Below are positions 1-64,000 of a stretch of 64,000 nt of DNA, in pieces. Source of the DNA: Streptomyces halstedii (GTDB taxonomy: Bacteria > Actinomycetota > Actinomycetes > Streptomycetales > Streptomycetaceae). The stretch covers positions 285,997 through 349,996 of the forward strand of contig JOAZ01000007.1 of NCBI GenBank assembly GCA_000720535.1. The letters are read 5' to 3'. The notes under the pieces were generated by a model. The model saw nothing but the letters and a program-made list of their open reading frames with translations, was not told where the DNA came from and made no database searches. The translations under genes were made by a program, and so were the position numbers. Each line of letters opens with the position of its first letter. The stretch's first letter is position 1.

Positions 1-47
1 GGGTGCGCGGAGAGGGAGGGGCGTCGGTGGTGCGCCGAGGGGTTCCG

Positions 48-1463
48 TCAGGCCCGTCCGCCGGTTCCCGGCTTCCGCCCCACGGCCTCCTTCTCGTCGT
101 ACGCCGAGGTGCCCGAGTCCAGGAGCGGTTCCTGGGTCTTGAGGTGGGCCGGGGCGAAGGCCCGCAGCGTGTGGTACCCGGTGATCACCACGAGGGTGCC
201 CAGCGCGATCCCGCCGATCTCGAAGTTGTCGGTGATCTTCAGGCTGACCCCGCCGACCCCGATGATGATGCCCGCCGCGGCCGGGACGAGGTTGAGCGGG
301 TTGCGCAGGTCCACCTTGGCGTTCAGCCAGATCTGGGCGCCCAGCAGGCCGATCATGCCGTAGAGGATGACGGTGATGCCGCCGAGCACCCCGCCGGGGA
401 TCGCCGCGACGACGGCGCCGAACTTGGGGCAGAGCCCGAAGAGCAGCGCGAAGCAGGCCGCCGCCCAGTACGCGGCGGTGGAGTAGACCCGGGTCGCCGC
501 CATCACCCCGATGTTCTCGGAGTACGTCGTGTTGGGCGGCCCGCCCACGGCGGTGGACAGCATCGACGCGGCGCCGTCGGCGGAGATGGCGGTGCCCAGC
601 TTGTCGTCGAGCGAGTCGCCGGTCATCTCGCCGACGGCCTTGACGTGTCCGGCGTTCTCGGCGACGAGGGCGATCACGACGGGCAGGGCGACCAGGATCG
701 CGGACCACTCGAAGGCCGGCGCGTGGAAGGAGGGCAGCCCGACCCAGTCGGCGTGCGCCACGGCGGACAGGTCCAGCCGCCAGTGGTCCACGGCGTCCCC
801 GCCGCCCGCCGGCGAGTGGATCTTCCCGAACACCAGGTCCAGCACCCAGGACAGCACGTAACCGAAGACGAGCCCGAGGAAGATCGCGATACGGGAGAAG
901 AACCCGCGCAGACAGACCACGGCCAGCCCGGTGAACAGCATCACCAGCAGCGCGGTCCACTGGTCCTGCGGCCAGTACGTCGAGGCGGTGACCGGCGCCA
1001 GGTTGAAACCGATCAGCATGACGACGGCGCCCGTCACCACGGGGGGCATCGCCGCGTGGATGATCCGCGCCCCGAACCGCTGCACCAGGAGCCCCACGAG
1101 GAACAGCGCCGCGCCCACCACCAGCACCGCGCCGGTGACGGTCGCGCTGGTGCCGCCGCTCGCCCGGATCGTGGCCGCGACCCCGACGAAGGAGAGCGAG
1201 CAGCCCAGATAGCTCGGCACCCGGCCGCGCGTCGCCAGCAGGAAGATGACGGTGGCGACACCGGACATCATGATGGCGAGGTTGGGGTCCAGGCCCATCA
1301 GGACGGGCGCCACGAAGGACGCGCCGAACATGGCCACCACGTGCTGGGCGCCCAGGCCGAACGTACGGGGCCAGGTCAGCCGTTCGTCGGGCCGCACCAC
1401 CGCCCCGGGCGCGGGGGTCTTCCCGTCGCCGTGCAAGGTCCAGCGCACGCCGAGGCCGCCCAT
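48..1463 (-). CDS. NCS2-family uracil/xanthine permease
   Basis: Predicted inner-membrane nucleobase:proton symporter of about 471 aa, the usual length for the UraA/UapA (NCS2) family. The protein is strongly hydrophobic, with many membrane helices. It carries the family-like stretches GLGAQHVVAMFGASFVAPVL near the N-terminus and AENAGHVKAVGEMTGDSLDD in the middle, the latter holding the Glu/Gly-rich substrate-binding segment. I chose the ATG at 1463 over an upstream start at 1508 because AGGGAG lies about 6 nt before it and homology starts there. It stands alone on the minus strand. Whether it prefers uracil or xanthine cannot be decided from sequence; the NIGVMAATRVYS segment fits a uracil-type transporter slightly better. 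Confidence 0.9.
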   Translation of the reverse strand: MGGLGVRWTLHGDGKTPAPGAVVRPDERLTWPRTFGLGAQHVVAMFGASFVAPVLMGLDPNLAIMMSGVATVIFLLATRGRVPSYLGCSLSFVGVAATIRASGGTSATVTGAVLVVGAALFLVGLLVQRFGARIIHAAMPPVVTGAVVMLIGFNLAPVTASTYWPQDQWTALLVMLFTGLAVVCLRGFFSRIAIFLGLVFGYVLSWVLDLVFGKIHSPAGGGDAVDHWRLDLSAVAHADWVGLPSFHAPAFEWSAILVALPVVIALVAENAGHVKAVGEMTGDSLDDKLGTAISADGAASMLSTAVGGPPNTTYSENIGVMAATRVYSTAAYWAAACFALLFGLCPKFGAVVAAIPGGVLGGITVILYGMIGLLGAQIWLNAKVDLRNPLNLVPAAAGIIIGVGGVSLKITDNFEIGGIALGTLVVITGYHTLRAFAPAHLKTQEPLLDSGTSAYDEKEAVGRKPGTGGRA

Positions 1464-1596
1464 GGTCGCTCCCTGTGTGGTGTGTGCGGTGCGTCCGCCG
1501 TGCGGCACCCGCGGAAAAGATCAGCGCCATGTTAATGGGGTACGCCGTGCGGGCCGCGTCCGGGGGACACACCGCTTCCGCCCGGGGCCGGGCGGG

Positions 1597-2826
1597 TCAG
1601 CTCCCGGTGGGGCTCTTGGCCGTCGCGGGGCCGGGCACCGCGCCCCCGGCCACCGTGCGGTCGCCGCCGCGCAGCACACCCGCGCCCACCACGAGCCCGA
1701 ACGCCAGCACCGTCACCAGGCCGAACGACACCAGCAGCGAGGTCGCCTCGGCCAGCGAGCCGATCGCCGAGGGCGCGATGAGCCCGGAGGTGTACGTGAT
1801 GGTGGCGACGCCCGCGATGGCCCGGCTCGGGTTGTCCCCGCTGTGCCCCGCCGCGGCGAACGCCAGCGGGACGACGACCGCGACGCCCAGCCCGAGCAGC
1901 CCGAAGCCGCACAGCGCCAGGGCGGTGTCCGGCGCGAGGACCACCAGCAGACCTCCGGCGGTGGCCAGGACACCGCTGCCCCGGACGGTCCGTACGGCGC
2001 CGAAGCGGTCGACCACCCGGTCGCCCGCGATCCGGGCGATCGCCATCGTCAGCGCGAACGCCGTGGTCGAGGCGGCGGCGAGCCCGGCGGAGCTGCCCAT
2101 GACGTCCCTGAGGTAGACCGCGGACCAGTCCATGCTGGCGCCTTCGGCGAACACCGCGCAGAACCCGACCGCGCCGATGACCAGCGCGGACTTCGGGGGC
2201 AGCGTGAAGCGCGGCGGCGGCTCCTCGTCCGGCCGGCTGCGCAGGTCCAGGACGCCCCGGCAGGCGGCCAGGCCGACGGCCGTCAGGACCAGCGCGACCA
2301 CGGTGTGGTGCAGCCGCGCGTCGGTGCCCAGGTGCGCGGCGACCGTGCCCGCCACCGAGCCCAGCAGCGCGCCCACGCTCCACATGCCGTGCAGCCCGGA
2401 CATGATCGACTTGCCGAGGCGGTCCTCCACGTCGACGCCCAGGGCGTTCATCGCCACGTCCGACATCCCGGCGGACGCCCCGTAGACGAAGAGCGCGGCG
2501 CAGAGCGTCAGCAGGTTCGGCGAGAGGGCCGGCAGGATCAGCGACAGCGTCCACAGGGCCAGCAGCCCGCGCAGCGCGGTGCGGGAGCCGAAGCGGTGAC
2601 TGACCCGGCCCGCCAGCGGCATGGCCAGCGAGGCGCCGATCGCCGGGAAGGCCAGGGCCAGGCCCAGCTGTCCGGCGCTGACCGAGGTGTGGTCCTGGAT
2701 CCAGGGCACCCGGGTGGCGAAGCTGCCGGTCACCGCCCCGTGCACGGTGAAGACCGCCGCGACCGCGTAGCGGGCCCGCCTGATCTGCTCCGTGCCGAAG
2801 ACCGTGACCGTGGGAACCGTCGTCAT
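1597..2826 (-). CDS. MFS transporter (sugar- or drug-type), partner of the divergent ROK regulator
   Basis: A 409-aa membrane protein with about 12 predicted helices. It has the major facilitator loop signature after helix 2 (GRVSHRFGSRTALRG) and a similar loop after helix 8 (GDRVVDRFGAVRT). A good Shine-Dalgarno (GGGGAGGG) precedes the ATG. It is transcribed away from a ROK-family regulator gene across a 141-bp region holding a perfect inverted repeat, so the regulator very probably controls it. ROK partners usually respond to sugars or sugar derivatives, which makes a carbohydrate-like substrate plausible, but exporters of other compounds have the same fold. The substrate is not predictable here. 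Confidence 0.85.
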   Translation of the reverse strand: MTTVPTVTVFGTEQIRRARYAVAAVFTVHGAVTGSFATRVPWIQDHTSVSAGQLGLALAFPAIGASLAMPLAGRVSHRFGSRTALRGLLALWTLSLILPALSPNLLTLCAALFVYGASAGMSDVAMNALGVDVEDRLGKSIMSGLHGMWSVGALLGSVAGTVAAHLGTDARLHHTVVALVLTAVGLAACRGVLDLRSRPDEEPPPRFTLPPKSALVIGAVGFCAVFAEGASMDWSAVYLRDVMGSSAGLAAASTTAFALTMAIARIAGDRVVDRFGAVRTVRGSGVLATAGGLLVVLAPDTALALCGFGLLGLGVAVVVPLAFAAAGHSGDNPSRAIAGVATITYTSGLIAPSAIGSLAEATSLLVSFGLVTVLAFGLVVGAGVLRGGDRTVAGGAVPGPATAKSPTGS

Positions 2827-2899
2827 GCGCCGTGCCCTCCCCTGAGCGTGTGTCGTGCGTCGGGGTGTCCGGCGCCTGCGTGCGGTGCGGGCAGTAAAC

Positions 2900-2920
2900 T
2901 ATCAGGAACCCTGCCTGATA
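2900..2920. promoter_or_regulatory. Candidate ROK operator between the MFS and ROK genes
   Basis: Perfect inverted repeat: TATCAGG, 7-nt spacer, CCTGATA. It lies 73 bp before the MFS start and 47 bp before the ROK start and is the most AT-rich spot in the region. Sequences resembling -10 boxes overlap it on both strands (AAACTA/TAGTTT and TAAATA). Binding here would repress both genes. The site is seen directly; the assignment to this ROK protein is inference from position. Confidence 0.65.
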
Positions 2921-2967
2921 AATAGCCCGCGGCACCAGGGCGGGCAGTGATCTGGAAGGATCCCGGC

Positions 2968-4170
2968 ATGCCCGCATCCCCGAGCACCGCACGGGCCATC
3001 AACGACCGGCTCGCCCTGCGACTGCTCCAGCAGGACGGCCCGCTGACGGCCAGCCAGCTGAAGACCTCGACCGGACTGTCCCGGCCCACCGTCGCCGACC
3101 TGGTGGAGCGGCTCCAGCGAGCGGGCCTGGTCCGGGTGGTGGGGGAGAGCGACTCACGGCGGCGCGGCCCCAACGCCCGGCTCTACGGGATCGCCGCCGA
3201 CCGGGCCCATCTGGCCGCTCTGGACGTACGGACCGACAGCGTCGCCGTGGTGGTCGCGGACCTGCTCGGCGCCACGCTGGCGGAGGCCACGCTGCCGATC
3301 GACGGCGACACCCCTGACCGGCCCGCCGTCCAGCAGGCCGTCGCGGCCGTCGAACGGACCGCCCGCTCGGCCGGTCCCGCCCCGCTGCACAGCGTCGCCA
3401 TCGGCGCCCCGGGCCTGATCGACCCCGCCTCGGGGGAGCTCCGGGACACCGCCGGACTCCCGTCCTGGCACCGGGGCCTGGTCAAGGAGCTCCAGCGGCG
3501 GCTGCCGGCGACCGTGATCGTGGAGAACGAGACCAATCTGGCCGCCGTGGCGGAGCACCGCACCGGGGCCGCCCTCGACCGCGACACCTTCGCCCTGCTC
3601 TGGCTGGGCCACGGCATCGGTGCCGCCGTCATGCTGGACGGCGCCCTGCGGCGCGGCGCCTCGGGAGGGGCGGGGGAGATCGGCTTCCTGCCGGTCCCCG
3701 GCACGACGAGGGTGCCCTCGGCCGTCGACTGCGAGGGCGGGTTCCACTCGCTGGCGGGCTCGGCCGCCGTGCTCGACCTGGCCGCGGCCCACGGCATCGA
3801 GGCGCGCGGCCCGGCCGGTACGGGCCAGGCGCGGGAGCCGGGCGCCGCGTCCGCGGTCCGGGCCGCGCTGGCCGACCGGGGCCCCCGGGGCGAGGCGTTC
3901 CTGGCGGACCTGGCCGGCCGCATCGCGCTGGGTGCCGCGTCGGTCGTCGCCGTGCTCGACCCGGGCTGCGTGGTCCTGGCCGGCGAGGTCGGCCGGGCCG
4001 GCGGCGACGTGCTGGCCGCCCGGGTCGAGGAACGGCTCGCCCTGATGTCCCCGCTGCCCACCGAGGTACGGGCCGGAGCCCTGGGCGGCGGCGCGGTCCT
4101 GCGCGGCGCGGTCCTGGCCGCCCGGGAATCCGCCCAGGACGCGCTGTTCTCCCCGGGGGACGGCGCCTGA
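2968..4170 (+). CDS. ROK-family transcriptional regulator
   Basis: A 400-aa protein with an N-terminal winged helix-turn-helix (about residues 10-65, with LTASQLKTSTGLSRPTVADL) fused to a ROK sugar-kinase-like domain (about 75-390). The kinase-like domain shows GAPGLID, VENETNLAA and GHGIGAAV. The usual ROK zinc motif (CxCGxxGCxE) is not present: after GAGEIGFLP only one cysteine follows (VDCEGG), so zinc and probably kinase activity are unlikely. I prefer the ATG at 2968, with GGAAGG just before it, to a GTG at 2947. It is divergent from an MFS exporter, which is probably its target. The ligand is unknown. Confidence 0.88.
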   Translation: MPASPSTARAINDRLALRLLQQDGPLTASQLKTSTGLSRPTVADLVERLQRAGLVRVVGESDSRRRGPNARLYGIAADRAHLAALDVRTDSVAVVVADLLGATLAEATLPIDGDTPDRPAVQQAVAAVERTARSAGPAPLHSVAIGAPGLIDPASGELRDTAGLPSWHRGLVKELQRRLPATVIVENETNLAAVAEHRTGAALDRDTFALLWLGHGIGAAVMLDGALRRGASGGAGEIGFLPVPGTTRVPSAVDCEGGFHSLAGSAAVLDLAAAHGIEARGPAGTGQAREPGAASAVRAALADRGPRGEAFLADLAGRIALGAASVVAVLDPGCVVLAGEVGRAGGDVLAARVEERLALMSPLPTEVRAGALGGGAVLRGAVLAARESAQDALFSPGDGA

Positions 4171-4283
4171 GCGAGGCCCCGGAACGCGGGCGCGCGTCCG
4201 TGGACCGGTGCGGACCGGCGCGGCGGCGCGGACCGGTCCGGGTGGTGTACGCCCGCGCGTCCGCGGGCCGGGGCGGGGGGCGA

Positions 4284-4327
4284 GGAGCCCGGGGTGGGCG
4301 GCGGAGTGCCGGCCCACCCCGGGCTCC
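4284..4327. terminator. Bidirectional hairpin terminator between convergent ROK and chitinase genes
   Basis: Perfect 16-bp stem (4284-4299 with 4312-4327) and a 12-nt loop, sitting between the stop of the ROK gene and the stop of the convergent chitinase gene. There is no U-tract, which is normal for Streptomyces terminators. Confidence 0.7.
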
Positions 4328-4352
4328 GGGGTCGCGCGCGAGGGGGGAGGGG

Positions 4353-6683
4353 TCAGCAGGCCCCGAGGTCCTCCCAGACGCCCCACTCACCGGTGGAACC
4401 GGGCGTCTCGCCCTTCGTCCACCACTTCGCCTTCCACGTGTGGGAACCGTGGCTCACCGTCGTACCCGTCCCGTACTCCGCCGTGGCGCTCCAGGCGTCC
4501 GCCGCGCAGTCGCCGCCGCTGCCGCCCGGGTCCGTGCCCGGCGACGGGCCGGTGCCGGTGCCCGGCTGGACCAGGGTGGTGCCGCGCGCGAGGTCCCCGG
4601 CCAGGGCGTAGGTGGACCCGTCGAAGGTCACCGTCCAGTTGGACGGGGTGGAGGTCGGCAGGTAGTAGACGAAGTCCAGCTGGACGGAGGCGCCCGGCGC
4701 CAGCGTCTGCCAGGCGGGCAGCGTCAGCGAGACGCGGTTGTAGTCGCCCTTCAGCCCGCCGATGTTGTTCGCCGCGGTGTGGTCGCTGCGCACGATCTTC
4801 GTACCGAAGCCCGACTGGTCCTTGGCGTTGGCCGGGGCGGAGGTGGCGTAGTCGAACTGGAACTCCGTGCCGCCCGGCAGCGTCGCCGTCGTGTTGTTCG
4901 TGATCTTCAGCTTCGGGCCGATCGGGTAGTTCGAGTCGCCCAGGGGGAACTGCTCGAACGCCACGTCGATGTCGAGGGCCTCGGCCGGCAGGTCGATCGT
5001 GGAGCGGGTCGCGCCGTACGGGGCGGCCGACCTGAACTTCTCGTACATCGCGGAGGTCAGCGTGGAGCCCTGCTCGTACTGGCCCTTGGCCGCGTTCCAG
5101 TCGTAGTCGCCCGCCAGCTCCCAGATCATCGTGCCGCCGATGCCCTTGTCGACGACGTAGTCCGCCTTCGCGGCCACCGACTGCTCGTCCTCGGTCGAGA
5201 GGAAGACCTTCTTCTGGGCGTTCCACAGCCAGGGCGCGACCAGCGTCGAGTCGTAGTTGCGGACGTAGGTGCCGGTCAGGGTGGTGTCGGCCGGGAAGCC
5301 GTACTGGGTGACGTAGTCGCCGACGACGCCCTTCTCCAGGTTCTTCGCGTGCCACATGGGGTTGGAGCCCGCCGGGGACTCCTTGCCGTTGTCGTCCAGG
5401 TCGTGCCAGAGGTTGTCGATGCCGACGGCGCCGTCACCGCACGCGGTCAGGCCCGCGCCCGCCGGGCAGTCGGTGGTGGCGGCCTTGCCCCACAGGCCGT
5501 TCGTGCCGCCCTGCACGTTCTTGAAGCCGCGGGAGTAGTACGGCAGCCCGATGTTGATCCGGCCGGCCGGCATGGAGCCGCGGAAGTAGTGGTAGGCCCA
5601 GTCGGTGTTGAGGTAGCCGGTGCCGCCGTACTGGGAGGTGGAGTAGACGCCGGCCTGCGCCAGTTCGGCGTCCTTGCCGTCGTCGAAGAGCGAGGCGTTG
5701 GGGCCGACGTACTCGTTCCAGGCGCCGTGCAGGTCGTACGACATGATGTTGACGTAGTCCAGGTACTTCTGGACCTGGAAGGTCTCCATGCCGCGCAGCA
5801 GATAGCCGGAGGAGGGCGCCGCGACGGTCAGCAGGCGGTGGGTGCCGTCCTCGGCGGAGGCCCGGTCGAGCTTCTCGCGCAGCGTCTTCATCAGGGCGCT
5901 GTAGCCCTTGACCAGACCGGCCCGGCGCGCGTTGGCCAGGGTGTGGTCGAGCGGGTTGCCCGCGTCCTTCATCGTCGTCGGGTACTCGTAGTCGATGTCG
6001 ACGCCGTCGAAGCCGTATTTCTTGAGGAAGGCGACCGTGGAGTCGGCGAAGGTGTCGATGCCGCGCTGGTTGACCGAGCCGTCGGCGTTGGTGGCCATCG
6101 TGTAGAAGCCGCCGGAGTCCACCCGGTCGCCGCTGTCGTCGAAGTAGCCGCCCGTCTCGGCCCAACCGCCCACCGAGACCAGGGTCTTCACGTTCGGATG
6201 CTGCTTCTTGAACTTGTTGAGCAGGTTGAAATGGCCCTGGTAGGGGAGGGCGGGGTCCATCTCGGCGCCCGCCACGTCCGGCCAGGTCATCCCGGTGGAG
6301 GCGTTCTCGGGGCCGTCGGTGCCCACGGAGATCCTGTTGTCACCGTCGACGTGCGCGAAGGCGTAATTCAGATGGGTGACCTTGTCCCAGGGGATGTCCG
6401 AGGCGAGGTAGGCGTCCTTGCCGTCCTTGCCGGTACGCCAGTTGGTGAAGTACCCGATGACGCGCCGCTGGTGGTCGGCGCCCATCTTCTCGCGGCCTTC
6501 GCTGTCGTAGACGGAGCAGTAGGGGACGTCGACGCCCGGTGTCCGGTACAGCCCGTCGGGGCGACAGGACTCCTGGTCGGCGGCGGCGGCCGACGGGGCG
6601 GCGGTGAGCGAGCCCAGCAGCAGACCGGCGGCGGCGGCGCCGGCCGCGAGCAGGGTGGCTCTCGCGCGGGTGGGGGACAGCAT
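4353..6683 (-). CDS. Secreted family-18 chitinase, multidomain
   Basis: A 776-aa exported endochitinase that cleaves beta-1,4-GlcNAc chains. It has a signal peptide (residues 1-35, ending near SAAAA) and a GH18 barrel from about residue 72 to 535. The catalytic motif DGVDIDYEYP has Glu233 as the proton donor, and there are SVGGW and YFTNW segments. A beta-sandwich region spans about 545-700, followed by a Gly/Pro linker and a C-terminal chitin-binding domain of the CBM5/12 type (about 725-776) with conserved Trp residues (WSATAEY, WKAKWWTKG, WEDLG). The ATG at 6683 has AGGAGG 8 nt upstream. Two DasR-like operators lie upstream, so induction by chitin breakdown products is expected. Confidence 0.93.
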   Translation of the reverse strand: MLSPTRARATLLAAGAAAAGLLLGSLTAAPSAAAADQESCRPDGLYRTPGVDVPYCSVYDSEGREKMGADHQRRVIGYFTNWRTGKDGKDAYLASDIPWDKVTHLNYAFAHVDGDNRISVGTDGPENASTGMTWPDVAGAEMDPALPYQGHFNLLNKFKKQHPNVKTLVSVGGWAETGGYFDDSGDRVDSGGFYTMATNADGSVNQRGIDTFADSTVAFLKKYGFDGVDIDYEYPTTMKDAGNPLDHTLANARRAGLVKGYSALMKTLREKLDRASAEDGTHRLLTVAAPSSGYLLRGMETFQVQKYLDYVNIMSYDLHGAWNEYVGPNASLFDDGKDAELAQAGVYSTSQYGGTGYLNTDWAYHYFRGSMPAGRINIGLPYYSRGFKNVQGGTNGLWGKAATTDCPAGAGLTACGDGAVGIDNLWHDLDDNGKESPAGSNPMWHAKNLEKGVVGDYVTQYGFPADTTLTGTYVRNYDSTLVAPWLWNAQKKVFLSTEDEQSVAAKADYVVDKGIGGTMIWELAGDYDWNAAKGQYEQGSTLTSAMYEKFRSAAPYGATRSTIDLPAEALDIDVAFEQFPLGDSNYPIGPKLKITNNTTATLPGGTEFQFDYATSAPANAKDQSGFGTKIVRSDHTAANNIGGLKGDYNRVSLTLPAWQTLAPGASVQLDFVYYLPTSTPSNWTVTFDGSTYALAGDLARGTTLVQPGTGTGPSPGTDPGGSGGDCAADAWSATAEYGTGTTVSHGSHTWKAKWWTKGETPGSTGEWGVWEDLGAC

Positions 6684-6800
6684 GTGTTGTTCCTCCTGGG
6701 GAGGTCGGCTGAACACAACTGGCGGGGGAGGGAGTTGCGGGGGATCCGGGTGTGCGCACACCCTGGCGGAGCTTCCTCGGAGGTGACGCAGAGATTAAGA

Positions 6801-6835
6801 GGACTAGACCAGTAAGGTCAATAGGTCTGGACCAT
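6801..6835 (-). promoter_or_regulatory. Pair of DasR-like operators upstream of the first chitinase
   Basis: Two imperfect palindromes, 6801-6813 (GGACTAGACCAGT) and 6823-6835 (AGGTCTGGACCAT), spaced 22 bp start to start (about two helical turns). They match the known dre consensus (ACTGGTCTAGACCA) and the chitinase-promoter direct repeats of Streptomyces. The same pair recurs upstream of the second chitinase at 23745. DasR represses chitin-utilisation genes until glucosamine-6-phosphate accumulates; that part is family knowledge. Confidence 0.8.
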
Positions 6836-7027
6836 TCGAGCCCGGGGGTGCGGGGCCGGGCCGCCCGCGTGCCCCGCCGCCCCGTCGCCGTCCGCCGTCG
6901 TCCGTCGCCCTCCCCTGAGCCCGCGCCGGGTGACGGAGTCCGTGCGCTCTGTGAGCGGTCCCACAGGTGGCCCCCGTCCGGCCCGGAGCCGACCGTGGCA
7001 CAATGAGTTCTGTACCAGCAGCAGCGC

Positions 7028-7150
7028 ACTCCGGGGTCGGTGCAATTCCGAACCGGCGGTTACAGTCCGCGACCCGTCCGCATCCAGCGGCCGGTTGACC
7101 AGGTGAGATTCCTGGACCGACGGTTAAAGTCCGGATGGGAGGCAGTGCGC
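7028..7150 (+). ncRNA. FMN riboswitch (RFN element)
   Basis: Conserved RFN core elements appear in order: ATTCCGAACCGGCGGT, then AGTCCGCGACCC, then GGTGAGATTCCTGGACCGAC, then AAAGTCCGGATGGGAGG. This is the FMN-sensing leader of riboflavin genes. About 165 nt separate it from the ribD start. I see no strong terminator there, but a GTCCTC segment at about 7267 can pair with the Shine-Dalgarno GAGGAC, so translational control by SD sequestration is the likelier mode. This last point is inference. Confidence 0.95.
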
Positions 7151-7314
7151 GGCGGGCCGTCACAGGTACGCCGCCGTCGGCGGACGGGCATGTCCGGGTT
7201 CTCCCGGCGCAGCCCTGTCCTTGCCGCCGGTCCCGGCGTTCCCTGTCGCGTTCCGCTTCTTCTGCCGTCCTCGGCAGGCCCCGGAGTCCGTGCCCGAAGA
7301 GGCAGGAGGACCCG

Positions 7315-8409
7315 GTGGCCACCACGGCCGACATCACCGCCATGCGGCGCGCGATCACGCTCGCGGCCCGCGGTCTCGGCGCCACCAGCCCCAACCCGGT
7401 CGTCGGCTGCGTCGTCCTCGACGCCGCCGGAGCACCCGCGGGCGAGGGCTTCCACCAGCGCGCCGGCGGCCCGCACGCCGAGATCCACGCCCTGCGCGCG
7501 GCCGGTGAGAAGGCCCGGGGCGGCACCGCCTACGTCACCCTCGAACCCTGCGACCACACGGGCCGCACCGGCCCCTGCGCGCGGGCGCTCCTCGACGCCG
7601 GGATCCGCCGCGTCGTGTACGCGGTCGCCGACCCGGATCCACGGGCCACCGGCGGCGCCGACACCCTGCGCGCGGCCGGCGTCCAGGTGGAGCGGGGCCT
7701 CCTCGCCGACGAGGCGGAGGAGGGCAACACCGCCTGGCTCACCTCGGTGCGCCTGGGCCGCCCGCACGTGCGGTGGAAGTACGCCGCCACCCTCGACGGC
7801 CGGGTCGCCGCCGCCGACGCCACCAGCCGTTGGATCACCTCCGCCGAGTCCCGCGCCGACGTGCACCGGCTGCGTGCCGAGTCCGACGCCGTGGTGATCG
7901 GCTCCGGCACCGCCCGCGCCGACGACCCGCAACTGGGCGTACGCGGCGTCGAGGGAGCCGTCCAGCCCCTCCGGGTCGTCGTGGACACCGGGGCCACGGC
8001 CGTGCGGCCGGGCGCCCGGATCCTCGACCCCACCGCGCCCACCCTGATCGCCGTCGCCCAGGACGCGGAGACCGCGCACCTCCCGCAGGACGCCGTCCTG
8101 CGGCTGCCGCGCGCCGCCACCGGCCCCGGCCTGGACATCCCGGCCCTGCTCGCCGCCCTGCACGCCCGCGGCGTCCGCTCCGTCCTGCTCGAAGGCGGCC
8201 CCGTACTGGCCGGCTCCTTCGTCGCCGCGCGCTGTGTCGACACCGTCGTCGGCTACATCGCCCCGGTCCTCCTCGGCGCGGGCCCCGCAGCCCTCGCCGA
8301 CGCCGGAATCACCACCATCGCCCAGGCGTTGCGCCTCGCGGTGACCGAGACCGTCCGCATCGGCCCCGATCTGCGCGTCACCGCCGTCCCCGCTCGGAAG
8401 GGAAACTAG
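7315..8409 (+). CDS. ribD: Bifunctional riboflavin biosynthesis deaminase/reductase RibD
   Basis: A 364-aa cytosolic enzyme that deaminates the pyrimidine from GTP cyclohydrolase II and then reduces its ribosyl side chain. The N-terminal cytidine-deaminase-like domain (about 1-145) has the zinc motif HAE (54-56) and PC...C (Cys79, Cys88). The C-terminal reductase domain (about 150-364) shows RWKYAATLDGR, RADDPQL and LEGGPVLAGS. The GTG start at 7315 is chosen because AGGAGGA ends 4 nt before it and the protein aligns from there; upstream in-frame codons lie in the riboswitch. It is the first gene of the rib operon, and its stop TAG shares one base with the next start. Confidence 0.95.
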   Translation: MATTADITAMRRAITLAARGLGATSPNPVVGCVVLDAAGAPAGEGFHQRAGGPHAEIHALRAAGEKARGGTAYVTLEPCDHTGRTGPCARALLDAGIRRVVYAVADPDPRATGGADTLRAAGVQVERGLLADEAEEGNTAWLTSVRLGRPHVRWKYAATLDGRVAAADATSRWITSAESRADVHRLRAESDAVVIGSGTARADDPQLGVRGVEGAVQPLRVVVDTGATAVRPGARILDPTAPTLIAVAQDAETAHLPQDAVLRLPRAATGPGLDIPALLAALHARGVRSVLLEGGPVLAGSFVAARCVDTVVGYIAPVLLGAGPAALADAGITTIAQALRLAVTETVRIGPDLRVTAVPARKGN

Positions 8410-9029
8410 TGTTCACCGGAATCGTCGAAGAACTGGGTGAGGTCACCGCCGTCGAACGGCTCGCCGACGCCTCCCGCTTCCGACTGCGCGGCCCGCTGGT
8501 CACCGAAGACGCCAAGCACGGCGACTCCATCGCCGTCAACGGCGTCTGCCTCACCGTCGTCGGCCTCGACGGGGACCAGTTCACCGCCGACGTGATGGCC
8601 GAGACCCTGAACCGCTCCAGCCTCGGCGCCCTGGCCACCGGCTCCCGCGTCAACCTGGAACGCCCGATGGCGCTCGGCGGCCGGCTCGGCGGACACATCG
8701 TCCAGGGGCACGTGGACGGCACCGGCCGCATCGTGGAGCGCACGCCCTCCGAGCACTGGGAGCTCGTGAAGGTCTCCCTCCCCGGCGGTCTGGCCCGCTA
8801 CGTGGTGGAGAAGGGCTCGATCACCGTGGACGGCGTCAGCCTCACCGTCGTCGACGCGGCCCCCGACCACTTCACCATCAGCCTCATCCCCACCACCCTC
8901 GCCCTGACCACGCTCGGCATCAAGCAGCCCGGCGACCCGGTCAACCTGGAGGTGGACGTCCTCGCGAAGTACGTCGAGCGGCTGCTCGCCGCCGGCCCGG
9001 GGACGGAACCCGGGGAGCCGGTCGCATGA
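8409..9029 (+). CDS. ribE: Riboflavin synthase alpha subunit
   Basis: A 206-aa enzyme that dismutates two 6,7-dimethyl-8-ribityllumazine molecules to riboflavin. It shows the internal duplication typical of the family: two lumazine-binding repeats, each starting near FTGIVEELG / [10 protein letters not shown], and each with a copy of SI[AT]V[ND]GV[CS]LTVV. The start is GTG overlapping the ribD stop (TAGTG), and the stop overlaps the next ATG (ATGA), so the genes are translationally coupled. It is also called ribC in some naming schemes. Confidence 0.95.
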
Positions 9030-9670
9030 GCGCGCTGGACTGGCTGAACTCCGAGGCGTTCACCGCCTTCGGGCAGCACATCATCTGGTCGGACATGCTC
9101 GGCAACACGATCGGCCTGTTCGCCCTGGCCCTCGGCTGGCTCCGCTCGGTGTGGACCTGGCCCGCCCAACTGCTCTCCGGCCTCGTCCTGATCGCCGCCA
9201 ACGTGTCGGTGCAGCAGGCCGGCAGCGTCGGCAAACAGCTGATCGTCGTCGCCGTCGCCGTATGGGGCTGGCAGCAGTGGACCCGCGGCCGGCGGCAGGC
9301 GCAGGACGGCTCCCTCGCCGTACGCTTCGCCACCTGGCGCGAGCGCGGCTACCTGCTCGGCGCGGCCGCCCTCGGCACCCTCGCGGTCGGCGGACTGTTC
9401 ACCGCCTTCCCGTCCCTGTCCTGGAGCCCGTGGGCCGACGCCTACATCTTCGCCGGCACCCTCGTCGCGATGGTCGCCCAGGCCCGTGGCATGGTCGAGT
9501 TCTGGTTCGCGTGGCTGCTGGTCGACCTCGTCGGCGTCCCGCTCAACTTCCACAGCGGGCTCGCCTTCTCCGGTCTCATCTACGTCGTCTACGGCGCCCT
9601 CGTCCTGTGGGGCATGCGCGACTGGTGGCTGCGTACCCGGACACCCGCTCTGGAAGGAGCCACGGCATGA
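9026..9670 (+). CDS. ribM: Riboflavin transporter of the PnuC/RibM family
   Basis: A 214-aa membrane protein with about six to seven helices and PnuC-family features ([19 protein letters not shown], a [12 protein letters not shown]-like segment near the C-terminus). PnuC proteins move vitamins by facilitated diffusion coupled to intracellular phosphorylation. Members inside riboflavin operons of Corynebacterium and Streptomyces are the RibM/PnuX type that transport riboflavin rather than nicotinamide riboside. It overlaps both neighbours by ATGA, so it is under the same FMN riboswitch. The substrate assignment rests on this context. Confidence 0.87.
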
Positions 9671-10953
9671 CCGACCGTCCCGCCCGGCCCCACGACCTCT
9701 CCTACGACCTGTCGCTCGACCCCGTCGCCCAGGCCGTCCGCGACATCGCCGCCGGCCGGCCCGTCGTGGTCGTCGACGACGAGAACCGGGAGAACGAGGG
9801 CGACCTCGTCATCGCCGCCGAGAAGGCGACCCCCGAGATCGTCGCGTTCATGATGAGCGAGTGCCGGGGCCTGATCTGCGCGCCCATGGAGCACGACGAA
9901 CTGGAACGCCTCGCGCTCCCGCAGATGGTCGCGCACAACACCGAGTCGATGCGGACGGCCTTCACCGTCTCCGTCGACGCCTCAAACGCCCACGGCGTCA
10001 CCACCGGGATCTCCGCCGCCGACCGCGCCACCACCCTGCGGATGCTGGCGGGCGGCGCGGCCGGACCGGACGACTTCGTACGCCCCGGGCACATCTTCCC
10101 GCTGCGGGCCCGGCCCGGCGGGGTCCTGGTCCGCAACGGCCACACCGAGGCCGCGGTCGACCTCGCGCGGCTCGCCGGGCTGCGGCCCGCCGGGGCCATC
10201 GTGGAGATCGCCGGCGAGGACGGGACCATGCTGCGGCTGCCCGAACTCGTCCCGTTCGCCCGCAAGCACGGCCTCACGATCATCTCCATCGAGGACCTCG
10301 TCGCCTACCGGCGCAGCGCCGAGCCGACGGTCCGCCGCGAGGCGGAGGTCCGGCTGCCCACCGCGTTCGGGCCGTTCACCGCGTACGGCTACCGCTCCAC
10401 CGTCGACGGCGTGGAGCACGTGGCGCTCGTGCACGGCGACCTCGGCGACGGCCAGGACGTCCTCGTCCGGGTCCACTCCGAATGCCTGACCGGCGACATC
10501 TTCGCCTCCCAGCGCTGCGACTGCGGCCCGCAGCTGCACGCCTCCATGGAGCGGATCACGGACGAGGGACGCGGAGTCGTCGTCTATCTGCGCGGCCACG
10601 AGGGCCGGGGCATCGGACTGCTGTCCAAGCTGCGCGCGTACGAACTCCAGGAACGCGGCTCCGACACCCTCGACGCCAACCTCGAACTCGGCCTGCCCGC
10701 CGACGCCCGGGACTACGCGGCCGGCGCGCGGATCCTCACCGACCTCGGGGTGCGCACCCTGCGGCTGATGACCAACAACCCGGACAAGACCGCGGCCCTG
10801 GTCCGGCACGGACTCGGCGTCACCGGCCGCGTCCCCATGCCGGTCCAGGCCGGTGAGCACAACCTGCGGTACCTGCGCACCAAGCGCGACCGCATGGGCC
10901 ACGACCTGCCCTGGCTCGACGCCCCCGCGGTGTCGGCCTGCGGCAACCAGTAA
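9667..10953 (+). CDS. ribBA: Bifunctional DHBP synthase / GTP cyclohydrolase II RibBA
   Basis: A 428-aa fusion catalysing the two entry reactions of riboflavin synthesis. The N-terminal 3,4-dihydroxy-2-butanone-4-phosphate synthase (about 15-215) has the acidic loop [11 protein letters not shown] and the [12 protein letters not shown] and RPGHIFPL motifs. The C-terminal GTP cyclohydrolase II (about 220-420) has the zinc ligands in [17 protein letters not shown], then [10 protein letters not shown] and RLMTNNPDK. The ATG overlaps the stop of ribM. Both domains look complete. Confidence 0.95.
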
Positions 10954-10978
10954 CCACCGACGCACCACCAGGAGAGAC

Positions 10979-11464
10979 ATGAGCGGCAAGGGCGCACCCG
11001 AACTGTCCGTACGCAACTGCGGCGACCTCCGGGTCGCGGTGATCGCGGCCCAGTGGCACGAGAAGGTCATGGACGGACTCGTCGACGGGGCCCTGCGCGC
11101 CCTGCACGACCTGGGCATCGACGAACCGACCCTGCTGAGGGTGCCCGGCAGCTTCGAACTGCCGGTGGTGGCCAAGGTCCTCGCCGACCGCGGCTACGAC
11201 GCGATCGTCGCCCTCGGTGTGATCATCCGCGGCGGCACCCCGCACTTCGAATACGTGTCCCAGGGCGTCACCGCCGGCCTCACCCAGGTCGCCGTCGACA
11301 CCGGGGTGCCCATCGGCTTCGGCGTCCTCACCTGTGACACCGACGAGCAGGCGCTCGACCGGGCCGGGCTGGAGGGATCCAACGAGGACAAGGGGCACGA
11401 AGCGGTCACCGCCGCCGTCGCCACCGCCGCCACCCTGCGCACCGTGAGCGAACCCTGGCGCTGA
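10979..11464 (+). CDS. ribH: 6,7-dimethyl-8-ribityllumazine synthase
   Basis: A 161-aa enzyme condensing the pyrimidine and DHBP intermediates. Family motifs present are [30 protein letters not shown] and [11 protein letters not shown], with the usual C-terminal HKG-like basic region (EDKGHEA). The start ATG at 10979 follows GGAGAG by 2-3 nt, 25 nt after the ribBA stop. It closes the riboflavin part of the operon. Confidence 0.95.
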
Positions 11465-11497
11465 GCGGCCACCGGGACCCCGTATTCTGAGGACATC

Positions 11498-11770
11498 ATG
11501 GCGAACAAAACCTTCGAAGAGCTCTTCGCCGAGCTCCAGCTCAAGGCCGCCGAAGGCGACCCCTCCACCTCCCGCACCGCCGAACTGGTGGACAAGGGCG
11601 TGCATGCCATCGGCAAGAAGGTCGTCGAGGAGGCCGCCGAGGTCTGGATGGCCGCCGAGTACGAGGGCAAGGAAGCCGCCGCCGAGGAGATCTCGCAGCT
11701 GCTCTACCACGTCCAGGTGATGATGGTCGCCCGCGGGATCTCCCTCGACGACGTCTACGCCCACCTCTGA
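11498..11770 (+). CDS. hisE: Phosphoribosyl-ATP pyrophosphatase
   Basis: A 90-aa MazG-like all-alpha enzyme for the second step of histidine synthesis. The acidic metal-binding motifs [10 protein letters not shown] and EEISQLLYH are intact. GAGGACATC precedes the ATG. It lies 33 nt after ribH and 59 nt before hisG. A TATTCT hexamer at 11483 could give the his pair its own promoter, but read-through from the rib operon is equally possible. hisE standing apart from hisI next to hisG is typical of actinobacteria. Confidence 0.94.
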
Positions 11771-11829
11771 GCACAGCACGCTCCTCCTGCTCTTCCCCAA
11801 CTCCCTCCGCACGAAGGAAAGCTGACCTC

Positions 11830-12678
11830 ATGCTGCGCATCGCCGTCCCCAACAAGGGTTCTCTCTCCGGGCCTGCGATGGCGATGCTCCATGAGGCCGG
11901 CTACCAGCAGCGCAAGGAGTCCAAGGAACTCGTCCTGGTCGACCCCTCGAACGAGGTCGAGTTCTTCTACCTGCGCCCGCGGGACATCGCGATCTACGTC
12001 AGCTCCGGCCGCCTGGACATCGGCATCACCGGCCGCGACCTGCTCCAGGACTCCGGCGCCGAGGCCGAGGAGATCCTCCAGCTCGGCTTCGCCCGCTCCA
12101 CCTTCCGCTACGCCACCAGGCCCGGCACGGCCACCGGCCCGCAGGACTTCGGCGGCATGACGATCGCCACCTCCTACGAGGGCATCGTGGGGGCACACCT
12201 CGCGGGCGCGGGCGTCGACGCCTCCGTCGTCCACCTGGACGGGGCCGTCGAGACCGCCATCGAGCTGGGCGTCGCCCAGGTCATCGCCGACGTCGTGGAG
12301 ACCGGCACCAGCCTGCGCAACGCCGGACTGGAAGTCATCGGCGAGCCGATCATGACCTCGGAAGCCGTCGTGATCCGCCGCAAGGGCGCCCCCGGCGACG
12401 AGCCCAAGGTGCGGCAGTTCCTGCGCCGCCTCCAGGGCGTCCTGGTCGCCCGCAGCTACGTGATGATGGACTACGACTGCCGCGTCGAGCACCTGGAGCG
12501 CGCGGTCGCCCTCACCCCCGGCCTGGAGTCGCCGACGATCTCCCCCCTGCACCACGAGGGATGGGTCGCCGTACGCTCCATGGTCGCCGCCAAGGAAGCC
12601 CAGCGGATCATGGACGACCTGTACGAGCTCGGGGCCCGCGCCATCCTCACGACGGCCATCCACGCCTGCCGCCTCTGA
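11830..12678 (+). CDS. hisG: ATP phosphoribosyltransferase, long (regulated) form
   Basis: A 282-aa enzyme joining ATP and PRPP in the first, histidine-inhibited step of the pathway. The catalytic part (about 1-210) begins LRIAVPNKGSLSG and contains DIGITGRDLL and the PRPP loop VETGTSLRNAGLEVIGE. A C-terminal ACT-like regulatory domain (about 215-282) marks it as the HisG-L type that does not need HisZ. It follows hisE in the same direction. Confidence 0.95.
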   Translation: MLRIAVPNKGSLSGPAMAMLHEAGYQQRKESKELVLVDPSNEVEFFYLRPRDIAIYVSSGRLDIGITGRDLLQDSGAEAEEILQLGFARSTFRYATRPGTATGPQDFGGMTIATSYEGIVGAHLAGAGVDASVVHLDGAVETAIELGVAQVIADVVETGTSLRNAGLEVIGEPIMTSEAVVIRRKGAPGDEPKVRQFLRRLQGVLVARSYVMMDYDCRVEHLERAVALTPGLESPTISPLHHEGWVAVRSMVAAKEAQRIMDDLYELGARAILTTAIHACRL

Positions 12679-12712
12679 CGGCAGGGAACCCCAGTCACGA
12701 AGGACGCACCCC

Positions 12713-13192
12713 ATGTCCGCCGCCGCCCCCCGGCCCACCGCACGCCCCGACCTCCCGGCCACCTTCCGGCCCACCCTCACCCGGGTGGTGCTGCTGGCCG
12801 TGGGACTGGTGATGTTCCTCGTCATCACGGCCATCGCGATGATCCTGGAGAGCCTGAGCCCGGGGGAGCGGACCAGCTTCGTCTTCGTCGCCCTGCTCTT
12901 CTTCGGCGTCCTGGCCCTGCTCAGCAGGCCCCGGATCGTCGCCGACGAGAACGGGGTCACCGTGGTCAACATCACCCGGACGCGCCGACTGGCCTGGGCG
13001 GAGATCGTGCGCGTCAACCTCCGGGCCGGTGACCCCTGGGTCTTCCTCGACCTCAGCGACGGCACCAGCCTGCCCGCCCTCGGCATCCAGCCCGGAATCG
13101 CCCGCGAACACGCCATCCGCGACGCCCGCGCGCTGCGCGCCCTCGCCGAATTCCATGGCAGTGGAGTGGACGAGAGCACACAGAACGGCTGA
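12713..13192 (+). CDS. PH-like domain membrane protein of unknown function
   Basis: A 159-aa protein with two hydrophobic helices (about residues 27-47 and 56-72) followed by a short beta-rich domain (about 78-145) containing RPRIVADENGVTVVN and LAWAEIVRVNLR. This matches the bacterial PH-like (bPH2/DUF2581-type) pattern that often sits beside hisG in actinomycetes. It has a good Shine-Dalgarno (GAAGGA) and lies 34 nt after hisG, so it is probably cotranscribed. No enzymatic motif is visible; a membrane-anchored binding domain is the most that can be said. Confidence 0.75.
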   Translation: MSAAAPRPTARPDLPATFRPTLTRVVLLAVGLVMFLVITAIAMILESLSPGERTSFVFVALLFFGVLALLSRPRIVADENGVTVVNITRTRRLAWAEIVRVNLRAGDPWVFLDLSDGTSLPALGIQPGIAREHAIRDARALRALAEFHGSGVDESTQNG

Positions 13193-13307
13193 GCCCCCTG
13201 CCCCGTACGCCGTCTTCCCGATTATTCTGGAGGACGGCGGCGCCCCGTGCGCGCCCCGCCCCGCACCGAACGGCCCCTGAGGCCCGCGGGGCATTCCTGC
13301 GACCCAA

Positions 13308-13379
13308 GGAGTGACTCCCTCCAGCAATGGACGGATCGTCCGGTAGTACCTGCGCCGCCCCCTCCCCGGAGGCGGCGGC
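13308..13379 (+). promoter_or_regulatory. Hairpin-rich leader of the CorC/HlyC operon with SD inside a stem
   Basis: Successive short stems are visible: GGAG/CTCC (13308-13318), GGACG/CGTCC (13329-13341), GGT/ACC (13342-13350) and CGCCGCC/GGCGGCG (13353-13377). The last one contains the Shine-Dalgarno GGAGG (13368-13372), 7 nt before the ATG. This layout would allow structure-dependent translation. It does not match a riboswitch class I can name, so it is reported as a candidate only. Confidence 0.4.
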
Positions 13380-14747
13380 ATGACCACCCCCCTGTTGCTG
13401 CTCACCGCGGCATTCCTTCTCATCCTCGCCAACGGATTCTTCGTGGCCGCCGAATTCGGGCTCGTCACGGTGCAACGGCCGGACGCCGAGCGGGCGGCCG
13501 CCGAGGGCGACCGCCGGGCCCGTACCGTCGTCGCCGCCCTGCGCGAACTCTCCTTCCAGCTCTCCGGCACCCAACTCGGCATCACCATCACCTCACTGGT
13601 GGTGGGCATGCTCGCCGAACCGGCGCTCGCCCAGCTGATGGCCGCACCGCTCACCGCCACCGGACTGCCCGAAGGGGCCGTCCCCGGGGTGAGCGTGGTG
13701 ATCGGCATGCTGCTCGCCTCCGCCGTCCAGATGGTGATCGGCGAGCTCGTCCCGAAGAACTGGGCGGTCTCCCGCCCGCTCCAGGTCGCCCGGTTCGTGG
13801 CCGGGCCCCAGCACCGCTTCTCGGCCGCCCTGCGCCCGGTGATCAGCGCGCTGAACACCGCCGCCAACCGGCTGGTGCGCCTGCTGGGGGTGGAGCCCAC
13901 CGACGAGCTGGCCTCCGCCCGCACCCCCGGCGAGCTGGTCTCCCTGGCCCGGCACTCCGCCGAGGCCGGCACCCTGGAGCAGGACACCGCCGACCTCTTC
14001 GTACGGACGCTGTCCCTCGCCGGACTGACCGCCCAGCACGTCATGACGCCCCGGGTGAAGGTCAGCGCCCTCCAGTCCTCGGCGACCGCCGCGGACGTCC
14101 TCAACCTCACCCGGGCCACCGGCCTCTCCCGCTTCCCCGTCTACCGGGAACGCATCGACGAGGTCGTCGGCATGGTCTACCTCAAGGACGCGCTCGCCGT
14201 CCCGGGCCAGGACCGGCGGCGCACCCCGGCGGGGCTCATCGCCGTGACCCCGCTCATGGTCCCGGAGACCCTGCCCGTGGAGCAGCTGCTCCGGCGGCTC
14301 CGCAACGAGCAGCCGATCGCCGTCGTGGTCGACGAGTACGGCGGCACCGCCGGGGTCGTCACCCTGGAGGACATCATCGAGGAGCTCGTCGGAGAGGTGC
14401 GCGACGAGCACGACGCCGAGGGCGCCGACCGCCCCGACATGACCTCCGTCACCACCGAGGACGGACGCCCCGGCTGGGACGTCGAGGGCAGTTGCCGCGT
14501 CCTCACCCTGCGCCGGATAGGCCTCGACGTGCCCGACGGTCCGTACGAGACGGTGGCGGGGCTCGTCGCCGACCTGCTGGGCCGTATCCCGGCCCCCGGC
14601 GACCGGGCCGAACTGCCCGGCTGGCGGATCGCCGTCCGCCAGGTCGGCCACTACCGGGCCGAGCGGGTCCGCTTCGTCCGGCTCACGGACCTGCCGGACA
14701 CCGCACCGCACGCCCCCGCCCCGGCACTGCTGGAGGTCGCGCGATGA
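13380..14747 (+). CDS. CorC/HlyC-family CBS-domain membrane protein (CNNM-like)
   Basis: A 455-aa protein with an N-terminal CNNM/DUF21 transmembrane domain (about 1-190; LANGFFVAAEFGLVTV, GTQLGITITSLVVGML, VIGELVPKNWAV). A pair of CBS domains follows (about 210-340; VMTPRVKVSAL, TGLSRFPVYRERIDEVVGMVYLKD, VDEYGGTAGVVTLEDIIEELVGE). A C-terminal CorC_HlyC domain completes it (about 355-440). Related proteins act in magnesium or cobalt transport; the old name haemolysin is misleading. It is the first gene of a two-gene unit, overlapping the next by ATGA. Confidence 0.92.
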   Translation: MTTPLLLLTAAFLLILANGFFVAAEFGLVTVQRPDAERAAAEGDRRARTVVAALRELSFQLSGTQLGITITSLVVGMLAEPALAQLMAAPLTATGLPEGAVPGVSVVIGMLLASAVQMVIGELVPKNWAVSRPLQVARFVAGPQHRFSAALRPVISALNTAANRLVRLLGVEPTDELASARTPGELVSLARHSAEAGTLEQDTADLFVRTLSLAGLTAQHVMTPRVKVSALQSSATAADVLNLTRATGLSRFPVYRERIDEVVGMVYLKDALAVPGQDRRRTPAGLIAVTPLMVPETLPVEQLLRRLRNEQPIAVVVDEYGGTAGVVTLEDIIEELVGEVRDEHDAEGADRPDMTSVTTEDGRPGWDVEGSCRVLTLRRIGLDVPDGPYETVAGLVADLLGRIPAPGDRAELPGWRIAVRQVGHYRAERVRFVRLTDLPDTAPHAPAPALLEVAR

Positions 14748-15847
14748 GCGTCGTGCAACTGCTCTTCGCCGTCCTGCTGGTGCTGGCGAACGGCTTCTTC
14801 GTCGGGGCCGAGTTCGCGCTCGTCTCCGTGCGGCGCAGCCAGATCGAACCCCTCGCGGCCGGTGGGTCGGGGCGGGCCAGACAGGTCCTGTACGGACTGG
14901 AGCACCTGCCGCAGATGATGGCCGCGGCCCAGTTCGGTATCACCGTCTGCTCACTCACCCTCGGCGCGGTCGCCGAGCCGACCGTCGCCCGCCTGCTGGA
15001 GCCGGTCTTCCACGCGGCCCACCTCCCCGAGGGACTCGTCCACCCGCTCGGCTACGCGCTGGCGCTCGTCTGCGTGGTCTTCCTGCACCTCGTCATCGGC
15101 GAGATGGTCCCGAAGAACCTCGCGATGGCCGCGCCCGAGCGGACGGCGCTGTGGTTCAGCCCCGGCCTGGTCGGCTTCGCCCGGCTCTGCCGGCCGGTCA
15201 CCGTCGCGCTCGGGGCCTGCGCCCGGGTCGTGCTGCGGCTCTTCGGCGTCGAGCCGAAGGACGAGGTCGAGGCCGTCTTCACCAGTGAGCAGCTCAACCG
15301 GCTCGTGGAGGACGCCGGACAGGCCGGACTCCTCGAACCGGACGCGCAGGAGCGTCTGGAGGACGCCCTGGAGCTGGGCAGCAGGCCCGTCACCGACGTC
15401 CTGCTGGAGCGCGCGTCCCTGGTCACGGTGGACCCGTCCGTCACCCCGCGCCGGATCGAGGAGCTGACGGTGGCCACCGGCTTCTCACGGTTCCCCGTCT
15501 GCGCGGAGGGCGGTGGCGCCTTCATGGGCTATCTGCACGTCAAGGACGTCCTGGAGCTGGAGGACGGCGACCGCGCCGTCCCGCAGCACGTCTGGCGCCC
15601 GATGGCCACCGTCCGGGCCGAACTCCCGCTGGACGACGCCCTGACGGTGATGCGCCGCGCCGCGACGCATCTGGCCCAGGTCGCGGACGCGTCGGGCCGG
15701 GTGCTCGGGCTGGTCGCCATGGAGGACGTCCTGGAGATGCTGGTGGGCGAGGTCCGCGACCCCGCCCACCGCGTCTCGGTGCCGCGCCGCACGGTGCGGG
15801 TTCCGGCGGAGCAGAAGGCGATGGCGCCGCTGGGGCTCACGGGCTGA
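14744..15847 (+). CDS. Second CorC/HlyC-type membrane protein lacking the C-terminal domain
   Basis: A 367-aa paralogue of the preceding gene, coupled to it by an ATGA overlap. It keeps the DUF21/CNNM membrane part (LANGFFVGAEFALVSV, AAAQFGITVCSLTLGAV, VIGEMVPKNLAM) and two CBS domains (ATGFSRFPVCAEG, GRVLGLVAMEDVLEMLVGEVRD). It ends about 30 residues later, without the CorC_HlyC domain present in its partner. The side-by-side long and short pair is conserved in actinomycetes and suggests a heteromer; that is inference. Confidence 0.9.
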   Translation: MSVVQLLFAVLLVLANGFFVGAEFALVSVRRSQIEPLAAGGSGRARQVLYGLEHLPQMMAAAQFGITVCSLTLGAVAEPTVARLLEPVFHAAHLPEGLVHPLGYALALVCVVFLHLVIGEMVPKNLAMAAPERTALWFSPGLVGFARLCRPVTVALGACARVVLRLFGVEPKDEVEAVFTSEQLNRLVEDAGQAGLLEPDAQERLEDALELGSRPVTDVLLERASLVTVDPSVTPRRIEELTVATGFSRFPVCAEGGGAFMGYLHVKDVLELEDGDRAVPQHVWRPMATVRAELPLDDALTVMRRAATHLAQVADASGRVLGLVAMEDVLEMLVGEVRDPAHRVSVPRRTVRVPAEQKAMAPLGLTG

Positions 15848-15853
15848 GGGCGA

Positions 15854-15895
15854 CCCTTCGCCGGGGCGGGCCGGACGGTCCGCCCCGGCGAAGGG
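15854..15895 (+). terminator. Terminator after the CorC pair
   Basis: Perfect 16-bp stem (15854-15869 with 15880-15895) and a 10-nt loop, starting 7 nt after the stop codon of the second CorC-like gene. It may also serve the convergent AAA ATPase gene ending at 15984. A third partial copy of the arm (CCGGCGAAGGG) follows. Confidence 0.7.
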
Positions 15896-15983
15896 ACCGC
15901 CGGCCCGGCGAAGGGCGGGCCCGCCCGGTACCGGCGCCGGGTTCGGAGCGCCCGCCGGGCGGCCAGGCCGACGCCCCGGCCCG

Positions 15984-17894
15984 TCACAGCGCGCCCGGCT
16001 CCTGCGTGCCCCGGTCGAGCGGGCCCCTGCCGGACAGCACCTCGCCGTACGCCTGCATCAGGTCCGCCAGCCGCAGCGTGGACAGGTCGTCCCGGCTCGG
16101 GGCGGCCGGGTATCCGGACAGCCGCAGATCACGGTAGGCGCAGCTCTTCTCGTACAGGGTGCGCAGGAAGCGGCCGTTGCCCAGCTCGTCGATCCAGCCC
16201 TGGTCGACCACGTGCCCGCTGACGCTGCGCAGCTCCTCCAGCGACTCCTCGTCCCACACGTCGCCGTTCTCGGCGGCCAGCACCTGCCCGATGGCGGTGA
16301 GTTCCTGGGGGCGGTAGCTGGGGAAGTCCACCCGGGTCGTGAAGCGGGAGGAGAGGCCCGGATTGGTGGACAGCAGCCGGTCCATGCCCTCCGGGTAACC
16401 GGCGAGTATGACCACGAGGTGGTCCCGGTTGTCCTCGGCCCGCTTCAGGAGGACCTGGAGCGCCTCGTCACCGTACGCGTCCCCCTTGCTGTAACCGGAG
16501 TTGGAGAGGCTGTACGCCTCGTCGACGAAGAGCACCCCGCCGAGCGCCGAGTCGATCAGCTCGTTGGCCTTCACCGCGGTCTGCCCCAGGAACTCGCCCA
16601 CCAGGTCGGAGCGCTGGGCCTCCACCAGGTGGTCGCCGCCCAGCAGTCCGAGCGCGTAGAAGACCCGGCCGAGGATGCGGGCGACGGTGGTCTTGCCCGT
16701 GCCGGACGGGCCGGAGAAGACGAAGTGCCGCTTCGGGGGCTGCACGGGAAGACCCTGCTCGGCCCGCAGCCGCGCCATGTTCAGCTGGGCCGACAGTGCC
16801 TTGACCTGGCGCTTGACGGGTTCCAGGCCCACCATGCGTTCGAGTTCGGCCAGTGCCTCCGCGAGCAGGAGGGGATCGCTCGGCCCGGCCGGGAAGACCG
16901 GGGCCCCCGCCCGTCCGCGTCCGGGTTTCTCCCGTGGCCCGGCGCTCCGGGGCGGCGGCACCGTCGCGCCCGGGACGTCCCGGGAGTCCCCGCCGCCCAG
17001 CCAGGGTTCGGGGCCGTCCACCAGATCGGTGCCCAGCACCGTGTCCACGTCCGGCAGCGCCTCCGCGCCCGTACCGTCCGCGCCGAAGCCCGCCAGGGTG
17101 ACGGCGGCCAGATCGGCCGTCTCGTCGTAGCCGTCGCCCTCGGAGATCGCGGCGAGCCGGGCGGAGGTGTCCATGAAGGCCGGGTCCACCCGGTGCACCG
17201 CCCGGTACAGCGGCAGCGCCGCGGCACTGCGCCCCGTCCCCTCGTGGGCCCGCGCCAGCCAGTACCGCAGCTCCTTGCGCTGCGGCTGCTCGCTGCGGCA
17301 GCGCATCAGGGCCGCGGACAGCAGGGGTTCGGCCTGGCCGTACATCTCCAGCCGCACCCGCGCCATGCCGCCGAACAGTCCCGCCTCGATGCCGAGCAGC
17401 GGATCGTCCACCAGAGGCTCGGTGGTGCGTACGAGCTGGTCCCAGTCCTTGACCAGATAGGACCGGCAGGCGTGCAGGAAGCGGACCTGCGGATCCGTGT
17501 CCACCGGCGGCAGCCCGGCCAGCGCCCGGTCCAGCTCGGGCACATGGCGGCCGTCCAGCCAGTGCGAGGCGTGCGCGAGCAGCAGATCGCGCGGGCTCTC
17601 CAGCACCGGCTGCACCCACCACCCCAGCCAGTACCAGGAGTTGAGCGTGCGCCGGTGGCGGGTGCGCTGCTCGCCGAAGCGCTCGCGGTGGCGGTACATG
17701 TGCAGCAGCGCCGTCGTCGTGTCGATCCGCAGGGCGTGGAGGCCGAGCCAGCCGTCGGCCATGCCGGGATCGAGACGTACCGCCGCTCTGAATTCCTCTT
17801 CGGCCTGTGGGTAGGCGCCCATCGTGTAGGCGTCCACGCCACGCAGCCAGGCGAGGTCGGCCGGGGCCTGCGTGCCCTGCATGCCGATGTCCAT
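15984..17894 (-). CDS. EccA/CbxX-type AAA+ ATPase with N-terminal TPR-like domain
   Basis: A 636-aa protein with an N-terminal helical repeat half (about 10-300; GAYPQAEEEFRAAVRLDPG is a clear TPR) and an acidic/Pro-rich linker (about 300-350). A CbxX/CfqX AAA+ domain follows (about 375-620), with Walker A GPSGTGKTT, Walker B GVLFVDEAY and an arginine-finger segment NPGLSSRF. The architecture matches EccA of type VII (ESX) secretion, which remodels ESX substrates in mycobacteria. No EsxA/B, EccB-E or mycosin gene is in this window. The ATG at 17894 with GGGGGAG upstream is preferred to one 12 nt downstream. An orphan EccA-like role is inferred. Confidence 0.88.
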   Translation of the reverse strand: MDIGMQGTQAPADLAWLRGVDAYTMGAYPQAEEEFRAAVRLDPGMADGWLGLHALRIDTTTALLHMYRHRERFGEQRTRHRRTLNSWYWLGWWVQPVLESPRDLLLAHASHWLDGRHVPELDRALAGLPPVDTDPQVRFLHACRSYLVKDWDQLVRTTEPLVDDPLLGIEAGLFGGMARVRLEMYGQAEPLLSAALMRCRSEQPQRKELRYWLARAHEGTGRSAAALPLYRAVHRVDPAFMDTSARLAAISEGDGYDETADLAAVTLAGFGADGTGAEALPDVDTVLGTDLVDGPEPWLGGGDSRDVPGATVPPPRSAGPREKPGRGRAGAPVFPAGPSDPLLLAEALAELERMVGLEPVKRQVKALSAQLNMARLRAEQGLPVQPPKRHFVFSGPSGTGKTTVARILGRVFYALGLLGGDHLVEAQRSDLVGEFLGQTAVKANELIDSALGGVLFVDEAYSLSNSGYSKGDAYGDEALQVLLKRAEDNRDHLVVILAGYPEGMDRLLSTNPGLSSRFTTRVDFPSYRPQELTAIGQVLAAENGDVWDEESLEELRSVSGHVVDQGWIDELGNGRFLRTLYEKSCAYRDLRLSGYPAAPSRDDLSTLRLADLMQAYGEVLSGRGPLDRGTQEPGAL

Positions 17895-18303
17895 CAGCTC
17901 CCCCACAAACCGAGCCCCCAGAATGTCCCGCCCGCACAGCATGCCCACCGGGGCGCTCCGAATCACCGCGCGAAGAAAGGGAATTGCCCACACCCGGGTG
18001 CATCGTACCCGCGCGTCCGGCGGGCGGGAGAGGGCGTAACCGGCGCTTCTCGGCGGTGACGCACGGTGAGAGACCGGTGCCGTGGGGGAGGCGTCGGGCC
18101 GCTCCGGGGCGGCCGGGGGAGCGGGGGTGGGAGCAGGACGAAGCCCCCGGTCACGGGGGAACAACCGGGGGCTTCGTGTCTACGGGGCTCCGAAAAGCCG
18201 CACATTCAGAACGTAAGACCTGTACGCCCCCTCGGTCAAGCCGAGTTGGGAGAGTCGTGGGGCGATTCACGGAGAGATTTCCAGCCACCCGAACCGGAGG
18301 CAC
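17895..18303. other. 409-bp intergenic region between the kinase and EccA-like genes
   Basis: Holds one strong perfect 13-bp stem, 18139-18151 with 18164-18176 and a 12-nt loop, placed to terminate the uridine-kinase-like gene that reads leftwards from 18918. The remainder should contain the promoter of the EccA-like gene. I looked for a tRNA next to the hairpin and did not find a cloverleaf. Confidence 0.5.
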
Positions 18304-18918
18304 TCACTCCTCACTCTGTGTGATGATCTGATTCTTCCCCGCCGTCACTCGGGGTCCTTCCAGCCACACATAGCCCTCGGGCCCCTGCTGGATCACCGCG
18401 TCCGCGAAGGGATACGAGGGGTCCCGGCCGAAGTGGCGCCGCTCGGCGAGGACCCAGCCGTCCCAGAAATCCGTGAGCCCGGGACCGTCGCGGAGCCGCC
18501 CCCGCTCCCAGGACCTCATGGGGTCCAGCTCGATCCACAGCAGTGCCGCGAGGCTCGGCCGCAGCGCCGCCCGGCCCGCCCCCACCCCCTCGATCAGCAC
18601 CACCGGGGCGGGATCGAGCGTCCGGGGCGCGCCGAAGCGCCGGGCGGTCCAGTCGTACGGCGTGTACCGCGCGGGCTCACCCCGGGAGAACGGCGTGAGC
18701 ACCTGGTCCCGCAGCCGGTCCGTCCAGCCGAACAGCTCCTCGTGCGTGGCCAGGTCGTCCAGGTGCAGCACCGGGGCACCGCCGAGAGCCGTGGCCAGCC
18801 GGGCGGCGAACGTGGTCTTGCCCGACCCCGCGTGACCGTCCACCGCGACCAGCCGTACGGGCCCCGAGGACGGCGGCAGGAGGCGCAGCCGCCGGGCGTG
18901 GGCCGCCAGATCGTCCAT
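18304..18918 (-). CDS. Uridine kinase-like P-loop protein
   Basis: A 204-aa protein with an N-terminal Walker A (AVDGHAGSGKTTFAARL, residues about 25-40), then HLDDLATHEELFGW, a phosphoryl-acceptor-type DWTARRF segment and VVLIEGVGAGR. These are features of the phosphoribulokinase/uridine kinase fold. The true substrate is not clear, and many actinobacterial proteins of this length are only called uridine kinase-like. The ATG is preceded by TAGGCT then 6 nt, the pattern of a leaderless actinomycete transcript. There is no close partner gene. Confidence 0.72.
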   Translation of the reverse strand: MDDLAAHARRLRLLPPSSGPVRLVAVDGHAGSGKTTFAARLATALGGAPVLHLDDLATHEELFGWTDRLRDQVLTPFSRGEPARYTPYDWTARRFGAPRTLDPAPVVLIEGVGAGRAALRPSLAALLWIELDPMRSWERGRLRDGPGLTDFWDGWVLAERRHFGRDPSYPFADAVIQQGPEGYVWLEGPRVTAGKNQIITQSEE

Positions 18919-19116
18919 GCCCCCAGCCTACGAGTACGGCGCGCCCGGCCGGCGTCCACCCGTCCGGCGCAGCCCCAGGTCACGCCAGTGGAGCAGACCA
19001 ATATTGCTCCGGCGGCACGCGCCGAATCACTGGCCCGGTCCCGCCCCGACCCGCGATAGTTGGCGCACCGATCGGCACCGCAGCGCCACATCCGCCCACG
19101 ACCGGGGGTCTCGCCC

Positions 19117-20490
19117 ATGACCAGACCGACCTCACGCAGGACCGTGCTCACCGCCGCGCTCGCGGCAGCGGCCGGAGCGGGAGCGGCCGGAGCGGGGGCG
19201 GCGGCCGCCTCCCCGGCGGCGGCCGTCACCTCCCGCGCCCCCTCCGCACCGCCGGCGGGCCCGCTCGTGGACAACCGCTTCTGGAGCACGTACACCGACT
19301 GGCGCCGTGGCTCCGCGGCCGGGACCCGGGTGGCCCCCGGCCGCCGACCCGGCCTGGTGATCGCCACCGCCGAGGGAACCACCGACCGCACCGACCCGCA
19401 CTCGGGCGTGACCGCCACCTGGGAGTACGCGACCTGGACCTCGCCCCTCCACCGCTGCGCCGTGCCCGCCACCGAGGTCATCGCCTCCTGGAACGCCCAC
19501 ACCCCCGCGGGGACCTGGATCCGGATCGAACTGCGCGGCCGCTACGCCGACGGCACCGACACCCCCTGGTACGTGATGGGCCACTGGGCCTCGGGCGACG
19601 CGGACATCCTGCGGACCTCCGTCGACGGCCAGGGCGACGGCAGGAGCGCGGTGTGGACCGACACCCTCGCGGTGGACGACGCGGCCAGCGGGACACGGAT
19701 CACCGCCTACCGCCTGCGGCTCACCCTCCACCGCGCCCCCGGCAGCCGCCGCACCCCCGTCGTCCACCGGGCCGGCGCGACGGCCTCCGCCGTCCCGGAC
19801 CGCTTCACGGTCCCGCCCGCGCCCCACACGACCACCCGGGAGCTGGCGGTGCCCCGCTACTCCCAGAACGTCCACGTGGGGCAGTACCCCGAGTACGACA
19901 ACGGCGGGGAGGCGTGGTGCAGTCCGACGTCCTCGCAGATGATCATCGAGTACTGGGGGCGCCGCCCCACCGCCGCCGACCTCGCCTGGGTCGAACCCGG
20001 CCTCGCCGACCCCCAGGTCTGCCACGCCGCCCGGTACACCTACGACCACCAGTACGAGGGCTGCGGCAACTGGCCCTTCAACGCCGCCTATGCCGCGACC
20101 TACCGGGACATGAACGCGGTGGTCACCCGGCTCGGCTCACTGACCGACGTGGAACGCCTGGTCGGCGCCGGCATCCCGGTGATCACCTCCCAGTCCTTCC
20201 TCAAGGAGGAGCTGACCGGGGCCGGTTACGGCACCTCCGGCCATCTGATGACGGTCATCGGCTTCACCCCCGACGGCGACGTGATCGCCAACGACCCCGC
20301 GTCCGCGGACAACGACGCGGTACGCCGGGTCTACCGCAGGCGCGAATGGGAGAACATCTGGCTCCGCACGAAGCGCTACGACGCGAACGGCACGGTCAGG
20401 AGCGGTACGGGCGGCGTGTGTTACGTCTACTGGCCGACGCGCCCGACACCGGGCCAGCGACGCGTGCTGGGGTCGCTGGGGCTGGTGTGA
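19117..20490 (+). CDS. Secreted C39-like cysteine peptidase
   Basis: A 457-aa exported protein. The N-terminus has a twin-arginine-like motif (SRRTVLTAALA) and a long Ala-rich signal segment up to about residue 40, so Tat export is possible. A beta-rich N-terminal region (about 48-235) precedes a C39-type papain-fold domain (about 240-455). This domain starts VPRYSQNVHVGQYPEYDNGGEAWCSPTS (the Cys in EAWCSP is the likely nucleophile) and ends with the His segment GTSGHLMTVIGF and an NDPAS motif. Start ATG 19117 is chosen by the signal peptide. It stands alone; the substrate is unknown. Confidence 0.82.
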   Translation: MTRPTSRRTVLTAALAAAAGAGAAGAGAAAASPAAAVTSRAPSAPPAGPLVDNRFWSTYTDWRRGSAAGTRVAPGRRPGLVIATAEGTTDRTDPHSGVTATWEYATWTSPLHRCAVPATEVIASWNAHTPAGTWIRIELRGRYADGTDTPWYVMGHWASGDADILRTSVDGQGDGRSAVWTDTLAVDDAASGTRITAYRLRLTLHRAPGSRRTPVVHRAGATASAVPDRFTVPPAPHTTTRELAVPRYSQNVHVGQYPEYDNGGEAWCSPTSSQMIIEYWGRRPTAADLAWVEPGLADPQVCHAARYTYDHQYEGCGNWPFNAAYAATYRDMNAVVTRLGSLTDVERLVGAGIPVITSQSFLKEELTGAGYGTSGHLMTVIGFTPDGDVIANDPASADNDAVRRVYRRREWENIWLRTKRYDANGTVRSGTGGVCYVYWPTRPTPGQRRVLGSLGLV

Positions 20491-20546
20491 CCCGGTGAAG
20501 TCCCGTACGAGGCCCGGCGGTCGTCGCGCGGGGCCGGTGGCCGAGA

Positions 20547-20574
20547 CCCCGGGGCGCCGGTTCCGGCCCCGGGG
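20547..20574. terminator. Terminator between convergent peptidase and dehydrogenase genes
   Basis: A 9-bp GC stem, CCCCGGGGC (20547-20555) with GCCCCGGGG (20566-20574), lying between the stop of the C39-like peptidase (20490) and the stop of the convergent dehydrogenase (20631). Confidence 0.5.
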
Positions 20575-20630
20575 ACCAGGCGCGTACGGCCAGGGCCGGA
20601 CGCGAGTCACCCCGTCCGGCCCGCCCGGCG

Positions 20631-21794
20631 TCACACCGACGCCAGCTCGGGACGCAGCACCACCTTCGTCCAGCCCGACTCCCGTGCGTCGAACTTCTCG
20701 TACGCCTCCGGCGCCTGGTCCAGCGGGAGTTCGTGCGAGACCAGGAACGACGGCTCAGCCACTCCGCCCGCGATCAGGTCCCGCAGCGCGCGGTTGTACC
20801 GCTTGACCGGCGCCTGCCCGGTCCCCATCGTCTGGCCCTTGAACCACATGAGCCCGTAGTCCAGCGGGATCTTGCCCTTCGCCTCCAGGCCGTTCTGCGC
20901 CCGCTGCCCGCCCGGGTCCTCGGGCAGGAACACCCCCACCACACCGATCCGGCCGGTGAACCGCACGGTGTCGACGAGCTGATTGAGCGTCAGCGCCGCG
21001 TCCTCGTCGCCGCGCTGGTCGTGCGCCTGGTAGCCCACGCACTCGCAGCCGTTGTCCGCGCCCAGTCCCAGGGTCGCCTCCTTGACCACCTCGGCGGGGT
21101 CCTCCTCCCGCGTGTCGATCGGGATGGCGCCCACCTGCTCCGCCAGCTCCAGCCGGTCGGACTGCTGATCGACGACCCAGACGCGGCCCGCCCCCTTCAG
21201 CACGGCGGAGTACGCGGCCATCAGACCGACCGGCCCGGCCCCGAACACCACCGTCTGGTCACCCGGCTTCACCCCGGCCATCTCGGTGGCGTGGTAGCCC
21301 GTGGGGAAGATGTCCGCGAGCATCACGTAGTCGTTCTGCCGGGCCACCGCGTCCTTCCCGAGCCGCAGCGCGTTGAAGTCGCCGTACGGCACCCGCAGGT
21401 ACTCCGCCTGCCCGCCGGCGTACGGCCCCATCTCGGCGAACCCGTACGCGGCGCCCGCCATGGCCGGCTCGGGCTGCATGGTGAGGCAGTAGTTCGTCAG
21501 CCCCCGCTCACACTGCTTGCAGAACCCGCAGGCGATGTTGAACGGCAGGACGACGTAGTCGCCCACCTTCACCTTGCTCACCCCGGGGCCGGTCTCCACC
21601 ACCTCGCCCATGTTCTCGTGGCCCAGGCTGCGGCCCGGCTCGAAGGACGTACGTCCTTCGTACATGTGCAGGTCGGAGCCGCAGATGTTGGTGGAGGTCA
21701 CCCGGACGACGATGTCGTCGGGGTGTTCGATCCTGGCGTCGGGAACCTCGGTGACGCTGACGTCACGAGGGCCGTTGTACACCACTGCCTTCAT
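20631..21794 (-). CDS. Zinc-dependent alcohol dehydrogenase, glutathione-independent formaldehyde dehydrogenase type
   Basis: A 387-aa medium-chain dehydrogenase. Catalytic zinc ligands are Cys38 (NICGSDLHMYEG) and the HE pair at 59-60, and the structural zinc cluster is CGFCKQCERGLTNYC. The NAD-binding glycine motif is FGAGPVGLMAAYSA. The long insert with GLGADNGCECVGYQAHD and the LNQLVDTVRFTGRIGVVGVF segment match the formaldehyde dismutase/FdhA subgroup, which oxidises formaldehyde with NAD held tightly. Start ATG 21794 (KAVVYNGP) is set by homology; the Shine-Dalgarno is weak. Function as formaldehyde detoxification is likely but not certain. Confidence 0.88.
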   Translation of the reverse strand: MKAVVYNGPRDVSVTEVPDARIEHPDDIVVRVTSTNICGSDLHMYEGRTSFEPGRSLGHENMGEVVETGPGVSKVKVGDYVVLPFNIACGFCKQCERGLTNYCLTMQPEPAMAGAAYGFAEMGPYAGGQAEYLRVPYGDFNALRLGKDAVARQNDYVMLADIFPTGYHATEMAGVKPGDQTVVFGAGPVGLMAAYSAVLKGAGRVWVVDQQSDRLELAEQVGAIPIDTREEDPAEVVKEATLGLGADNGCECVGYQAHDQRGDEDAALTLNQLVDTVRFTGRIGVVGVFLPEDPGGQRAQNGLEAKGKIPLDYGLMWFKGQTMGTGQAPVKRYNRALRDLIAGGVAEPSFLVSHELPLDQAPEAYEKFDARESGWTKVVLRPELASV

Positions 21795-22191
21795 GTCGAG
21801 CCGCACTTTCCGACCACCGCCGCGCCCCCGGGCCGCCGTCCCGGCGGCAGGGCCTCGGGTGGTCCGCTCGGTTGTCCCGGTGCCCGGCCGTCCGACGACG
21901 TGCCCCGGCGTCGGGCTCACCCGTCCAGCGTGGCACCGGCCGCGCGGTGTGGCCAACGCTCAGCGGGGGTGCGCGGCAGGGGACCGGCCCTGTGGTGTCG
22001 CGCACAGCCGGTGCCGCCCGCCCCGCCCGGAAAAGGGCCGCCCCGCGCCGGTGGAGCGGCACGGGGCGGCGGGAGCGGGCCCCGGCGGTCCGGGACGCTG
22101 TGACACGCGTCTCTACCCCCGGGCGGTCCTTCTGCGGCACTGTGGTCGGGTCACGGGGGAGGACCGCAGCCGAACGACCGAGCGAGACGCC
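21795..22191. other. 397-bp region with no recognised gene
   Basis: Lies between the divergent formaldehyde-dehydrogenase-type gene and a small membrane protein gene, so both promoters must be here. I see no clear -35/-10 pair and no conspicuous hairpin. Confidence 0.3.
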
Positions 22192-22344
22192 ATGACCGCG
22201 ATGCCCACCGCCGAGAACCCCCGCCACGCCCGCCGCGCCCGTACCGGCGGCCCCGACGACGGGCCGAAGGTGCTGGAGCACCTGCTGGGCTGGACCCTCG
22301 TCGTGGTCCTCGCCCTGTTCGTCACCCAGGCCGGGCTCCTGTGA
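22192..22344 (+). CDS. Small single-pass membrane protein, unknown
   Basis: A 50-aa reading frame with a charged N-terminus (about residues 1-30, rich in Arg, Asp and Pro) and one C-terminal hydrophobic helix (about 31-48; LLGWTLVVVLALFVTQAGLL), ending right after the helix. This is the topology of a tail-anchored miniprotein. Third-position GC bias fits coding sequence. Only a weak GAGCGAGA precedes the ATG. It has no visible operon partner. I do not recognise it. Confidence 0.5.
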   Translation: MTAMPTAENPRHARRARTGGPDDGPKVLEHLLGWTLVVVLALFVTQAGLL

Positions 22345-22449
22345 CCTCCGGCCGCCTCCGCCGCGCGGGAGTCCGCGCGACGGAGAGGGCGGGGCGCCCG
22401 CCCGGCACCCCGCCCCCGCCCACCCTGTCGTGCGTGTACCCCGCCGGGG

Positions 22450-23654
<1,205 letters not shown>

Positions 23655-23744
23655 TCTGGCTCCTCGTGGGGGAGGGCTTCGATGGATGCCTCACCGCGCC
23701 CGTGGTTGGCATGGACGCGATGAGGCATGGGGGAGACCGTAGGA

Positions 23745-23777
23745 GGACTAGACCAGTTGGGTCAATGGTTCGGACCA
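23745..23777 (-). promoter_or_regulatory. Pair of DasR-like operators upstream of the second chitinase
   Basis: GGACTAGACCAGT at 23745-23757 is identical to the first site upstream of the other chitinase. TGGTTCGGACCA at 23766-23777 is a second, weaker copy about two helical turns away. The paired arrangement is the known chitinase-promoter repeat of Streptomyces. The distance to the start codon (about 90 bp) suits promoter control. Confidence 0.8.
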
Positions 23778-23999
23778 ATTTCCCTGATCATCGGCTCCTG
23801 GGACCCGGTGACGGGGACGCCCCGATCGGGCATACTCGACCCGCCACAGCCACAGGCCGGCTTCTCTCGTGATCCGAGAGGGCAGGATTCGGCTGAGAGA
23901 ACCCATGATGTCCGGGCAGCGCCCGGGACCACCCGGCGGCGCCGCTCACACCCCGCGCGCGCGACCGCCGCAACGCCCGACAGGGAGGAGAGCACCGTC

Positions 24000-25172
24000 A
24001 TGTCCGACCGTGCCCCGCAGCCGGTGGAACGCCGCCTGCCCACCGAGGAGTCCCGGCAGCTCGTCGCACTCGTGCGCGACATCGTGTCGAAGGAGATCGC
24101 GCCCCGGGCCGCCGAGGAGGAGGAAGCGGGTCACTTCCCCCGCGAGGTCTTCACCCTCCTCTCCGAATCCGGTCTGCTCGCACTGCCCTACGCCTCCGAG
24201 TACGGCGGCGGCGACCAGCCGTACGAGGTCTACCTCCAGGTGCTCGAAGAGCTGGCCGCGGCCCGGCTCACCGTCGGCCTCGGCGTCAGCGTCCACTCGC
24301 TGGCCTGCCACGCCCTCGCCGGCTTCGGCACCGAGGAGCAGCGGACCGCCCGTCTCCCCGCCATGCTCACGGGCGGCCTCCTGGGCGCGTACTGCCTCTC
24401 CGAGCCCGCCTCCGGCTCCGACGCCGCCTCGCTGCGCACCAAGGCCGTACGGGACGGCGACGACTGGGTCCTGACCGGCACCAAGGCGTGGATCACGCAC
24501 GGCGGCGTCGCGGACTTCTACACGGTCCTGGCCCGTACGGGCGTGGACGGCCCCCGGGGCATCACCGCGTTCCTGGTGCCCGGGGACGCCGACGGGCTCG
24601 GCGCGGCGGCGCCGGAGAAGAAGATGGGCATGAAGGGCTCGCCCACCGCCCAACTCCACTTCGACGGCGTGCGCGTCGGGGACGACCGCCGCATCGGTGA
24701 CGAGGGGCAGGGCTTCGCCATCGCGCTGTCCGCGCTCGACTCCGGGCGGCTGGGCATCGCCGCCTGTGCCGTCGGGGTGGCTCAGGCGGCCCTCGACGAG
24801 GCGGTCGGATACGCCACCGGGCGCCGCCAGTTCGGCCGCCCCGTCGCCGACTTCCAGGGCCTGCGCTTCATGCTCGCCGACATGGCCACCCGGATCGAGG
24901 CGGGACGGTCCCTCTACCTGGAAGCGGCCCGGCGGCGCGACGCGGGCCTGCCCTTCTCACGGCAGGCGGCGATGGCGAAGCTGTTCTGCACCGACGCGGC
25001 CATGAGCGTCACCACCGACGCGGTCCAGGTGCTCGGCGGCTACGGCTACACCCTCGACTTCCCCGTCGAGCGGCTGATGCGCGAGGCCAAGGTGCTCCAG
25101 ATCGTCGAGGGCACCAACCAGATCCAGCGGATGGTCATCGCTCGCCACCTCGCGGGCCCCGAGTCCCGCTGA
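24000..25172 (+). CDS. Acyl-CoA dehydrogenase
   Basis: A 390-aa FAD enzyme that introduces the alpha-beta double bond in acyl-CoA. The domains are: N-terminal helical (about 15-125), middle beta with YCLSEPASGSDAAS and LTGTKAWITHGGVADF (about 130-235), and C-terminal helical (about 245-385) with RRQFGRPVADFQG and QVLGGYGY. The catalytic Glu370 sits in IVEGTNQIQRMVIAR, the position used by short/medium-chain enzymes. AGGGAGGAG precedes the ATG. Chain-length preference cannot be told from sequence. A 22-bp segment covering the stop codon is duplicated just downstream. Confidence 0.92.
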   Translation: MSDRAPQPVERRLPTEESRQLVALVRDIVSKEIAPRAAEEEEAGHFPREVFTLLSESGLLALPYASEYGGGDQPYEVYLQVLEELAAARLTVGLGVSVHSLACHALAGFGTEEQRTARLPAMLTGGLLGAYCLSEPASGSDAASLRTKAVRDGDDWVLTGTKAWITHGGVADFYTVLARTGVDGPRGITAFLVPGDADGLGAAAPEKKMGMKGSPTAQLHFDGVRVGDDRRIGDEGQGFAIALSALDSGRLGIAACAVGVAQAALDEAVGYATGRRQFGRPVADFQGLRFMLADMATRIEAGRSLYLEAARRRDAGLPFSRQAAMAKLFCTDAAMSVTTDAVQVLGGYGYTLDFPVERLMREAKVLQIVEGTNQIQRMVIARHLAGPESR

Positions 25173-25200
25173 GCCCTGGGGCCCCGGGTCCCGCTGAGCC
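25154..25200. repeat. Duplicated 22-bp segment spanning the acyl-CoA dehydrogenase stop codon
   Basis: The 22 bases at 25154-25175 recur at 25179-25200 with 21 of 22 identical (core GTCCCGCTGAGCC), 25 bp apart. A degenerate third copy begins at about 25205. The first copy contains the TGA stop of the dehydrogenase gene. Confidence 0.7.
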
Positions 25201-25335
25201 GCAGGCCCGGGTCGCGACGAGCCGTGTCGGCCGGCGGTCACGCCGAGCCGTGCGGCCCGTCCGTCCCCTCCGGCGCCGGGGCCGCACACGGAACACCGCC
25301 GCGCGGGACGGCCCGGCGGCGGTGAGTGGTGGGTG

Positions 25336-25737
25336 TCAGGCGGCCCGGCGCCCGGAGGGCGCCACCCGCAGCGGCCGCGAGCCGGGACCCCCGGCGTGCG
25401 AGAAGGGCTGCATCCGCCAGTCGAGGCCCTGAGGCAGCGTCAGCAGCAGCCCCGCCTCCTGCTCCTGGACCTCCAGCGACTCGTCCGCGGGGCGCGCCTG
25501 GGAGGCGCTGCGGCCCGTACCGGCGCACACGGTGAGCACGAACGGGTTCCACGGGGTGGGGCACAGGGCGTGCTCGGGCAGCGCGTCCTCGTCCGCCAGC
25601 AGGGCGATGGGCTGCGCGCAGTCCGGGCAGATCACGCGGTACATCTCGTACGTGTCGTCGTACGCGTCGAGAGCGGAGTCCTCGTCCGGATCGACGGGTT
25701 CCGGTTCGATACGCCCGGTGGGCTTCAGGCTCTGCAT
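25336..25737 (-). CDS. Conserved small Cys-containing protein, unknown
   Basis: A 133-aa soluble protein with an acidic N-terminus (EPEPVDPDEDSALDAYDDTYE) followed by VICPDCAQPIALLADED and ALCPTPWNPFVLTVC. The CxxC plus later cysteines could hold a zinc ion. A Gly/Arg-rich C-terminus ends the protein. The start MQSLKPTGR at 25737 is preferred to a longer frame because AGGGGGGAA lies just upstream and the extra N-terminus is low-complexity. It is divergent from the Lrp regulator gene, with about 200 bp between. I do not recognise a named family. Confidence 0.65.
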   Translation of the reverse strand: MQSLKPTGRIEPEPVDPDEDSALDAYDDTYEMYRVICPDCAQPIALLADEDALPEHALCPTPWNPFVLTVCAGTGRSASQARPADESLEVQEQEAGLLLTLPQGLDWRMQPFSHAGGPGSRPLRVAPSGRRAA

Positions 25738-25939
25738 GGGATATTCCCCCCTCGGGTGGGCCGGCTCGGCGCCACGGCCTCGACCACACCAAGCACTTCC
25801 CGTGGGGGCACGGCCGTAACCTCCAGGTCGGCGGCTACCCCTCCGTAGCCGTGTGGCGTTCATCACATGACCCTCGAACGTGCCCTTCCGGGGCCCTCGC
25901 GGCTGTGCCTGGAGGCACTCGGGGCCATAGGTTGACCGC

Positions 25940-26380
25940 ATGGAGGAGCTGGACCGTCAGATCGTGGAGTTGCTCGTCAAGGACGGGCGGATGAGCTACA
26001 CCGACCTGGGCAAGGCCACCGGCCTGTCCACCTCGGCCGTTCATCAGCGTGTCCGCCGGCTGGAGCAGCGCGGGGTGATCCGGGGCTATGCCGCGGTCGT
26101 CGACCCCGAGGCCGTCGGCCTGCCCCTCACCGCGTTCATCTCGGTGAAACCGTTCGACCCCAGCGCCCCGGACGACATCGCCGAACGGCTCGCCGGGGTC
26201 CCGGAACTGGAGGCCTGCCACAGCGTCGCCGGCGACGAGAACTACATCCTCAAGGTGCGGGTGGCCACCCCCCTGGAGCTGGAGCACCTGCTCACCCGCA
26301 TCCGCACCCTCGCGGGCGTCTCCACCCGTACGACCGTCGTCCTGTCCACCCCCTACGAGGCGCGGCCCCCGAGGATCTGA
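25940..26380 (+). CDS. Lrp/AsnC-family transcriptional regulator
   Basis: A 146-aa protein with the classic layout: N-terminal helix-turn-helix (about 5-55; LDRQIVELLVKDGRMSYTDL, STSAVHQRVRRLEQRGVIRGY) and C-terminal RAM/ACT-like effector domain (about 65-140; GVPELEACHSVAGDENYILKV, STRTTVVLSTPYE). Such proteins sense amino acids. The ATG comes 6 nt after TAGGTT, the spacing of a leaderless transcript. Candidate targets are itself and the divergent small gene or the downstream amidohydrolase, but no operator is obvious. Confidence 0.92.
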   Translation: MEELDRQIVELLVKDGRMSYTDLGKATGLSTSAVHQRVRRLEQRGVIRGYAAVVDPEAVGLPLTAFISVKPFDPSAPDDIAERLAGVPELEACHSVAGDENYILKVRVATPLELEHLLTRIRTLAGVSTRTTVVLSTPYEARPPRI

Positions 26381-26460
26381 GGCGAGGAAGGGGCGCCTCT
26401 CCGGGGCGGCTCCCAGGGGGCGGGGACGGAAGCGCTCCGGGCAGGCGCGAGACTGGACCC

Positions 26461-28101
26461 ATGACCCAGAGCACCGCCCCCCAGAGCGAACACCGCACCG
26501 TGCTGCTGCGCGGTGGAGACGTCCACAGCCCCGCCGATCCGTTCGCCACCGCGATGGTCGTCGAACGCGGCCACGTCGCCTGGGTGGGATCCGAAGGGGC
26601 GGCCGACGCCTTCGCGAGCGGGGTCGACGAGGTGGTCGACCTCGAAGGCGCCCTGGTCACCCCGGCGTTCACCGACGCCCATGTCCACACCACCGCGACC
26701 GGCCTCGCCCTCACCGGCCTCGACCTCTCCGGGGCCCGGACCCTCGCCGAGGCCCTCGACGCGGTGCGTGCGTACGCGAACGCCCACCCCTCGCCGCGGG
26801 TCGTCCTCGGCCACGGCTGGGACGCGACACGCTGGCCCGAGCAGCGCCCGCCCAGCCGCGCCGAACTCGACGGGGCGGCGGGCGGCCGGGCCGTCTACCT
26901 GCCCCGGATCGACGTCCACTCGGCCGTGGTGACCACCGCCCTCCTCGACCTCGTCCCCGGCGTCCGGGACCTGGCCGGCTACCACCCCGACGCCCCGCTG
27001 ACCGGCGCCGCCCACCACGCGGTGCGCGCCGCGGCCCACGCCGCCGTCACCCCCGCCCAGCGCGCCGAGGCCCAGCGCGCCGCCCTGGCCCGCGCGGCCT
27101 CCCTCGGCATCGGCACCGTCCACGAGTGCGCCGGCCCGGAGATCTCCGACGAGGACGACTTCACCGGCCTCCTGGCCCTCGCCGCCGAGCGGCCCGGCCC
27201 CCGGGTCTTCGGCTACTGGGCCGACCTGATCGAGGACGCGAAGGGAGCCGGCCGGATCCGCGGACTCGGCGCCGTCGGCGCGGCCGGAGACCTCTTCGTC
27301 GACGGCTCCCTCGGCTCCCACACCGCCTGCCTCCACGAGCCGTACGCCGACGCCCCGCACACCGGGACCGCACACCTGGACGCACGGCAGATCGCCGCCC
27401 ACGTCACCGCCTGCACCGAGGCCGGCCTCCAGGCCGGCTTCCACGCCATCGGCGACGCGGCCCTGACCGCCGTCGTGACGGGCGTACGGGCCGCCGCCGA
27501 CACCCTCGGGCTCGCCCGCGTACGCGCCGCCCGGCACCGGGTGGAACACGCCGAGATGCTCACCCCCGAGACCGTCGCGGCCTTCGCCGAACTCGGCCTC
27601 ACCGCCTCCGTCCAGCCCGCCTTCGACGCGGCCTGGGGCGGCCCGGACGCCATGTACGCCCGCCGCCTGGGCGCGGAACGGGCCGCCACGCTCAACCCGT
27701 ACGCCGCCCTGCTGCGCGCCGGGGTGCCGCTGGCCTTCGGCTCGGACAGCCCCGTCACCCCGCTCGACCCCTGGGGCACGATCCGGGCCGCCGCCTTCCA
27801 CCGGACCCTGGAGCACCGTGTCTCGGTACGGGCCGGCTTCACCGCCCACACCCGGGGCGGCTGGCGGGCCGTCGGCCGCGACGACGCGGGCGTGCTGGTC
27901 CCCGGGGCCCCGGCCGACTACGCCGTCTGGAGCACCGGTGACCTGGTGGTCCAGGCCCCTGACGACCGGGTGGCCCGCTGGTCGACCGACCCCCGCTCCG
28001 GCACCCCTGGCCTGCCCGATCTCACCCCGGGAGAGGCCCTGCCCGTCTGCCTGCGCACCGTCGTCGGCGGACGGACCGTCCATGTGAGGCCGAACGAGTG
28101 A
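26461..28101 (+). CDS. Amidohydrolase family protein (YtcJ/amidohydrolase-3 type)
   Basis: A 546-aa metal-dependent hydrolase with a split small beta domain (about 10-65 and 480-545) around a TIM barrel. Metal-ligand segments are TDAHVHTT (HxH, near residue 78), GFHAIGDAAL, RHRVEHAEM and FGSDSPVTPLDPW (Asp). This fits the Amidohydro_3 group that includes YtcJ. Family members hydrolyse N-acyl amino acids, formamides and similar; the substrate here is unknown. It follows the Lrp gene by 80 bp in the same direction, so Lrp control is possible. Confidence 0.88.
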   Translation: MTQSTAPQSEHRTVLLRGGDVHSPADPFATAMVVERGHVAWVGSEGAADAFASGVDEVVDLEGALVTPAFTDAHVHTTATGLALTGLDLSGARTLAEALDAVRAYANAHPSPRVVLGHGWDATRWPEQRPPSRAELDGAAGGRAVYLPRIDVHSAVVTTALLDLVPGVRDLAGYHPDAPLTGAAHHAVRAAAHAAVTPAQRAEAQRAALARAASLGIGTVHECAGPEISDEDDFTGLLALAAERPGPRVFGYWADLIEDAKGAGRIRGLGAVGAAGDLFVDGSLGSHTACLHEPYADAPHTGTAHLDARQIAAHVTACTEAGLQAGFHAIGDAALTAVVTGVRAAADTLGLARVRAARHRVEHAEMLTPETVAAFAELGLTASVQPAFDAAWGGPDAMYARRLGAERAATLNPYAALLRAGVPLAFGSDSPVTPLDPWGTIRAAAFHRTLEHRVSVRAGFTAHTRGGWRAVGRDDAGVLVPGAPADYAVWSTGDLVVQAPDDRVARWSTDPRSGTPGLPDLTPGEALPVCLRTVVGGRTVHVRPNE

Positions 28102-28649
28102 CGCCGGGCCGTTCCGTTCCGCCGATCGTAGGCGCGGCTTTCGCGCGGCGACCTCCGCCACCCGGTCACTGACCAGGCGTTTTGGGAAGAAACCGCAGGT
28201 GGGGCGGGTGTTGACAGAAAGCGCCCGGAGGCCGGTAGGTTCGGCCGGGTCCACCACTGGACGTCCGGCCGGGCAGACCTCCACGCAGTCGTCGAACGCC
28301 GCTGGGTCACGGGGTGGTGTGCCGCACCGGCGCACCACCACTGACAGCCAGGTTCAGCGCCCGCGCCTCGGGGGCGAGGAAAGGTTGCGTCCGGACGGCA
28401 GGTGCGACCCGGGTGGGGCCCGGCGGTTCAGTAGACAACGGCTTTCGGTCGACCCGCAGCCAGCGGGTCCCAGGTCGGCCCGAAGGACACCGGGCCCCCA
28501 TCCGCAGTTCCATCCTTTCTGTCCGTGTATCCATGCTTCCTCCCGGGGTCTGCCCGGCGATCCGGCACGACACCTTCCCCCCGTGTCGGAGTCCGGCCCC
28601 CGCGCGCTCGATATGGTGTGCACCTGCGTACGGACATTAAGGGGCAGTA
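28102..28649 (+). promoter_or_regulatory. 548-bp upstream region of polyprenol-phosphomannose synthase gene, with promoter and hairpin
   Basis: No gene seen. TTGACA (28211-28216) and TAGGTT (28236-28241) form a possible vegetative promoter with a long 19-bp spacer. About 75 bp later a 12-bp hairpin (28313-28324 with 28328-28339, one G-T pair, 3-nt loop) occurs. If transcription starts here the mRNA leader is roughly 400 nt. A second start near TATGGT at about 28612 is also possible. Confidence 0.35.
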
Positions 28650-29417
28650 GTGAACGACGGCGGTCAGAGGCAGTTCGGCCCGCTCGGCAAGGTCTTGGTG
28701 ATCATCCCGACCTACAACGAGGTCGAGAACATCAAGCTGATCGTCGCCCGGGTGCGCGCCGCCGTTCCGGAAGCCGACATCCTGGTCGCCGACGACAACA
28801 GCCCCGACGGCACCGGCAAGGTCGTGGACGAGCTCGCCGCGGCCGACGACCAGATCCACGTGCTGCACCGCAAGGGCAAGGAAGGCCTCGGCGCCGCCTA
28901 TCTGGCGGGCTTCCGCTGGGGCTCCGAGCACGACTACGGCGTGCTCGTGGAGATGGACGCGGACGGCTCCCACCAGCCCGAGGAGCTGCCCCGCCTGCTG
29001 ACCGCGCTCAAGAACGCCGACCTGGTGCTCGGCTCGCGCTGGGTCCCCGGCGGCCGGGTGGTCAACTGGCCCCGGCACCGCGAGATGATCTCCCGTGGCG
29101 GCAGCTTCTACTCCCGGATGCTGCTGGGCCTCACGGTCCGGGACATCACCGGCGGGTACCGGGCCTTCCGCACCGCGACCCTCCAGGGACTCGGCCTCGA
29201 CGAGGTCGCCTCCCAGGGGTACTGCTTCCAGGTCGATCTGGCACGCCGCGCCGTCGAGGCCGGGTACCACGTCGTCGAGGTGCCCATCACGTTCGTGGAA
29301 CGCGAGATCGGCGACTCCAAGATGAGCCGGGACATCCTGGTCGAGGCCCTGTGGCGGGTCACGGGCTGGGGCATCACGGGCCGCGCCGACAAGATCCTGG
29401 GCCGCAAGAGGTCCTGA
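28650..29417 (+). CDS. ppm: Polyprenol monophosphomannose synthase
   Basis: A 255-aa GT2-family glycosyltransferase that makes mannosyl-phospho-polyprenol from GDP-mannose, the sugar donor for protein O-mannosylation in actinomycetes. The GT-A fold shows VLVIIPTYNEVENIK (about residues 15-29), VADDNSPDGTG and the metal motif EMDADGSHQPEEL (DxD). A catalytic-loop region follows (LGSRWVPGGRVVNW, GGYRAFR, FVEREIGDSKMS). It has no membrane domain, like the free-standing Streptomyces Ppm. The start is GTG with AGGGGCAG before it. It is followed by fxsA in the same direction. Confidence 0.92.
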   Translation: MNDGGQRQFGPLGKVLVIIPTYNEVENIKLIVARVRAAVPEADILVADDNSPDGTGKVVDELAAADDQIHVLHRKGKEGLGAAYLAGFRWGSEHDYGVLVEMDADGSHQPEELPRLLTALKNADLVLGSRWVPGGRVVNWPRHREMISRGGSFYSRMLLGLTVRDITGGYRAFRTATLQGLGLDEVASQGYCFQVDLARRAVEAGYHVVEVPITFVEREIGDSKMSRDILVEALWRVTGWGITGRADKILGRKRS

Positions 29418-29488
29418 AACCCGGGCGGGGCGCCGTTCATGATCACCCCCTTACGTCACCCGGACGCCCGGGCAGGCACACTGGTGGC

Positions 29489-30091
29489 ATGACGACCGGC
29501 ACCCCGCCCACGAACCGTCCCCGACGCTCGCGCGCCCGCACCTTCCTGCCGCTGGCCCTCGCCGCCTGGCTGGTGCTGGAGATCTGGCTGCTGATCCTGG
29601 TGGCCGGAGCCACCAACGGCCTCACCGTGCTGCTGCTCCTGGTCGCCGGTGCCGTGCTGGGGGCCGCGGTCATCAAGCGGGCCGGACGGCGGGCCTTCCG
29701 CAACCTCACCGAGACGCTCCAGCAGATGCCGGGACAGCCGGGCGCGTCGCCCACCGGGCAGCCGGCCGCACCGGGCAGCAAGGGCAACGGCTTCCTGATG
29801 CTGGGCGGCGGGCTCCTGATGATCCCCGGCATGATCTCCGACGTGGCGGGTCTGCTCCTGCTGCTGCCCCCGGTGCGCTCCCAGCTCAGCCGGTACGCGG
29901 AACGCTCGCTGGAACGCCGGATGCGGGCGGCGGCGGCCCCAGGAGGCTTCTCGGAGGCCTTCCAGCAGGCCCGGATCCACCGTCCGGACGGGAAGGTGGT
30001 CCAGGGCGAGGTCATCCGCGAGGACGGCACCGACGCCCGCCAGGGCCCCGACGACGGCACCGGGGACCACCGCCCACCGCTCGACCGCTGA
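29489..30091 (+). CDS. fxsA: FxsA family membrane protein
   Basis: A 200-aa protein with three or four hydrophobic helices (about 22-45, 47-63, 103-118, 120-133) and the FxsA core: LPLALAAWLVLEIWLLILVAG and LMLGGGLLMIPGMISDVAGL. The C-terminal 60 residues are hydrophilic. The E. coli homologue suppresses F-plasmid exclusion of phage T7; its role in actinomycetes is unknown. The gene converges on rbpA, and the left arm of a large inverted repeat begins 13 bp after its stop. Confidence 0.88.
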   Translation: MTTGTPPTNRPRRSRARTFLPLALAAWLVLEIWLLILVAGATNGLTVLLLLVAGAVLGAAVIKRAGRRAFRNLTETLQQMPGQPGASPTGQPAAPGSKGNGFLMLGGGLLMIPGMISDVAGLLLLLPPVRSQLSRYAERSLERRMRAAAAPGGFSEAFQQARIHRPDGKVVQGEVIREDGTDARQGPDDGTGDHRPPLDR

Positions 30092-30103
30092 CGCTCCCGG
30101 GCG

Positions 30104-30348
30104 GCCCCGCCCCACGGGCCCACGGCCCAGGGGCCCGGTGAGCCCGTGAGCCGTACGGCGGGAGAGCCCGCGTACGGCGCCCGCGAGCCGCGTACGGAAA
30201 GAGCCGCGGGGCCCGGCGCCCGCGGCGGGGTGCCGGCCCGCGCCGCGGCTCTTTCCGTCCGCGGCTCGCGGCCGCCGTCCGCGGGCTCCCCCGCCGTACG
30301 GCTCACGGGCTCACCGGGCCCCTGGGCCGTGGGCCCGTGGGGCGGGGC
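30104..30348. repeat. 106-bp inverted repeat between fxsA and rbpA
   Basis: The arms at 30104-30209 and 30243-30348 are the same length and are reverse complements at 102 of 106 positions, with no gaps. The centre is 33 bases, itself able to pair. The four mismatches all lie in the inner half of the arms. The inner end (AAAGAGCCGCGG / CCGCGGCTCTTT) looks like a normal terminator between convergent genes; the outer parts extend far beyond one. The right arm begins exactly where rbpA homology stops. Confidence 0.95.
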
Positions 30349-30528
30349 GCCGCACGCCTTGCACTCCCACTCCGGCGGAATCTCCGCCTCTACCGAGAAC
30401 GGCATCTCAAATCGATGGCCGTTCGGGCATGCGTACTCCACCGCCTGGCGCGGGGCCAGATCGATGCCGCGGTCCGTCTCGTAGCTGGTAACCACGAGTC
30501 GCGTGCCGCGGAGAGCTCGCTCACTCAT
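30346..30528 (-). pseudogene. rbpA: RNA polymerase-binding protein RbpA, truncated after residue 61
   Basis: RbpA binds RNA polymerase and the principal sigma factor and stimulates transcription in actinobacteria. Residues 1-61 match RbpA closely: core beta-barrel domain MSERALRGTRLVVTSYETDR..., with the zinc cysteines Cys34 (ACPNGH), Cys56 and Cys59 (WECKACG). After Ala61 the sequence becomes the right arm of a 106-bp inverted repeat. The frame stays open for another 300 codons of meaningless Pro/Arg-rich sequence running antisense to fxsA (to 29443). The basic linker and C-terminal sigma-interaction helix (normally to about residue 124) are absent. This is either a real truncation or an assembly fold-back. 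A sigma-R promoter lies upstream. Confidence 0.85.
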
Positions 30529-30589
30529 GAATCGTGCCTCCCGGGCTTGTCGCCCACAGGACAGGTGTCGCTGTCGTCGTCATCCGGTC

Positions 30590-30615
30590 AACGTCCGGTC
30601 GGCGGTAAAGATTCC
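30590..30615 (-). promoter_or_regulatory. Sigma-R promoter of rbpA
   Basis: Read on the minus strand this is GGAAT, 18-nt spacer, GTT, the exact sigma-R (thiol oxidative stress) consensus, 62 bp upstream of the rbpA start. rbpA is a known sigma-R target in S. coelicolor, so the match has independent support. Confidence 0.85.
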
Positions 30616-30792
30616 CGTTGCCGGTCCTGCGTCGCCCGTCGTGCCGCTGCTTTATCAGGGTTGAGTACCCACCACCGCCCGGTTTGTCACCTATGGCGGA
30701 AGTTATCACCCAACGGTTCGGCTTCTTCCGCTCGCAGTAACGGTCCTCCGGGCAGGCCAAAGGCGTACACTACCGGCCTTTCACTTCAACGT

Positions 30793-32151
30793 CTAAATCC
30801 GGTCCGGTACGGGATTACCCGCGGCGGCCACACCCGCCCGCACGGGAACCCGTGCCAGCAGCACGGCACCGAGAGCGAAGAAGATCACCAGGGACAGGAT
30901 GGCATCCCGATAGCTCCCGGTCAGCTGATATCCGAGACCGAACACCAACGGCCCAAGCCAGCTGAGTCCCCGGTCGCTCATCTCGTACGCCGAGAAGTAC
31001 TCCGCCTCCTTGCCCCGCGGCACCAGATGCGAGAACAGCGAGCGCGAGAGCGCCTGGCTGCCGCCCAGCACCAGACCGATCGCCGCCGCCAGCGTGTAGA
31101 AGAACACCGGCGCGCCGGCCGGCATCACGAACGCACCGGCCAGGATCAGCGTCCAGACGACCAGCGACCCCAGGATCGTGCGCTGCGCGCCGTGCGTCCG
31201 GGCCAGCCGTCCCATCCCGAGCGCCCCCGCCACCGCCAGTACCTGGACGAGCAGGACGGCTGTGATCAGCGTCGTCTGGTCGAGGCCCAGCTCCTCCGAG
31301 CCGTACACCGAGGCCTGGGAGATCACCGTCTGGATGCCGTCGTTGTAGACCAGATAGGCCAGCAGGAAGGCCAGCGTGACCGGGTGGCGGCGCATGTCGC
31401 GCAGCGTCGCCCGCAGCTGCCGCCAGCCGGACCCCACCGCCCCCTCGCCGGCCGGGGCCACCCGGCGGTCGCGCAGCCGGCGCAGCGGGACGAGTGTGAA
31501 GGCGCCCCACCACACACCCGCCGAGGCCAGGCAGACGCGGACCGCGTCCGGTTCGGAGAGGCCGAAGGAGTCGTGGCCGGTGTAGAGGACCAGATTCAGG
31601 ACCAGCACCAGCGCGCCCGAGGTGTAGCCGAACGCCCAGCCGCGCGAGGAGACCGTGTCGCGCTCCTGCGGGGTGGCGATCTGCGGCAGGTAGGCGTTGT
31701 ACAGCACCATCGACACCGAGATCGACGCGTTCGCCACGATCAGCAGGAACGCCCCCAGCAGATAGCGCTCGCCGTCCAGGAAGAACATGCAGGCCGTCGC
31801 CGTCGCCCCGGTGTACGCGGCCGCCGCCAGCAGCGGCTTCTTGCGTCCCGTGCGGTCCGCGACGGCCCCCGCCAGCGGCATCACCAGCACCGCGACGACC
31901 ACCGAGACCGAGACGGAGTACGCGAACAGCGACCCCGCCCGCACGGGTATGCCCAGCGGGTGCACATACCCGTCCGCGTCGGCGGCGGCCTTCGCGACCG
32001 ACGTCAGATACGGGCCCAGGAAGACCGTGAGGACGCTGGTGGAGTAGACGGAACACGCGAAGTCGTAGAAGTACCAGCCGCGCTGCTCCCTCGTACGGGC
32101 CGCCTCCGGATCCGCCGTTCCCTCGGTACCCGTACCGGTGCCCGTGCTCAC
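30793..32151 (-). CDS. MFS transporter, UMF1/Atg22-like
   Basis: A 452-aa protein with about 12 membrane helices, beginning REQRGWYFYDFACSVYSTSVLTVFLGPYL. The WxxYDFA-S motif is typical of the UMF1 (unknown major facilitator)/Atg22-like family. Other family-like parts are ADRTGRKKPLL, YNAYLPQIATPQERDTVSSRGWA and GGSQALSRSLFSHLVPRGKEAEYFS. Related proteins export amino acids from the yeast vacuole; bacterial substrates are unknown. The start is GTG. It is third in a leftward run with the YczE-like and phosphodiesterase genes (49-bp gap to the latter). Confidence 0.87.
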   Translation of the reverse strand: MSTGTGTGTEGTADPEAARTREQRGWYFYDFACSVYSTSVLTVFLGPYLTSVAKAAADADGYVHPLGIPVRAGSLFAYSVSVSVVVAVLVMPLAGAVADRTGRKKPLLAAAAYTGATATACMFFLDGERYLLGAFLLIVANASISVSMVLYNAYLPQIATPQERDTVSSRGWAFGYTSGALVLVLNLVLYTGHDSFGLSEPDAVRVCLASAGVWWGAFTLVPLRRLRDRRVAPAGEGAVGSGWRQLRATLRDMRRHPVTLAFLLAYLVYNDGIQTVISQASVYGSEELGLDQTTLITAVLLVQVLAVAGALGMGRLARTHGAQRTILGSLVVWTLILAGAFVMPAGAPVFFYTLAAAIGLVLGGSQALSRSLFSHLVPRGKEAEYFSAYEMSDRGLSWLGPLVFGLGYQLTGSYRDAILSLVIFFALGAVLLARVPVRAGVAAAGNPVPDRI

Positions 32152-32200
32152 GCGGCGCGTCCCCCTCGCTCGTCCTGTGCGGACGCGGCCGGCCCGGCGG

Positions 32201-32983
32201 TCAGGCCCAGGCCCCCCGGTCGCTCAGCACCGTGCGCAGCGTCTCGATGTGATCGGTCATGATGCCATCCACGCCGAGGTCGAGGAGAGCCGCCATCCGT
32301 TCCGGTTCGTTGACCGTCCAGACATGGACCTGGAGGCCCCGCGCGTGCGCCGTGCGGAGGAAGGCGCGGTCCACCACCCGCAGGCCGTGGCTGCTCTCCG
32401 GTACCTGGACGCACACCGCCCCGGCCCGCACCGCCGCCGGCAGGCCGTACGAGCGGAGCCGCAGCCCGAGCACGCCGCGCACCCCGTAGGAGGTCGCCAG
32501 GCGCTCACCCCCCAGACGGTGCGCCCGGGCGACCCGTGCCTCGGAGAACGAGCCGACGCACACCCGGTCCCAGGCGCCGGTCCGGCGGATCAGGCCGAGG
32601 AGCGGGAGCAGCGCGGCCTCCGCCTTGACGTCCACGTTCCAGCGGGCGCCGGGGAACTCCTCCAGCAGGTCCTCGAAGAGCGGCAGCGGCTCGCTGCCCG
32701 CGACCCGCGCCCGGCCCACCTCGCTCCAGGGCAGCCGGCCGATCCGGCCCCGCGCGTCCGTGACCCGGTCCAGGGTGGCGTCGTGGAAGGCGACCAGGCG
32801 GCCGTCGGCGGTCGCGTGCACATCGGTCTCGAAGTAGCGGTAGCCCGCCCCGGCCGCCCGGCGGAAGGCGGCCGCCGTGTTCTCCCGCCCGTCCGCGGCC
32901 CCGCCCCGGTGGGCGAACGGGATCGGTGCGGGGTGGTCCAGGTAGGGGTGGCGTCCCCGGGACGCCGCGTTCACTGCTGTCAC
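32201..32983 (-). CDS. Glycerophosphodiester phosphodiesterase family protein
   Basis: A 260-aa TIM-barrel enzyme that splits glycerophosphodiesters to glycerol-3-phosphate and an alcohol. Catalytic features are AHRGGAADGRENT (His-Arg, Glu), YFETDVHATADGRLVAFHD (ExD and the second His) and NVDVKAE. HVWTVNEPERM is the conserved C-terminal motif. It has no signal peptide, so it should act in the cytosol. I chose the GTG at 32983 because it overlaps the stop of the upstream YczE-like gene (GTGA), implying coupling. An alternative GTG lies three codons in. Confidence 0.9.
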   Translation of the reverse strand: MTAVNAASRGRHPYLDHPAPIPFAHRGGAADGRENTAAAFRRAAGAGYRYFETDVHATADGRLVAFHDATLDRVTDARGRIGRLPWSEVGRARVAGSEPLPLFEDLLEEFPGARWNVDVKAEAALLPLLGLIRRTGAWDRVCVGSFSEARVARAHRLGGERLATSYGVRGVLGLRLRSYGLPAAVRAGAVCVQVPESSHGLRVVDRAFLRTAHARGLQVHVWTVNEPERMAALLDLGVDGIMTDHIETLRTVLSDRGAWA

Positions 32984-33645
32984 CGCGGAAGTATCGCCCC
33001 TCGCGGCGGGCCGGCGCCGTCCGGGAGGCCGTCGTCCGGGCCGGGGAGCGCGAACACGCGCAGGAAGAGCTGGGCGAGCGGTCCGATGGCCAGCGCGTAC
33101 AGCACGGTGCCGGCGCCGAGCGAACCGCCGAGCAGGAAGCCGGTCACCACCACGGCCACCTCGATCGCCGTGCGCACCAGCCGCAGGGAGCGCCCGGTGA
33201 GCCGGTGCAGACCGGTCATCAGCCCGTCCCGCGGCCCGGGGCCGAAGCGCGCGGAGATGTACAGACCGGTCGCCACCCCGTTGAGCCCGATGCCCGCGGC
33301 CAGCACCGGGATCTGCGCGGCGAGCCCGTGCACGTCCGGTACGAGGGCCAGCGTCCCGTCCATCGCGATGCCCACCGCGAAGACGTTGGAGACCGTACCG
33401 AGCCCCGGGCGCTGTCTGATCGGGATCCACAGGAGCAGGACGACCGCACCGACGACGATCGAGACGACACCGATGGACAGCCCGGTCCGCCCGGCGAGCC
33501 CCTGGTGCAGCACACCCCACGGCTCCAGGCCCAGCCCGGCCCGCACCAGGAGCGCCGAACTCGCCCCGTACAGCGCGAGCCCCGCGTACAGATGGACCAG
33601 CCGCCGGGGGACCCGGGCCCGGCTCCGGGCGGTGACATCGGACAC
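32980..33645 (-). CDS. YczE/YitT-like membrane protein
   Basis: A 221-aa protein with about five hydrophobic helices and the YczE-family pattern (LYAGLALYGASSALLVRAGLG, WGVLHQGLAGRTGLSIG, GLYISARFGPGPRDGLMTGL). Its biochemical role is unknown. It is divergent from a MocR-type regulator gene with 99 bp between the starts. YczE genes are recurrent partners of MocR regulators across actinobacteria and firmicutes, so regulation by that neighbour is likely. Confidence 0.88.
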   Translation of the reverse strand: MSDVTARSRARVPRRLVHLYAGLALYGASSALLVRAGLGLEPWGVLHQGLAGRTGLSIGVVSIVVGAVVLLLWIPIRQRPGLGTVSNVFAVGIAMDGTLALVPDVHGLAAQIPVLAAGIGLNGVATGLYISARFGPGPRDGLMTGLHRLTGRSLRLVRTAIEVAVVVTGFLLGGSLGAGTVLYALAIGPLAQLFLRVFALPGPDDGLPDGAGPPRGAILPR

Positions 33646-33665
33646 GTGGTACCCCCTGTGGCGAC

Positions 33666-33739
33666 GGTGGACTGACGCATGTCACTGTGTGGCGGGGGAT
33701 CGGCCGCCAACCATGGCCAATCCGAGAGAGGTGGACTGA
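33666..33739. promoter_or_regulatory. Direct-repeat candidate MocR operator
   Basis: GGTGGACTGA occurs at 33666-33675 and again at 33730-33739, identical over 10 bp and 64 bp apart (about six helical turns, so on the same DNA face). MocR proteins commonly bind direct repeats spaced by whole turns between themselves and the target gene. Seen directly; assignment to this regulator is inference. Confidence 0.5.
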
Positions 33740-33744
33740 TTTCC

Positions 33745-35241
33745 ATGGCGCAGTGGACATCGACGGTGGGGGCCGCTCAGCTGGCCCGGCAGCTCCGGGC
33801 CCAGCAGCCCCGCCCCCTGCCCCCCGGCAGCCGTAAGCCACCCGCCTACCGCGCCCTCGCCGACGGGGTGCGCCTGCTCGTGCTGGAGGGCCGGGTCCCG
33901 GTCGCCGCCCGGCTCCCCGCCGAACGCGAACTCGCCCTCGCGCTCGCCCTCAGCCGGACCACCGTCGCCGCCGCCTACGAGGCACTGCGGACCGAGGGCT
34001 TCCTGGAGTCCCGGCGCGGCGCGGGCAGCTGGACGGCGGTCCCGGCGGGCAACCCGCTGCCGGCGCGCGGACTGGAACCGCTGCCCCCGGAGTCCCTCGG
34101 CTCGATGATCGACCTGGGCTGCGCCTCGCTGCCCGCCCCGGAGCCCTGGCTGACCCGGGCCGTACGGGGCGCCCTGGAGGAGCTGCCGCCGTACGCCCAC
34201 ACCCACGGCGACTACCCGGCGGGCCTGCCCGCCCTGCGGCAGACGATCGCGGACCGCTACACCGGGAGCGGCGTCCCCACGATGCCGGAGCAGATCATGG
34301 TCACCACGGGCGCGATGGGCGCCATCGACGCGATCTGCCACCTGTTCGCCGGACGCGGCGAACGCATCGCGGTGGAGTCGCCGAGCTACGCCAACATCCT
34401 CCAGCTGATGAAGGAGGCGGGCGCCCGGCTGGTACCGGTGGCCATGGAGGAGGGGCTGGGCGGCTGGGACATGAACCGCTGGCGCCAGGTCCTCCGCGAC
34501 GCCGCGCCCCGGCTGGCGTACGTCGTCGCGGACTTCCACAACCCGACCGGCGCCCTGGCCGACGAGCGGCAGCGCCGCGCGCTGGTGGAGGCCGCCCGTT
34601 CCGCGGGGACGGTGCTCATCGCCGACGAGACGATGAGCGAACTGCGCCTGGACGCGGTGGACATGCCGCGCCGCGTCTGCGCGTTCGACCCGGCTGGCAG
34701 CACGGTCCTGACCGTGGGGTCCGCGAGCAAGGCGTTCTGGGCCGGCATGCGGATCGGCTGGGTCCGGGCCGCCCCGGACGTCATCCGCAGCCTGGTGGCC
34801 GCTCGCGCGTACGCCGACATGGGGACGCCGGTCCTGGAGCAGCTCGCCGTCAACTGGCTGATGCGCACCGGCGGCTGGGAGGAGGCCGTGGCCCTCAGGC
34901 GCGGCCAGGCACGGGAGAACAGGGACGCCTTGGTGCGGGCGGTGCGCAAGGAGCTGCCGGAGTGGGAGTTCGAGGTGCCGCACGGCGGACTGACGCTGTG
35001 GGTGCGGACCGGCGGACTCTCCGGATCGCGTCTCGCGGTGGCCGGTGAACGGGTGGGCGTACGCGTGCCCTCCGGGCCCCGCTTCGGGGTGGACGGCGCC
35101 TTCGAGGGCTACGTACGGCTGCCGTTCACCGTGGGCGGCCCGGTGGCGGACGAGGCCGCGGTGCGGCTGGCGGCCGCGGCGGAGCTGGTCGGGTCCGGGG
35201 CGGCCGCCGGGGCGGAGGCCCCCCGCACGTTCGTGGCCTGA
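33745..35241 (+). CDS. MocR-family regulator (GntR DNA-binding plus aminotransferase-like domain)
   Basis: A 498-aa fusion: an N-terminal GntR winged helix (about 25-100; AYRALADGVRLLVLEGRVPVAARLPAERELALALALSRTT...) and a fold-type I aminotransferase domain (about 130-480). Family PLP-domain features are PEQIMVTTGAMGAIDAICHL, DFHNPTG, IADETMSEL and SASKAFWAGMRIGW, where the SxxK lysine would bind PLP. Typical MocR proteins sense PLP-linked metabolites rather than transaminate. The start MAQWTS at 33745 has GAGAGAGG upstream. The likely target is the divergent YczE gene. Confidence 0.9.
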   Translation: MAQWTSTVGAAQLARQLRAQQPRPLPPGSRKPPAYRALADGVRLLVLEGRVPVAARLPAERELALALALSRTTVAAAYEALRTEGFLESRRGAGSWTAVPAGNPLPARGLEPLPPESLGSMIDLGCASLPAPEPWLTRAVRGALEELPPYAHTHGDYPAGLPALRQTIADRYTGSGVPTMPEQIMVTTGAMGAIDAICHLFAGRGERIAVESPSYANILQLMKEAGARLVPVAMEEGLGGWDMNRWRQVLRDAAPRLAYVVADFHNPTGALADERQRRALVEAARSAGTVLIADETMSELRLDAVDMPRRVCAFDPAGSTVLTVGSASKAFWAGMRIGWVRAAPDVIRSLVAARAYADMGTPVLEQLAVNWLMRTGGWEEAVALRRGQARENRDALVRAVRKELPEWEFEVPHGGLTLWVRTGGLSGSRLAVAGERVGVRVPSGPRFGVDGAFEGYVRLPFTVGGPVADEAAVRLAAAAELVGSGAAAGAEAPRTFVA

Positions 35242-35273
35242 GCGGCGGAAGCGGCCGCGCCCGTGGGAGCGCG

Positions 35274-36887
35274 TCACCCCTCCGCGACGGCCGGTGCGGC
35301 GACCAGGGCGTCCCGGTGCGCGGGGCCGGGCCCGGCCGCCTCCTCGCACGGCGCCGCGTCCGGCACCCGCTCGACCGGGGCGGGCCCGCCGGGCAGCAGG
35401 TCGAGGACCGCCTGCCGGTGCGCCTCGCTCGTCGCCCCGTCGTACGGGTCCGGGGTCGCCGGCACCTGGAGCCGCAGCACCGGCCCCGTGCCGAGCCGGG
35501 CGTATCCCCGGCCCGGCGGCATGTGGGGGGTCGGCGTGGTGTGCGGCTGGACGCCGAGCACCGACCGCACCTGGTCGCGGGTGGCGGGACCGAGGACGGC
35601 GCGCGCCCGGGTGTGGGCCCGTACGGTCTCCGCGAGGGCGTCCAGGCCGTCGAACTGGTCCGCCACGACGACCGTCACCCCGGCGGCCCGGCCGTGCCGC
35701 AGCGGCACCTGGAGCAGCTCCTGCGGGTCGGGACGGCCCTCGGCCGCGGCCAGGTGGCCGAGCGCGCTCGGCCGGTCCAGCAGGATCCACAGGGGCCGCT
35801 TGATGTCCTCCGGCTCGGGGTGGCCGGCCTGCCGGGCCCGGTTGGCCGCGATCAGCCGGCGCTCCGTCTCGTGCGCGGCCCACTCCAGCGTGGCCAGCGC
35901 GCCGGACAGTCCGCGTTCGACGGCCAGGACACCGTCGCGTCCGCTCAGGCAGGCGTACTCCCCGGTGCCCGCGCCCTCGACCACCAGGAGGTCACCCTGC
36001 TGGAGGGCCTGGAGGGCCAGGGAGCGCATCAGGGTCGTGATGCCGCTCCCGGGCTGTCCGACGGCCAGCAGATGCGGTTCCGTCGACCGGGAGCCGGTGC
36101 GCCAGACCACCGGAGCGGCGTCCCGGGTGGTGTCGCCGTCCCGCACGGGAACGGTGCGCCCCACCGCGTCGGCGTCGGTGAACCCGAGGACGGTCTCGCC
36201 CGGGGCGGTGACGAAGCGCTGGGCGGCGATCGTGACCGGCAGCGGGTCGAGCACCGTCATCTGGAGGCGGTTGCCCTCCTCGTCCCAGGAGAAGTGGTAC
36301 TCGCGGCCCCGGCCCGACTTGGTGTCCAGGACCTGTTCGACGCGGGCACGGGCGGCGGGGTCGCCGTCCGGGAAGTAGGCGGGGTAGGTCACCTGGAGCC
36401 GGGTCAGCCGGCCGTCGTCGTCGAACGCGTACGACGAGCCGAACGCCTTGTCCCAGTCGCCGCCGTGGGAGAACAGCGGGCCGGGGTCCTCGGCCACCGA
36501 GAAGTGCGGCACCAGGGCCTCGTACAGCGACCGCAGCCGCGCGGCCCCGGCCTCGTCGGGGCCGGTCCTGGCGGGGGGCCGCGCCCGGCCCTTCCAGGCG
36601 GCGGCACCCATCACCGAGACCACCGCCAGGACGGGTCCGTGCGGGACGAGCGCCACCCCCAGCCCGCAGGCCGCGACCAGGAACAGGACGTGTCCGCGCC
36701 GGTCCTTGGGGGTCGCGGCCCACTTCCGCCGTGCCGCTCCCACCAGCAGCCGCAGGCCCCGGGTGACCGTGATCAGCGGATGGAGGACGTCGGTGGCGCT
36801 GTCGGCGGCCGTGCGCGCGAACTCGCGACCGCGAGTGATCGAAGCGCCGCCGCTGCTCAGAATGCGGGGGAGTGGTCGCCGGGCCAC
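35274..36887 (-). CDS. sffA: FtsK/SpoIIIE-like septal protein SffA, with degenerate ATPase motifs
   Basis: A 537-aa protein with two membrane helices (about 67-96), a linker domain (about 115-255) and an FtsK-like P-loop domain (about 260-490). It follows smeA by 37 bp, as in the smeA-sffA operon of S. coelicolor, where SmeA targets SffA to sporulation septa and both affect chromosome segregation and spore maturation. The expected Walker A (GxxGxGKT) reads GQPGSGITT at 277-285, with Ile at the lysine position. The Walker B-like stretch reads WILLDRPS. ATP hydrolysis may therefore be lost. No C-terminal gamma domain is seen. Confidence 0.85.
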   Translation of the reverse strand: MARRPLPRILSSGGASITRGREFARTAADSATDVLHPLITVTRGLRLLVGAARRKWAATPKDRRGHVLFLVAACGLGVALVPHGPVLAVVSVMGAAAWKGRARPPARTGPDEAGAARLRSLYEALVPHFSVAEDPGPLFSHGGDWDKAFGSSYAFDDDGRLTRLQVTYPAYFPDGDPAARARVEQVLDTKSGRGREYHFSWDEEGNRLQMTVLDPLPVTIAAQRFVTAPGETVLGFTDADAVGRTVPVRDGDTTRDAAPVVWRTGSRSTEPHLLAVGQPGSGITTLMRSLALQALQQGDLLVVEGAGTGEYACLSGRDGVLAVERGLSGALATLEWAAHETERRLIAANRARQAGHPEPEDIKRPLWILLDRPSALGHLAAAEGRPDPQELLQVPLRHGRAAGVTVVVADQFDGLDALAETVRAHTRARAVLGPATRDQVRSVLGVQPHTTPTPHMPPGRGYARLGTGPVLRLQVPATPDPYDGATSEAHRQAVLDLLPGGPAPVERVPDAAPCEEAAGPGPAHRDALVAAPAVAEG

Positions 36888-36924
36888 GTCGGTCTCCTGA
36901 AGGGGTGGGAGCGGTCGCGGAGCG

Positions 36925-37119
36925 TCAGAACTTGATCCCGCCGAGCATGCTGGCGAGGCTCGCCCCGCCGGCGGTGATGCTGGGCGCGATGGCGGTCCCG
37001 GCCAGGTAGAAGCCGAACAGCGCGCAGATGAGGCCGTGGGAGGGCTTGAGCCCGTCCTTCTTGAAGAACAGGAAGACGACGACGCCGAGCAGTACCACGC
37101 CCGAGATGGAGAGGATCAT
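36925..37119 (-). CDS. smeA: Small membrane protein SmeA of sporulation septa
   Basis: A 64-aa protein with an N-terminal helix (about 1-19; ILSISGVVLLGVVVFLFF), a KKDGLKPSHGL turn and a second hydrophobic helix (about 31-48). Size, topology and position in front of sffA match S. coelicolor SmeA, which is produced late in aerial hyphae and localises to sporulation septa. AGGAGA precedes the ATG. The family is known to depend on the whi sporulation regulators; I saw no unambiguous WhiA site. Confidence 0.87.
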   Translation of the reverse strand: MILSISGVVLLGVVVFLFFKKDGLKPSHGLICALFGFYLAGTAIAPSITAGGASLASMLGGIKF

Positions 37120-37454
37120 GAGCGGTTCTCCTGGTTGAGGGGGACGGTCACCATGAGTGCTTCCAGCATGACAAAGTGTGCCTATATGAATAAAGGTGTG
37201 ATCGGGTGAACAGGGGTACTTTTCACCCGACCGGCGGGTGCGCGGCGCCCGTCCCGGACCACCGCGGCCACGACCGGCCGGCCGACGCCCCCGGGACGTG
37301 CTGGAAAGAACGCTGCCCGCTGTGATCTCCCGCCGCATCCGGGCAGGCTCACGTGGGCTACGGAGCAGTACCCTGTCGATTCACTCGTACGGCCCCCCGC
37401 CGTACTCCCCCAGGTCGGCAACGGCGAGAACAGTCATGGAAGGCGGCCCGCCCG
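37120..37454. other. 335-bp divergent promoter region between smeA and the ankyrin gene
   Basis: Contains an unusually AT-rich stretch for this genome at about 37167-37205 (around CCTATATGAATAAAGG), probably the smeA promoter region. The rest, up to the ankyrin gene, shows no clear repeat or hairpin. I could not assign a sigma factor. Confidence 0.35.
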
Positions 37455-37847
37455 ATGAGCGAAACCCCCGATCCCGAGGTGGTCGAACTGGCGGCCAAGG
37501 TCTTCGACCTGGCCCGCCGCGGCGACACCGGCTCCCTGGCCGCCTACGTCGACGCGGGCGTCCCGGCCGACCTCACCAACGACCGGGGCGACTCGCTGCT
37601 CATGCTCGCCGCCTACCACGGGCACGCCCCGGCCGTCACCGCCCTCGCCGGGCGCGGCGCCGACCCGGACCGGGCCAACGACCGGGGGCAGACCCCGCTC
37701 GCCGGAGCCGTCTTCAAGGGCGAGCGCGCGGTGGTCGAGGCACTGCTCGCGGCGGGCGCCGATCCGGCCGCCGGAACACCGTCCGCCGTGGACACCGCGC
37801 GGATGTTCGGCAAGGCCGACCTGCTGGAACTCTTCGGTGCGCGCTGA
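37455..37847 (+). CDS. Ankyrin-repeat protein
   Basis: A 130-aa soluble protein consisting of about three to four ankyrin repeats: LARRGDTGSLAAYVDAGVPA, NDRGDSLLMLAAYHGH, NDRGQTPLAGAVFKGE and a final VDTARMFGKADLLELF. The G-TPL/LA pattern is clear. No signal or membrane segment is present. The start MSETPDPE at 37455 is chosen because the repeat unit begins shortly after; the Shine-Dalgarno is weak. Presumably it binds a protein partner, unidentified. Confidence 0.85.
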   Translation: MSETPDPEVVELAAKVFDLARRGDTGSLAAYVDAGVPADLTNDRGDSLLMLAAYHGHAPAVTALAGRGADPDRANDRGQTPLAGAVFKGERAVVEALLAAGADPAAGTPSAVDTARMFGKADLLELFGAR

Positions 37848-37965
37848 GGCGCCGCCCGGACGCCCGGGTGACCGGTGCGCCGTAAATGTGGTCGCGTCGG
37901 CGAAATGGCTGGGTCATCATGACGTCGCGGGTCCGCCCCGGACCACCGACGAGAGGCAGAGGAAG

Positions 37966-38019
37966 ATGAGCACCAGGCAGAAGACGACGGTCGGCCGATC
38001 ATGTTGTCACGCGGCCTAG
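37966..38019 (+). CDS. Possible 17-codon reading frame, doubtful
   Basis: ATG at 37966 with AGAGGAAG just upstream opens a 17-residue frame (MSTRQKTTVGRSCCHAA) that stops at the TAG where a repeat-like region begins. The good ribosome site and abrupt end could mean a leader peptide or the stump of a gene cut by the following element. It is too short to support as a gene on its own. Confidence 0.2.
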   Translation: MSTRQKTTVGRSCCHAA

Positions 38020-38065
38020 GGCGTGTTTCGAAAGGAGCGCCGTCCGCCCGGAGGGCGGGGCCGGC

Positions 38066-38152
38066 GGCGTCTGGTGCGTGCGATCGCAAGGCGGAGGGTC
38101 GCCCCGGTACTGGATGTACCGGGCGGCACGCCGAGAGCACGCACCTGACGCC
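38066..38152. repeat. Long imperfect palindrome, REP-like intergenic element
   Basis: Outer arms 38066-38081 and 38137-38152 pair at 15 of 16 bases (GGCGTC-T/A-GGTGCGTGC). Inside is a second stem, CCGGTAC / GTACCGG, around TGGAT. Another small stem (CCGCCC/GGGCGG) lies just upstream at about 38044. It begins shortly after GGGCGTGTTTCGAAAG (38022). Such composite palindromes resemble repeated intergenic elements of Streptomyces, but copy number cannot be judged from one window. Confidence 0.55.
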
Positions 38153-38254
38153 GCTCCTCCACGGGCAGACCCCGGCTGACGCGGCACCAGCTCCCCCGGC
38201 ACGTGGAACAGCACAGTCCCGGTCGCGTCGACAGCTTGATGTGAGGCTTTCCCC

Positions 38255-39670
38255 ATGTTCGATCCGTTCATAGCGCCGAGCGGCACCCTCGTCGGCCTGT
38301 TGCAGAGGGGCCGCGGTGACGGCACGCTCCACGCGCTCGCCGCACCCCGCCCCGAGGCCCTCGCCGCGCTCAACCACTGCGTCCTGAGTGATCCGCGCCA
38401 CGACTGGCAGGTGGAGAACCGCTCCCTCTACTACGCCCGTCTCTACCTCGACCTCGACGGCGGCACCGAGGAGATCGAGGGCCACCTGTGGGCCCCCGAG
38501 GACCACCTCGACACCGACGACTCCCGCACGGGCCTCGCCCTCGCCGTCCTGGGCCACCTGGCCTCCTACGGCCGCGAGGACGCGCTGGTCCTGCTGCGCC
38601 GCTACGCCGCCACCGGCGCCAACTGGGCCTGGGCCCTCGACGAGCTGGCCCTGCGCGACGACGACAGCGGGCTGCGCCCGCTCGCCGGACCCGTGCTCGA
38701 CCGTTTCCCCGCCACCCCGGAGGGCGACGCCGAACTGGCCGCCGCCGTGCGGGACGCCTTCGAGCCGCGGCCCTGGCGGCTCTGGGCGGACGACCCGCGC
38801 CCCGCGGTCGGCGCCCGGATCCGCGCCGCCGGCGAACAGGGCTCCTTCGACCGCTGGCAGCGGCAGATGCGCCCCGGAGGACCCCGCCCCGGCTGGAGCG
38901 TCCAGGCCGTCTTCGACTGGGCCGAGCAGGGCCTCGCGCGCGGCAGCGTGCTCCACGTGCCCGCCGCCCGCTGCCTGGCCGCCGTCGCGGGCGCCGAGGA
39001 CCGGCCCCGGATCGTCGAGGCCGCCCGCAGCGGCCCGGACGGCGCCCGCTGCGCCGCCCTGCACTACCTCGCCGAGGCACAGGACCCCGCCGTCCTCGAC
39101 CTCATCGAGGAGGCCGCCGTCAGCGCCTCCGGTACCGTCGCGGACGCGGCCGTGGCCGCGTTCGAGCGGATGTGCGACGACAGCGCGGTGGAGCGGGCCC
39201 GCCGCTGGGCGCACCGGCCCGACGCCCTCGGCGCCTCGGCCGCCGGGGTGCTCGCCTGCCGGGGCACCGCGCAGGACGCCCCGCTCGTCCTCGCCGCCCT
39301 GCGCGAGGCCGTCCGCGGCGACGGCCCGGACGCCGCGCGCCTGTGGACCCTCGTCGACGGCACGGGCCGGCTGGGGATCGCCTGCGCCGCCCCCGTCCTG
39401 CGCCACGTCTACCGGGAGACGTCCTCCTCGCACCTGCGCGGCCGGGCCGCGCGGGCCCTCGCCGCCACCGACCCGTCCTTCGCCACCGGCTTCGCCGTCG
39501 AGTGCCTCTGGGACTGCGAGGAGAGCACCCGGGAGGTGGCCGCCCTGCACGCGGAGACCGGAGACATCCGGGTCGCCGAACGCCTGCGCAGACTCGCCGC
39601 CGACCCGGCCGAGGAGGCCGAGGTGCAGACCGCCGTACGCAGCAGGATCGGCCCCGACGCGGCCGTCTGA
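38255..39670 (+). CDS. HEAT-repeat domain protein
   Basis: A 471-aa soluble alpha-helical protein made of degenerate HEAT/armadillo-like units, e.g. [67 protein letters not shown] and [15 protein letters not shown]. It has conserved opening residues [28 protein letters not shown]. It has no catalytic motif and probably acts as a protein-binding scaffold; the partner is unknown. The REP-like palindrome lies about 100 bp upstream. Confidence 0.8.
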
Positions 39671-39884
39671 CGCGCCGCCCCAGGGGCGTACGGCCGGGGC
39701 GGTGTGCCCGGAGTGCCGGGCCCGGCCGCCGTCCCGGCACGGCCGAGGCCCCGCCCCGGCCGCCGTTCCGCCCCGGCTGCCGTCCGCCCCGGGGCCTCCG
39801 CCCCGGACCGCGCCGGGCCCGGGGCCCCCAGGGAGCCGTCGCGTCCCGTCTGCGCGGGTCCGTCCCCCGCGCCAGAATGGGGGG

Positions 39885-43508
<3,624 letters not shown>

Positions 43509-43565
43509 CCCGTCGCTTCCGCACCGTTTCGACCGTTGTCGGTGCGAGGACCTAATCTGTGCAAC

Positions 43566-45092
43566 GTGACTTCGCCTGCCGACACCCACACCGCTGCGCC
43601 GCAGCTCAGCGCGGGGCCGCGGCCCGCCCCGGGCCCGGCCGCCGACGAGGGGCTCTCACGTCGGCTGCGCGCGCTCGCCTGCACCGCCCCGCTGCACGAC
43701 CTCGACGCGCGCAAGGCGAATCTGGCCGGCGCCTACACGGTGTACGCGATGGCCGAAGTCGCCCTGGCCGCCATCGACCTCGTCACCCTCAACATGGACT
43801 TCGACACCGGGGCCGACCACGACCAGATAGTGGCCAGACTGCTGCCCAGGATCGCCGCCCAGGCACCGGACCGCTCCGACACCGAGCACGAGCGCGTCGC
43901 CCGCTGGGTCCTGGAGAACCTGATCAACGTCGGCAGTGTGGACCGGGGCTTCCGCGCGGTGTACGGCACCTTCGGACCCGACGGCGTCTACATCCGCCGG
44001 GACTACGACTTCAAGCTCGTCGAGGAGGTCCCCGGACACGGCGGCAGCGTCTACCTCCGCACCACCGACGAAGCGGTCAACGTCCTGGTCGGCGCCCTGG
44101 ACACCGATGTCACCAGCGCCCAGATCGCCGCCGAGGTGAAGTTGGAGGTCCTCATCAGCCGGGGCCGCCTCGCCGACGCCCAGCTCGCCGCCGAACAGGC
44201 CCGCTACCGCACCGTCCAGTACGCGGAGACGCTCCGCAGGACCCTGGAGGCGACCCGGCGCAACGTCCGCGCCGTCGACTGGCTCAACGCCGTCCCCGAC
44301 ATGATCGCCGAAGCGCTCGACCACGTCGCCGACCGCTACCGCCACGAGAACGCGATCCTCACCAACATCCGCAAGGCCAGGGACGAGGCGGAGGAGCCCG
44401 AGCACAAGCGGCGCGCCGCCGAACTCGTCGACATCGTGAAGGACTGCATCCGCCGCCACACCCAGCTCCAGTCCCGGCTGCTGGAGGCCGGCCCGCTCTT
44501 CCGCGCCGAACAGGACCGCCAGGCCTTCGCCCCGCCCACCGCGCACGCGGGCCTCGACCTGTACGGACAGCTCCTCGCCCCCCTGCTGCCGCTCCCCGTC
44601 GACCAGGCCACCCGGGCCACCGACGCCTTCTTCACCCACGGCACCGGACTGCGCACCCCCGTCTCCGTGCGCGTCGGCGACCTCGTCGAGATGCTGCTCA
44701 CCCCCCCGGTCGAACGGGAACACCTGGGCGCCGAGATGCCCGAGCCCGACCTCATCGCCACCCCCGACGACAGCAGGTTCAGCGAGGAGCAGCTCGCCCA
44801 CGCCATGGAGCTGCTCGACCTGGACCACGACGTGCCCCGCCGGCTCTCCGGACTGCTGGCCGAGGCCCGGCTCCGCGACCCCGACCTGCCCTACCTGGTC
44901 GCCCTGCTCGCGGTCCACGCGGCGAGCCCGCCGGTCGGCACCGCCTACCGCCAGGGCGAGCGCAGACTGCTCTTCGCGGTCGACGACGGCACACCGCTCG
45001 ACGACCACGAGTTCGGCGGCGCCGACCTGATAGTGGGCACCGCCCTGCTGGACGCCGCGGGCATGGCCGCCGACCGCAAGGACGCCTCGTGA
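43566..45092 (+). CDS. Subunit A of an SMC-like three-gene system (MukF/JetA-like candidate)
   Basis: A 508-aa soluble, mostly helical protein of no family I can name. The helical N-terminal part (about 25-110) looks like a winged-helix/dimerisation region, followed by YDFKLVEEVPGHGGSVYLRTTDEAVNVLVGAL (about 150-180). A long charged helical stretch spans about 190-330 (AAEVKLEVLISRG..., RRTLEATRRNVRAV). A C-terminal helical domain (about 340-490) contains SRFSEEQLAHAMELLDLDHDVPRRLSGLL. Size, order and helix content resemble the kleisin-like first subunit of MukBEF/Mks/Wadjet complexes. TAATCT ends 7 nt before the GTG, so a leaderless transcript probably starts here. Function is inferred from context only. 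Confidence 0.6.
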   Translation: MTSPADTHTAAPQLSAGPRPAPGPAADEGLSRRLRALACTAPLHDLDARKANLAGAYTVYAMAEVALAAIDLVTLNMDFDTGADHDQIVARLLPRIAAQAPDRSDTEHERVARWVLENLINVGSVDRGFRAVYGTFGPDGVYIRRDYDFKLVEEVPGHGGSVYLRTTDEAVNVLVGALDTDVTSAQIAAEVKLEVLISRGRLADAQLAAEQARYRTVQYAETLRRTLEATRRNVRAVDWLNAVPDMIAEALDHVADRYRHENAILTNIRKARDEAEEPEHKRRAAELVDIVKDCIRRHTQLQSRLLEAGPLFRAEQDRQAFAPPTAHAGLDLYGQLLAPLLPLPVDQATRATDAFFTHGTGLRTPVSVRVGDLVEMLLTPPVEREHLGAEMPEPDLIATPDDSRFSEEQLAHAMELLDLDHDVPRRLSGLLAEARLRDPDLPYLVALLAVHAASPPVGTAYRQGERRLLFAVDDGTPLDDHEFGGADLIVGTALLDAAGMAADRKDAS

Positions 45093-45165
45093 GCGCGCCC
45101 GGTCCAGGCCACCGCCGCCGGCCGCACCGAGAGAGCGGCACCACCCGTACCGAGGAGCCACCGCA

Positions 45166-46077
45166 GTGACCGAGCCGTACGCCGAGCCCACCGACGCGTG
45201 GGGGGACCCGCAGCCCGCGTACCCGGCGGAGACCGTCCCGCAGACCGCACCCACGGCCGTCACCCCCGCGGACGCGGCCGACGCCGCCCGGCTGGTCTCC
45301 TACGGACTCCAGCCCAAGCTGATGCCGGCCCGCGACGCCGAGTACGCCGGACTCCTGCGCCGCTACCGCGAGGAGCCCCCCTTCGCCCGGCTCGCCGACG
45401 CCGTCGCCACCGGACTCGGCCTCGTCGTCCTGGAGGTATCCACCCGCGCCGGAATGGCCGTCACCGCGGCCGAGGACTCCGTCTTCGCCGTACGCATGGG
45501 CGACTACGCCCGGCGGGCCTCCTCCGACACCGCCGACCGCTTCCTGCACGGGCTGGCCCACCTCGCCGTCGCCGCCATGGCCTTCCCCCGGCCCGAGGAC
45601 CTCGCCGACGACGCCTACATCGGCCGCATCACGGTCAACGGGGTGGACGCCTTCGTCCGCCAGGCCTGCCACCGGCTGGAGGAGCGCGCCGAGCGGGAGG
45701 GCGACAACACCGACCCGGCCACCGACAGCCCCGGCCTGGAATCGGGCTGGCGCGTCTACGCCCGCCGCAGCTCCACCGGAGCCACGAAGGACGCCAGACG
45801 GCTCGCCGGATCCACCACCGGCATCATCGGCAAGGCCGCCGCCTTCCTCGCCGACTCCGGCTTCCTCCAGCGCACCGGCGACGACGCGGGCGGCACCTAC
45901 CGCACCACCGCCCGCTACCAGCTCCAGGTCCGCGACATGGCGGGCGGTGCCGCCATGGCCGAACTGCTGGAGCTCGGCGTCGTCCCCGTCACCGACGGGT
46001 CGGCCACCCTGCTGCCCCCGCCCGACGCGGACGGCCTGGAGCTGGCCGCCGACGCCGGTCTGCCCTTCCACTCCTGA
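45166..46077 (+). CDS. Subunit B of the SMC-like system (MukE/KITE-like candidate)
   Basis: A 303-aa protein with a disordered acidic start (about 1-45) and two winged-helix-like segments. The first is at about 105-175 (AVAAMAFPRPEDLADDAYIGRITVNGVDAFVRQAC). The second is at about 195-265 (KDARRLAGSTTGIIGKAAAFLADSGFLQRTGDDAGGTYRTTARYQL), where a short beta wing follows helix 3. Tandem winged helices are what MukE/ScpB/JetB (KITE) subunits have. The start is GTG with GAGGAG upstream. It lies 73 bp after subunit A and 78 bp before the ATPase gene in the same direction. The homology is a structural guess. Confidence 0.55.
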   Translation: MTEPYAEPTDAWGDPQPAYPAETVPQTAPTAVTPADAADAARLVSYGLQPKLMPARDAEYAGLLRRYREEPPFARLADAVATGLGLVVLEVSTRAGMAVTAAEDSVFAVRMGDYARRASSDTADRFLHGLAHLAVAAMAFPRPEDLADDAYIGRITVNGVDAFVRQACHRLEERAEREGDNTDPATDSPGLESGWRVYARRSSTGATKDARRLAGSTTGIIGKAAAFLADSGFLQRTGDDAGGTYRTTARYQLQVRDMAGGAAMAELLELGVVPVTDGSATLLPPPDADGLELAADAGLPFHS

Positions 46078-46155
46078 CCCGCCCCCGCCGAACCGCCCCG
46101 CGTACGCCGACGGCGCCGTTGCCGTCCGCTGCCTGAACGACGAGAGTCCGCCGCC

Positions 46156-49100
46156 ATGTACGAGTTGTCCCGGGTCCGCCTCTACTCCATCGGACCCGCC
46201 GGCGCGCGCTACGCCGACACCGTGCTCGATCTGCGCGGGGTCGGGGAACCTGTCCCCGACCCCGCCCCGGCGCAGGCGGAGTTCTTCGAGGAGGAGCCGG
46301 CCGGACCGCCCCGGCGCCCGGCACCCGCGGGCGTGCTCTTCCTGGAGAACGGCGGCGGCAAGTCCGTCCTGCTCAAGCTGATCTTCTCGGTGATGCTGCC
46401 CGGCCACCGCAACACCCTGGGCGGCGCCAGCTCCGGCGTCCTGCGCAAGTTCCTGCTCGCCGACGACTGCGGACACGTCGCCCTGGAGTGGCAGCACACG
46501 CTCACCGGCGAGTGCGTCGTCGTCGGCAAGGTCAGCGAGTGGCGCGGACGCCAGGTCTCCAACGACCCGCGCAAGTTCGCCGAGGCCTGGTACTCCTTCC
46601 GCCCCGGCCCCGGACTCAGCCTCGACAACCTGCCCGTCGCCGAGGCCACCTCGGTGGGCCGCCCGGCCGAGGGCGCCTCCGGGGCCCAGGGCAGGCGCCG
46701 CACCATGAAGGGCTTCCGTGACGCCCTGACGGACGCCGGCAAGTTCTACCAGCACCTCGACGTGTACTGGGAGGAGATCCACGACCGCTGGAACGAACAC
46801 CTCGGCGACCTCGGCCTGGACCCCGAACTCTTCCGCTACCAGCGCGAGATGAACGCCGACGAGGGCGAGGCGGCCGGCCTCTTCGCGGTCAAGAAGGACT
46901 CCGACTTCACCGACCTGCTGCTGCGGGCCGTCACCGACACCCGCGACACCGACGGCCTCGCCGACCTCGTCAGCGGCTTCGGCAACAAGCTCGGCCGACG
47001 CGCCGAACTCACCGCCGAGCGCGACTTCACCGCCGGATCCGTCGATCTGCTGGGCCGGATCGTCGAGGCCACCGCGACCAGGGCCCGCAGCCGCGACGTC
47101 CACACCGCCGCCGAACGCCGCGCCCGCACCCTCGCCCGCAGGCTCTTCGCCCGCGCCACCGAGGAACGCGGCCGCACCGCGGAACTCGCCGAGCAGGTCA
47201 CCGCCGCCGCCCACACCGTCACCTCGGCCGACACCGCCCGCGGCCACCGCGACCTGGTCGCCGCCGAACTCGCCTACCGGCACGCCTCACTCGCCCTCGC
47301 GGCGGCGGAGAAGGGCGCGGCCGCCCAGCGCCGCGAGCTGGGTGACGCCCGCACCCTGCACGCCGCCTGGCAGGCCGCCGAAGCGGTCCTGCGCCACCGG
47401 GCCGCCGCCGACCGCTCCGCCAGGGTCGCCGTCGCCATCCGCGAGGCCGAACGGGACGCCGCCCCCGCGCTCGCCGCCCGCGCCACCGCCGCCGCCGACC
47501 TCGTACGCGCCCTGCACACCGCCGCCGAGCGGGGCGAGCGCGTGGCCGAGGAGGAAGAGGAGCGCTCGGCCACCCTCCAGACGACCGGCGAGGTGGCCCA
47601 CCGCGACGCCACCACCGCCGCCACCGAGGCGCAGCGCGCCCGCAGCGAGGCCGGACACCTCCGTCAGCGCCTCACCGAGGTCGAACAGGAGACCGCCGAG
47701 GCCGTCCGGGCCGGCTGGCTCGACGACACCGCGCCCGACGCCGACCCCGCGCGCGCGGCCCTCGCCGCGAACGACGCGGAGCAGGCCGCGGTCGCCGCCT
47801 GGGACACCGCGAGGGACGCGGCCAGGACCACCGCCGACCACGCGAGGGAGTCGGCGGCGGCCGAGAGCCGCGCCGAACTCGCCGCCGCCCGCGCCGCCGA
47901 CGCCGCCCGCGCCGCCGAGCAGTCCTACGAGGCCGAACGCAGGGCCGCCGACTCGATCGCCGCAGACCCGCGCCTCGCGGACCTGCTGGGCACGCCGGTG
48001 GGCGGGGGCGTACCCCACCCGCGCAGGGCGGCCGGCGAGGAGGCACCCGCCGCACCGGGGAGCGCGCAGCCGCTCACCGCCGAGGAACTCGACCACAGCG
48101 CCGACGAACTGCGCGAACTGCTCGACCAGGGCGTCGCCGGCGCCGAACGCAGGCTCTTCGACCTGCGCACCGCGGCCGCCGACGACTCCCGCATCCTCGG
48201 CGCCCTCGGCGACGGCGGACTGCTGCCGCCGGGCCCCGACGTCCTCGCCACCGTCGAATACCTCGGCGAACACGGCATCCCGGCCCTGCCGGGCTGGCGC
48301 TACCTCGCCCAGGCCGTCCCACCCGCCGACCACGCGGCCGTACTCGCGGCCCGCCCCGAGCTGGTCGACGGCGTCGTCATCACCGACCCCGACGCGCACA
48401 CCCGCGCCCGCGAGGTGCTCGGCACCGCCGCCCTGCTGCCCCGCTCCGCCGTGGCCGTCGGGACCACCGCCGCCCTCCTCGCCCCCGTCCCGGCCGGCGG
48501 CGCCCTGGACGGGGACGGCGTCTTCCTGGTCCCGCCGAACCCGGCGATGCACGACGAACACGCCGCCGACGAGGAGCGGCAGGAGCTCAGGGCCCGCGCG
48601 GCCGCGCGCGACGAGGACATCAGGACCCTCGCGGCCCGGCTCGGCGCCGACCGCGCCCTCGCGGCCCGGATCGGCTCCTGGCGCGCCGACTGCCCGCCCG
48701 GCATGCTCACCGAGCTGCGGGAGGCCGCCCACACCGCGCGTACGGCCGCCGAGAGCGCCCAGGGCACGCTCGCCGAGGCCCGCACCGTCCGGGCCGAGGC
48801 CGACGAGGCCGCGGCCGACGCCGCACGGGTCCGCGACGAGCGGCAGGAGGCCGCCCAGCGCGCCCGCCGCACCGCCGACGCGCTCGCCGGCCTCGCCCAC
48901 CGCCTCCGCGACCGGGCCGCCTGGCAGGCCAGGCTCCGGGAACTCACCGACGAGGCGGCCGAGTCCGAGGCGCGCGCCGCCGCGTGCCTGGACCGGGCCC
49001 GCGCCGCCGACGAGGACCGCAGGGCCGCCCAGCGGGCGGCGGACGACGCCCACCGCACGGCCCGCGCCCTGCGCGCCGAACGCGCCGAGATCGCGGGCGC

Positions 49101-50865
49101 CCCGGAGTCCCTTCCGGAACCCTCCGCCGACGGCGCCCGGACCTCGCTGCCCGCCCTGCGCGAGGCCTACCGGGCCGCCTCCCAGCTGTACGAGAAGGTC
49201 GGCGTCGGCGCCGACCTGCGCGCCGAACAGGCCCGCGCGGAGAGCGACGAGAGCGCCGCCCTGGCCGAGCTGGACCGCCTCACCAACAAGGTCCGCACCC
49301 GCGCCGCCACCCTCCTGGAAGGCACCGACGGAGCCGACGGCCCGTCCCGGCAGGCCGCGGCGGCCCGCGCCGAGTCCCTCGTCCACCTGCTGGAGACCCG
49401 GGCCTCCACGGCCAGCGAGCAACTGGGCCGGCTGCGCGGCGAAGCCGAGCGGCTCGCCCCGGCCGACGGCGAACCCCACCACACCGAGCTGCCCGACGAC
49501 CTCGTCCCGGTCGACGCGGACCAGGCGCAGAACCTCCTGCGCGCCGCGACCGCCGAACTCGCCTGTGCCACCGACGCCCTGGACACCGCCCGCGCCGCCC
49601 ACGCCCAGTTCCTCCGCGCCCACCGCACCGCGGAGGAGTCGGCCGGCGGCTTCGAGGAGACCGCCGCGCTCCTGCGCGACCTGCTCAGGGACCACGCGCC
49701 CGACGAGGAGACCGAGACACCCGAGCCCTACCCCGGGACCCTCGACGAGGCCAGGCAGTCCGCCGCCGAGGCACGGCGCTCCCTGCGCGGCTGTGCCGCC
49801 GACCTCTCGGCGGCCGAGTCCTCCGTGCGCGAGGCGAGCGACGTCCTCGTACGGCACGCCAACTCCACCCGCTACGAACAGGTCCGCACCCCGGCCCGCC
49901 AGCAGATCCGGGAACTCCCGGCCGCCGCCCTGCCGGACCACGCCGAGAAGTGGGCCGCCGCCTTCGCCCCCCGGCTCCGGGTGCTCACCGACGAACTGAC
50001 CCAGCTGGAGCGCAACCGCGACTCGATCGTCGACCGGCTCCGGGGCCTGGTGGAGTCCGCGCTCGCCACCCTGCGCTCCGCCCAGCGGCTCTCCCGGCTG
50101 CCCGAAGGGCTGGGGGAGTGGTCGGGGCAGGAGTTCCTCCGTATCCGCTTCGAGGAACCCGACCAGGCCACCCTCACCGAACGGCTCGGCGAGGTCATCG
50201 ACGCGGCCACGCACGCCGCCCTCAAGAAGAACTCCGACCTGCGCAGGGACGGCATGTCCCTGCTGCTGCGCGGAGTCGAGGCGGCGCTGCGGCCCAAGGG
50301 CATCGCGGTCGAGATCCTCAAGCCGGACGCGGTGCTCCGCGCCCAGCGGGTGCCCGTGGGACAGATGGGAGACGTCTTCTCCGGCGGCCAGCTGCTCACC
50401 GCGGCCATCGCGCTGTACTGCACCATGGCCGCCCTGCGCGGCAACGACCGGGGCCGCGACCGGCACCGCCACGCCGGGACCCTCTTCCTCGACAACCCCA
50501 TCGGCCGCGCCAACGCCACCTACCTGCTGGAGCTCCAGCGCGCCGTCGCCGACGCGCTCGGCGTCCAGCTGCTGTACACGACGGGGCTCTTCGACACCAC
50601 GGCGCTCGCCGAGTTCCCCCTCGTCATCCGGCTGCGCAACGACGCGGACCTGCGGGCGGGGCTCAAGTACATCAGCGTCGAGGAACACCTGCGGCCGGGC
50701 CTTCCGCAGCAGGACCCCGGAGGGGAGACGGTCCACGGGGAGATCACCGCGACCCGGATGTTCAAGCGGGCCGCCCCGGCCGACGGGACGCCGGACGCGG
50801 TGCCCGTCCCGGAGACCCGCCCGGCGACCGGCACCCGCCCGTCACCGGACCCGCTGGGACGCTGA
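46156..50865 (+). CDS. Large SMC/MukB-like coiled-coil ATPase (subunit C)
   Basis: A 1569-aa ABC-type ATPase with split heads. N-terminal head about 1-240: Walker A ENGGGKS (64-70). Very long Ala/Arg/Glu-rich coiled coil about 260-620 and 810-1380. Between them is a globular hinge-like insert about 620-800 (ALGDGGLLPPGPDVLATVEYLGEHGIPALPGW). C-terminal head: signature FSGGQ at 1408-1412 and Walker B LFLDNP with Asp1446 followed by Asn1447, where SMC and ABC ATPases usually have the catalytic Glu. The layout is that of MukB, MksB and Wadjet JetC. Last gene of an A-B-C operon. No JetD-like nuclease follows. Likely DNA-loop extrusion or foreign-DNA restriction; not demonstrable here. Confidence 0.75.
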   Translation: MYELSRVRLYSIGPAGARYADTVLDLRGVGEPVPDPAPAQAEFFEEEPAGPPRRPAPAGVLFLENGGGKSVLLKLIFSVMLPGHRNTLGGASSGVLRKFLLADDCGHVALEWQHTLTGECVVVGKVSEWRGRQVSNDPRKFAEAWYSFRPGPGLSLDNLPVAEATSVGRPAEGASGAQGRRRTMKGFRDALTDAGKFYQHLDVYWEEIHDRWNEHLGDLGLDPELFRYQREMNADEGEAAGLFAVKKDSDFTDLLLRAVTDTRDTDGLADLVSGFGNKLGRRAELTAERDFTAGSVDLLGRIVEATATRARSRDVHTAAERRARTLARRLFARATEERGRTAELAEQVTAAAHTVTSADTARGHRDLVAAELAYRHASLALAAAEKGAAAQRRELGDARTLHAAWQAAEAVLRHRAAADRSARVAVAIREAERDAAPALAARATAAADLVRALHTAAERGERVAEEEEERSATLQTTGEVAHRDATTAATEAQRARSEAGHLRQRLTEVEQETAEAVRAGWLDDTAPDADPARAALAANDAEQAAVAAWDTARDAARTTADHARESAAAESRAELAAARAADAARAAEQSYEAERRAADSIAADPRLADLLGTPVGGGVPHPRRAAGEEAPAAPGSAQPLTAEELDHSADELRELLDQGVAGAERRLFDLRTAAADDSRILGALGDGGLLPPGPDVLATVEYLGEHGIPALPGWRYLAQAVPPADHAAVLAARPELVDGVVITDPDAHTRAREVLGTAALLPRSAVAVGTTAALLAPVPAGGALDGDGVFLVPPNPAMHDEHAADEERQELRARAAARDEDIRTLAARLGADRALAARIGSWRADCPPGMLTELREAAHTARTAAESAQGTLAEARTVRAEADEAAADAARVRDERQEAAQRARRTADALAGLAHRLRDRAAWQARLRELTDEAAESEARAAACLDRARAADEDRRAAQRAADDAHRTARALRAERAEIAGAPESLPEPSADGARTSLPALREAYRAASQLYEKVGVGADLRAEQARAESDESAALAELDRLTNKVRTRAATLLEGTDGADGPSRQAAAARAESLVHLLETRASTASEQLGRLRGEAERLAPADGEPHHTELPDDLVPVDADQAQNLLRAATAELACATDALDTARAAHAQFLRAHRTAEESAGGFEETAALLRDLLRDHAPDEETETPEPYPGTLDEARQSAAEARRSLRGCAADLSAAESSVREASDVLVRHANSTRYEQVRTPARQQIRELPAAALPDHAEKWAAAFAPRLRVLTDELTQLERNRDSIVDRLRGLVESALATLRSAQRLSRLPEGLGEWSGQEFLRIRFEEPDQATLTERLGEVIDAATHAALKKNSDLRRDGMSLLLRGVEAALRPKGIAVEILKPDAVLRAQRVPVGQMGDVFSGGQLLTAAIALYCTMAALRGNDRGRDRHRHAGTLFLDNPIGRANATYLLELQRAVADALGVQLLYTTGLFDTTALAEFPLVIRLRNDADLRAGLKYISVEEHLRPGLPQQDPGGETVHGEITATRMFKRAAPADGTPDAVPVPETRPATGTRPSPDPLGR

Positions 50866-50937
50866 GCCTCCCGGCGGCACGGCCGGCCGTGCCGCCGCGG
50901 GCCCCGGTCAGGCCGGGGAGAGGCCGCCGCGTCCCGG

Positions 50938-51390
50938 TCAGGCCTGGGAGAGACCGCCCGCGCCCCGGCGGCGTATTCGCGCGTCCCGGCGGGCCTGGGA
51001 CCGGGCCGCGCTCCGGGCCCTGCGCCGCTCGCGCCGCATACGGCGCGCCGTGCTGCTCGGCACGGAGACCACGCCGTGCCGCTGGTTCCACACCTGCCGG
51101 GTCACCCACACGTCCAGCACCGACCAGGTGGCGACCACCGTGCTGGCCACCCCGCTGAGCACCATGGGGAAGGCCAGCCACGAGCCCGCCAGCGTGCACA
51201 GGAAGGCCACCACGGCCTGGACCAGCGTCACCGACATGATGAGCACCGCCCGCACCGCGGCCGTACGCACCGGATCCGGCATCCGCCGCCGTGTCGCGGG
51301 CTCTTCCACCCACAGCCGCTGCCTGGGAATCCGGGCGCCGCCCGCCGCCGCGGCCGCCGCCGGCACACCCCGTTGTTCATCCGTCCTCAC
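50938..51390 (-). CDS. Conserved hypothetical membrane protein
   Basis: A 150-aa protein with two hydrophobic helices (about 44-66 and 70-92; VLIMSVTLVQAVVAFLCTLAGSW, FPMVLSGVASTVVATWSVLDVW) and a very basic C-terminal tail (RRMRRERRRARSAARSQARRD). The N-terminus is Ala-rich and polar. It is convergent with the SMC-like operon, ending 72 bp from its stop, so it is not part of that operon. I do not recognise the family; the basic tail could contact nucleic acid or lipid. Confidence 0.65.
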   Translation of the reverse strand: MRTDEQRGVPAAAAAAGGARIPRQRLWVEEPATRRRMPDPVRTAAVRAVLIMSVTLVQAVVAFLCTLAGSWLAFPMVLSGVASTVVATWSVLDVWVTRQVWNQRHGVVSVPSSTARRMRRERRRARSAARSQARRDARIRRRGAGGLSQA

Positions 51391-51867
51391 GGACCCTCAA
51401 CTCCCCTCCGCCGTACGACCCAAGGGGTGGCTGCCCGGTGTGTGCCCGGTCCACGCCGGCGGACCACACCGGCGTGCGCACCATCCCCCGTACGGTCGTC
51501 TGCCCCCGTACAGCTGGACGAACGCCGGTGCGTGAAGATTCCCGCCGAACGCCCTCAATCAGACCCGAAAGCCTACAGAACGAAGACTTCCAGCCAACCG
51601 CCCGGGGTGCGCATGTGCGCCGTGGCCCCGCTGCCCGTGTCACACTTCGCGAACTTCTTCGCCGGTTATACCAGGACAACTGGTGATCAACACCGGAAAG
51701 AGGGGCTGAAATTCGACCGGACGCGTCTTCGAGTTGTCCGCGTGTCAGTAGTAGGCTCGCGCCGTTTGTTGACGGAAGACCGATGGACGTCCGGCGGGAT
51801 CACCGCCGAAGGACCGGAAACACCGACACGACCACCCCCGCGGCGCGGGGTCGAGCTGGGGGAGGCC
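51391..51867 (+). promoter_or_regulatory. 477-bp region upstream of the conservon
   Basis: No gene is supported. TAGGCT at about 51755 is a plausible -10 box some 110 bp before cvnA, with only poor -35 candidates. A small palindrome ACCAG/CTGGT lies at about 51670. The divergent hypothetical membrane protein must also be transcribed from this region. Confidence 0.3.
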
Positions 51868-54609
51868 ATGCGCTTTCGCGGGAAGTCCATCCGCAGGAAG
51901 ATCGTGGCGCTGCTCCTGGTGCCGCTCGTCTCCCTCACCGGACTGTGGGTCTTCGCCACCTACATCACCGGTCGCGAGGCCCGCGATCTGCTGGGCGCCG
52001 GTTCCATCATGGAGAACCTCGGCCATCCGCTGGAGGAGACCGTCCGCGCCGTCCAGGGCGAGCGCCGGCAGACCCTGGTCTTCCTGGCCGACCCCCGGGC
52101 CTCCGACGCCCTGCCGGTCCTCCTGCGCCAACGCGCCGCGACCGACCGGTCCGTGGCCGACGTCAGAAGCAGCGCGGGCCGCGACGGCGTACGCGACGCG
52201 CTCAGCCCGGAGGCCGAAGCACAGCTCGACGCGGTCCTGCGCGAGGTCGACGGCCTGGAGGCGCTGCGGTCCTCCGTCGAGCGGCGCACCATCGACCGGA
52301 CCCGCGCCCTGGACTTCTACAACGGCCTCGTGGACCCCTGCTACCGCTTCCTCAACGGCCTCCACACGATGGAGAACGTCACGACGGACAAGGAGTTCCG
52401 GGCCCTGGTCGGGGTCTCGCGGGCCCGCGAGATGCTCTCCCGCGAGGACGCGCTGGTCGCGTCCGGACTGATCGCGGGCCGGCTCGGCGCCCCCGAACTG
52501 CGCGCCGTCTCCGACCTCGCCGCCAACCGCCGGCTCCTCTACGACGTCAACCTGGAGCTGCTGCCCGAGGCCGAGCGGGCCCGCATGGACCAGTACTGGT
52601 CCGGCCCCGACACCGAACCGCTGCGCACGACCGAGCAGAAGCTCATCGCCGCCGGCCCGTTCAAGAAGCCCGGGACCCTCGACGCGCAGCGGTGGCAGCA
52701 GGTGGCCCCACCGGTCCTGGACCACCTGGCCGACGACAACACCCAGATGGCCAACCGCTTCCAGGACCGCGCCGAGCCCGCCGGGTACCGGATCCTGATC
52801 CAGGCCGGGGTGGCCGGTGTCCTCGGCTTCCTCGCCCTGATCGTCTCGGTCTTCGTCTCCGTACGCGTGGGCCGCGCCCTGATCCGTGACCTCTCCCGGC
52901 TGCGCAAGGACGCCCACGAGGTGTCCGGCGTCCGGCTGCCCAGCGTGATGCGGAGGCTGGCCGCGGGCGAGCAGGTGGACGTGGAGACCGAGGCCCCGCA
53001 GCTGAGTTACGGCAAGGACGAGGTCGGCCAGGTCGGCCAGGCGCTCAACACGCTCCAGCGGGCCGCCGTCGAGGCCGCCGTCAAACAGGCCGACATGCGC
53101 CGCGGCGTCTCCGAGGTCTTCGTCAACCTCGCCCGCCGCAACCAGGTGCTGCTGCACCGGCAGCTGACGCTCCTGGACGCCATGGAGCGCCGTACCGAGA
53201 ACGGCGACGAACTCGCCGACCTCTTCCGCCTCGACCACCTCACCACCCGCATGCGCCGCCACGCCGAGGGCCTCGTGATCCTCTCCGGAGCGGCCCCGTC
53301 CCGGCAGTGGCGCAAGCCCATCCAGCTGATGGACGTGGTGCGGGCGGCGGTCGCCGAGGTGGAGGACTACGAGCGCGTCGAGGTCAGGCGGCTGCCCCGC
53401 ATCGGCGTGGGCGGCCCCGCCGTGGCCGACCTGACCCACCTCATCGCCGAACTGCTGGAGAACGCCACCGTGTTCTCGCCCCCGCACACCGCGGTCCAGG
53501 TGCACGGCGAACGCGTGGCCAACGGCTTCACCCTCGAAATCCACGACCGCGGCCTCGGCATGGCCCCCGAGGTCCTGCTCGACGCCAACCTGCGGCTCGC
53601 CGAGACCCCCGACTTCGAGCTGTCCGACACCGACCGCCTCGGACTCTTCGTGGTCAGCCGGCTCGCCCAGCGGCAGAACGTGCGGGTCTCGCTTCAGACC
53701 TCGCCCTACGGCGGCACCACCGCCGTCGTCTTCATCCCGGGGCAACTGCTCACCGACGCCCCCGACACCCACGGCACCGGCTTCCGCCTCGACCGCAGGG
53801 CCGAGAAGGCGATCGGCGGCGGACCGGGCGACGGCACCGCCGCCCGGCGCCCCGCCGACACCGGCCGGCCCCCCGGACTGGCCCCGGTGCCCACCGCCAC
53901 CGTCGCGCTGGACGGCCCGGTCGAGCTGGAGGGCCCGGTGGGCGCGCTGGAGCTCGCCGACGACCCCGCCCTGGCCCGTGACCTCGATCCGGCGCTCGGG
54001 CCCGTCCTGGACGGCGTGTCCGACCTGGAGGACACGGAGAGCGAGCGCGGTGGCATCTTCCGCGCCCGCGGGCTGCGCCGGAACGCGGAGCGTGAACAGC
54101 ACCAGCAGGCGTCGGACCCTTCCGAGGGCCGCACGGCCGACGTCCGCCCCATGCGCCCCGCCGGGTCCGTCCCGCTGCCCCGGCGCAAGCCGCCGACGCT
54201 GGTCACCGACCGCGGCCGCCGGGTGCCGGAGACGGGCCGTTCGCACCCCGCGCCCTCCGAGGACCGCGCCGCGGACCGGAAGGCGGCGGACCGGAAGCCG
54301 GAGGAGCGGCCGGACACCCCGGCACCCGACGCGGCCCCGGACGGCGCGCCGGGCACCATCGGCGGCCTGCCGCGCAGGATCCGGCAGGCCAGCATCGCCC
54401 CACAGCTCCGGGAGGCCTCCGCAGAGCGGACTCCCGGCCACGACCCCGCGGACAGGGCCGACGAGTTCGGACGGGACGCGGACGACGTACGCAACCGCAT
54501 GGCCTCGATCCAACGCGGCTGGCAGCGTGGCCGTCGGCAGAACGCCGAGGACACGGCCGGCCCCGGCGAGACAGCACCAGGAACCACTCCGGGAGGGGAC
54601 GGTCGATGA
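51868..54609 (+). CDS. cvnA: Conservon sensor histidine kinase-like protein CvnA (nitrate/nitrite-sensing domain)
   Basis: A 913-aa membrane protein. The first helix spans 12-32, then an extracellular NIT (nitrate/nitrite-sensing) domain about 40-300, a second helix about 306-332, and a HAMP-like linker to about 390. A dimerisation helix region with FRLDHLTTRMRRHAEGLV follows, then an HATPase_c domain about 515-630 (ELLENATVFSP, IHDRGLGMAPE, GLFVVSRLAQRQ). The C-terminal 270 residues are a Pro/Ala/Asp/Arg-rich disordered tail. A canonical phospho-His box is unclear, as usual for CvnA. The start ATG 51868 has GGGGGAGG before it. It overlaps cvnB by ATGA. Conservons act as membrane-bound complexes controlling development or antibiotics. 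Confidence 0.92.
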   Translation: MRFRGKSIRRKIVALLLVPLVSLTGLWVFATYITGREARDLLGAGSIMENLGHPLEETVRAVQGERRQTLVFLADPRASDALPVLLRQRAATDRSVADVRSSAGRDGVRDALSPEAEAQLDAVLREVDGLEALRSSVERRTIDRTRALDFYNGLVDPCYRFLNGLHTMENVTTDKEFRALVGVSRAREMLSREDALVASGLIAGRLGAPELRAVSDLAANRRLLYDVNLELLPEAERARMDQYWSGPDTEPLRTTEQKLIAAGPFKKPGTLDAQRWQQVAPPVLDHLADDNTQMANRFQDRAEPAGYRILIQAGVAGVLGFLALIVSVFVSVRVGRALIRDLSRLRKDAHEVSGVRLPSVMRRLAAGEQVDVETEAPQLSYGKDEVGQVGQALNTLQRAAVEAAVKQADMRRGVSEVFVNLARRNQVLLHRQLTLLDAMERRTENGDELADLFRLDHLTTRMRRHAEGLVILSGAAPSRQWRKPIQLMDVVRAAVAEVEDYERVEVRRLPRIGVGGPAVADLTHLIAELLENATVFSPPHTAVQVHGERVANGFTLEIHDRGLGMAPEVLLDANLRLAETPDFELSDTDRLGLFVVSRLAQRQNVRVSLQTSPYGGTTAVVFIPGQLLTDAPDTHGTGFRLDRRAEKAIGGGPGDGTAARRPADTGRPPGLAPVPTATVALDGPVELEGPVGALELADDPALARDLDPALGPVLDGVSDLEDTESERGGIFRARGLRRNAEREQHQQASDPSEGRTADVRPMRPAGSVPLPRRKPPTLVTDRGRRVPETGRSHPAPSEDRAADRKAADRKPEERPDTPAPDAAPDGAPGTIGGLPRRIRQASIAPQLREASAERTPGHDPADRADEFGRDADDVRNRMASIQRGWQRGRRQNAEDTAGPGETAPGTTPGGDGR

Positions 54610-55049
54610 CCGCACCGAACGCCGCAGCAACCGACGCCGCACGCCAGGGCTCCAGCCAGCTCAACTGGCTCCTTGACGAACTGGTCGAGCGGGTATCGAG
54701 CATCCGCAAGGCGCTGGTGCTCTCCAGCGACGGCCTCGCCACCGGCACGTCGCAGGACCTGAGCCGCGAGGACAGCGAACACCTGGCGGCCGTCGCCTCC
54801 GGTTTCCACAGCCTCGCCAAGGGGGTGGGCCGCCACTTCGAGGCGGGCCGGGTCCGCCAGACCGTCGTCGAACTCGACGAGGCGTTCCTCTTCGTGACGG
54901 CGGCCGGTGACGGCAGCTGTCTCGCCGTCCTGGCGGACTCCGACTCGGACGTCGGACAGGTGGCGTACGAGATGACCCTGATGGTCAAGCGGGTGGGCGC
55001 CCACCTGGCCAACGCGCCCAGAGCGACCGGTATGTCCGCCGGAGGGTGA
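54606..55049 (+). CDS. cvnB: Conservon roadblock/LC7 protein CvnB
   Basis: A 147-aa protein of the roadblock/LC7 (MglB-like) family. Core features are LNWLLDELVERVSSIRKALVLSSDGLATGTS, ADSDSDVGQVAYEMTLMVKRVG and an intervening beta sheet with FLFVTAAGDGSCLAVL. MglB-like proteins act on small GTPases, so CvnB probably regulates CvnD. The start overlaps the cvnA stop (ATGA). Confidence 0.94.
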   Translation: MTAPNAAATDAARQGSSQLNWLLDELVERVSSIRKALVLSSDGLATGTSQDLSREDSEHLAAVASGFHSLAKGVGRHFEAGRVRQTVVELDEAFLFVTAAGDGSCLAVLADSDSDVGQVAYEMTLMVKRVGAHLANAPRATGMSAGG

Positions 55050-55058
55050 GGAGATGGC

Positions 55059-55493
55059 ATGAGCGCCGACTCCGCCCGGGACACCCCGGGACCGCCCCGC
55101 GGCTCCGCCGACGAGGACTCCTCACGCTGGTACGACGCCGAGGCCGGACCGGTGGTCCGCCCCTACGCCATGACCCGGGGGCGTACCAGCAGCGCGTCCC
55201 GTCACCGTCTCGACCTGATCGCGATCGTCGTCCCGGAACCCGCGGCCGACGATCCCGGCCGGGACCAGACGCTCTCCCCGGAACACGTGGAGATCGTCGA
55301 ACTGTGCAGCGACATGCCCCAGTCGATCGCCGAGCTCGCCTCCGGACTGGACCTCCCCGTCGGGGTGGTCCGCGTCCTGGTCGGTGACCTCGTCGAGGAG
55401 GAGCTGGTGCATGTCACCCGTCCCGTTCCGCCGGCCGAGCTGCCGGACGTGAACATTCTTCGCGAGGTGATCAATGGCCTTCGGGCGCTCTAG
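55059..55493 (+). CDS. cvnC: Conservon DUF742 protein CvnC
   Basis: A 144-aa DUF742 protein. It has the characteristic opening SRWYDAEAGPVVRPYAMTRGRT and a winged-helix core (EHVEIVELCSDMPQSIAELASGLDLPVGVVRVLVGDLVEEELV). The end carries the typical PDVNILREVINGLRAL. It may bind DNA or protein. It overlaps the GTPase gene by 20 nt, so production is coupled. Confidence 0.94.
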   Translation: MSADSARDTPGPPRGSADEDSSRWYDAEAGPVVRPYAMTRGRTSSASRHRLDLIAIVVPEPAADDPGRDQTLSPEHVEIVELCSDMPQSIAELASGLDLPVGVVRVLVGDLVEEELVHVTRPVPPAELPDVNILREVINGLRAL

Positions 55494-56085
55494 CCGCAGC
55501 AGGCGGCCCGTGGAGCCCGTTACCCTGAAAATCCTGGTGGCGGGCGGCTTCGGTGTGGGCAAGACGACCCTGGTGGGGGCGGTCAGCGAGATCCGGCCGC
55601 TGCGTACGGAGGAGAGGCTGAGCGAGGCCGGCCGGCCGGTCGACGACCTCGGCGGTGTCGAGGGCAAGAGCACCACCACGGTGGCCATGGACTTCGGGCG
55701 GATCACCCTGCGCGAGGACCTGGTGCTCTACCTGTTCGGGACCCCCGGGCAGGACCGTTTCTGGTTCCTCTGGGACGAGCTGGCCCAGGGGGCCCTGGGA
55801 GCGGTCGTCCTGGCCGACACCCGGCGGCTGGAGGACTCCTTCGCGGCCGTGGACTACTTCGAGCGGCGCGGCATCCCCTTCACCGTCGCGGTCAACCTCT
55901 TCGAGGGCGCCCAGCGCTTCCCCGCAGAGACGGTCCGGGCGGCACTCGACCTCGACCCGGGGGTCCCGGTCCTCCTGTGCGACGCCCGCGAACGCGCGTC
56001 CGTACGGGACGTGCTCGTGGCCGTCGTCGAGCACGCGATGGCGCGCGCCGGCCGGCCCAGACAACCGGAACCGGCCAGGACCTGA
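55474..56085 (+). CDS. cvnD: Conservon small GTPase CvnD
   Basis: A 203-aa Ras-like/MglA-type GTP-binding protein. G1 is AGGFGVGKTTLVGAV (about residues 25-39), G2 region TTTVAMDFGRI, and G3 FGTPGQDRFWFLWDEL. The NKxD motif is replaced by AVNLFEGA (G4-like), as in other conservon GTPases. It is the last conservon gene, expected to cycle between GTP and GDP under control of CvnB. The start lies 20 nt inside cvnC. Confidence 0.94.
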   Translation: MAFGRSSRSRRPVEPVTLKILVAGGFGVGKTTLVGAVSEIRPLRTEERLSEAGRPVDDLGGVEGKSTTTVAMDFGRITLREDLVLYLFGTPGQDRFWFLWDELAQGALGAVVLADTRRLEDSFAAVDYFERRGIPFTVAVNLFEGAQRFPAETVRAALDLDPGVPVLLCDARERASVRDVLVAVVEHAMARAGRPRQPEPART

Positions 56086-56214
56086 GCACCGCCGACCGCG
56101 CGGGAGCGCGGCCCGCACCCCCGCCGACCGGGGTACGGGCCGCGCGTACGGGTGACCCGGCAGGGAGTCTTCACCCGGGGTGACGGTCCGTCAACCCTGT
56201 GCGCGCGGGCGGCC

Positions 56215-56562
56215 TCAGCGGTTCTCGGCGAGCCACGCGGCGGCGGTCTCGGCCAGCTCCCGGTCCCGCCCGGCGAGCATCATCCGGATCATCCGCACAT
56301 CACCGCGCAGCGACCAGGCGGGGTGCCCGAACGTCGCCGGGTTGTTCCCCTCGATGAGGAAGTGGGCCGGCCACGCGGTCCCGTAACCGATCAGCGGCAG
56401 GGCGGCCGCGTACCGCTTCCTGCCCCGGGCGAGTCCGTACGCGGTGACGGCGAGACCGGTCAGGGTGCCGGTCAGATGGACCCACCGGGTCGCCGCCTTC
56501 GCGTGCATCGCGACGTAGTAGGGCCAGAACTCTTCATACGATCCGAACGTCCGCTGTGGCAT
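56215..56562 (-). CDS. DUF962 (Mpo1-like) membrane protein
   Basis: A 115-aa protein with two or three hydrophobic segments and the DUF962/Mpo1-like opening SYEEFWPYYVAMHAKAATRWVHLTGTLTG plus WPAHFLIEGNNPATFGHPAWSL. The conserved His residues (MHAK, WVH, AHF) match Mpo1, an iron-dependent dioxygenase that oxidises 2-hydroxy fatty acids in yeast. The catalytic role in bacteria is unproven. The start MPQRTFGSY at 56562 is set by homology. It converges on the conservon. Confidence 0.82.
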   Translation of the reverse strand: MPQRTFGSYEEFWPYYVAMHAKAATRWVHLTGTLTGLAVTAYGLARGRKRYAAALPLIGYGTAWPAHFLIEGNNPATFGHPAWSLRGDVRMIRMMLAGRDRELAETAAAWLAENR

Positions 56563-56675
56563 GGGGGCACCGTAACGGCTCCACCGGCAACCGGGCACGG
56601 CCCTTCCGCGTCCGAGAGGAGGAGCGGGCGTCCGGAGCCCACGGGGGTGGTCACGTCCGCCCGCTCCGCCGGGCG

Positions 56676-57482
56676 TCAGCGGCCGCCGAGGGACCGCCTG
56701 GAGACCGGGAAGTCGAAGTAGGTGTCCGGGAAGGTCTCCGGCTGGTACGTGAAGTGCCACCACTCCTCGGGCAGGTTCACGAACCCCACGTCGGTCAGCG
56801 TCTTCTTCAGGAACTGCCGGTTGGCGCGCTGAACCCCGCGCACCCGCGGATCGTCGGTGTGCGACAGCGTGTCGAAGCAGTCGAAACCCGTACCCATGTC
56901 CACCGAGTTGTCCGGGAAGCGCTCACCCTCCGGCGCGAAGCACGGCACCGGCTCCTCGCCCGGCACGTACGGCCGGGTCGGCGCCGCGGGCAGCTTCACC
57001 AGGGTGAGATCGACCGTGCCGCCCCGGCTGTGCCCGGACCTCTCCGCGATGTAACCGTCCTCGAACAGCCGCGACTTGTCGACCAGCGGGTAGAACTCAC
57101 CCTTCATGACCTGGTCGTCGGGATCCTTCGCCCAGCGCACGAAGTGGTCCACCGCCCGCTGCGGCCGGTAGCAGTCGTACACCTTCAGCGAGTACCCCTG
57201 GCGCAGCAGCCGCCGCTGTGCCGTGCGCAGCGCACGGGCCGCGGGGCGGGTCAGGAGGCAGACGGGCTGCCGGTAGCCGTCCACCCGCTCTCCCATGAAG
57301 GTGTGCGCGGTGGCGTACCGCATCTCCGTGAGGACCGTCGGATCGACGGACCGCAGATCGACGAACTCCCTCGGCGCCGTGGGGCCGGGCTCCGCCTGTG
57401 CCGGGGGAGCGGCGGCGGTCACGGCGAGGAGGGAGACGGCGACGGCCGCCGGGGCGCGTAACGTACGGGCGATTCCTGTCAT
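56676..57482 (-). CDS. Secreted D-alanyl-D-alanine dipeptidase-like protein (VanX/M15D)
   Basis: A 268-aa zinc peptidase with a signal peptide (about 1-30, ending AQA) and a VanX-type domain. Features are FVDLRSVDPTVLTEMRYAT, YDCYRPQRAVDHF and the zinc motif SGHSRGGTVDLTLV (SxHxxGxxxD). The last zinc/catalytic segment is LPEEWWHFTY. Export distinguishes it from the cytosolic vancomycin-resistance VanX, and no vanHA genes are near, so a role in cell-wall peptide turnover is likelier than resistance. A GTG five codons upstream (57497) is an alternative start. It is divergent from the Nudix gene with about 58 bp between. Confidence 0.88.
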   Translation of the reverse strand: MTGIARTLRAPAAVAVSLLAVTAAAPPAQAEPGPTAPREFVDLRSVDPTVLTEMRYATAHTFMGERVDGYRQPVCLLTRPAARALRTAQRRLLRQGYSLKVYDCYRPQRAVDHFVRWAKDPDDQVMKGEFYPLVDKSRLFEDGYIAERSGHSRGGTVDLTLVKLPAAPTRPYVPGEEPVPCFAPEGERFPDNSVDMGTGFDCFDTLSHTDDPRVRGVQRANRQFLKKTLTDVGFVNLPEEWWHFTYQPETFPDTYFDFPVSRRSLGGR

Positions 57483-57540
57483 GGGCACATCGTCCACCGC
57501 TCCGGGCTCCGGGAGAAGGGTGACCGGATACAGTCCGCCC

Positions 57541-58056
57541 GTGAAGGACTCCCACTGCGGCGGCTGCGGAACCCCTTACCCCGCCGACGCCCGTTCCCCC
57601 GCCGGCCCCTGGCCCCGCACGTGCGCCGCCTGCGGCCACACGGCCTACCGCAACCCGCTCCCGGTCGCCGTCGCCCTGCTGCCCGTCACCGGCCCGGACA
57701 CCACGGGCCTCGTCGTCATCACCCGCGACATCCCGCCGCGGCGCGGAGGCGTCGCCCTGCCCGGCGGATACATCGACCACACCGAGGACTGGCGGCACGC
57801 CGTCGTACGCGAACTCCACGAGGAGACGGGCATCCGGGCCGACGAGAGGGACGTACGCCTCGCCGACGCCCTCAGCTCCCCGGACGGCCACCTGCTCCTC
57901 GTCGGCCTGCTCCCGTCCCGCCCCGAGGCAGACCTCCCGCCCTCCGTCCCCACCGACGAGACCCGCGGACACCACGTGCTGCGCGCCCCCGGGGAACTGG
58001 CCTTCCCCCTGCACACCGAGGCCGTGCGCGACTGGTTCGCCGGCCGCTACCGCTGA
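57541..58056 (+). CDS. Nudix hydrolase with N-terminal zinc ribbon
   Basis: A 171-aa protein. Four N-terminal cysteines (CGGCGTP, CAACGHT) form a zinc ribbon. The Nudix box GGYIDHTEDWRHAVVRELHEETGI fits GX5EX7REUXEEXGU exactly at about residues 77-100. Zinc-ribbon Nudix proteins of this kind include NudC-like NADH pyrophosphatases, but the NudC C-terminal SQPWPFPxS motif is absent, so the substrate stays open. The start is GTG, with TACAGT ending 6 nt before it (leaderless pattern). Confidence 0.88.
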   Translation: MKDSHCGGCGTPYPADARSPAGPWPRTCAACGHTAYRNPLPVAVALLPVTGPDTTGLVVITRDIPPRRGGVALPGGYIDHTEDWRHAVVRELHEETGIRADERDVRLADALSSPDGHLLLVGLLPSRPEADLPPSVPTDETRGHHVLRAPGELAFPLHTEAVRDWFAGRYR

Positions 58057-58174
58057 CCCGGCCCCGCCGCCCCCGCGCACCCGCACCGGCCCGGGAATCC
58101 CGCCCCGGGCGCGGCCGGGGCCCAGGACCCTGGTGCGAAGGACGATCACATGGCATCGTCCGTAACTGCCGCTC

Positions 58175-58244
58175 ACGCGCACACCCCGCCCGTGCGCGCG
58201 AGACGCACACCCCGCCCGTGCGCGCGAGACGCACACCCCGCGTA
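58175..58244. repeat. 26-bp tandem repeat upstream of acetoacetate-CoA ligase
   Basis: Two adjacent near-identical 26-base units (58175-58200 and 58201-58226, sharing GCACACCCCGCCCGTGCGCG) and a partial third (58227-58244). It ends about 28 bp before the ATG of the ligase gene. There are no spacers, so it is not CRISPR. Confidence 0.85.
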
Positions 58245-58271
58245 CCCCGAGAAAGGCCAGGGAGCCGCCCC

Positions 58272-60248
58272 ATGACCCCAGCAGCCAGCGAAGCCCCCCT
58301 CTGGCAGCCCGATCCCGAGCGCGTCGAGGCCGCGGCCGTCACCCGCTTCCAGCGCTGGGCGGCGCCACGGTACGGAGCCCCCGCCGACGGCGGCTACGCG
58401 GCCCTGCACCGCTGGTCGGTCGAGGAGCTGGACACCTTCTGGCAAGCCGTCGCCGACTGGTTCGGCATCCGCTTCTCCACCCCGTACGAGACCGTCATCG
58501 GCGACCGCTCCATGCCCGGCGCCCAGTGGTTCCCCGGCGCCACCCTCAACTACGCCGAACACGCCCTGCGCACCGCCGACGACCCCCTGCGCGCCGACGC
58601 GCCCGCCCTGATCCACGTCGACGAGACCCACACCCAGGTGCCGGTCAGCTGGAGCGAACTCCGGCACCAGGTCGGTGCGCTGGCCGCCGGACTCCGCGCC
58701 CTCGGCGTCACCCCGGGCGACCGGGTCAGCGGCTACCTCCCCAACATCCCCCAGGCGGTCGTCGCCTTCCTCGCGACCGCGGCCGTCGGCGGAGTCTGGA
58801 CCTCCTGCGCCCCCGACTTCGGCGCCCGCGGCGTCCTCGACCGCTTCCAGCAGGTCGAACCCGTCGTGCTGTTCACCGTCGACGGCTACCGCTACGGCGG
58901 CAAGGAGCACGACCGCACCGGCACCGTCGCCGAGCTCCGCCGCGAACTGCCCACCGTGCGCGCGGTCGTCCACATCCCGCTCCTGGGCACGGAAGCACCC
59001 GAGGGCGCACTGGAGTGGTCCCAGCTCACCGCCGGCGACACCGAACCCGTCTTCGAGCAGGTCCCCTTCGACCACCCCCTCTGGGTGCTCTACTCCTCCG
59101 GCACCACCGGACTCCCCAAGGCGATCGTGCAGTCCCAGGGCGGCATCCTCCTGGAACACTGCAAACAGCTCGGCCTGCACTGCGACCTCGGCCCCGAGGA
59201 CCGCTTCTTCTGGTACACCTCCACCGGCTGGATGATGTGGAACTTCCTCGTCTCCGGCCTGCTCACCGGCAGCACGGTCGTCCTCTACGACGGCAGCCCC
59301 GGCTTCCCCGACATCAGCGCCCAGTGGCGGGTCGCCGAACAGACCGGCGCGACCCTGTTCGGCACCTCCGCCGCCTACGTCATGGCCTGCCGCAAGGCGG
59401 ACGTCCATCCCGGCCGCGACCACGACCTCAGCCGGGTCCAGTGCGTCGCCACCACCGGCTCGCCCCTGCCGCCCGACGGCTTCCGGTGGCTCCACGACGC
59501 GGTCGCCGAGGACCTCTGGATCGCGTCCGTCAGTGGCGGCACCGACGTGTGCAGCTGCTTCGCGGGCGCCGTCCCCACCCTCCCCGTCCACATCGGCGAA
59601 CTCCAGGCACCCTGCCTCGGCACCGACCTCCAGGCCTGGGACCCCGACGGACGGCCACTGACCGGCGAGGTCGGCGAACTCGTCGTCGCCGCCCCCATGC
59701 CCTCCATGCCGATCCGCTTCTGGAACGACCCCGACGGCAGCCGCTACCACGACAGCTACTTCGACGTGTACCCCGGCGTCTGGCGCCACGGGGACTGGAT
59801 CACCCTCACCGAGCGGGGCTCGGTCGTCATCCACGGGCGCTCCGACTCCACCCTCAACCGGCAGGGCGTACGCATGGGCTCCGCCGACATCTACGAGGCG
59901 GTCGAACGGCTCCCCGAGATCCGCGAATCCCTCGTCATCGGCGTCGAGGAACCGGACGGCGGCTACTGGATGCCCCTCTTCGTCCACCTCGCCGAAGGGG
60001 CCACCCTCGACGACGGCCTGCGCGAGCGCGTCAAGCGGACCATCCGCGAGAACCTCTCCCCACGCCACGTCCCCGACGAGGTCATCGAGGTCCCCGGCAT
60101 CCCGCACACCCTCACCGGCAAACGCGTCGAGGTCCCCGTCAAGCGCCTCCTCCAGGGCACCGCCCTCTCCAAGGCCGTCAACACCGGCTCCATCGACAAC
60201 CTCGAACTGCTCCACTTCTACGAGGAACTCGCCCGCGAGCGCCGCTGA
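58272..60248 (+). CDS. Acetoacetate-CoA ligase
   Basis: A 658-aa ANL-superfamily enzyme activating acetoacetate with ATP and CoA. The N-terminus shows ACS-like RFQRWA...GAQWFPGATLNYAEHAL. The phosphate-binding loop is LYSSGTTGLPKAIVQSQGG (about 273-290). TSTGWMMWNFLVSGLL, SVSGGTDVCSCFAG, HGDWITLTERGSVVIHGRSDSTLNRQGVRMG and the C-terminal lysine TLTGKRVEVPVKRL follow. Length and GTSAAYVMACRK favour acetoacetyl-CoA synthetase over acetyl-CoA synthetase. AGGGAG precedes the ATG. It could supply acetoacetyl-CoA for polyketide, terpenoid or ketone-body metabolism. Preceded by a 26-bp tandem repeat. Confidence 0.9.
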   Translation: MTPAASEAPLWQPDPERVEAAAVTRFQRWAAPRYGAPADGGYAALHRWSVEELDTFWQAVADWFGIRFSTPYETVIGDRSMPGAQWFPGATLNYAEHALRTADDPLRADAPALIHVDETHTQVPVSWSELRHQVGALAAGLRALGVTPGDRVSGYLPNIPQAVVAFLATAAVGGVWTSCAPDFGARGVLDRFQQVEPVVLFTVDGYRYGGKEHDRTGTVAELRRELPTVRAVVHIPLLGTEAPEGALEWSQLTAGDTEPVFEQVPFDHPLWVLYSSGTTGLPKAIVQSQGGILLEHCKQLGLHCDLGPEDRFFWYTSTGWMMWNFLVSGLLTGSTVVLYDGSPGFPDISAQWRVAEQTGATLFGTSAAYVMACRKADVHPGRDHDLSRVQCVATTGSPLPPDGFRWLHDAVAEDLWIASVSGGTDVCSCFAGAVPTLPVHIGELQAPCLGTDLQAWDPDGRPLTGEVGELVVAAPMPSMPIRFWNDPDGSRYHDSYFDVYPGVWRHGDWITLTERGSVVIHGRSDSTLNRQGVRMGSADIYEAVERLPEIRESLVIGVEEPDGGYWMPLFVHLAEGATLDDGLRERVKRTIRENLSPRHVPDEVIEVPGIPHTLTGKRVEVPVKRLLQGTALSKAVNTGSIDNLELLHFYEELARERR

Positions 60249-60314
60249 CCGACCCGTTGTCAGTCCCCCTGCCTACGCTGAGTGAGCATCGATCAACCAT
60301 GCGCAGGGGGACAC

Positions 60315-61259
60315 ATGACGCACACCAGGAAGCACCGCGGCACCGGGCACGGCCGGAACACCACACCGGCCCGCCACAGGTCAGGCACGTCCGCGCGGCG
60401 CGCGCTGCGCCGCGAAACACCCAGCACCGTCGGCCTCCTGGTGGACGCCGAGGACTTCGCGGCCATGCGCCGCTACCGCAGCTTCACCTTCGACGACCAC
60501 ACCGCCTATCTCAGGGAGGTCGAAGGGCTCCTCAGGGCGTTCGCCGCGCGCGGCGAGCACACGACCGTCGCGCTCTTCGACCCCCAGGACTACGCGGAGT
60601 TCTGCGCCGGAGCGGGCCTCGACCCCGACCTGCGCGGGAGCCGCAGCCGCTTCACCGCGGAAGTCGCCGCCACCGGCGCCACCGTGGCGTACACGGGCCA
60701 GCCCATCGACGCCTTGATCCCGCTCCTGGTCTCCGCGGCCGTCCGCCGGGCGACCTGGGAGTACGCCACGATGCTCCTCGCCGGCCTCGGGGACTGCCGG
60801 GACTGCGGACAGGACATCGGCCGCGCCGCCTTCGACCGGGCGTCCCACCTGCTGGCACGACTGCTGGAGGCGGCCGGGCCGGGCACCCACCACCTGGTGT
60901 GCACCACCCCCGCCAAGGACGAGCGGCTCCTCGCGGTCCTGCGCACCACCCGGGGCGCCGACGACGGCCCCGACCGGCTCGAACCGTCCGAAGGCGCCGA
61001 ATTCGCCGGCGTCCTCGCCGTGGGCGTCGCGCTGGAGACCCGGGGCGGTGTCGTCCTGCGCACCACCACACCGGACACCCGGGACCGCGTGTACGGCTGG
61101 CGACTGGTCCGCGGAAGCCTCGTCCCGCTCAGCGCGGGGGAGGTCTTCGACGCCTACTGCACGGACGCGGACACCGGCGAACCCGTCCCGCCCGAACCGG
61201 ACGTCGAGTACCACACGGGCTTCGACCTCGGCACCGACGAACCGGAGGCGCACCACTGA
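60315..61259 (+). CDS. Conserved hypothetical protein, actinomycete type
   Basis: A 314-aa soluble protein with a basic N-terminus (about 1-35, Arg/His-rich) and an alpha-beta body. Recognisable stretches are TVGLLVDAEDFAAMRRYRSFTFDDHTAYLREVEGLLRAF, TVALFDPQDYAEFC and a possible zinc knuckle GDCRDCGQDIGRAAF. I cannot name the family. The ATG at 60315 has AGGGGG 4 nt upstream; an in-frame GTG 33 nt earlier is less likely. It lies between the ligase gene and the convergent PTS genes with no evident operon. Confidence 0.7.
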   Translation: MTHTRKHRGTGHGRNTTPARHRSGTSARRALRRETPSTVGLLVDAEDFAAMRRYRSFTFDDHTAYLREVEGLLRAFAARGEHTTVALFDPQDYAEFCAGAGLDPDLRGSRSRFTAEVAATGATVAYTGQPIDALIPLLVSAAVRRATWEYATMLLAGLGDCRDCGQDIGRAAFDRASHLLARLLEAAGPGTHHLVCTTPAKDERLLAVLRTTRGADDGPDRLEPSEGAEFAGVLAVGVALETRGGVVLRTTTPDTRDRVYGWRLVRGSLVPLSAGEVFDAYCTDADTGEPVPPEPDVEYHTGFDLGTDEPEAHH

Positions 61260-61355
61260 CCGGACCGGCAGGCGGAAGGGGCCCCGCCGGCACCGGCGGG
61301 ACCCCTTCGCTCACCCACTGGTCACCGACCGCCGTTCACCGGCGGCCGTGACGCC

Positions 61356-63026
61356 TCACTCGCCCGACAGCACCGCCTGAGCGGCCAGCCGCGCCTCTTC
61401 GGCGGAGTCGGCGGCACGCGCGGCCGAGGCCGCGCGCTCGCACTGCGCGAGCGTGTGCTTCGCCAGCGTCGCCCGCACATACGGAATGGACGCGGCACCC
61501 ATCGACAGGGAGGTGACCCCCAGACCGGTCAGCACACAGGCCAGCAGCGGATCCGAGGCGGCCTCACCGCAGACACCGCAGCTCTTGCCCTCCGCGGCGG
61601 CGGCCTCGGCCGACAGCGCGACGAGGTCCAGCAGCGCCGGCTGCCACGGGTCCTGGAGCCGCGACACCGCACCGACCTGACGGTCGGCGGCGAAGGTGTA
61701 CTGCGCCAGGTCGTTGGTGCCCAGCGACAGGAACTCCACCTCCTGGAGGATGGAACGCGCCCGCAGCGCGGCGGACGGGATCTCCACCATCGCACCGAAC
61801 TTCGCCCGCAGGCCCGCCTCGCGGCAGGCGTCGGCGAACGCCTTGGCGTCGGCCCGGTCGGCCACCATGGGCGCCATGACCTCCAGATACACCGGAAGCC
61901 CCTCGGCGGCCTTGGACAGGGCGGTCAACTGCGTCCGCAGGACGTCGGGGTGGTCCAGCAGGCTGCGCAGCCCGCGGACCCCGAGCGCCGGGTTCGGCTC
62001 GTCGGCGGGGGTCAGGAAGTCAAGGGGCTTGTCGGCACCCGCGTCCAGCACCCGTACGACCACGCGCCCCTCGGGGAACGCCTCCAGCACGGCCCGGTAG
62101 GCCGCCATCTGCTTCTCCTCGGACGGCGCCCGCGAGCTGTCGTCCAGGAACAGGAACTCCGTACGGAACAGCCCGACACCCTCGGCGCCGGCCTCCAGCG
62201 CCGCGGGGACGTCACCGGGGCCGCCGACGTTGGCGAGCAACGGCACCTTGTGCCCGTCGGAGGTCGCCCCGGGCCCGGTCACGCCGGACAGCGCGGCCTT
62301 GCGCGCCGCGGCGGCACCGCGCATCTCCTCCTGCCGGCCCACGGAGGGTTCGACGAAGACCTCCCCGGTACTGCCGTCCACCGCGACGACGGTGCCCTCG
62401 GTGATCTCACCCGCACCGGGAAGAGCCACCACGGCGGGCACCCCGAGCGCCCGCGCGAGGATCGCGCTGTGGCTGGTGGGCCCGCCCTCCTCGGTCACGA
62501 AGCCGAGGACCAGCGAGGGATCGAGCAGCGCCGTGTCGGCCGGTGCCAGGTCACGCGCGATCAGCACGTACGGCTCGTCGCTGTCCGGCACGCCGGGCAT
62601 CGGCACCCCGAGCAGCCGCGCCACGATGCGGTTGCGTACGTCGTCGAGGTCGGCGACACGACCCGCCAGGTACTCCCCGGCGTTGGCGAGCAGCGCCCGG
62701 TACGCCGCGAAGGCGTCGTACACGCCGCGCTCGGCGGTGCTGCCGACGGCGATGCGCCGCTCCACATCGGCGATGAGTTCGGGATCCTGCGCCATCATGG
62801 CCTGGGCCTCCAGCACGTGCTGTGCCTCGCCGCCGGCCAGATTGCCCCGCGCGATCAGATCGGCCGCCACGGCTTCCACGGCCTGGCGGGCACGCCCCTG
62901 TTCGCGCTCGGCCTCGTTCGCGGGAATCTGTTTGGCCGGTGGTTCGAGCACAGCCGTACCCATGTGCCGAACTTCGCCGATCGCCACACCGTGGCTCACG
63001 CCGACGCCTCGCAGCGTTGTCTCCAT
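61356..63026 (-). CDS. ptsI: PTS enzyme I (phosphoenolpyruvate-protein phosphotransferase)
   Basis: A 556-aa cytosolic enzyme that takes phosphate from PEP and passes it to HPr, feeding all PTS sugars (in Streptomyces notably N-acetylglucosamine and fructose). The N-terminal HPr-binding/His domain has the phosphorylated His186 in GGPTSHSAILAR. The PEP-binding barrel shows GVGLFRTEFLFLDDSS, NPALGVRGLR, FGAMVEIPSAAL, SLGTNDLAQYTFAADR and CGVCGEAASDP. The start METTLRG at 63026 has GGAGACGG upstream. It follows crr by 105 bp and shares its direction. Confidence 0.96.
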   Translation of the reverse strand: METTLRGVGVSHGVAIGEVRHMGTAVLEPPAKQIPANEAEREQGRARQAVEAVAADLIARGNLAGGEAQHVLEAQAMMAQDPELIADVERRIAVGSTAERGVYDAFAAYRALLANAGEYLAGRVADLDDVRNRIVARLLGVPMPGVPDSDEPYVLIARDLAPADTALLDPSLVLGFVTEEGGPTSHSAILARALGVPAVVALPGAGEITEGTVVAVDGSTGEVFVEPSVGRQEEMRGAAAARKAALSGVTGPGATSDGHKVPLLANVGGPGDVPAALEAGAEGVGLFRTEFLFLDDSSRAPSEEKQMAAYRAVLEAFPEGRVVVRVLDAGADKPLDFLTPADEPNPALGVRGLRSLLDHPDVLRTQLTALSKAAEGLPVYLEVMAPMVADRADAKAFADACREAGLRAKFGAMVEIPSAALRARSILQEVEFLSLGTNDLAQYTFAADRQVGAVSRLQDPWQPALLDLVALSAEAAAAEGKSCGVCGEAASDPLLACVLTGLGVTSLSMGAASIPYVRATLAKHTLAQCERAASAARAADSAEEARLAAQAVLSGE

Positions 63027-63131
63027 TTCACCGTCTCCGATTTGTGCGGCGGTCCTACCGCCGCGGTGGGTGCCCAACTGGCTGTCGCCTGGCTGTCGCT
63101 CCGTCCGGCGCGCGCTACCGCGCCGGGGGAG

Positions 63132-63581
63132 TCACTGCCAGCCGAACAGCGTCTCGCCGGCCTTCACCTCGCCGCTCTCGCGTACGTCGGAGAGCGAGTC
63201 GGCGGTCGCCTCAAGGGCCACGACCGGGCAGACGGGCGACTTGCCGGCGGCCTCGACCCCGGCCGGGTCCCAGCGCACGACGGCCTGCCCCCGGGTCACC
63301 GTGTCCCCCTTGTTGACGAGCAGTTCGAAGCCCTCGCCGTTGAGCTGCACCGTGTCGATGCCGAGGTGGGTCAGGACGCCGTGGCCCTGGTCGTCCACGA
63401 CGACGAAGGCGTGCGGGTGCAGGGAGACGACGATCCCGTCGACCGGAGAGACGGCCTCGGACGGCTCCCGCAGGGGGTCGATCGCGGTACCGGGACCCAC
63501 CATCGCGCCGGAGAAGACCGGGTCGGGCACCTCGGCGAGTCCGATGGCACGACCGGCAAGAGGTGAGGTCACTGTGGTCAT
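63132..63581 (-). CDS. crr: PTS glucose-type EIIA component (Crr)
   Basis: A 149-aa phosphocarrier of the EIIA-Glc family that passes phosphate from HPr to EIIB domains and can signal carbon status. Active-site His72 lies in GVLTHLGIDTVQL, with the partner His57 in LHPHAFVVVD. VFSGAMVGPGTAI and VNKGDTVTRGQ are family-like. In Streptomyces crr-ptsI serve GlcNAc uptake through NagE/NagF systems. First gene of the crr-ptsI pair. I did not find a convincing DasR site in the 180 bp upstream. Confidence 0.95.
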   Translation of the reverse strand: MTTVTSPLAGRAIGLAEVPDPVFSGAMVGPGTAIDPLREPSEAVSPVDGIVVSLHPHAFVVVDDQGHGVLTHLGIDTVQLNGEGFELLVNKGDTVTRGQAVVRWDPAGVEAAGKSPVCPVVALEATADSLSDVRESGEVKAGETLFGWQ

Positions 63582-64000
63582 GGGGGGCCTCCCAGGGGGT
63601 GGAGATACATATGGGCCGCCGCCGCAGCGGATGGAGGACGGCGTACTCGTCAGCAGCGTAAGTCATACGAAGTCCCGGTTCGGCCCGAGACCTACCGCTT
63701 GACGGGCCTGGCAACGCACCCCAAACGATTTGCCTCGACTCACAGGGACCTGTACTGTCGTTTCCCTGCCTGGCCCCAACCCGACTCGTGAGTCGGGGGC
63801 CGGCAGCGACTCCCAAGCCCAGACTGTAACTCTGATCCTTACCCCTGCATGTCCGCAGGGGGTGTGGTCAAAGCGATAGCGAAAAGGCTGATAGAGTCTG
63901 GCTCGCCGGAAAGGGAAACGCGAAAGCGAAGAACTGGAAAGCGGAAGAACGCGAGACCCGCTTCGACCGGGAATCGGACACGAAAGAGTCTGATAGAGTC
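63582..64000 (+). promoter_or_regulatory. Divergent control region: crr promoter and probable rRNA operon promoter array
   Basis: No protein gene. Beyond the first promoter there is a strong hairpin (CCCGACTC/GAGTCGGG, 63780-63797) and then TAGAGT at 63892-63897 inside CTGATAGAGTC. A purine-rich leader follows (AAGGGAAACGCGAAAGCGAAG at about 63912), and the same TGATAGAGTC repeats at 63991-64000. Tandem promoters with this look precede Streptomyces rRNA operons. The 16S gene itself would lie past the window edge. Confidence 0.65.
63730..63758 (+). promoter_or_regulatory. Rightward vegetative promoter, probably rRNA operon P1
   Basis: TTGCCT (63730-63735), 17-bp spacer, TACTGT (63753-63758). 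It reads away from crr. The sequence beyond contains further -10-like boxes and an rRNA-leader-like A/G-rich stretch, so this is probably the first of several rrn promoters. Confidence 0.6.

Follow-up and report, generated by a model that had tools for sequence, protein, structure and literature searches.

A Wadjet type III-like JetABC motor without JetD is a candidate second condensin of Streptomycetaceae

Identification of a JetABC motor without its nuclease

We analysed a 64,000-nucleotide stretch of Streptomyces halstedii DNA (the window), and the matches of gene A to JetA3 and of gene C to JetC3 identify a linked trio of genes in it as a Wadjet type III motor (JetABC) without the nuclease. 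We moderately favour the reading that this motor has turned into a housekeeping condensin which acts on the host chromosome beside SMC-ScpAB, JetD having been lost in an ancestor of Streptomycetaceae. This reading is based on the near-universal JetA3, the lack of a JetD gene next to the core copy, the core clade found in two trees, and the presence of a canonical SMC in the same genome. The evidence appears evenly balanced on the wider claim that Streptomycetaceae possess a second chromosomal condensin, near-universal among them and derived from anti-plasmid Wadjet III by nuclease loss, with the same conversion made again, or shared, in another actinomycete family.

The initial annotation had described a three-gene SMC-like operon without a nuclease subunit at 43566..50865. 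The open reading frames were found there (Table 1), and JetD was not. The gaps are 73 bases (A-B) and 78 bases (B-C) in the window and 31-325 bases in 11 relatives, whereas the type III operon L116, which includes JetD, has overlaps of A with B and of C with D. In all 70 Streptomyces relatives with full flanks, A and B adjoin C and share its strand, so the A-B-C order and linkage are not due to chance; a frequent unlinked distribution of the three genes was not seen.

Table 1. Features of the trio and its upstream region in the window
Feature	Position	Strand	Description or basis
Conserved element TTGTC(A/G)-N11-TA(A/G/C)TCT	43536..43558	+	ends 7 bases upstream of the gene A start codon (GTG)
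Gene A, JetA3 / MukF-like kleisin candidate	43566..45092	+	GTG start, 508 aa
Gene B, JetB-like winged-helix, KITE candidate	45166..46077	+	GTG start, 303 aa
Gene C, JetC3, SMC-like ATPase with long coiled coils	46156..50865	+	ATG start, 1569 aa
Walker A of C, ENGGGKS (LENGGGKS in context), residues 64-70	46345..46365	+	49-protein C alignment
Putative hinge of C, residues about 680-800	48193..48555	+	conservation above both flanking stretches
ABC signature of C, FSGGQ, residues 1408-1412	50377..50391	+	49-protein C alignment
Walker B-like motif of C, LFLDNP, residues 1443-1448, Asn for the usual Glu	50482..50499	+	C alignment

Gene A matched the PADLOC model JetA3 (PDLC00567) with 622 bits over residues 24-505 of 508, and gene C matched JetC3 (PDLC00588) with 1403 bits. 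Since PADLOC makes these assignments, an unrelated new system was rejected. The earlier suggestion of a possible system outside Wadjet, which had been based on a comparison with type II only, is therefore withdrawn, and the proposed PADLOC check places A and C in the type III family and leaves B without a match. No model in Pfam, NCBIfam or PADLOC matched gene B, or the B of the JetD-containing operons L116 and L181. Gene B is 39-53% identical to the B of eight JetD-containing operons from Streptomycetaceae and from a second, actinomycete family (f85).

Pfam and NCBIfam returned only noise for the trio proteins. In particular, gene C matched no NCBIfam family at E values up to 1, including the bacterial SMC model TIGR02168. 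The canonical SMC of this genome is encoded by a separate gene on contig C27 (TIGR02168, 907.5 bits), and the same search, which scored 47 of its 77 first-look candidates, gave no match on the window's contig (C7). A canonical SMC identity for C was thus rejected. The genome also has three SbcC-like matches, the best of which (L001) looks like SbcC by eye.

Profile comparison with hhalign gave C a probability of 94.8% against type I JetC (type checked) and 39.8% against MukB, and was not significant for A and B against type I JetA/JetB or single MukF/MukE sequences. Searching the PDB by sequence with A, B and C returned low-scoring matches to coiled-coil proteins, ABC ATPases, designed proteins and others, and none to a chain of MukF, MukE, MukB or a Jet protein. 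Among the coiled-coil matches, one to C (E 0.025) is to a fragment of a canonical SMC. The structures that AlphaFold predicted for A and B had low confidence, probably because the alignment behind them comprised Streptomyces sequences only. Foldseek with these models found no match at E 0.001, and MukBEF/MukEF chains rank first among PDB chains for the A model. The original description of an SMC-like C is upheld by its motifs and by type I JetC, while the kleisin fold of A and the tandem winged-helix (KITE) fold of B are no more than suggested, given the low confidence of both models.

The ATPase motifs are conserved in both JetD-less core groups and in 21/21 Streptomycetaceae rows of the alignment. 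LDNP is present in all 49 aligned JetC3 rows; MukB and each of 10 type I JetC sequences have DE instead. From its position, we infer that the conserved mid-region of C is the hinge.

Distribution of JetA3 and JetD

JetA3 matches, counted as such and not as proven core copies, were found in 198/200 Streptomycetaceae genomes and in 193/194 of the good assemblies. One of the 198 (G304) has only a divergent copy, which lies beside JetD. JetA3 is patchy in f85 (19/35 genomes), unlike a vital condensin, and this weakens the condensin reading.

Each of two JetD models matched 24/200 Streptomycetaceae genomes, and their union covered 30/200, leaving 170 genomes without a match, the window's included. 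We found no JetD in the window's genome with PF09983 or with PADLOC JetD3 (PDLC00594); a search there with DUF2399 (PF09664) also gave no match and shows little, as it matched no control genome either. JetD lies beside the trio in none of 80 Streptomyces loci, and in none of eight loci from six other Streptomycetaceae genera; in 78 of the 80, the sequence continues for 1.5 kb or more past C. Where linked JetD was seen, it adjoins a divergent trio and not the core trio. Since a JetD encoded with JetABC is absent, we do not file the trio as a Wadjet system.

Full ABCD operons in Streptomycetaceae are separate. Their A is 48-59% identical to window A in a closer group, whose C is 36-39% identical to window C, and 35-37% identical in the L116 type. 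One genome (G193) carries the JetABC motor both with and without the nuclease. In another (G279, locus L121), C matches only over the first ~285 residues, and such systems elsewhere seem to decay.

Genomic neighbourhood of the trio

A hydantoinase/oxoprolinase gene lies upstream of the trio. The next gene downstream is small and, as first noted, convergent (about 50938-51390, minus strand; no Pfam family), and it is followed by a conservon (cvn4). Among eight flanking ORFs scanned with Pfam from 35274 to 57497, none has a mobile-element or defence family and three match nothing, in agreement with the annotated conserved chromosomal locus beside a conservon, not a defence island. The JetD-containing copy of G193, by comparison, has two transposase genes upstream. 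JetA3 was also found in four plasmid records (28-32% identical to L116 JetA). IMG/VR held one close relative of gene A, on one contig, and no relatives of B or C; the phage collection held no relative of B.

The trio could still serve in defence, by extruding and entrapping foreign circular or phage DNA and silencing it without cutting, or by passing it to an unrelated host nuclease. Smc5/6 silences viral circles without cutting, and Streptomyces encounters many plasmids and integrative elements. In addition, Wadjet is described in the literature as acting on plasmids, and the JetD-containing systems nearest to the trio are Wadjet III operons. However, JetA3 is near-universal in Streptomycetaceae, whereas JetD is patchy and most genomes have no match to it. 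The neighbours of the trio are conserved and free of mobile-element families, unlike those of the G193 copy. We therefore consider a defence role unlikely.

The oxoprolinase gene, the SCO1403 orthologue and cvnA are conserved neighbours of Streptomyces loci, the SCO1403 orthology in the window being based on a shared 25-base ScbR site. None of the three was found in the 14 f85 loci, whose flanks cover only a few kilobases, so that the orthology of the trio between Streptomycetaceae and f85 is drawn from the trees only. The adjoining conservon raises the idea of a specialised role in sporulation compaction or segregation, at linear chromosome ends or on conjugating DNA, instead of general folding. 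Passages of one paper (PMC4416010) describe SCO1403 as an interaction partner of PkaI that had also come up in previous screens of the spore-wall complex. Judged by position, the trio itself would correspond to SCO1404-SCO1406. But the SCO1403 orthologue is convergent, outside the operon and without a functional link to the trio, and f85 lacks these neighbours. Such a role is, in our judgement, quite improbable.

Trees and selection

In trees of A and of the C heads, both unrooted and drawn with midpoint roots, the JetD-less trios form one Streptomycetaceae clade and one f85 clade, both placed among systems with JetD. The Streptomycetaceae core was represented by 13 Streptomyces-type loci (the window, 11 of the 80 Streptomyces loci, and L117) and eight loci of other genera; of the 14 f85 core loci, four (L226, L230, L234, L237) show little or nothing beyond C. 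Both trees exclude L179, L183 and L186 (incomplete or broken copies with JetD), the C tree also excludes L224, L226, L229 and L237 (where C is short, missing or runs off the contig), and L120 and L121, entered as undetermined, are in the A tree only. An AU test on the C heads neither rejected nor established a single joint JetD-less clade (p 0.41). From the placement of these clades in the two trees, JetD was probably lost once or twice.

Since the trees are unrooted, change counts alone cannot separate gain from loss, and the trio might be an ancestral condensin older than the nuclease, with JetD gained by other lineages. This is very unlikely in our view, because the most distant branches (L118, L119, L232, L241) all have JetD, several repeated gains would be required, and the type I and II Wadjet systems likewise combine JetD with JetABC.

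The dN/dS of the core trio was 0.10-0.30 in 12 comparisons. Four JetD-containing pairs gave a not very different 0.20-0.29 (excluding one C pair compared out of frame), so that the core copy is not distinguished by purifying selection alone. That the trio is what is left of a decaying Wadjet III island, preserved by chance, as the missing nuclease and the short match of C in G279 might suggest, is scarcely credible given these ratios, the conserved ATPase motifs and the occurrence of JetA3 in nearly all genomes.

Relation to known SMC-like complexes

In the favoured reading as a condensin, C would form an SMC-like ATPase dimer closed by the kleisin A, which would carry the KITE subunit B. After the loss of JetD in the ancestor of Streptomycetaceae, the retained motor would work as a MukBEF/MksBEF-like condensin on the host chromosome alongside SMC-ScpAB. 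It would assemble as a ring complex and extrude DNA loops, probably providing shorter-range folding complementary to that of SMC. By analogy with the role proposed for Pseudomonas MksBEF, we infer a condensin role for the trio. The initial annotation had offered an undescribed actinobacterial condensin or plasmid restriction; the condensin possibly stands, but as a JetD-less branch among Wadjet III.

The trio shares its gene order with Wadjet type III (JetABCD), whose models A and C match. It differs in lacking JetD and in occupying one conserved locus instead of sporadic copies. Its tip branches are shorter in both trees, although the core was sampled more densely. Like MksBEF of P. aeruginosa and enterobacterial MukBEF, it has three linked genes, a kleisin-KITE-SMC plan in which A and B are candidates, and no nuclease. 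SMC-type heads with conserved Walker A and signature are also common to them, but the Walker B of C reads LDNP without the usual Glu. The lineage is different, as C is nearer to type I JetC than to MukB in the profile comparison and A and B have no significant match to MukF or MukE.

MksBEFG/EptABCD (Wadjet) of Corynebacterium and Mycobacterium is likewise an actinobacterial MukBEF-like complex beside SMC-ScpAB, but it keeps the nuclease MksG. Passages of one study (PMC7083940) report that C. glutamicum MksBEFG targets plasmids and has no part in chromosome folding, and this weakens the condensin reading, though the nuclease is kept there. The SMC-ScpAB of Streptomyces has the same SMC-kleisin-KITE architecture in the same cells, with its SMC encoded separately from C.

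Streptomyces is one of the main models of how chromosomes fold in linear, multigenomic hyphae. We found no description of a second SMC-like complex in Streptomycetaceae in the literature searched, and passages of two papers (PMC13121528, PMC8410768) take the Streptomyces condensin to be SMC. If our reading is true, part of the hyphal and spore chromosome folding now credited to SMC alone belongs to the trio, and the origin proposed for MukBEF/MksBEF would have a parallel in actinobacteria. JetABC motors that have the nuclease can be compared with motors that lack it inside one family, and even inside G193, and this comparison would directly test whether MukBEF-type condensins descend from defence systems. 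Scoring JetA or JetC alone as Wadjet would call nearly every Streptomycetaceae genome positive.

A conserved element upstream of gene A

The conserved element stands in register before the start of gene A in 17 of 18 stretches (the window and 17 relatives), with one- or two-base departures in four (L033, L047, L058, L076). A sigma-70 scan of the region upstream of gene A found no promoter. Judged from its sequence and position, the element may be a promoter for leaderless transcription. For L019, the predicted start lies further upstream, where it falls inside the element.

Distribution of the trio and of JetD

The three-gene trio (JetA3, the kleisin candidate A; a JetB-like KITE candidate, B; and JetC3, the SMC-like ATPase C) is almost certainly a JetD-less branch of the Wadjet type III motor, near-universal in Streptomycetaceae. 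We found JetA3 in 198 of 200 genomes of this family (193 of 194 good ones, 17 of 17 genera), counting here and below profile matches, a few of them partial, and not proven core copies. Across the class it was present in 52 of 345 genomes: 33 from the window's own genus, 18 from a second actinomycete family, f85, and one weak. Within f85 itself, 19 of 35 genomes carried it, and within the phylum sample 13 of 296, nine of these from the window's own genus, including the window's genome.

Neither JetD profile (JetD_C, PF09983; JetD3, PDLC00594) matched in the window's genome (7.74 Mb, estimated as 100% complete); the DUF2399 profile gave no match there either, a weak test since the control genomes likewise gave none. 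Among 80 Streptomyces loci fetched with C, A was present in 76, B in 77 and JetD in none, and 78 of these loci extend at least 1.5 kb past C. Eight loci of six other Streptomycetaceae genera (L187-L194) also carry ABC, with JetD in none.

JetD was detected in 24/200 Streptomycetaceae genomes by PF09983 and in 24/200 by PDLC00594 (union 30). We inspected 16 JetD places (12 fetched, plus G193, G441, G458 and G304), and 13 encode ABCD in order with intact ORFs. The other three end at a contig end (G388), hold only a piece of C (G367) or have a split A; in this last (L183, G392:C3:231000-245000), gene A of the JetD-bearing Wadjet III copy is spread over two ORFs. The only JetA3 copy of G304, the sole genome sampled of its genus, is a divergent one next to a JetD.

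The A proteins of JetD-bearing operons are 48-59% identical to window A in a closer group and 35-37% in the type represented by L116. G193 carries both kinds: a core ABC copy (L117), adjoined by the conservon and with a C 82% identical to window C, and the full ABCD operon L116, which is 66% G+C and is preceded by two transposase genes.

JetA3 relatives also occur on four actinobacterial plasmid records (one Rhodococcus, three Streptomyces); they are divergent, with 28-32% identity to L116 JetA. In a distant actinobacterium (L121, G279:C21:1214000-1233000), a JetA3-JetB-like pair is followed by a JetC3 matching over its first ~285 residues only, and JetD is missing; this looks like the remains of a type III system.

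Evolution of the JetD-less copies

In unrooted trees of A (55 rows) and of the C heads (49 rows), Streptomycetaceae copies lacking JetD group in a single clade (support 98/93 and 100/100, respectively) and f85 copies lacking it in a separate one (100/100 and 100/99). Both sit among JetD-bearing systems, which also supply the most distant rows of each tree. The JetD label requires two changes on each tree, and a single joint JetD-less clade was not rejected on the C heads (p 0.41). Thus, one or two losses of JetD would explain the pattern, the alternative on these unrooted trees being several separate gains.

Tip branches were mostly 0.01-0.2 changes per column for core copies, shorter partly because these were sampled more densely, and mostly 0.2-0.9 for JetD-bearing copies, four distant ones being far higher. 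Nei-Gojobori dN/dS was 0.10-0.30 for the core trio (12 comparisons) and 0.20-0.29 for JetD-bearing pairs (four), values indicating that both are constrained.

Genes and motifs of the trio

Features of the trio region (window positions)
Feature	Position	Strand	Length	Pfam family
Gene A	43566-45092	+	508 aa	
Gene B	45166-46077	+	303 aa	
Gene C	46156-50865	+	1569 aa	
LDNP stretch of C (residues 1443-1448)	50482-50499			
Small gene convergent with C	~50938-51390	minus		none found
Copy of ScbR/ScbR2 site	51747-51771		25 bases	

Alignment placed a Walker A motif, LENGGGKSVLLKLIFS, close to the N-terminal start of C, and the signature FSGGQLLTAAI and a Walker B-like LFLDNPIG toward its C-terminal end. 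Judged from sequence, this layout is that of an SMC-like ATPase, and residues ~680-800, better conserved than the stretches on either side, are likely the hinge. LDNP, with Asn following the Walker B Asp, was found in 49/49 aligned type III JetC proteins, JetD present or not; Glu occupies the same position in 10/10 type I JetC and in MukB. Type III ATPases may have their catalytic base elsewhere.

Ahead of gene A we identified a conserved element, TTGTC(A/G)-N11-TA(A/G/C)TCT, ending seven bases short of the GTG. Of 18 stretches compared, 17 hold it in register, four of these with small departures. A sigma-70 scan of the region before gene A gave no match. We infer that gene A may have a leaderless start.

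Proposed function

If the trio works like its homologues JetABC and MukBEF, as is most likely, C would dimerise via its hinge, A would span the C heads, B would sit on A, and ATP would power DNA loop extrusion. Since an operon without JetD encodes nothing to cut DNA, the chromosome may be the substrate of this motor, as proposed for MksBEF of Pseudomonas aeruginosa. In S. venezuelae, smc deletion raised contacts below 200 kb, with loss of arm alignment, which the authors attribute to a further role of SMC (PMC8410768); a second loop-extruding complex active at this range would be a candidate alternative, at the level of a hint. However, C. glutamicum MksBEFG, which keeps its own nuclease, is reported to have no chromosomal role (PMC7083940), which counts against the condensin reading. 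On balance, we lean slightly towards the trio working as a chromosomal condensin.

Open-access literature was searched for Streptomyces combined with any of Wadjet, JetD, MksB, MukBEF and condensin, and for Wadjet together with loss of JetD; no such complex appeared in titles or abstract starts among the matches listed. Other literature drawn on was PMC13121528, PMC10586767 and PMC10123090.

Genomic neighbourhood

A hydantoinase/oxoprolinase gene (by Pfam) lies upstream of the trio. Downstream, beyond the small convergent gene, is a conservon encoding a NIT-domain sensor kinase, a Roadblock/LC7 protein, a small protein and an ATP-binding protein. A 25-base ScbR/ScbR2 site was reported between sco1402 (cvnA4) and sco1403 (PMC4595836), and the window holds an exact copy. 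The conservon is therefore cvn4 and the small convergent gene the SCO1403 orthologue; gamma-butyrolactone control may extend to the conservon of this genome as well. Going by gene position, the S. coelicolor counterparts of the trio would be SCO1404 (C), SCO1405 (B) and SCO1406 (A). We found no mention of SCO1404-SCO1407 in the open-access papers searched. SCO1403 is labelled 'putative membrane protein' in a table of PMC4595836, and is listed as a PkaI interaction partner that also came from earlier spore-wall complex screens (PMC4416010).

The oxoprolinase gene, the SCO1403 orthologue and cvnA accompany 50, 81 and 77 of 89 Streptomycetaceae loci, whereas 0/14 f85 trios, with flanks of only a few kb, have any of the three; the f85 neighbours are partly common to one another.

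The accessible text of an actinobacterial defence survey reports Wadjet in 42% of Actinobacteria, places Streptomyces Wadjet towards chromosome ends and does not treat JetD-less trios (PMC10482375). In eight chromosomes where the locus sits on one large contig (L004, L012, L030, L040, G023, G128, G171 and G193), the core copy lies ~0.45-1.8 Mb from the nearer record end.
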